Virus record (IMG/VR): IMGVR_UViG_3300035698_010376
Location: 1 to 22,706 of that record
Direction: 5' to 3' (one strand)
Origin: a virus
DNA length: 22,706 bases
The translations under genes were made by a program, and so were the position numbers. This document shows, piece after piece, positions 1-22,706 of this stretch; the stretch's first letter is position 1; the number at the start of each line of letters is the position of its first letter. Under the pieces are notes generated by a model. That model was not told where the DNA came from. It made no database searches and saw only the letters and a list, made by a program, of their open reading frames with translations.

Positions 1-122
1 TCTGGTGACGGGGGCCCTTGATAGGACAGTTCCTTGTCTTCCAATAGTATTCGCGGCTCGAGGCGTGGTTGGTCATCCTTGCCGATCCAGGTCAGTTCCA
101 GCTTTTGCTTTTTCTTGCCCAT
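1..122 (-). CDS. DNA methyltransferase, Type III Mod-like, N-terminal fragment (cut by window edge)
   Basis: Only the first 40 codons are present, read leftward from an ATG at 122 and running off the window. The peptide begins MGKKKQKLELTWIGKDD and continues through QPRLEPRILLEDKELSY. From memory, this opening (KQKLELTWIGK followed by RLEPRILLED) is characteristic of site-specific adenine DNA methyltransferases of the Type III Mod or related family. In those proteins the DPPYNTG catalytic motif lies roughly 50 residues further on, outside this window. A GGAG sequence sits 6 bases before the start. The product would modify DNA in the cytoplasm, either as phage self-protection against restriction or as part of a restriction-modification pair. 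Neither the catalytic motif nor a restriction partner can be seen, so activity and pairing are unknown. It is transcribed away from the structural genes. Confidence 0.68.
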   Translation of the reverse strand, partial: MGKKKQKLELTWIGKDDQPRLEPRILLEDKELSYQGPPSP

Positions 123-218
123 TATACTCCAAGTCTAGCGCGGCACCCTCAGGGAAAAGGTGGTCCTCGCCCCTGCTGGGCAGCAAGTTCCAGTTTTTGC
201 TGTGGTCTGGCAACCGGG

Positions 219-236
219 TTGACTCGGGGGAGTCAA
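219..236. repeat. Perfect 7-bp inverted repeat (hairpin or operator)
   Basis: TTGACTC and GAGTCAA flank a GGGG loop, giving a perfect 7-bp stem in the 121-base gap (123-243) between the leftward small gene and the methyltransferase start. No T-run follows on either strand, so it is not a convincing intrinsic terminator. It could be an operator or an RNA hairpin in the leader of the methyltransferase gene. Nothing else is recognised in this gap apart from the methyltransferase ribosome-binding site. Confidence 0.4.
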
Positions 237-243
237 AGGTGCG

Positions 244-492
244 TTAGTTAACCCAATTCTTCAAATAGGTAATGGAGGCTTCAAGAGACATGTCCTTTTG
301 AGTGACAGTGCGAGCTACTTGCTTAAGAATAACCTCGAGCTCCATTTCGCGAGCGCTTTTAGATGGAGCTGCCGTTGCGGCTTTGACTGGCATCTTCGGT
401 GCTGTCGGTGCTGTCACTGCCTCCGAGGACGAGCGTTTCTCTGTATCTGAGGTTTTCGTCGCTGAGCTGCCCGATTTCTTCTTTGTAGCCAT
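244..492 (-). CDS. Small hypothetical protein, low-complexity N-terminus (82 aa)
   Basis: An ATG at 492 is preceded by a strong AGGAGAG ribosome-binding site at about 7 bases, which supports this start. The protein starts MATKKKSGSSATKT. Residues 1-45 are rich in Lys, Ser, Thr, Ala and Pro and look disordered. Residues 47-82 (from AREMELEVILKQ to the end) are probably helical and charged. No family is recognised. The 5' half of the gene overlaps the end of the preceding leftward gene by 134 bases in a different frame. It could be co-transcribed with the methyltransferase downstream. The strong ribosome-binding site makes this the better supported of the overlapping pair. Confidence 0.65.
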   Translation of the reverse strand: MATKKKSGSSATKTSDTEKRSSSEAVTAPTAPKMPVKAATAAPSKSAREMELEVILKQVARTVTQKDMSLEASITYLKNWVN

Positions 493-592
493 TAATCTCT
501 CCTATGAGTTTCTTGATGAGCTTGTACAGCTCAGCGGTTCGGATGTTCACATCGCAGATATTGTCGAGACCCTTAAGTGCTTCGTCATCCAT
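359..592 (-). CDS. Small coiled-coil hypothetical protein (77 aa)
   Basis: Leftward gene starting MDDEALKGLDNICDV. Residues 8-50 have heptad-like spacing of Leu and Ile (IRTAELYKLIKKLIGEINGY) and are predicted to form a coiled coil. Residues 55-77 are Ser/Asp/Thr-rich and look disordered. An AGGGG sequence lies only 1 base before the ATG, closer than optimal, so translation may be weak. A TTG in the same frame at 628 is another possible start. The disordered tail is encoded in DNA that also encodes the start of the next leftward gene in another frame. The frame also extends upstream to an ATG at 742, but that would run antisense through the rightward gene starting at 642. Function unknown. 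Confidence 0.5.
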   Translation of the reverse strand: MDDEALKGLDNICDVNIRTAELYKLIKKLIGEINGYKEEIGQLSDENLRYRETLVLGGSDSTDSTEDASQSRNGSSI

Positions 593-597
593 ACCCC

Positions 598-632
598 TAG
601 CTTGACTTAGTGTCTGAACCAGTGTCAAGCTA
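598..632. promoter_or_regulatory. Nested inverted and direct repeats in the divergent intergenic region
   Basis: TAGCTTGAC at 598-606 and GTCAAGCTA at 624-632 form a perfect 9-bp inverted repeat around a 17-base centre. Within and beside the centre, AGTGTC occurs twice as a direct repeat (609-614 and 621-626). On the minus strand the right arm gives a consensus TTGACA at 628-623, but no good -10 box lies at the correct distance. The site lies between divergent transcription units, so an operator for a dimeric repressor or activator controlling one or both directions is the simplest reading. This is inferred from position and symmetry only. Confidence 0.42.
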
Positions 633-643
633 CTACATGTAGT
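632..643. promoter_or_regulatory. 12-bp perfect palindrome over the start of the first rightward gene
   Basis: ACTACATGTAGT is a perfect 12-bp palindrome whose last two bases are the first two bases of the GTG start codon at 642. It abuts the 9-bp inverted repeat on its left. It could be a second binding site, or a small hairpin that limits ribosome access to that start. No ribosome-binding site is evident upstream of the start. Confidence 0.35.
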
Positions 644-1061
644 GGTTTCATGTGGAAAGTGTAGTAATTTGCTTGAGGCCACCGAGTCCTGTGAAGTCTG
701 CGCTGAGTTTAAGACGCATGCCGTCATACGGAAGCAGGGCATGAGCTTGAGTGATACCGCCGAGGAACTCCTTGAGGATTTGAAGGTTCAGCAGAAACTC
801 ATCCGTGCAGAGATGGAAGAAGCAGACGGTCGCAACCCAGAGCTTGAGAAAGCGTTGTCCTTGGTTGGCAGAACCATGACGATGCTGCTCAAAGAATGCC
901 GGGCCTATCACAAGGAAAACAGGAGTGCGGTTCGCAACCTGACCAATGACCAGAAGGCTATCGCCTTGATTGAGACTTACCGTCGATGGCCATCCGAGAT
1001 GCAACGACAGACACTGCAACGCTTAACGAGAATCTATAACGGGGAGCAATATGCCAGCTGA
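642..1061 (+). CDS. Zinc-ribbon-like small protein; possible small terminase subunit
   Basis: The 139-residue protein begins with GTG and carries CGKC at residues 4-7 and CEVC at 17-20. This paired CxxC arrangement could bind zinc. The rest (residues 34-139) is highly helical and charged, with LLEDLKVQQKLIRAEM and a C-terminal helix QRQTLQRLTRIYNGEQ. No obvious ribosome-binding site precedes 642, and ATG 741 (MSLSD) is an alternative start that would remove the CxxC pairs. The first gene of the rightward operon, three genes before the large terminase, is a common place for the DNA-recognising small terminase subunit. That role is inferred from position and helicity, not homology. The stop overlaps the next gene's start by 11 bases. 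Confidence 0.7.
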   Translation: MVSCGKCSNLLEATESCEVCAEFKTHAVIRKQGMSLSDTAEELLEDLKVQQKLIRAEMEEADGRNPELEKALSLVGRTMTMLLKECRAYHKENRSAVRNLTNDQKAIALIETYRRWPSEMQRQTLQRLTRIYNGEQYAS

Positions 1062-1569
1062 CATCAACATCAGAACCATTGGCGGCAAAGACGATGAGGC
1101 TAGGGCCTTTGTCGGTCACGCCGCATGGATGACCATGAGAGACTCTAACTGGTCGGGGCCCATCGACGTTGACCAGCGCTACGACATCTATCGAGGCATT
1201 TGTAACTCTATGCTTGATGCTGGCATCGGTCGTGTAGCCACAGCCGTGGGCGCTCCTGGTGTGTTCTTGGGTTTTGCGCTGGGCGAGAAGGTGGCCTTGA
1301 AGACCGAGACGGCTCAGGTGCTTCACCTCATCTACGTAAAGAAGGCCTTTCGCGGTTACGGCATTGGCACGAAGCTAGTCAACTCACTAGATATCGATTA
1401 CAGCCGGAAGCTTTGCTACACCTTTCGCCCTCACGGCACCATCGGTGAGCTGCTCAAAAAGTTTCACAAGGCAAAGCACAGGCCAGCGCTAATGCGTCAC
1501 AAGTTCGACATGTCAAACCCTATTCCAGAAAGAAAACGTGACGATAAGACATCGCGGACTACTCATTGA
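1051..1569 (+). CDS. GNAT-family N-acetyltransferase
   Basis: 172 residues. The GNAT motif A is clear: LIYVKKAFRGYGIGTKLV (residues about 93-110), with the acetyl-CoA-binding R-G-x-G-x-G pattern after a beta strand. The upstream strand VFLGFALGEK fits beta-4 of the fold. The GNAT family transfers an acetyl group from acetyl-CoA to an amine on a small molecule or protein. The substrate here cannot be told. The C-terminus (HKAKHRPALMRHKF onward) is basic. ATG 1051 follows a GGGGAG ribosome-binding site and overlaps the preceding gene's stop, so it is translated within the packaging operon. GNAT genes occur in many phages, but a place between a possible small terminase and the large terminase is notable. 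Confidence 0.82.
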   Translation: MPADINIRTIGGKDDEARAFVGHAAWMTMRDSNWSGPIDVDQRYDIYRGICNSMLDAGIGRVATAVGAPGVFLGFALGEKVALKTETAQVLHLIYVKKAFRGYGIGTKLVNSLDIDYSRKLCYTFRPHGTIGELLKKFHKAKHRPALMRHKFDMSNPIPERKRDDKTSRTTH

Positions 1570-1882
1570 GTCCATTCAGTTCGCTGACCAACGTGAAGCA
1601 CTGCAGATAGCTGACTGCCGAGGCGCCGCTTGGCACACACAGAACAGCAATTTCGACATCTACTATAATTTTGAAGACCGCCTCTACCTAGTGGTCACCG
1701 CTGAAGGATTTCTCTCTAAGTGTTTCCATCCTGACAAAGTCATCTCGTTTGTCCCGCTCTCCGTGCACAAGGTAACTGCCAAAGAGGTGCCGTTTGATCG
1801 TGGCCAAGTTCGCAAGATGCTAGCCACTGACTACATCACTAAATCCACAGCTGCCAAACTATCGGCGGACATCAGTGATTAA
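1538..1882 (+). CDS. Hypothetical protein before the large terminase (114 aa)
   Basis: Starts with GTG at 1538, with a modest AGAAAG-type ribosome-binding site, overlapping the acetyltransferase gene by 32 bases and the large terminase start by 8. Residues 30-75 look beta-rich (FDIYYNFEDRLYLVVTAEGF); the C-terminus (residues 85-114) looks helical. Only two cysteines are present, far apart, so a metal site is unlikely. No family is recognised. Its place directly before the large terminase in a tightly overlapping operon suggests a packaging or packaging-regulation role, but nothing in the sequence proves this. Confidence 0.72.
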   Translation: MTIRHRGLLIESIQFADQREALQIADCRGAAWHTQNSNFDIYYNFEDRLYLVVTAEGFLSKCFHPDKVISFVPLSVHKVTAKEVPFDRGQVRKMLATDYITKSTAAKLSADISD

Positions 1883-3416
1883 CGAAGAGTATTTCTTTGA
1901 CCACCTCTATGGTGAACTGGCTGGCGCGTCTGAAGAAGCCTACAAGAAGAAGGCGCAAATCCTACGTAAGCGCCTCACCAAATTTCAGCTAGATTTTATC
2001 AATGACCCTTGCCGCAAAAAGAGCGTCCTATGCCCACGCCGTGCCGGCAAATCTTTTTCCATTATCTACTACGCGCTTATCAGGGCCTTGGAAAAGCCTG
2101 GGGCCACCGTTTGCCTAGGAACGCTCACACGAACGTCTGCTCGCCGGATTATGTGGTCAGGAGAGGATGGCCTTGTTGCTCTGTGTAAACAACTTGAGCT
2201 CAAAGCGCATATCCACCACACCAACCTTGAGATTACATTAGACAATGGCTCACGCATTTGGCTCACTGGCTGCCAAACTGTTTCCGAGATTGAGAAAATT
2301 CGTGGACTGGCCTTCGACCTATTCCTGCTTGACGAGTGCAAGTCGTTTGCGCCCAAGACAATCAGCTACCTCATTCGTGAAGTAGTTCAGCCCACCCTCA
2401 ATGACCGAATGGGGACCATGGTACTTGCAGGTACACCAGGACACGTACTTGCTGGCGAGTTCTATCAGGCCACCAGTCCCGACATTCCCGCCAAGGGCAA
2501 TGAAGAGAAACCAGCGGTCAGGACCTACCGCAAGCGCGGTCTCTGGAAGAAGGGTAAGCCGTTTAGATGGTCGTTTCATACTTGGAGCGTCCAAGAGAAC
2601 ACTGAGATGCCTCACCTTTGGAGTGCGATGCTCGAAGATAAGAAGGCCTACGGTTGGGCCGACGACAATCCGATTTGGATACGTGAGTCCTTAGGTAGAT
2701 GGGTCGCTTCTGACGATTTGCGCATCTATCGGTTCGATGAAACCAGGAACACCTACTTCCCTGCCGAGAACAGCAATGAAGCACGCGGACTACCAGCTGA
2801 GCATGGTCCCTATCACTTCATGGCTGGCATGGACCTTGGCTTCGAGGATGATTTTGCGATTGTAGTGCTGGCCTACTCTGATTACGACGACAAACTGTAC
2901 GAAGTCGAAACCTATAAGTCTCCTCACCTCATCGTCAGCCAAATGGCCCGTGTCATGCGCAGCTTTGATGACAAATACGACTTAGAGCTAATCGTTGGTG
3001 ATACTGGTGGTCTTGGCAAGGCAATCATTGAAGAAATGAACGCGAAGCACGGCCTCAACATTATTGCGGCTGAGAAAACGAAAAAAAGAGACTATATTGA
3101 GCTGATGAATTCTGACCTTGTTGATGGACGCATCCTGCTCCGCCCAAACTCAGAGCTGGCTGAAGAAATGCAGTTTTTGATGTGGAAGGATGAGCGAAAA
3201 CTAGCTGAAGACCAAGGTTGCGCAAATCATGCGTGTGACGCCGCTCTGTACATCTGGCGGTTCTCTCAGCATTACTTTTTCAGAGACAGAACTCGCTCAT
3301 TGGCTCCTGGTTCAGCAGAGTATTTAGAAGCGCAACAAGACAAAGAGCTTCAAAGATTAGACGAAGAAGCGCTGGCCGGTGATGGCGGCAGTTGGCTTGA
3401 GCGAGTGTGTAGGTAA
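1875..3416 (+). CDS. terL: Terminase large subunit (packaging ATPase and nuclease)
   Basis: 513 residues, a usual length for TerL. The ATPase domain shows Walker A CPRRAGKS (53-60), Walker B FDLFLLDE with acidic residues D153 and E154 (147-154), and coupling motif LAGTPG (184-189). The RNase H-like nuclease domain has its expected acidic residues at D320 (AGMDLGF), D376 (VGDTGG) and D455 (NHACDAAL). The enzyme docks on the portal, pumps DNA into the prohead with ATP and cuts concatemers. The start is GTG at 1875, which overlaps the previous stop codon and keeps the operon coupled. The packaging mode (cos, pac or terminal repeats) cannot be told from the protein by eye. Confidence 0.96.
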   Translation: MINEEYFFDHLYGELAGASEEAYKKKAQILRKRLTKFQLDFINDPCRKKSVLCPRRAGKSFSIIYYALIRALEKPGATVCLGTLTRTSARRIMWSGEDGLVALCKQLELKAHIHHTNLEITLDNGSRIWLTGCQTVSEIEKIRGLAFDLFLLDECKSFAPKTISYLIREVVQPTLNDRMGTMVLAGTPGHVLAGEFYQATSPDIPAKGNEEKPAVRTYRKRGLWKKGKPFRWSFHTWSVQENTEMPHLWSAMLEDKKAYGWADDNPIWIRESLGRWVASDDLRIYRFDETRNTYFPAENSNEARGLPAEHGPYHFMAGMDLGFEDDFAIVVLAYSDYDDKLYEVETYKSPHLIVSQMARVMRSFDDKYDLELIVGDTGGLGKAIIEEMNAKHGLNIIAAEKTKKRDYIELMNSDLVDGRILLRPNSELAEEMQFLMWKDERKLAEDQGCANHACDAALYIWRFSQHYFFRDRTRSLAPGSAEYLEAQQDKELQRLDEEALAGDGGSWLERVCR

Positions 3417-3533
3417 ATGATCACCACTTGCAAAATGTCATTCGATGCCCGTATATTGGACGGGATGATAAACCCAGACATCAATGAGTTGATGACAGTC
3501 GCTGCAATCGCAGTGTCTTGTCTCCTTGTCTGA
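3417..3533 (+). CDS. Small ORF between large terminase and portal (38 aa)
   Basis: An ATG begins on the base after the large-terminase stop and runs 38 codons to a TGA at 3531-3533, overlapping the portal start by 8 bases. It therefore fills the only gap between these two genes exactly. The product starts MITTCKMSFDARILDG and ends in a short hydrophobic stretch (VAAIAVSCLLV). A weak AGGT precedes the start. It could be a real micro-protein, or it could serve only to couple translation to the portal gene, which starts with TTG and lacks a ribosome-binding site of its own. No family is recognised. Confidence 0.45.
   Translation: MITTCKMSFDARILDGMINPDINELMTVAAIAVSCLLV
3428..3457 (+). promoter_or_regulatory. 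Candidate sigma70-like promoter before the portal gene
   Basis: TTGCAA (3428-3433) and TATATT (3452-3457) are 18 bases apart, matching 4 of 6 and 5 of 6 consensus positions. The site lies in the terminase-portal interval and could give separate expression of the head genes. Such matches occur by chance, and the small ORF covers the same bases. Confidence 0.25.
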
Positions 3534-5340
3534 TTTCTGGTGGAACATACCCAAACCACACGCTGAGATTACTCGGTATGTGCAAGAGCTACGTCAAAGA
3601 CAGCTCGGGCTTGTTGAAACTCGCGACCGTTGCGAACGGCTCTATTCATTATCCTCTCAAAGAGACACCGCCGCAGAGCAAGCCCTATGGAGCGTTAACC
3701 ACAACCTGGTAAAGGCAGCAATTGATACCGCTTCGGCGATGATTGCCAAGTCACACGCCAAGCCTTCACTGATTTCAAGAGGCGGCGACTTCAGCACCAA
3801 ACGCACCGTTAAAACATTAGACCAGTTCCTTTCTGGTCTTTTTCGCTCTGAGTATGTCCACGACAAACAGGTCGATATGTTCTTCGATGCCTGCATCTAC
3901 GGCACTGGTTGCATGAAGATTGTAGCTAGCAGTGATGGGGTTGAGTTTGAGCGAGTACCTATCTCCGACATCGTAATAGATGAGCGCGAGTGCAAGGCCA
4001 GCCACAGAAACCTCCATCAACTTCACCAAGTGATGACGGTCGACAGAGAGCGCTTGGCCGCTGACTACCCAAACAAACGCAAAACCATCATGGGTGCCAC
4101 AGAAGCCCCAGAAGACTTGAACGACATGGAGACCGAGCGCAAGGTCGATATGGTCGAAGTCATCGAGTCTTTCTCGTTGCCAATGGGTAAGAGGGACAAG
4201 AAAGGCTACAAGCCTGGTCGTCATGTCATATCCGTGAGCTCCGGTATCCTCTTTGACGAAGAGTGGAATGACCCGTTCCCTTTTGTGTTTTTCCGTTGGT
4301 CAACGATGCCGCACGGTTTCTGGGGGCAAGGCATTGCTCGTGAGCTTGCTGGTCATCAGCTACGTATTGATAGACTCATCGACCACATTCACGAGATGCA
4401 AGACAAGGTCGCCTACCCGCGAATCTTCATCCCCCAATCCACAAACATTCAACCACAGCACATCAAAGAAGTTGGCGGCGTCAAAATGATTCCGATGAAG
4501 GGAACGCAACCTCCCATCTTCATGACCCCGGCTGCAGTGTCCCCGGAAATCTACCAAGCCTTTGACCAGCTATGGACATCAGGTTTTGAGCAGATTGGCA
4601 TTTCCCAGCTGTCAGCAACCTCCACTAAACCGGCAGGAATTGAGTCTGGCCGTGCGCTGCGTGAGCTCAACACAATTGAGAGTGGACGTTTCTCTCAGCA
4701 ATCCCGACGCTTTGAGTTAACCACCATTGAGCTGGCGGAGCGAACGCTTGAAGCAATGGAGCGACTTGATGGCTCAGGTGACGACATTGAAGTTACTTAC
4801 CTAGAATGGGAAGGTGCTAAGAAGATTGACTGGAAGACAGTTAAGACCAACCGCGAAAACTTTGTAATTCAGGTAGCCGCTTCTTCTATTGCGTCGATGA
4901 CACCATCAGGCCGAATCGAGACCGTCACTGATTGGGTTAACGCCCAAATGATTACCGACCCCAAGGTTGCGATGAAGCTTATCGACAACCCGGACCTGGA
5001 AGGTGAGTCTGAGCTTGAGACCGCTCACATCAAAAACGTAGACCGAACGATTGAACGTCTACTTGATTTAGAGCGACTCGCCCCTGACCCACTTCAAGAC
5101 TTAAAATTATTAGCGGCAAAAACGCAGGCCGCGTATCTCATGGCAACCGACGGAGGAGCCAAACCAGAGATATTAGCGAACTTGAGACGTTTTGTTGTGG
5201 CGACACAGCAAATGCTTCAACCGCCAATGCCACCGCCTCAGCCTGGGGCACCTCCTATGGATCAAGGAGCCGTACCACCTCAAGAAGTACCACCAGAGGC
5301 AGCAGTTCCACCGGAGATGGTAAATGGACCAACTAACTGA
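3526..5340 (+). CDS. Portal protein
   Basis: 604 residues, directly after the large terminase, and followed by scaffold and capsid genes. The central region, with ELAGHQLRIDRLIDHIHEM, ISQLSATSTKPAGIESGRALRELNTIESGRF (residues about 365-395) and long following helices, matches the clip/stem/wing organisation of podovirus-type portals as I know them. The dodecameric portal sits at one capsid vertex, seeds head assembly, docks the terminase and later binds the adaptor. The last 44 residues are Pro/Gln-rich and probably disordered. The likely start is TTG at 3526 (MSDFWWNIPKP), with no evident ribosome-binding site, so translation may be coupled to the small ORF that ends at 3533. The length is typical for podovirus portals. 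Confidence 0.9.
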   Translation: MSDFWWNIPKPHAEITRYVQELRQRQLGLVETRDRCERLYSLSSQRDTAAEQALWSVNHNLVKAAIDTASAMIAKSHAKPSLISRGGDFSTKRTVKTLDQFLSGLFRSEYVHDKQVDMFFDACIYGTGCMKIVASSDGVEFERVPISDIVIDERECKASHRNLHQLHQVMTVDRERLAADYPNKRKTIMGATEAPEDLNDMETERKVDMVEVIESFSLPMGKRDKKGYKPGRHVISVSSGILFDEEWNDPFPFVFFRWSTMPHGFWGQGIARELAGHQLRIDRLIDHIHEMQDKVAYPRIFIPQSTNIQPQHIKEVGGVKMIPMKGTQPPIFMTPAAVSPEIYQAFDQLWTSGFEQIGISQLSATSTKPAGIESGRALRELNTIESGRFSQQSRRFELTTIELAERTLEAMERLDGSGDDIEVTYLEWEGAKKIDWKTVKTNRENFVIQVAASSIASMTPSGRIETVTDWVNAQMITDPKVAMKLIDNPDLEGESELETAHIKNVDRTIERLLDLERLAPDPLQDLKLLAAKTQAAYLMATDGGAKPEILANLRRFVVATQQMLQPPMPPPQPGAPPMDQGAVPPQEVPPEAAVPPEMVNGPTN

Positions 5341-6286
5341 TAACGAAGAGTTCGCACCCGACACAGAAGTCGAAGAAGATTTTTTAAGCGACGACGAAAT
5401 AGTCGCACAAGCCACAGCTGCACTTGGCGGCGATGAAGACGAGGATCAAGAGGAATCACCTGTTGTTAAAACTCGCAAAGTAGAGCACGCTCCAGAACCT
5501 GAGCCGCGTCCCGATGACCACGCTGAGTTCAACGAGCGAGTTCGAGAAGAAGCACGACAACGTGCACTAATTGCTGAAGAACGACGAGGCCTTGAACGTA
5601 TTCAAGAGCAGACGCAGTCTCGTTCACAAGAGATTGACGCAATCGTCGAAGAGAACCAAAGGTACAAACAAGCCTTCCAAGGAGTTCAAGAGAACCCCTA
5701 TCAACTTTTTAAGTCGATGAACTTATCGCAAGGGGATTACACCAAACTTGCTGAAGACATCTACTACATGGCCAATCCAGAGGATGCTCCCAAGGACTAC
5801 GAGCATCGTGTTCGTGGCTCTGAGCGTGATGAATACATTCGTCACTTAGAGCGCTCTATGACTGAGAAGGAAGCCGCCACTATCGCTCGCATTGAGAAGA
5901 TGGAGCAGCGACTCTCTCATGACAAGATTGTTTCTGAAGTCGAGCATGCACTTCGAACAGTCCCAGAAGATTTAGAATTTGTTTCGCGTGAAGCGGAGCA
6001 AGGTTTTGGCGAAGTATCAGAGCAGCTGCTCGGTATTATCGCTCAAGCAAAAGACAACGGCACGTCTATTACAGCGTACGAAGCGGCCGAAATACTCAAT
6101 GAAGCAATGAGTGATGTTACTGAGCACATTAAAAATCAGCACCTAAGAGAACCATCAGCGCCGACAAGAGTTCGTGGCAAAAGCAAAACACTTTCCAACC
6201 ACAGGCTATCGCAGGCGCGTCCAGACCAAGACATTGATGAAATGGATGATGACGAGCTCGTTGCGCACATAGCCTCACAACTTTGA
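5324..6286 (+). CDS. Capsid scaffolding protein
   Basis: 320 residues, very acidic at the N-terminus (residues 1-45) and then mostly charged helix. Residues 65-120 and 165-205 look like coiled coils (RLEEAR-type repeats around RQRALIAEERRGLERIQEQ and HLERSMTEKEAATIARIEKM). Residues 124-148 hold the NPYQLFKSMNLSQGDYTKLAED segment. The C-terminus is basic and then acidic. Scaffolds of tailed phages have this composition and position between portal and major capsid protein. They guide prohead assembly and then leave. No protease motif is visible, so the scaffold may exit intact. The ATG overlaps the portal stop by 17 bases, with GGAG at about 9 bases before the start. Confidence 0.85.
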   Translation: MDQLTDNEEFAPDTEVEEDFLSDDEIVAQATAALGGDEDEDQEESPVVKTRKVEHAPEPEPRPDDHAEFNERVREEARQRALIAEERRGLERIQEQTQSRSQEIDAIVEENQRYKQAFQGVQENPYQLFKSMNLSQGDYTKLAEDIYYMANPEDAPKDYEHRVRGSERDEYIRHLERSMTEKEAATIARIEKMEQRLSHDKIVSEVEHALRTVPEDLEFVSREAEQGFGEVSEQLLGIIAQAKDNGTSITAYEAAEILNEAMSDVTEHIKNQHLREPSAPTRVRGKSKTLSNHRLSQARPDQDIDEMDDDELVAHIASQL

Positions 6287-6297
6287 GGTAATTAAAA

Positions 6298-7494
6298 ATG
6301 ACATATACGCCCGATCAAATCGACGCGACCATGAAACAGCTATACTCCGGACGTCGTCCAGAGAATATGGCATGCCAGCGTTACCCAACGCTGATGAAGA
6401 TGAAGAAAGTCGGGGGATTCACCGGCTCAAACATGAAGGTACCAATCTACACCGGCTTCGGTGGTGGTAGCTCCGGAACCATTGGCAACGCTATTGCTAA
6501 CGCATCGCAATCAAGCCGTGCAGCGTTTATCCTTACTCGTGCACAACGCTTCGCAGTGTTGCAAATCGGTGCTGAAACAATCTACGCAGCTGATGGCAAC
6601 AAAGGCTCGTTCGTAAAAGAGCTTAAGCGTGAAGGTGACCACAAGATTAAGCTAATGGGCAAAGACAGTGCGTTTGAGCTAATGGGCGACGGAACTGGTG
6701 TTCTGGGAACTGTTGCTTCGTACAGTGGTGCCGACCCATACGTTATTACACTGTCCAATGCTCGCGACACTCGCAAGTTCAACATTGGTCAAGTGATTAG
6801 TGAAGACGGTCTGCCTACTGCTGGTGGATGGACTGCGACAATCGAGAAGATTGACTCTGTTGCTGGAACAATCACTACTGTTTCTGCCCCATCTGGTGGC
6901 ACGCCCGCTGGCTCTGACAGCATCTACACTGACGGCGACGCGAACTCTCGTGTTGCTCAAGGTATCGGTGCATGGATTCCCCACGCAGCTCCAACATCAA
7001 CACCTTTCTTTGGTGTCGACCGAACAGTTCATCCACAATACCTAGCTGGTCACCGTCAAACTTTGGGTGGCGTTGGTATTGGTGAGAACTACATTCGACT
7101 CAACGAAGACATTGGCGACGCAGGCGGAAACCCTGACTACGGAGTTCTGTCTCACAAGAACTTTGCAAAGCTTTGTATTGAAGAGGAACAAAAGGCTCAA
7201 ACCGAGCAACCTGCCAAAGGGGCAACAGTCGGTTTTCAATTTGTAACAATTCAGACGAGCACGGGACCGATGAAAATCTACCCGGACCCTTCTTGTCCAG
7301 ACAATCGTGGTTACTCGCTAACTATGGCTGATTGGGAGATTCGTTACATGGGTCCAGGATTCCCACACATGGTGAAGGACGACAACAACACTGGTCTTCG
7401 TGGAGCTCTTACTGACTCTCTTGAGCAGCGTTTCCGTCAATGGTGGCAACCAGCGTGCTACGCGCCTGGTCACCAAGGCGTTTTCTCTATCTAA
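6298..7494 (+). CDS. Major capsid protein (HK97-fold type)
   Basis: 398 residues, with a strong GAGGT ribosome-binding site, immediately after the scaffold. The N-terminal part has a helical arm and a long spine-like region (LTRAQRFAVLQIGAETIYAAD, residues 79-99, and FVKELKREGDHKIKLMGKD, residues 105-123). Residues about 138-217 form a beta-rich insertion (VASYSGADPYVITLSNAR ... DSVAGTITTVSAPSGG), followed by GIGAWIPHAAPTSTPFFGVDR (222-242). That arrangement is familiar from podovirus major head proteins with an inserted domain. The C-terminus is MEQRF-like (LEQRFRQWWQPACYAPG). It forms the icosahedral shell. The assignment rests on position, length and remembered family pattern. Confidence 0.87.
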   Translation: MTYTPDQIDATMKQLYSGRRPENMACQRYPTLMKMKKVGGFTGSNMKVPIYTGFGGGSSGTIGNAIANASQSSRAAFILTRAQRFAVLQIGAETIYAADGNKGSFVKELKREGDHKIKLMGKDSAFELMGDGTGVLGTVASYSGADPYVITLSNARDTRKFNIGQVISEDGLPTAGGWTATIEKIDSVAGTITTVSAPSGGTPAGSDSIYTDGDANSRVAQGIGAWIPHAAPTSTPFFGVDRTVHPQYLAGHRQTLGGVGIGENYIRLNEDIGDAGGNPDYGVLSHKNFAKLCIEEEQKAQTEQPAKGATVGFQFVTIQTSTGPMKIYPDPSCPDNRGYSLTMADWEIRYMGPGFPHMVKDDNNTGLRGALTDSLEQRFRQWWQPACYAPGHQGVFSI

Positions 7495-7509
7495 GAAAGG
7501 TCCATCACT

Positions 7510-7860
7510 ATGATGAAATCAAAAATAAAAACCTTTGGCTTTAACAAGGTATCCCTCTCGGGACACTTTGATGCCTCAGGTTCGAGTGCACCGTCGGGGC
7601 TTAAGGCCCCTGGCGTTGCCAGCGCTGCCCGTTCCGGCACAGGCGTTTATGTGCTGACGCTGTTGGAAGATGTGACTGGGACTGATGTAGTCTTCGCGTC
7701 CGCCAGCACGAGCATTATCGGTACGGCTGCAAAGGTGACTGCTTATGACCTCACGGCAGGTACGGTAACAGTTACCACTGTAGGGGAAGACTTTGCCGTG
7801 GCTGACACCACTGGCATCGTCTACTTCTATCTTGAGCTTCAAGGCGGAGTTGACATCTAA
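7510..7860 (+). CDS. Small beta-rich head protein, possible decoration protein (116 aa)
   Basis: Follows the major capsid gene after 15 bases, with an AAAGG ribosome-binding site. After a short basic N-terminus (MMKSKIKTFGFNK), the protein is almost all Ala, Gly, Ser, Thr and Val beta-strand sequence (GVYVLTLLEDVTGTDVVFAS, VTAYDLTAGTVTVTTVGEDF). Small all-beta proteins in this position are often capsid decoration or cement proteins, which bind the expanded shell. No specific family is recognised, so decoration is inferred from size, composition and position. The two adjacent ATGs (7510, 7513) make the exact start uncertain by one residue. Confidence 0.75.
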   Translation: MMKSKIKTFGFNKVSLSGHFDASGSSAPSGLKAPGVASAARSGTGVYVLTLLEDVTGTDVVFASASTSIIGTAAKVTAYDLTAGTVTVTTVGEDFAVADTTGIVYFYLELQGGVDI

Positions 7861-7862
7861 CC

Positions 7863-8546
7863 ATGGCAGCTGAATCATATACGGCAGGCGAGTTGGTCAC
7901 TATGGCCAAGCGCCTTGCCGATATGGTGAACTCCAAGTTCATCAGCGATGAAGAGTGGCTGGACTACATCCGCAAGGGTGTGAAGAAGCTCTACCACTTA
8001 CTCATTCGCTCTGGGATGAGCTACAACGAGTCAACCTTCGCCATAACTGGTGACGGCTCGACCGTTGACCATTTAACGCCTGACGATTTCTTAGGAGTGA
8101 TTGTTGCTACGGAAACTCGTGGTAGCGACACCATTACTCTTAGGCAATTTCATGCACGAGACAGGGCACGGTATGAAAATCGCGTCAACGTCTACTCTCA
8201 TGTCTTCCGCGTTCGAACATCAGCTGGCGAGAGTTCAAAGATTAGAGTCCGTCCAACGCTGTCCGCTGCCGAGACGATAACAGTTGACTACATTCAATCA
8301 ACGGCCATCATCGACGAAACGACAGACGTGATTCTTTCTTGGGACGGGTGGGAGCGCATTGCTGTCCTTCACGCTGCGATACAAGCTGGCATCAAGGAAA
8401 ACTCTTCCGTTGATGCTCTCCGGCATGAGCTTGAGCAAGAGACACTACAAATCAGAGAAGCTGCAGACCTTCAATCGATGGAGCCATACGAGCTTACGCT
8501 TCGTGAATCTGGTGAGACTTTCTACGATTGGTGGAACGCATCATGA
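7863..8546 (+). CDS. Head-tail adaptor (connector) protein
   Basis: 227 residues. The N-terminal region ELVTMAKRLADMVNSKFISDEEWLDYIRKGVKKLYHLLI (residues 10-48) fits a phage connector pattern I recognise: a RADM-N-S-FV-D-E-(W/L)-x-x-YIN helix pair. A beta-rich middle follows, then C-terminal helices (DALRHELEQETLQIREAADL). Such proteins form the ring that seals the portal after packaging and joins it to the tail. The start at 7863 comes 2 bases after the preceding stop, with GGCGGAG about 14 bases upstream. Its place after the capsid genes and before fibre and nozzle genes supports the role. Confidence 0.75.
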   Translation: MAAESYTAGELVTMAKRLADMVNSKFISDEEWLDYIRKGVKKLYHLLIRSGMSYNESTFAITGDGSTVDHLTPDDFLGVIVATETRGSDTITLRQFHARDRARYENRVNVYSHVFRVRTSAGESSKIRVRPTLSAAETITVDYIQSTAIIDETTDVILSWDGWERIAVLHAAIQAGIKENSSVDALRHELEQETLQIREAADLQSMEPYELTLRESGETFYDWWNAS

Positions 8547-8848
8547 TTACGCCAATTCAATTTGAGCTAGTGCGCTCATTCGAAGCTGTCGCTAGAACAC
8601 TCAGGCGACTAACGAACTTCACAATGATGGTGTCACGTATCGATATACTTCACGGCGAACTCATCACCGTTGATTTCAACGGAACTTCAGACACGGTGAT
8701 AAACCACAAGCTTGGTCGCACAGCTAGGGGATGGCTTATCGCGTCCAAGAATCAGGACTGCCGGCTGTGGCAGACAGCCTCTAATGCCTCTTCTTTAACT
8801 TTACGGACAAGCGACGCGGGCACTACTGCATCCTTGTGGGTGTTCTAA
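8543..8848 (+). CDS. Small conserved phage structural protein (101 aa)
   Basis: The start chosen is ATG 8543, which forms an ATGA overlap with the adaptor stop and has GGTGGA about 9 bases upstream. An in-frame GTG at 8528 is less likely. The N-terminal 35 residues look helical (FELVRSFEAVARTLRRLTNF). The rest is a beta module with DTVINHKLGRTARGWLIASKNQDCRLW and a terminal TTASLWVF. The pattern HKLGR-x-x-RGW followed by strands and a final LWV is one I have seen in small podovirus virion proteins next to fibre and tail genes; their exact function is not established. It may bind or support the fibre encoded next. Confidence 0.7.
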   Translation: MITPIQFELVRSFEAVARTLRRLTNFTMMVSRIDILHGELITVDFNGTSDTVINHKLGRTARGWLIASKNQDCRLWQTASNASSLTLRTSDAGTTASLWVF

Positions 8849-10263
8849 TGCCAGTAACAATTACCGATCCATTACCAACGATTGCTGGCTCAACAGATGT
8901 TTGGGGCGGGTTACTCAATAGGTTCCTCGAGGCACTCCAGACCGCAGTCGAGGCAACCACTACGCCTGACGACATCGACATCACGACTAATCTAGACTTC
9001 AACAACTATAGCGCTGTTGATATGAAGGGTATCCTTTTTCGTGACCAAAGCGCATCCTTGGCTGACAACCTGTCAGTGTTCTTCAAATCTGGGGAACTCC
9101 ATGTAGTCGACGGCAACGGCAACGAGATACAGTTGACAATAGCTGGCGCGATTAACCTAGCGAGCGCTGGGGGTATCAGTGGAGATTACTCTGCTACAGC
9201 CGGAGCGACCGTTACATATTCTGTTGGCTCGGATTCCTATAAGTTCTACGGTGACACGAACAAATACGCAGATATACACTCATCAAATATTCGTTTCTTC
9301 TCAGGCGCGCTGACCTCCCCAACGAGTTACATCGGGTTCAATGTTCCGACCAATTTTACCGGAACCAGCTACTCGATGACGCTTCCGAGCGCACTCCCTG
9401 GCTCTGGCACTGAGGTTGTCACCCTGTCGTCGGGCGGGGTTCTTGATACATCGCTGAGCCTTACCGTTGATGATGTAACAATCAGTAATGATTTGATTGT
9501 TAGCGGCTTTGAAACTGTAGCGGAGTACCTAACAGTCGGCCAATATTTAACAGTCACTGGCAATATTACTGGCGGCGGGACTCTCACCGTTCCGGGTGAT
9601 ATTGTTTCGTCTGCTGGCGGCATCGACGTCGACACTACTATTGAGTCGGGCGGCAACCTGACTGTCGGCGGCACTGGCGCAATAACCAGCGACCTGACTG
9701 TTGGAGGCGATGTCACCGTGACGGGCGCGCTGACTATCACGTCGGGCGATTTCGCTATCACTGGCGGTGGTAGCATCACGGTCGGGGATGCGGACATTGG
9801 CCACGCAGATAGGGAAATAGTGCTGGGGCCAAGCGAGGCGTTTATTGCGGATGTCGTCGCCCCTGGCGTAATTACCAGGAACACCGCAACAGGCGCGGGG
9901 CCAGGTACTGTTACGATGACTACTCACACGGATAGTTTTGCCTATGCTTCGGTCACGATGCCGCTGAGAATCCCCGTCGGGAAACGAATCACCTCGATTA
10001 GTATTAACGTGGGCACTTACACCGCGACCACTCCATTCCAAAGCGACTATCTCCGCCTGATTAAGACCACGTCAGGCTCGCGCTCGACGATTTCAACCGC
10101 AACCATCTCAGGCGCTGGAACAGCGACGAGTGCAGGCATTAACCATACCGTGGTTTCTGGATCCGCGTATCAGCTGCATGTCCAGGTTCATGCTAAAGCC
10201 TTTCACTATAATGCAAGGACCATCACATGGAGAGACGTCACTGTGACGTATGACCAAGTATGA
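8848..10263 (+). CDS. Beta-repeat fibre protein (head or tail fibre)
   Basis: 471 residues from ATG 8848 (TAATG overlap with the previous stop). An in-frame GTG at 8836 is possible. The short helical N-terminus (residues 1-40) could be the attachment part. Residues 48-215 resemble the shaft units of phage fibres (LDFNNYSAVDMKGILFRDQ, SGELHVVDGNGNEIQLTIAG, YSMTLPSALPGSGTEVVTLS). Residues about 226-317 carry many short LTVxG-type repeats (YLTVTGNITGGG, NLTVGGTG, DLTVGGDVTVTG) expected to form a trimeric beta-helix. The C-terminal 150 residues are non-repetitive and may be the tip, which could bind host or surface. Whether it sits on the head or the tail cannot be decided from sequence. Confidence 0.78.
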   Translation: MPVTITDPLPTIAGSTDVWGGLLNRFLEALQTAVEATTTPDDIDITTNLDFNNYSAVDMKGILFRDQSASLADNLSVFFKSGELHVVDGNGNEIQLTIAGAINLASAGGISGDYSATAGATVTYSVGSDSYKFYGDTNKYADIHSSNIRFFSGALTSPTSYIGFNVPTNFTGTSYSMTLPSALPGSGTEVVTLSSGGVLDTSLSLTVDDVTISNDLIVSGFETVAEYLTVGQYLTVTGNITGGGTLTVPGDIVSSAGGIDVDTTIESGGNLTVGGTGAITSDLTVGGDVTVTGALTITSGDFAITGGGSITVGDADIGHADREIVLGPSEAFIADVVAPGVITRNTATGAGPGTVTMTTHTDSFAYASVTMPLRIPVGKRITSISINVGTYTATTPFQSDYLRLIKTTSGSRSTISTATISGAGTATSAGINHTVVSGSAYQLHVQVHAKAFHYNARTITWRDVTVTYDQV

Positions 10264-13200
10264 CCGTAGAATGGAAGACGATACCTATTCCGCTCGCGGT
10301 AGGGATTGAGACCAAGACCGATAACAAGGTTATTGATCATACTCAACTTGCGGACTTACAGAATGGCGTCTTCCACGAGAAAGCTTCTATCATTAAGCGC
10401 AACGGCTACACTAAGCTTGGGCGCTTCAACGAAACCAGCCAAGAGAACATAGTTTCGGGCCGTGCTCTAATTTCGCACAAAGATAGCCTCCTGGCAGCTG
10501 ATGATGTCTATTGTTACTCCCGCAAGGGGTCTAAAGATGCATGGACCACCCATGGTCAAATTGACGCATTCAGCGCAACAACACAGAAGTACGCAGGATC
10601 TCAGGAAGGCCAAAAAAACGTCGATGTTTCTGAGCACCTCGGAGTGCGTTGCATGGTGTGGGAAACTGAGGCCGGTGCCATAAAGTGCTCCCTCTATGAC
10701 ATAGAGACCGACAGCGCATTCGTTGAGACTTATACTGTTAAATCCTCAGGGGGCAATTCACCTCGCGTTGGCATCTCAAGTGGAAACTTTATTATATGCT
10801 ACGCGGTTGGCGCAACTCTGCGGACTAGAACTGTTCCGTGCCTTAACCCAAGTACTGGGGCCTTTAGCTCGGAGTTTACATTAGCGCCAGCAGATGGTTT
10901 TCATGATGACGCGATATACGACCTAGTAGAAGTGGGGTCAAGGTTAGCGATTTACTTTAAGAGCAACACCCTATCAGCTGGTATTCTGTACCATTGCGTA
11001 GTTGGGTTCTTAGACTCAATTGGTGACTTCGCATTTGTTACTCCAGTACGATTTGGAACTGCGTCTACGTACGGCGTTGCGATTAGCTACTCGGTGCCGC
11101 CTAACATTCTCTACTGCATAACAAATAACAAAGTATACTTCGTCGGAGCTTCTGATTTAATCGCAACTGAAGGCGAGGACTCCGCTACGAGTACCAGCAA
11201 CCTTGTTAGCAATGCTGTTCGCGTCTCGTGCGTTGGGGATGACTTTGGTGGCATTTGGGTATTCTCTGAGCTTGCAGCAAGCGACGCATGGAATCATCGC
11301 GTTGAAGTTGAGTACATCAATGCCTATCGACACCCCGATGCTGGCCAACTACAACCTTGTGCGCTCTACCATTGTGGTCTGGCCGTTGCGCCGTTCATGC
11401 GTGGTGGTCATTGCTACGTGACAGTTGCGCATGAGACCGCTCTTCAGTCGTGCTACCTCATCTACAGGATTGCAGTTCTGGACGCCACTCCGTTTGGCCA
11501 AACTCAAGTTGCGGGTCCGGACTCAGCCTCCGATGTGACGTGCAGTCTAGTCGGAAAAATCCACCCTGGCGTTGGCTTTGGGAATCTCCCTGGATACATA
11601 GTTCCTAAGCCGACATCTGACAGATACATCCTGCCGTTAGCCCTAAAGACTCGAGTAGATGCAGGCACAAACGTTGTCTTCACAGAGACAAACACAGCAA
11701 TTGCTACATTAGACTTTGATATTCAAGACACTTTTAACGCTGTAACAGTTGGCGACTCCACCTATATTCAAGGCGGGCTACTTTACAAATACGATGGCGT
11801 TTCTGCCGTTGAAGTTGGCTGCCTTGTGTATCCCGAAAATGTTGCGGTCGCGGGCTCAGCTGACAGTGGTGGCCTCGTTGATACAAAGACCTACAAATAT
11901 CGAGTGTATTGGGAGCGTCAGCTGGCCAATGGCGAACTCGAGAAATCAACAACCGCAGCAGTCTACACTATCAATGCAACTGGCGGTTCGTCTCCTGCTT
12001 TTTCCGGAAGCGACGACACAGTAACCCTGACGGTCCCCACTCTATCTCACACACTGTTCACAGCGGAACACAGTAGAGGGGAGTGGCATCTGGCTATATA
12101 TCGCACGGAGGCTGACCCTAGCACTGCAGCACCTTACTATCGAGTAAGCAGTCACGACCCTGCAGTAACTGGCGCAAACAATCTCGTTGCTAATGCACCA
12201 AGCTCGAACACGATTGATTTCATTGACAAGATGACTGACGCGGTTCTTGTCACTAAAGAGCTTGATTATCTAAACACTGGCGAGCTTGACCATACTGCTC
12301 CATCGCATTCGAATGTGATGGGTTACGCTAAGGGACGCATTTGGCTTGGTGGCGGAGACCTCTCACCATCTCGCGTTCAGTATTCAAAGCTTCGTTTCCT
12401 CGGGGAGCCTGTCAACTTCAATGATTCGCTCACGGTTGACGTGCCTGAAGAAGGTGGCGTCGTCACTGCTATTGCAGAGATGAGTGGGCAAGTGATTGTC
12501 TTCAAGCAAGACCGCATCTACGTGCTCGGTGGAGAAGGCCCAAACAACTTGGGTGCTGCTGGTAGCTTCACAGGGGCGCAGTTGCTTCAATCCGACACTG
12601 GCTGCATTACGCAGCGCTCTGTCGTTCGTACTTCGCAGGGGCTTATGTTTCAAAGCGCTAAGGGTATCTACATCCTAACGCAGGACATGCAGACTGTTTA
12701 TATCGGCTCACCTGTCGAGCGATACAACTATCAAACTATTACCTCCGCTGAAGTGATGAGTGATCAGAACGAGGTCAGATTCCTGACTGATGTTGGTCGA
12801 ACGCTGGTCTACAACTTTCAGTTCGGAATGTGGTCAACCTTCACCAATGTTGTTGGCGTAGATGCGGTAGTTCACAATGGCGTCTACCACTGCTTGCGAC
12901 TTAACGGCACGGTCTATAAGGAAACAGAAAACCACTACCTTGATAGTGGAACACCGTACTCGCTTGAGGTTGAGACTGGATGGATACGCGCAGAGGGGCA
13001 ACAGGGATACTTCAGGTGCAAGCGAGTAACAGTACTCGGCGACTATCACTCCCCTCACGTTCTTCGTTGCAACATTAGTTATAACTACAAGCCGTATCAT
13101 GAGCAGACAGAAGAATGGGACCCAGCGACTGTCTTGGACAATGTGAATTACGGCGCTGGTGATTACAGTGATGGAAGCTATGGCGGTGGCGACGAGGTTG

Positions 13201-13364
13201 TCTACCAAGCTGAATTCAACATGGAGCGTCAGAAAGTGCAGTCCATCAAATATAGATTTATCGAGCGCCAGCCTACGGGGCAGGGCATGGAGATAACAGA
13301 GCTGGCCGTTCGTGTTGGCGTTAAGCAGTACTCGTTCAGAGTCAGCGAAGGAAGAAAAACATGA
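10260..13364 (+). CDS. Large tail protein, nozzle-like (1034 aa)
   Basis: Starts at ATG 10260 with an ATGA overlap. The N-terminus (EWKTIPIPLAVGIETKTDNKVIDHTQLADLQNGVFHEKASIIKRNGYTKL) fits the large tail nozzle/tubular-B-like proteins of podoviruses. These begin with a parameter-like segment followed by many beta-propeller-like strands. Residues about 528-633 resemble a fibronectin type III-like domain (KTYKYRVYWE ... TVTLTVPTL ... WHLAIYRTEA). Later residues (DQNEVRFLTDVGRTLVYNFQFGMWST) continue the blade-type repeats. It probably forms the end of the short tail and interacts with the host envelope. No lysozyme or other enzyme motif is visible. It is the largest gene of the window, as expected for a nozzle. 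Confidence 0.75.
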   Translation: MTVEWKTIPIPLAVGIETKTDNKVIDHTQLADLQNGVFHEKASIIKRNGYTKLGRFNETSQENIVSGRALISHKDSLLAADDVYCYSRKGSKDAWTTHGQIDAFSATTQKYAGSQEGQKNVDVSEHLGVRCMVWETEAGAIKCSLYDIETDSAFVETYTVKSSGGNSPRVGISSGNFIICYAVGATLRTRTVPCLNPSTGAFSSEFTLAPADGFHDDAIYDLVEVGSRLAIYFKSNTLSAGILYHCVVGFLDSIGDFAFVTPVRFGTASTYGVAISYSVPPNILYCITNNKVYFVGASDLIATEGEDSATSTSNLVSNAVRVSCVGDDFGGIWVFSELAASDAWNHRVEVEYINAYRHPDAGQLQPCALYHCGLAVAPFMRGGHCYVTVAHETALQSCYLIYRIAVLDATPFGQTQVAGPDSASDVTCSLVGKIHPGVGFGNLPGYIVPKPTSDRYILPLALKTRVDAGTNVVFTETNTAIATLDFDIQDTFNAVTVGDSTYIQGGLLYKYDGVSAVEVGCLVYPENVAVAGSADSGGLVDTKTYKYRVYWERQLANGELEKSTTAAVYTINATGGSSPAFSGSDDTVTLTVPTLSHTLFTAEHSRGEWHLAIYRTEADPSTAAPYYRVSSHDPAVTGANNLVANAPSSNTIDFIDKMTDAVLVTKELDYLNTGELDHTAPSHSNVMGYAKGRIWLGGGDLSPSRVQYSKLRFLGEPVNFNDSLTVDVPEEGGVVTAIAEMSGQVIVFKQDRIYVLGGEGPNNLGAAGSFTGAQLLQSDTGCITQRSVVRTSQGLMFQSAKGIYILTQDMQTVYIGSPVERYNYQTITSAEVMSDQNEVRFLTDVGRTLVYNFQFGMWSTFTNVVGVDAVVHNGVYHCLRLNGTVYKETENHYLDSGTPYSLEVETGWIRAEGQQGYFRCKRVTVLGDYHSPHVLRCNISYNYKPYHEQTEEWDPATVLDNVNYGAGDYSDGSYGGGDEVVYQAEFNMERQKVQSIKYRFIERQPTGQGMEITELAVRVGVKQYSFRVSEGRKT

Positions 13365-14539
13365 GTAAATACTACGAGCCTGCCGAGAAAGAAAGTAAAT
13401 ATCCCACGCCAAAACCGCAAGGCACTGAGGGAGCTGGCAATTCGCGCAGCCGAAGCGCTAGAGACACAGCTGCCGACTTAGGAAGGAAAGCCGGAGACGT
13501 TGCAGGAATGGGATGGAACGCCCTTAAAAACATGAACCGTGGCAATGGCGACAAGTATGGCGACCAGATGATGCGCCAAATCGCTGGTGAGCGAGGCGGG
13601 TATGTCAACGCAGGCAACCAACGCGGCATTGCAGACCGAGAGATGTACGCCTGGGAGGCGCAGAATAAGCGAGCTCCAGAAGTTGTCGGCGCACAGTCGC
13701 AGCACTCAAACTTTCGCGGAAACCAGGACCAACTTGCTTCGATGCTCTACAACAGAGCCAACGGGCAAGGCCCCTCTGTAGCTGACACCGCAGCTAAACA
13801 GACACTGCAACGAGGAATGGGTCAACAGCAAGCCATGGCAGCCTCGGCACGTCCTGGAAACTCAGCAATGTCAGCCAGGCAAGCCTCTCAACAAGGCAGC
13901 AATATGGCTGGCTCGGTGGCCGGTGAAGCAGCACTTGGCAGAGCGCAAGAGTCAATGACAGCCGCTAATTCGCTAGGCAACGTTCTGGCTTCTGCTCGTG
14001 GGCAAGACGAGCGCGTGAATATCAACAACGCAAATATGCGGCAGGGCGCAAGTCAGGCCAACGCTGACGCATACCTGCGCAACCAAGCACAGAACAACCA
14101 GTTTGCTGGAACGATGAGAGCGCAACAGGTTCAGTTAATGGGTCAACAGCAAGCTGGGCACGCAGCCTACAATGCTCAAATAGGTCAGCGCTACAACACG
14201 TTAATGGGGTCTGACACTGACGATGGCAGCAAGGGCGGACTTGGAATTATTGGCTCCATCGCTTCGTACATTTCCGACAAGAACCTCAAGAAGGACATCA
14301 AGGGCGGAGAGGCTGACGTCGACGAGATGCTCGATAAGCTCAAGCCTTACTCGTACAAATACAAAGACCCAAAGCACGGAGAAGGCGACCAGAACTCTGT
14401 GATGGCTCAAGACTTAGAGAAGTCAAAGCTTGGCAAGAAAATGGTGGTCAACACCAGCCAAGGCAAGGTGATTGATTACACGAAGGCATTGCCAACGATG
14501 TTAAGCGCGTTGGCTCGAATGAAAAAGGATAAGAAATAA
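13361..14539 (+). CDS. Internal virion-like protein with C-terminal S74 (intramolecular chaperone) domain
   Basis: 392 residues, starting with an ATGA overlap. Residues 1-300 are Gln/Asn/Ala/Ser-rich and helical with no fibre-type beta repeats, as in phage ejection proteins. Residues 304-392 match the S74/endosialidase-type chaperone domain: ISDKNLKKDIK (S305 at the expected self-cleavage point, K310 as the likely catalytic partner), MLDKLKPYSYKYKD, SVMAQDLEKSKLGKKMVV and IDYTKALPTMLSALARM. In tailspikes this domain assists trimer folding and then cuts itself off. Its presence on a non-fibre protein, next to two ejection-type proteins, suggests assembly or processing of an internal component. 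An 18-base direct repeat (13816-13833 and 14137-14154) encodes MGQQQA twice, at residues 153 and 260. Confidence 0.75.
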   Translation: MSKYYEPAEKESKYPTPKPQGTEGAGNSRSRSARDTAADLGRKAGDVAGMGWNALKNMNRGNGDKYGDQMMRQIAGERGGYVNAGNQRGIADREMYAWEAQNKRAPEVVGAQSQHSNFRGNQDQLASMLYNRANGQGPSVADTAAKQTLQRGMGQQQAMAASARPGNSAMSARQASQQGSNMAGSVAGEAALGRAQESMTAANSLGNVLASARGQDERVNINNANMRQGASQANADAYLRNQAQNNQFAGTMRAQQVQLMGQQQAGHAAYNAQIGQRYNTLMGSDTDDGSKGGLGIIGSIASYISDKNLKKDIKGGEADVDEMLDKLKPYSYKYKDPKHGEGDQNSVMAQDLEKSKLGKKMVVNTSQGKVIDYTKALPTMLSALARMKKDKK

Positions 14540-15081
14540 TGAGCAGCGATTACGAAAAAAAAGAAGAAGTTTCACCTGAAGGTTGGGCGTCCTACCGAAG
14601 CGACAAGAAGCGTAAAAAGAAGCGTGTACGTGCTGACGACCTTCAAGTCGTAAGCGCAGAGCGTATCAAGCCAGACCGAAGTGGCGAGGTGGACAAGGCT
14701 TTAAAGGAGTTTACTAAAGGCCTAAATTTCGGCAAAGACGATGACCGTTCTCCAGGGGGAGACCTAACCAAGCAGATTGCTAGTCAGAAGAAACCGTCTT
14801 TCTCGGAGAAGACTTACGCGAAACTTAATGACGACGACAGCTCCAAACTCATGCCTTCTTATAAAGAAAGAGAAGCAGCACAGAGCGCCAAGAATGTCGT
14901 CTCCGATAAAGACATCAAGAAGCACAGCAATACTAACGCTGCAAAGGCCGACAAGGAGCTTGCTGAGTTTACCGAGGGAATGTTTGACCCTGAAGAAGAA
15001 GAATACGACAAAAGGAAAAAACGTCGCAACTCATTCTTGAGTCTGTCGGGTTCAGTGGCACGTGATCGAGTAGGCGGGTAA
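14539..15081 (+). CDS. Highly charged hypothetical protein in the ejection module (180 aa)
   Basis: The ATG overlaps the previous stop by one base (TAATG). The protein is dominated by Lys, Asp, Glu and Ser and is probably largely disordered, with basic clusters near residues 23-29 (KKRKKKR) and 158-162 (KRKKRR). A short motif occurs twice: DKALKEFTKGLNF (residues 53-65) and DKELAEFTEGMFD (residues 139-151). It lies between the S74-domain protein and the 881-residue protein in a chain of 1-base overlaps, so co-expression in the virion-internal module is likely. No family is recognised. Confidence 0.75.
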   Translation: MSSDYEKKEEVSPEGWASYRSDKKRKKKRVRADDLQVVSAERIKPDRSGEVDKALKEFTKGLNFGKDDDRSPGGDLTKQIASQKKPSFSEKTYAKLNDDDSSKLMPSYKEREAAQSAKNVVSDKDIKKHSNTNAAKADKELAEFTEGMFDPEEEEYDKRKKRRNSFLSLSGSVARDRVGG

Positions 15082-17726
15082 TGCCTCCATCCTGGCAGAA
15101 ATTGGATCAGGAAGACGAGGCAATGGCTGACGGCTATGAAGCTGTTGACACTTCCTATTCGTCTGCCTGGCGTCCACCGATTAGAACGGACGCTGCTGGT
15201 TGGACACCGCCTGGAGTCATTGAGGAAGAAGAACCACAAGAGTCTCCGTTTAAGACTCAAACACCTCCGCTCGAAGCCGATGTTGCTGAACGAAACAACG
15301 ACAACATAGTTGACCAGGACGAGTCGGGAGAATCCTTCGATGCGTTCGAAGCCGATGTTGCTGAACGAAACAACGACAACATAGTAGACCGTGACGTGTC
15401 GGGAGAATCCTTCGATGCGTTCGAAGAAGACCCTGCACTGCTTGACCCAGAACAGGACACATCCGGCAACGGTGGCGCCGTCTCCGGTCCTGGCATCATG
15501 GCGCAACAAAACACACTGCTTGACCCGCAAGGTCTACAAGCTCCACAACAGCCGTGGATTAACCAAGAGCAAGCACCGCCCACTGACAACATGCAACTGG
15601 ATGGAGCGCCACTAGCGCTACCTCCACAGACTGCACCAGTTAACGCAGAGCAACGTCAGGTTGATTCGACATTGGCGCAACCCGCAATGCCAGTTGTCAG
15701 TGGACTGCCTTCTCAGATGCCACGACCTAAAGCGACTCCGCTCACTCCAGAGGACAGGGTCAATAACCAGTTCGTCGCGTCTGACCAGATACGTCAAGAT
15801 TCATTCGCACAAGAGAAGGCAGCGAATGACAGGCACGCATCTAGTGCTGAAGCGATTGAAGGGGCGTACGCTGAGAGAAAAGCAATCCGCGCAGCCGAAG
15901 CGCTAGAGAAGCAAGCCGTGATGCAAGAAGGCCAAGAGAAACTTGCACAGCAACGTGAGGCCTATCAGGCAGCAGTTAAGAAAGCGCAAGACCCGCTAGA
16001 CCCTCGTCGTATGTGGAACGAAGGGAGCGCTCTTAGTAAAATCGGAATGCTCATTGGCGTCGCCATTGGTGGGCTGCTGATGAAAGACAACAAGGGTCGC
16101 AACCCTTTTATGGAAGCTATCAACAAGCAGATGGAGCTTGACTACAAGTCGCAACTTGACGAGCGAGCGTCTGACAAGAATAAAATTTACCAAGAAAAAA
16201 CACTTCTAGATTCAATCGAGGCTGATATAGACGACGACCTGGCAAGTAAGGACTTAGTGTTTGCTGCTCAGTACAGAGACGTTGCTGACCAAATCGAAAA
16301 ACAGTCCAAGCTTATTCGCAACGACGAGCAGCGTAACAAGGCGATGGCGCACGCTCTAGACCTTCGCAACGCAGCTGATGGCAAAGAGATGGGAGCGAAT
16401 GACAGGCTCATTCGAGGTAACGAGCAGAAGGCTCGGCACGTCCTTGAGATGAATAAGGAGAACCTGCGCTACAAAGCCAAGATGGCTGGCAAGAACGGCA
16501 AGATGCGTTCGGTCCCTGGTCGTGGATCAAGTCGTCGCTCAGGTCACGCAATCAATGGCCCTGGTATAATCAAGGATGGGGAAAAAGTAGTTCTCAATCA
16601 ATGGAGAGGCCACGACGAAGGCGCTGACCTCAACGCCAACCACAAAGGCATCTACATGGTGTCACCAAGCGGTGAGCGCCAGAAAGGGTTCTCGTTTCAG
16701 GAGCGTGACGGATTCAAAGACGGTGATGCAATATCTACAATAGAAAGCTATCAACAGGCTCACCAGGCTATATCTGAGATGATACAGATTACTGAGAGCG
16801 TAGGTGGATGGGAAAACCTTGAGCAACTGGGCGAACGTGGAAAGCAGTTTAAATCTCGAGCATCCAAACTTCTAGTTAGCGCACAGCAACTAATCAAGGG
16901 CATACCGTCCGACAAGGACACTGCAATAATCAGAGGAACGTATCTCATCCCTGAGATGTGGGACGCTTCCGGCAATATTATCCCAGGAGCCGCAGAGAAG
17001 TGGCTCGGCAAGGGGCACATCGCAGGATGGAAAGACGGCTTGGGCCAAGTGCGAGCCGAAGCGCATCAGTTTCTTGATAACAGAATATTGAATGCTGCTG
17101 GCGACGCTGGCTTCAGCGCTTCTATTGACTTCCCGGTGCCAGAGAATAAATGGAAACCTCCAACTAACCTCACTGAAGGCGACATCATTGACGGGCCTGC
17201 GCTAACTGGAGACCAAGCGTTAAAGAAGCAAGGCATCGGGGGAGACTACCTCAGCGTGGTTCGTCGTCAGCTTGGGCCATACGGGGAACTCAATAAACAG
17301 ATAGCATTTGGATGGAATAACGATGACTCGACTAAGCGCACGACAGGATGGATTGACAGCCATGGTGCAGGACGCGACCTCTATAAAGCTATGCATGCCA
17401 CCGAGAGAGCAAAGAAAGACTTCGGGACTGGCAAGGAGGTGCTGCCGCCCAGGGAGCGAGACATGCTCAATAATGGATACAGAGAGTTGGCTCGTAAGCA
17501 TGCCTTGGCCCAAGTTTATACAGCGATGAACCCCCGTAGTTTTAAAGAAATTCTCATAGCGAAAAAGTTGGGTAGTGCAGCAAAGGCTTACGCCGCGGGC
17601 AATCCAACGTCCTCGCAGAGAGCGCTACTAAAAAAACATGGAATAACTCCAGTGACCTGGAGCAAGCTTCTAAACAGAGACAGGGCCAGAGCACTCAAAG
17701 CGCTTAACAGTAGGGATGCTGAGTAG
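15081..17726 (+). CDS. Large internal virion (ejection) protein A, 881 aa
   Basis: Starts at ATG 15081 with a 1-base overlap. Residues 1-230 are acidic, Pro/Gln-rich and disordered and include a 25-residue tandem repeat at 64-113. Residues 240-310 are a long charged coiled coil (RHASSAEAIEGAYAERKAIR ...). Residues about 319-334 (KIGMLIGVAIGGLLMK) form one hydrophobic Gly-zipper segment, followed by more coiled coil to about residue 470. The C-terminal part (residues 480-881) is a mixed, probably globular region. Large, helical, partly hydrophobic proteins after the tail genes in podoviruses are packed in the head and ejected ahead of the genome to bridge the cell envelope; that role is inferred here. 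No lytic transglycosylase motif was recognised. Confidence 0.72.
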   Translation: MPPSWQKLDQEDEAMADGYEAVDTSYSSAWRPPIRTDAAGWTPPGVIEEEEPQESPFKTQTPPLEADVAERNNDNIVDQDESGESFDAFEADVAERNNDNIVDRDVSGESFDAFEEDPALLDPEQDTSGNGGAVSGPGIMAQQNTLLDPQGLQAPQQPWINQEQAPPTDNMQLDGAPLALPPQTAPVNAEQRQVDSTLAQPAMPVVSGLPSQMPRPKATPLTPEDRVNNQFVASDQIRQDSFAQEKAANDRHASSAEAIEGAYAERKAIRAAEALEKQAVMQEGQEKLAQQREAYQAAVKKAQDPLDPRRMWNEGSALSKIGMLIGVAIGGLLMKDNKGRNPFMEAINKQMELDYKSQLDERASDKNKIYQEKTLLDSIEADIDDDLASKDLVFAAQYRDVADQIEKQSKLIRNDEQRNKAMAHALDLRNAADGKEMGANDRLIRGNEQKARHVLEMNKENLRYKAKMAGKNGKMRSVPGRGSSRRSGHAINGPGIIKDGEKVVLNQWRGHDEGADLNANHKGIYMVSPSGERQKGFSFQERDGFKDGDAISTIESYQQAHQAISEMIQITESVGGWENLEQLGERGKQFKSRASKLLVSAQQLIKGIPSDKDTAIIRGTYLIPEMWDASGNIIPGAAEKWLGKGHIAGWKDGLGQVRAEAHQFLDNRILNAAGDAGFSASIDFPVPENKWKPPTNLTEGDIIDGPALTGDQALKKQGIGGDYLSVVRRQLGPYGELNKQIAFGWNNDDSTKRTTGWIDSHGAGRDLYKAMHATERAKKDFGTGKEVLPPRERDMLNNGYRELARKHALAQVYTAMNPRSFKEILIAKKLGSAAKAYAAGNPTSSQRALLKKHGITPVTWSKLLNRDRARALKALNSRDAE
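15271..15420 (+). repeat. 75-bp in-frame tandem duplication (two copies)
   Basis: Copies at 15271-15345 and 15346-15420 differ at 4 of 75 positions. The product repeats EADVAERNNDNIVD and GESFDAF with only two amino-acid changes (Gln to Arg, Glu to Val). The first 6 bases of a third unit follow at 15421. The unit is an exact multiple of three, so the frame is kept. The near-identity suggests a recent duplication in the disordered N-terminus of the 881-residue ejection protein. Confidence 0.92.
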
Positions 17727-20047
17727 TGCCTGTCGTCGTCGCCCATAAAGACGGGAAGGTTCGTGAGTTTAACTCCAAGAACCAGAAGTCCATAGAGTCT
17801 GCCAAAGCGAACGGCTGGGCTTTTGAGGATGCAATTGTTGACCACGAAGTCTATGGCACCACGGCTATTGCAGGCGACACAATAGGAACACAGCGCGACG
17901 CCGACCAGTACTCTGATAAGGAACGCTGGAGAGAAAAAAAAGAATACAATGCTGCAGAAAAGGAAGAGTACAGTGGAGCATTCGATCAGGTTCGCACGGG
18001 CCTTGAAGGTGGAGTCAACGCACTAACCTTCGGTGGTCTCGATGAAATTGCAAAACTGGGCGATGACAAAGACTACTTCCTCCGCAAGAAGCACTCCAGC
18101 ATGGATGAAGTTGGTAACATTGCTGGTGTAGTCTTGCCTGCAATAGTCAGTGGCGGGACATCACTCTTGGCGAAGGGCGCTGCTAAAGCTGGAGGTAAGG
18201 CGGCTGGTAAGTTCGCAGCTAAGAAGGGACTCAAGCAGTCAGCTGACGATGTTCTCAGATGGACCGGTCCTGGCCTTGCCAATCGTCTCGGCGCAAAGGC
18301 CGCTGGTAAGTTCGCAGCCAAAGAAGGCGCCAAGAGAACAGCTATCCATGCAGCCGTAGAGTCTGGAGCAATCGCTGCTGGGACCGCACTGGTAGCAACT
18401 ACTATCGGTGATGAACCAATAAACGGTGAGTCCATCCTCGGACAGGTCGGCGGGGCTGCACTCTTTGGCGGTTTGCTTGGTGGAGGCATTGGCGCGCTAG
18501 GTGGAGGAGCAGGAAAGCTGCTGGACGGTGGAGGCATTGGCGCGCTGGGCGGTGGAGCAGGAAAGCTGCTGGGCAAATCCAAGAACGTTAAGGCAGCCAG
18601 TATCGGCAAACTTCGCAAAGAAGTTGTCAATGAGATAGAAACCAAACTCGAGCGAACGATTAACACTGCGCGACAGACTTCCAGAGCAGCAGACGACGGT
18701 GCCACTGCATTCTTTCCTAACAATGGGAGCAAGGCAGTTCAAGAGGCTGAGCAAGAGTACATCGAGTCTCTAGGTAACCGAGGCGTGCGCGAACTGATGG
18801 ACGCAAACCCTGAAGAGTTTGCTGTCGTGCTGAACAAACTCAACCGGTTTGGGCAAGTGACTGAAGACTTTGCAAAGAGTGCCGACCAAGTGGCCTACCA
18901 AAATCTTGTGCGTATGCGCTCAGCCTCCAAGCATTCTGTCGGCGAAACGATGGACTTGAGTGGACGACGCTTAGCTGACGAGCTTGGGTTCAAGATGGAC
19001 GCTGACGTGCTGCCTGGCTCTGCTGCTGACTCATTGCTTCGAAGCTACGCGGTGCAGAACCTAAACAAGTCAGGCTCCACTCTTCTCAAGAAAGTTGAAG
19101 AGCGTGCTCTTGTTACCGCTAACGACTACGCTGAGAAAGCTGGCATCGAGGGCGTCAAAAAGGGAATGATGAAAAAGGTCATGGGGGCAGTCTCTGCAGT
19201 ACCTGTGGTTGGTAGACTTCCCTCTATGGTAGGAGGAGTGCTTGGCCCTGTGAGCAAACTGGCTAAGAAGTCCATCTCTGCACCGGGGCACATCATTGCT
19301 AAGAACCCTAAGCTGGTTGCCAGAAGTGTCACCACCGCATGGGCTAACCATCACTTCTATCCTGAGCGCACTACCGACAAAGAGATGCGCCAACACATTC
19401 CAGAATACAAGAGCAGTAAGAAAACTCATGTGACTGAAGCTGTCCGCGCTTCCATTGAAATCAACAAAGCAATGAACGGACGCGAAGCAATGCTTGAGCG
19501 AATGCAGAAGCAGTTCATGCAGCTGTCGCAGGTTAGCCCTATCACTTCTCGAACTGTCATGGATGGTGCAATGCAGCGCATAGAGTTCCTGCAGAAGAAG
19601 GCGATGCCAGTGTCGGCGTTTCAGATGCCAGGGCAAGCGCCTCCAAGCTACTCTGAAGTTGATGCTTGGGAGATGCTCAACTACATCGAGTACACCGAGA
19701 ATCCTGTTAAAGCGCTTGAGGAGTTCACCCGTGGGGAGATGACGCCTGAAGGCGCCGAGGTTCTTAAGGAACTTTACCCTGACCTCACCGCTAAGTTTCT
19801 GGACGACATAATGGAAGAGCCAGAGAAGCTTGGCAACCTCACCTACGAGCAGAAGACTCAGCTCGCAATGCTTACCGGGGTGGTCTTAGATCCATCCCTT
19901 GACCCGATGATGATACAATCATTTCAATCAACCTTCGCTCCTCAACAAGAAGAGCAACCGCAAAGTGGCGGTCAAATAACTCGAAAAATCGATTTAAAGC
20001 CAACAAGAACTCAGGCTGAACTCCTCGCAACAGGAACAGACCTCTAA
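17726..20047 (+). CDS. Large internal virion (ejection) protein B with Gly/Ala-rich membrane-like region, 773 aa
   Basis: GTG start at 17726, sharing one base with the previous stop (TAGTG). Residues 90-125 precede a long Ala/Gly-rich hydrophobic part at about 130-290, with segments NIAGVVLPAIVSGGTSLL, SGAIAAGTALVATT and ILGQVGGAALFGGLLGGG. These could insert into or cross a membrane. KAAGKFAAK occurs twice (near residues 156 and 192). The middle and C-terminal parts are helical. The end (PEGAEVLKELYPDLTAKFLDDIMEE ... LAMLTGVVLDPSLDPMMIQSF) is a pattern I recall from podovirus internal proteins. It probably enters the host envelope with protein A during infection. No peptidoglycan-degrading motif was recognised. 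Confidence 0.72.
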   Translation: MPVVVAHKDGKVREFNSKNQKSIESAKANGWAFEDAIVDHEVYGTTAIAGDTIGTQRDADQYSDKERWREKKEYNAAEKEEYSGAFDQVRTGLEGGVNALTFGGLDEIAKLGDDKDYFLRKKHSSMDEVGNIAGVVLPAIVSGGTSLLAKGAAKAGGKAAGKFAAKKGLKQSADDVLRWTGPGLANRLGAKAAGKFAAKEGAKRTAIHAAVESGAIAAGTALVATTIGDEPINGESILGQVGGAALFGGLLGGGIGALGGGAGKLLDGGGIGALGGGAGKLLGKSKNVKAASIGKLRKEVVNEIETKLERTINTARQTSRAADDGATAFFPNNGSKAVQEAEQEYIESLGNRGVRELMDANPEEFAVVLNKLNRFGQVTEDFAKSADQVAYQNLVRMRSASKHSVGETMDLSGRRLADELGFKMDADVLPGSAADSLLRSYAVQNLNKSGSTLLKKVEERALVTANDYAEKAGIEGVKKGMMKKVMGAVSAVPVVGRLPSMVGGVLGPVSKLAKKSISAPGHIIAKNPKLVARSVTTAWANHHFYPERTTDKEMRQHIPEYKSSKKTHVTEAVRASIEINKAMNGREAMLERMQKQFMQLSQVSPITSRTVMDGAMQRIEFLQKKAMPVSAFQMPGQAPPSYSEVDAWEMLNYIEYTENPVKALEEFTRGEMTPEGAEVLKELYPDLTAKFLDDIMEEPEKLGNLTYEQKTQLAMLTGVVLDPSLDPMMIQSFQSTFAPQQEEQPQSGGQITRKIDLKPTRTQAELLATGTDL
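18479..18574 (+). repeat. 48-bp in-frame tandem duplication (two copies)
   Basis: Copies at 18479-18526 and 18527-18574 differ at 4 of 48 bases, three of them synonymous. Each encodes GGGIGALGGGAGKLL plus one residue (Asp in the first copy, Gly in the second). It extends a glycine-zipper-like hydrophobic stretch in the 773-residue ejection protein. Confidence 0.92.
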
Positions 20048-20400
20048 TGGCAATCATATTATCCTTTCCGTTCACCGACGAACCAATCAGCGCTGCAACC
20101 TTTAGCACTGTCTACTCTGCTGAAATTAGTAACAGACTGGGCGGCGGGATGGGCATCGAGCTGCAATTCACTGGCACGCCCACAAGCGTCATCACGCTAC
20201 AAAAGTCTAATGTTGAAAAGGTGGATGACAATACCGCCTGGCTCGACGACGGTGACGTTACGTTCACTGGACCATCGGGAGGCGTAGCCCACATCGAAGA
20301 AGAAGTTGGCAACGTTCGCTTTCGTTGGTATCGATTCAAGGTCGTGACTTCCTCCGGTACAGGCACTGTCACTGCACGAGTAACGAACACGGCTTCCTAA
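20047..20400 (+). CDS. Small beta-rich structural protein (117 aa)
   Basis: ATG 20047 overlaps the previous stop (TAATG), with AGGAA about 11 bases upstream. The sequence is nearly all beta strand with little charge at the N-terminus (MAIILSFPFTDEPIS) and Gly/Thr-rich strands (MGIELQFTGTPTSVITLQ, FRWYRFKVVTSSGTGTVTARVTN). It resembles the small all-beta proteins that precede receptor-binding or fibre proteins in phages. Function unknown. It forms a pair with the LamG-like gene that follows with another TAATG overlap. Confidence 0.7.
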   Translation: MAIILSFPFTDEPISAATFSTVYSAEISNRLGGGMGIELQFTGTPTSVITLQKSNVEKVDDNTAWLDDGDVTFTGPSGGVAHIEEEVGNVRFRWYRFKVVTSSGTGTVTARVTNTAS

Positions 20401-21185
20401 TGGCTCTACTTACTAACCTACAGACTGACTGCAATGCTGACCTAACCCCAGATTTAAACAATCTAGGTGGTGCGGTTGCGCTTGGCACCTACCCGGAAAC
20501 TGCAGAAGGCATGGCAGCGTACCCAGGCCTTGGGTCACCGTCGCATATCTGGACATTCGCAGAGACCTCCGGCGACACGCTTGACCAGGTCGGAAGTGCG
20601 GATCTGGCCGCGGTCGGAACAATCCACCGCGGTGATACAGCAGAGAGCGGCCGGCATGAATGGCGATTGGACTACTCTGGTAGAGCCGAAGCCACGGGGA
20701 TAAACAACCTTGAATATTCTGGGCAGTCATTTCGCATCGGAATGGTTGGCTCAATCCGATCAGTAGCCGCCTACATCTCTATGCTTAGTAATGCAGATGC
20801 GTCGCCATTCAAGGGTTACAGCATGTACATGACCAATGGTGGCTTCCTAGTTTGGAACGTAACTGATAGCGTCACAGGTACATCAAAATATGTAGCGCCA
20901 CACCACGGGGCCACTGGCGCCGATGACATCAACCTGTTAGCAGGCATCAACATGACAACGGGGTTTATTGAGATGCGTACAAGTACTACCACTAAACAGT
21001 CTATCCCTCACACGCACACAGCGTGGGCTACAACTCTAAAGCCGTTTGGATTTGGGAACATCGAGTTCCGTTACAGCTCAGGAATTTATCTCAGCTATGC
21101 CTGCATGTGGGTTGACTCCGAGGCTGAAGGTGATTTTGACGATGCGTTTGACGCATTCTCCTTGGCTTGCCCGGTGCCAACATGA
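20400..21185 (+). CDS. LamG/concanavalin-like protein, possible receptor-binding or appendage protein (261 aa)
   Basis: The start chosen is ATG 20400 (TAATG overlap). An in-frame upstream start at 20325 would overlap the preceding gene by 76 bases. Residues 49-75 (HIWTFAETSGDTLDQVGSADLAAVG) match the opening strand of LamG-like jelly rolls, which often read W-x-(L/F)-(D/A)-E-x-S-G-x-T-x-x-D-x-x-G. The remaining strands, including FRIGMVGSIRSVAAYISML and LLAGINMTTGFIEMRTSTTT, fit the same fold. Such modules bind carbohydrate or protein. In a phage structural cluster this could be a receptor-binding or head-surface protein. The exact place in the virion is not shown by sequence. Confidence 0.72.
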   Translation: MALLTNLQTDCNADLTPDLNNLGGAVALGTYPETAEGMAAYPGLGSPSHIWTFAETSGDTLDQVGSADLAAVGTIHRGDTAESGRHEWRLDYSGRAEATGINNLEYSGQSFRIGMVGSIRSVAAYISMLSNADASPFKGYSMYMTNGGFLVWNVTDSVTGTSKYVAPHHGATGADDINLLAGINMTTGFIEMRTSTTTKQSIPHTHTAWATTLKPFGFGNIEFRYSSGIYLSYACMWVDSEAEGDFDDAFDAFSLACPVPT

Positions 21186-21493
21186 GCAAGAAGCTGACAG
21201 TTGCCAGACAGAAGAAACTTGTCGCCGAAGCAAAAAAGAAAGTCAACGCACGCAAAGTTGAAATGAAAGCAGCGCAATGGAAGGTTGATGACTCTGCGCT
21301 TGATGAGGGTAACCCGTTCTGGGCAAGTCTCAAGGCTGACCTTGGCATTGACGCAGTGTCTATCAATAGCGCACGCGATGGAGAAAAACGCATTGGCGTA
21401 GTTGCTGACAAATCGGGGCAAGTCATTGAGATCGAAATGAACGTCGACGACGACGGTAACGTGTCCGGCACAATCACAAGGACCGACACGTGA
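21182..21493 (+). CDS. Small Lys-rich hypothetical protein (103 aa)
   Basis: ATG 21182 forms an ATGA overlap with the LamG-like gene; no strong ribosome-binding site is visible, so coupling is likely. Residues 1-35 are a basic helix (SKKLTVARQKKLVAEAKKK). Residues 45-103 are mixed with a beta C-terminus (GEKRIGVVADKSGQVIEIEM ... GNVSGTITRTDT). No family is recognised. It lies at the junction between structural and lysis genes, and its stop overlaps the next GTG by 4 bases. Confidence 0.65.
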   Translation: MSKKLTVARQKKLVAEAKKKVNARKVEMKAAQWKVDDSALDEGNPFWASLKADLGIDAVSINSARDGEKRIGVVADKSGQVIEIEMNVDDDGNVSGTITRTDT

Positions 21494-21936
21494 GCGACTT
21501 CCTTGAGGACGAAAAAACGATGGCGCGTATGCCAACCAATACTGGTCAGAATCAGATCATGATTGATAACACACGTGACCGTTTAGCCGAAGTAATTGGC
21601 GAGGCTCGCACGATAGCAAACGAGTGCAAGCATCTGAACATCGCCGTCGCTGAACTCAAGGAATCACGCAAGGGGCAAGGAGCGAGGCTTGGCACTGTAG
21701 AGAAAAACCTTGCCGCGGAAATTGCTAGGGCCGAACAACTGATGGCAACGCAGATTGCACGAGTAGAGACTATACTCGCATCGCAAATTGCACGAGTAGA
21801 ATCAATGCTAGCGACTGCGATGGTCGACATAAAAGAGAACACAAAGCTCAGCAATAAGGTCTGGGGAATTATCACAGTGCTTGTATTCGGTGGCGGCGCT
21901 GCCGGGGCTACAGCAATGAAACTAATTGGAGGATAG
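21490..21936 (+). CDS. Membrane-anchored coiled-coil protein, XhlA-like, probable lysis accessory (148 aa)
   Basis: GTG start at 21490 with a GTGA overlap. Residues 20-118 are helical and include four 11-residue repeats (75-118: AAEIARAEQLM, ATQIARVETIL, ASQIARVESML, then a degenerate unit). Residues 124-142 (VWGIITVLVFGGGAAGATA) form a single C-terminal membrane helix. The layout of a soluble coiled coil followed by one transmembrane segment, next to a holin, recalls XhlA-type haemolysin/holin-associated proteins. Spanin-like or other membrane roles are possible. No signal peptide or lipobox is seen. Confidence 0.75.
   Translation: MSDFLEDEKTMARMPTNTGQNQIMIDNTRDRLAEVIGEARTIANECKHLNIAVAELKESRKGQGARLGTVEKNLAAEIARAEQLMATQIARVETILASQIARVESMLATAMVDIKENTKLSNKVWGIITVLVFGGGAAGATAMKLIGG
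21712..21843 (+). repeat. 33-bp (11-residue, hendecad) repeat array, four units
   Basis: Four in-frame 33-base units encode AAEIARAEQLM, ATQIARVETIL, ASQIARVESML and a diverged ATAMVDIKENT. The two central units share long stretches of identical DNA, with ATTGCACGAGTAGA starting at 21752 and again at 21785. Eleven-residue periodicity with hydrophobic residues at repeated positions indicates a right-handed, hendecad-type coiled coil. Confidence 0.85.
21928..21933 (+). promoter_or_regulatory. Strong ribosome-binding site of the holin
   Basis: GGAGGA lies 7 bases before ATG 21941, inside the end of the previous gene. It is the strongest such site in the lysis region and decides the holin start, ruling out the longer in-frame upstream reading from 21926. 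Confidence 0.7.
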
Positions 21937-21940
21937 AAAT

Positions 21941-22177
21941 ATGAAATCAGGAATGAAGACATCGGAATTTGTGCTAACACTGCTAGCAATGGTTGGCGGC
22001 ATACTTGTGTACATCCTTACTAACGCCTCGCCGGAGTCAAAATGGATTGGACACCTAGCCATGGTTATGGGGTTCCTTCCTGCGCCTGTATATGTTGCTG
22101 GTCGTAGTGGGCTAAAAAAAGAGACCATCAAAGCGGAGGCCCTCAAAGCAGCCGTTTCAAAGCCACCCGCGGAGTAG
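21941..22177 (+). CDS. Holin, two transmembrane segments (class II-like), 78 aa
   Basis: The start MKSGMKTSEF is of the type seen in small phage holins (MKxGxKTSEF). Hydrophobic segments lie at residues 10-26 (FVLTLLAMVGGILVYIL) and 37-53 (GHLAMVMGFLPAPVYVA), followed by a basic tail (GRSGLKKETIK) that should face the cytoplasm. Holins accumulate in the inner membrane and open it at a set time for lysis. Met5 gives a possible second start, but it lacks its own spacing from the ribosome-binding site. The codons for Leu58-Lys59-Lys60 form a perfect A AAA AAA G heptamer (22114-22121), at which a -1 shift would lead into the following open frame. Confidence 0.85.
   Translation: MKSGMKTSEFVLTLLAMVGGILVYILTNASPESKWIGHLAMVMGFLPAPVYVAGRSGLKKETIKAEALKAAVSKPPAE
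22114..22120 (+). promoter_or_regulatory. Candidate -1 ribosomal slippery heptamer
   Basis: The bases A AAA AAA are in the X XXY YYZ register relative to the holin frame (CTA AAA AAA GAG). The -1 frame opens at 22108, just before the site, and remains open to 22452. A shift would make a protein of about 171 residues joining the holin to the small beta-rich ORF. I did not identify a downstream stimulatory hairpin by eye. The alternatives are chance or a homopolymer length error. Confidence 0.35.
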
Positions 22178-22254
22178 TCGAGCCCAAGCCTATCCCGCGG
22201 CTTATCGATACGGCTGCCGAAACTGCAATCGCAAAACTAGATGCAACTGAGAAA

Positions 22255-22452
22255 ATGGAAATTGGATCAGGACTACTCGATGTTTTTGGATTTGCTAACT
22301 ATGGCCCTACCGATAATTTGCGTTTGGGTATTGGCGTCGACGCACAGGCGAGACTCACAGAAAACGTCGCGGCGTTCCTCCAAGCGAAAGCCTGGTACGA
22401 GGCAAGCGACTGGCAAGCCGAAGCACTAGCAGGAATGAGGATACGCTGGTGA
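22255..22452 (+). CDS. Small beta-rich ORF after the holin (65 aa; start uncertain)
   Basis: The first start codon of any common type in this frame is ATG 22255, preceded only by a weak TGAGAA. The frame is open back to 22108, without ATG, GTG or TTG, and its translation (PKPIPRLIDTAAETAIAKLDA before the ATG) looks protein-like. The product has alternating strand-like sequence (NLRLGIGVDAQARL, AAFLQAKAWYE, AEALAGMRIRW) ending in Trp. It may be made from ATG 22255, from a rare start, or as an extension of the holin by -1 frameshift. The stop overlaps the next GTG by 4 bases (GTGA), which favours it being translated. Function unknown. Confidence 0.55.
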   Translation: MEIGSGLLDVFGFANYGPTDNLRLGIGVDAQARLTENVAAFLQAKAWYEASDWQAEALAGMRIRW

Positions 22453-22685
22453 AATTCGCTGTAGCATTCAAGAGAATCGAGCCGGTTGCAATCTTGCGAG
22501 TACCAGACGAAAGCGAAATGATGGAATTCGAAGAGGGCACAACTGATACAGAACTGGCCCCTATCCGTGCTTTGAATGAAATGAAAAAAGAATTACGCCG
22601 AGCGTATGCGTTGGTTACTGCCCTAGCCCTGGCCAATCTGGTTGGTGCAGCAGTAATCATTGCGACGCTGTGGTGGGGAAGTTGA
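22449..22685 (+). CDS. C-terminally anchored small membrane protein (78 aa)
   Basis: GTG start at 22449 in a GTGA overlap with the previous gene. The start MKFAVAFKRIEPVAILRVPD is followed by an acidic region (ESEMMEFEEGTTDTEL) and a basic helix (MKKELRRAY). Residues 53-75 (ALVTALALANLVGAAVIIATLWW) form one transmembrane segment at the very C-terminus. Its place after the holin suggests a lysis or membrane accessory role, but no family is recognised. Confidence 0.65.
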   Translation: MKFAVAFKRIEPVAILRVPDESEMMEFEEGTTDTELAPIRALNEMKKELRRAYALVTALALANLVGAAVIIATLWWGS

Positions 22686-22689
22686 ACCG

Positions 22690-22706
22690 ATGCTCATGAT
22701 GCACCA
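22690..22706 (+). CDS. Possible start of the next gene (cut by window edge)
   Basis: An ATG at 22690 (M-L-M-M-H) lies 4 bases after the preceding stop, with GGGGAAG about 9 bases upstream. Only five full codons are visible, so nothing can be said about the product. An endolysin would be expected somewhere in this region, but there is no evidence for one here. Confidence 0.25.

Follow-up and report, generated by a model that had tools for sequence, protein, structure and literature searches.

In tailed phages, most documented cases of programmed ribosomal frameshifting concern capsid and tail-chaperone genes (PMC9965538, PMC4283147, PMC3556154, PMC3091744), and the tail tube of SPP1 is a further case (PMC6316719). 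The capsid gene of Kuravirus has a GGGAAAG slip site near its stop codon (PMC9965538), a stem-loop is present in the T7-type frameshift (PMC4283147), and the tail-assembly chaperones use frameshifting of the lambda G/GT type (PMC3556154, PMC3091744). Holins that occur in two forms are known from lambda (S105/S107-type) and from SPP1 (24.1/24.1* and 26/26*), where the forms come from dual starts (PMC6316719). No frameshift-extended or recoded holin is reported in the open literature searched.

The DNA analysed here, called the window, is the whole 22,706-nucleotide stretch of IMG/VR record IMGVR_UViG_3300035698_010376, and it contains a putative holin gene that is probably extended by a -1 frameshift into a downstream domain. 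The zero-frame ORF (21941–22177, plus strand) is preceded by the Shine-Dalgarno sequence GGAGG and encodes 78 residues with two transmembrane-like segments (residues 10–28 and 36–54). The name holin is based on these segments and on the position in the lysis cassette, the match to the holin profile phrog_785 being weak (E 0.13); the protein shows the class II traits of small size, two transmembrane segments, a basic C-terminus and location in a lysis cassette, and the basic C-terminus suggests that this end is cytoplasmic. The gene upstream (21490–21936, plus strand) encodes a coiled-coil-like protein of 148 residues with one C-terminal transmembrane segment (residues 124–142), which is XhlA-like in organisation, not by a family match, and the next gene downstream (22449–22685, plus strand) encodes 78 residues, also with one C-terminal transmembrane segment. 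In the XhlA/XhlB pairs of PBSX and SPP1 (gp24.1/gp26; PMC6316719) a protein with a C-terminal transmembrane segment likewise adjoins a two-segment holin, but the likeness to the window is one of organisation alone, with no sequence or profile match found.

The holin ORF contains CTA AAA AAA GAG, and direct reading of the sequence confirms that A AAA AAA at 22114–22120 (plus strand), followed by G, stands in the zero-frame slip register and is thus a candidate -1 slip site. The -1 frame into which slipped ribosomes would pass is free of stops from 22108 to 22452 (plus strand), as claimed in the initial annotation; it is closed upstream by TAG at 22105–22107, has its first ATG, GTG or TTG at 22255, and ends in TGG TGA, overlapping the GTG of the next gene. 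The annotation had cautioned that such an arrangement could arise by chance. Other A/T-type X XXY YYZ heptamers do occur in register, 18 in the window with this one included, but none of the others opens onto a -1 frame as long as the one following 22114–22120, which continues for 110 codons against 57 for the next longest, and the combination of heptamer and long open frame is more than chance. All X XXY YYZ types together account for 0.33% of window codons, and over the 23 codons available here one would expect 0.016 occurrences of A7 or A6G in register.

In the scheme that we infer, for the occurrence of the shift and for its site as well as for the role of the long form, most ribosomes would terminate at the TAG ending at 22177 and release the 78-residue holin, and a fraction would shift into the -1 frame, most probably at A AAA AAA G (heptamer 22114–22120), with assistance from RNA structure downstream. 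Slipped ribosomes would read on to 22452 and make a product of about 170 residues, consisting of the holin and a C-terminal beta domain. We give this reading, -1 programmed frameshifting with the A-run as the site, an even chance of being correct. The scheme shares with T7 gene 10A/10B, the Kuravirus capsid and the lambda G/GT chaperones one start, two products with a common N-terminus and an X XXY YYZ heptamer, and in T7 and Kuravirus the heptamer is near the gene end as well. It also resembles the dual-start holins of lambda and SPP1 in giving two forms from one gene; those forms differ at the N-terminus, whereas the forms proposed here would differ by an extra domain at the C-terminus.

Coding potential was scored in bits per codon from the codon usage learned from the window's other genes. 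The zero frame scores +0.20 over 22121–22174, so that the holin retains a coding-like signal as far as its TAG. The -1 frame scores -0.09 over 22120–22176, as non-coding sequence does, and +0.14 over 22177–22254, ahead of the ATG, a coding-like value reached by 0% of the +1 and 1.5% of the -1 control windows. From this codon-usage signal, translation of the -1 frame probably starts upstream of ATG 22255. The signal changes frame near the TAG rather than at the A-run, which neither excludes nor supports the A-run as the site, since the overlap of a frameshift gene is expected to resemble the zero frame. The window holin is overlapped at the heptamer by an open, coding -1 frame that lacks a good start of its own. 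The stretch 22178–22254 had been described as the only non-overlapping part of an otherwise packed cluster; this holds within the packed run 21167–22685, and there are gaps elsewhere in the window, such as 3417–3525.

A pattern for the KT[ST]EF holin motif led to locus L014, part of the 42 kb IMG/VR contig 3300009537_000050 (G003), where a homologous holin is followed, again in the -1 frame, by a domain homologous to that of the window. Beyond these two elements no further homology between G003 and the window phage is detectable. The L014 holin has one strong transmembrane segment only, and on the gene strand it ends GAA AAC CCT TAG. Both phages have a heptamer of the X XXY YYZ type in zero-frame register, A AAA AAA in the window and A AAC CCT in L014. 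A TGA closes the L014 -1 frame immediately upstream of the heptamer, and the frame can therefore be entered only there. Heptamers in register make up 0.31% of codons in this phage, which gives a chance of about 0.006 for A AAC CCT at the junction (one or two possible positions). The heptamer is followed by a spacer of 6 nt (UAGAAG, including the stop UAG) and then by a stem at 2949–3040 with 10 bp and further stems (MFE -57 kcal/mol, z -5.6 to -7.2); no other 90-nt window of the locus is as stable. By its sequence the L014 junction looks as expected of a -1 frameshift cassette, of a textbook kind, and frameshifting is likely there, a statement that we make with higher confidence than for the window. 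Elsewhere in L014, the region where the amidase gene ends is predicted to be very strongly structured at the RNA level (oriented positions 3821–3950, original strand about 4367–4496; z down to -7.65), and this structure may be a terminator separating convergent genes.

The -1 domains of the two phages are related at the protein level (tblastn 9.6e-6 over residues 15–91 of 22177–22452; Smith-Waterman score 93, where the best of 5000 shuffles reached 56). The conserved C-terminal domain (...ETAIAKLDATEKMEIGSG...AGMRIRW; 22219–22449, plus strand) begins 12 codons before ATG 22255, and the segment ahead of the ATG is conserved by itself, with ETAIAKLDATE in the window and EGVYAKLDNAE in L014 (p about 0.003–0.01). 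The suggestion that 22178–22254 translates to plausible protein is thereby borne out, by coding-like codon usage as well as by homology. Of the wider stretch 22120–22254, the -1 frame is conserved just before the ATG, but over 22120–22176 only the zero frame is, the holin tail KKETIKAEALKAAVSKPPA being homologous to the L014 tail KVADIKGKAIALAAKNSPA (p 0.03) and the -1 translation of these bases showing no such homology. The heptamer itself is not invariant, as A7 is missing from L014; slip-site conservation comes down to two members, each with an in-register heptamer, differing in sequence and position. The presence of this layout in two unrelated phages, each with such a heptamer and strong local RNA structure, makes recoding likely. 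The fusion of holin and downstream domain proposed in the initial annotation is supported by an unrelated phage with the same layout, a heptamer, a 6-nt spacer and a strong stem, and by coding signal and homology ahead of the ATG; the A-run as the place of the shift stands as plausible only.

Without a frameshift, ribosomes coupled from the holin would initiate at ATG 22255 or at a rare start codon and make the domain as a small protein in its own right, and the A-run would be incidental. An in-frame ATG is available for this in the window (22255–22257, plus strand), in L014 an in-frame TTG with AAGGGG upstream lies just past the holin stop as the only nearby alternative start, and other members of the holin family have separate genes next. 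The window ATG has a poor Shine-Dalgarno context, however, both coding signal and homology reach upstream of it, the L014 TTG and part of its Shine-Dalgarno sequence are inside the strong stem, and it would be strange for a domain resembling an outer-membrane anchor to exist as a free protein with no signal sequence. We consider such a separate protein rather unlikely.

Stimulatory RNA structures are common at -1 sites, though not obligatory, and usually lie 5–9 nt from the heptamer. Downstream of the A-run, a strong stem (GCAGCCGU/ACGGCUGC, with inner stems) is predicted at 22148–22217 (plus strand), with z -4.7, rank 3 of 1508 windows by z over the 22.7 kb, and pair probabilities in a 230 nt context of 0.92–0.98 at the ends and 1.0 in the middle. 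It begins 27 nt past the A7, or 12 nt when the weak extension at 22133 is included, a greater distance than usual. A nearer hairpin at 22131–22157 was rejected as the stimulator (z -0.87, pair probability 0.0 in context), the A7 has no clear Shine-Dalgarno-like stimulator upstream, and no known RNA family was found at the window junction. A_AAA_AAA is reported to shift far less readily than A_AAA_AAG in E. coli (PMC5009743). The A-run is no more than plausible as the site since it is absent from the homologue, the stem is 27 nt away, and the -1 frame over 22120–22176 is neither coding-like nor conserved.

The stem encloses the holin stop (TAG, 22175–22177, plus strand), and its position, together with the homology of the zero-frame tails, leaves room for a change of frame at the stop or for a missing base. 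In the first case ribosomes would hop from GAG 22172–22174, directly before the TAG, over UAGUC to GAG 22180–22182, which follows in the -1 frame, or would slip in some other way close to the stop; a stop inside a hairpin is reminiscent of T4 gene 60. The switch of coding signal at the TAG and the p 0.03 alignment of the zero-frame tails fit this, and in L014 the shift must happen at the stop, but the stop has no canonical heptamer and a matching GAG among the first three codons has a chance of about 12%. A change of frame at the stop appears quite unlikely to us.

In the second case the holin and the domain would form one plain fused gene, and somewhere between 22108 and 22177 either the assembly would lack a base or the gene would have been split by a recent mutation. 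As in a split gene, a coding-like signal is seen both in the zero frame ahead of the TAG and in the -1 frame past it, and a distant relative, G002, has its holin and a further domain in one ORF of 194 residues. Against this, the holin and domain of L014 are likewise offset by -1, with heptamer and stem placed precisely where the two meet, and none of the other packed genes of the window was seen to be broken. The same layout and textbook slip signal in an otherwise unrelated phage argue that the window junction is probably real and no sequencing artefact, and a plain fused gene is in our view improbable.

With -1 frameshifting as the preferred reading, the nature of the appended domain bears on its function. 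The initial annotation called it beta-rich, which the AF2 model of the window domain leaves uninformative (pLDDT 42), and the L014 homologue is predicted as four antiparallel beta strands (pLDDT 60.6, strands mostly about 58–75). The best Foldseek match of the L014 model in the PDB is the trimeric-autotransporter anchor of Hia (probability 1.00, TM 0.57, E 0.06), with further matches to the YadA anchor and EspP barrel strands, and in BFVD to phage YadA-anchor-like and cyanophage outer-membrane-like proteins. VIA-align of the model with Hia and AtaA gave Z 5.1–5.2, rmsd 2.0–2.1 and 20–21% identity with the C-termini aligned; methyltransferases had the top score (Z 6.4, 3–8% identity) and were set aside as a common sheet arrangement. 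Like the anchors of Hia, YadA and AtaA, the predicted domain has four antiparallel strands and an aromatic last residue, but it differs from them in having no Pfam match, passenger or signal, and a Foldseek E of 0.06 and a Z of about 5 are below the level of kinship; the resemblance to trimeric-autotransporter outer-membrane anchors is a weak match. A Pfam search with the -1 domain (E up to 10, YadA anchor family included) listed no match, the speed filters dropping most weak ones, and PDB sequence searches returned chance matches only. Both domains terminate in AGxRxRW, which we take to resemble the aromatic C-terminal signal of outer-membrane proteins. No signal sequence or transmembrane segment is predicted in the -1 domain, which fits delivery as a fusion.

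As its likely role, the long form would act in lysis as a second component, physically joined to the holin and bearing an outer-membrane-anchor-like domain. Should the anchor reading be right, it would share with the unimolecular spanins (T1 gp11 type) a single protein linking both membranes, but the window product has no lipobox, and a holin topology with the C-terminus inside would leave the domain in the cytoplasm. That frameshifting in at least two unrelated phage lineages yields, from the start of the hole-forming holin and in addition to it, a holin fusion linking inner and outer membrane, which sets lysis timing or acts as a spanin, we regard as an unlikely extension. More generally, a holin produced as a short and an extended form in constant proportion would offer a new means of setting lysis timing or of coupling disruption of the inner with that of the outer membrane, and the extended product would escape gene callers. 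Compared with the capsid and tail-chaperone cases, the recoded gene would here be a holin, with different heptamers and homologous products in two unrelated phages.

Only two genomes carry both the holin and the -1 domain. Direct searches of IMG/VR (short patterns) and of 50,697 phage records gave no match to either, and a profile search with the -1 domain in nearly 800 genomes and records returned G003 alone, a result of little weight. The window phage is an orphan, its portal and capsid having no tblastn match in the 50,697 phage records and its terminase at most about 24–33% identity to them; two distant relatives, G001 and G002, were reached solely through capsid and portal. Window holin homologues are found in L014 and G002, and holin relatives adjoin an amidase or an M23 endolysin. 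In G002 the homologue (E 5e-4) is the N-terminus of the 194-residue ORF, located at L009:5640–6224 (IMGVR_UViG_3300005467_000006), which runs into a second hydrophobic, lipobox-like segment (MLLVIAMVGVMIACGAS) immediately upstream of a PG-binding/M23 endolysin. In the bacterial contigs L018, L022, L027, L028 and L031 holins of the KTTEFW family are followed, by reading, by lipoprotein-like ORFs, some of which overlap the holin end, which suggests a holin/spanin-like gene pair. Elsewhere in the window, very strong RNA structure is predicted near the capsid-neck genes at 7500–8160 and 5971–6060 (z down to -6.2), and an ORF at 1051–1569, upstream of the terminase, reads as GNAT-acetyltransferase-like, with a similar-looking ORF in the same place in a relative (L002, 4017–4421).
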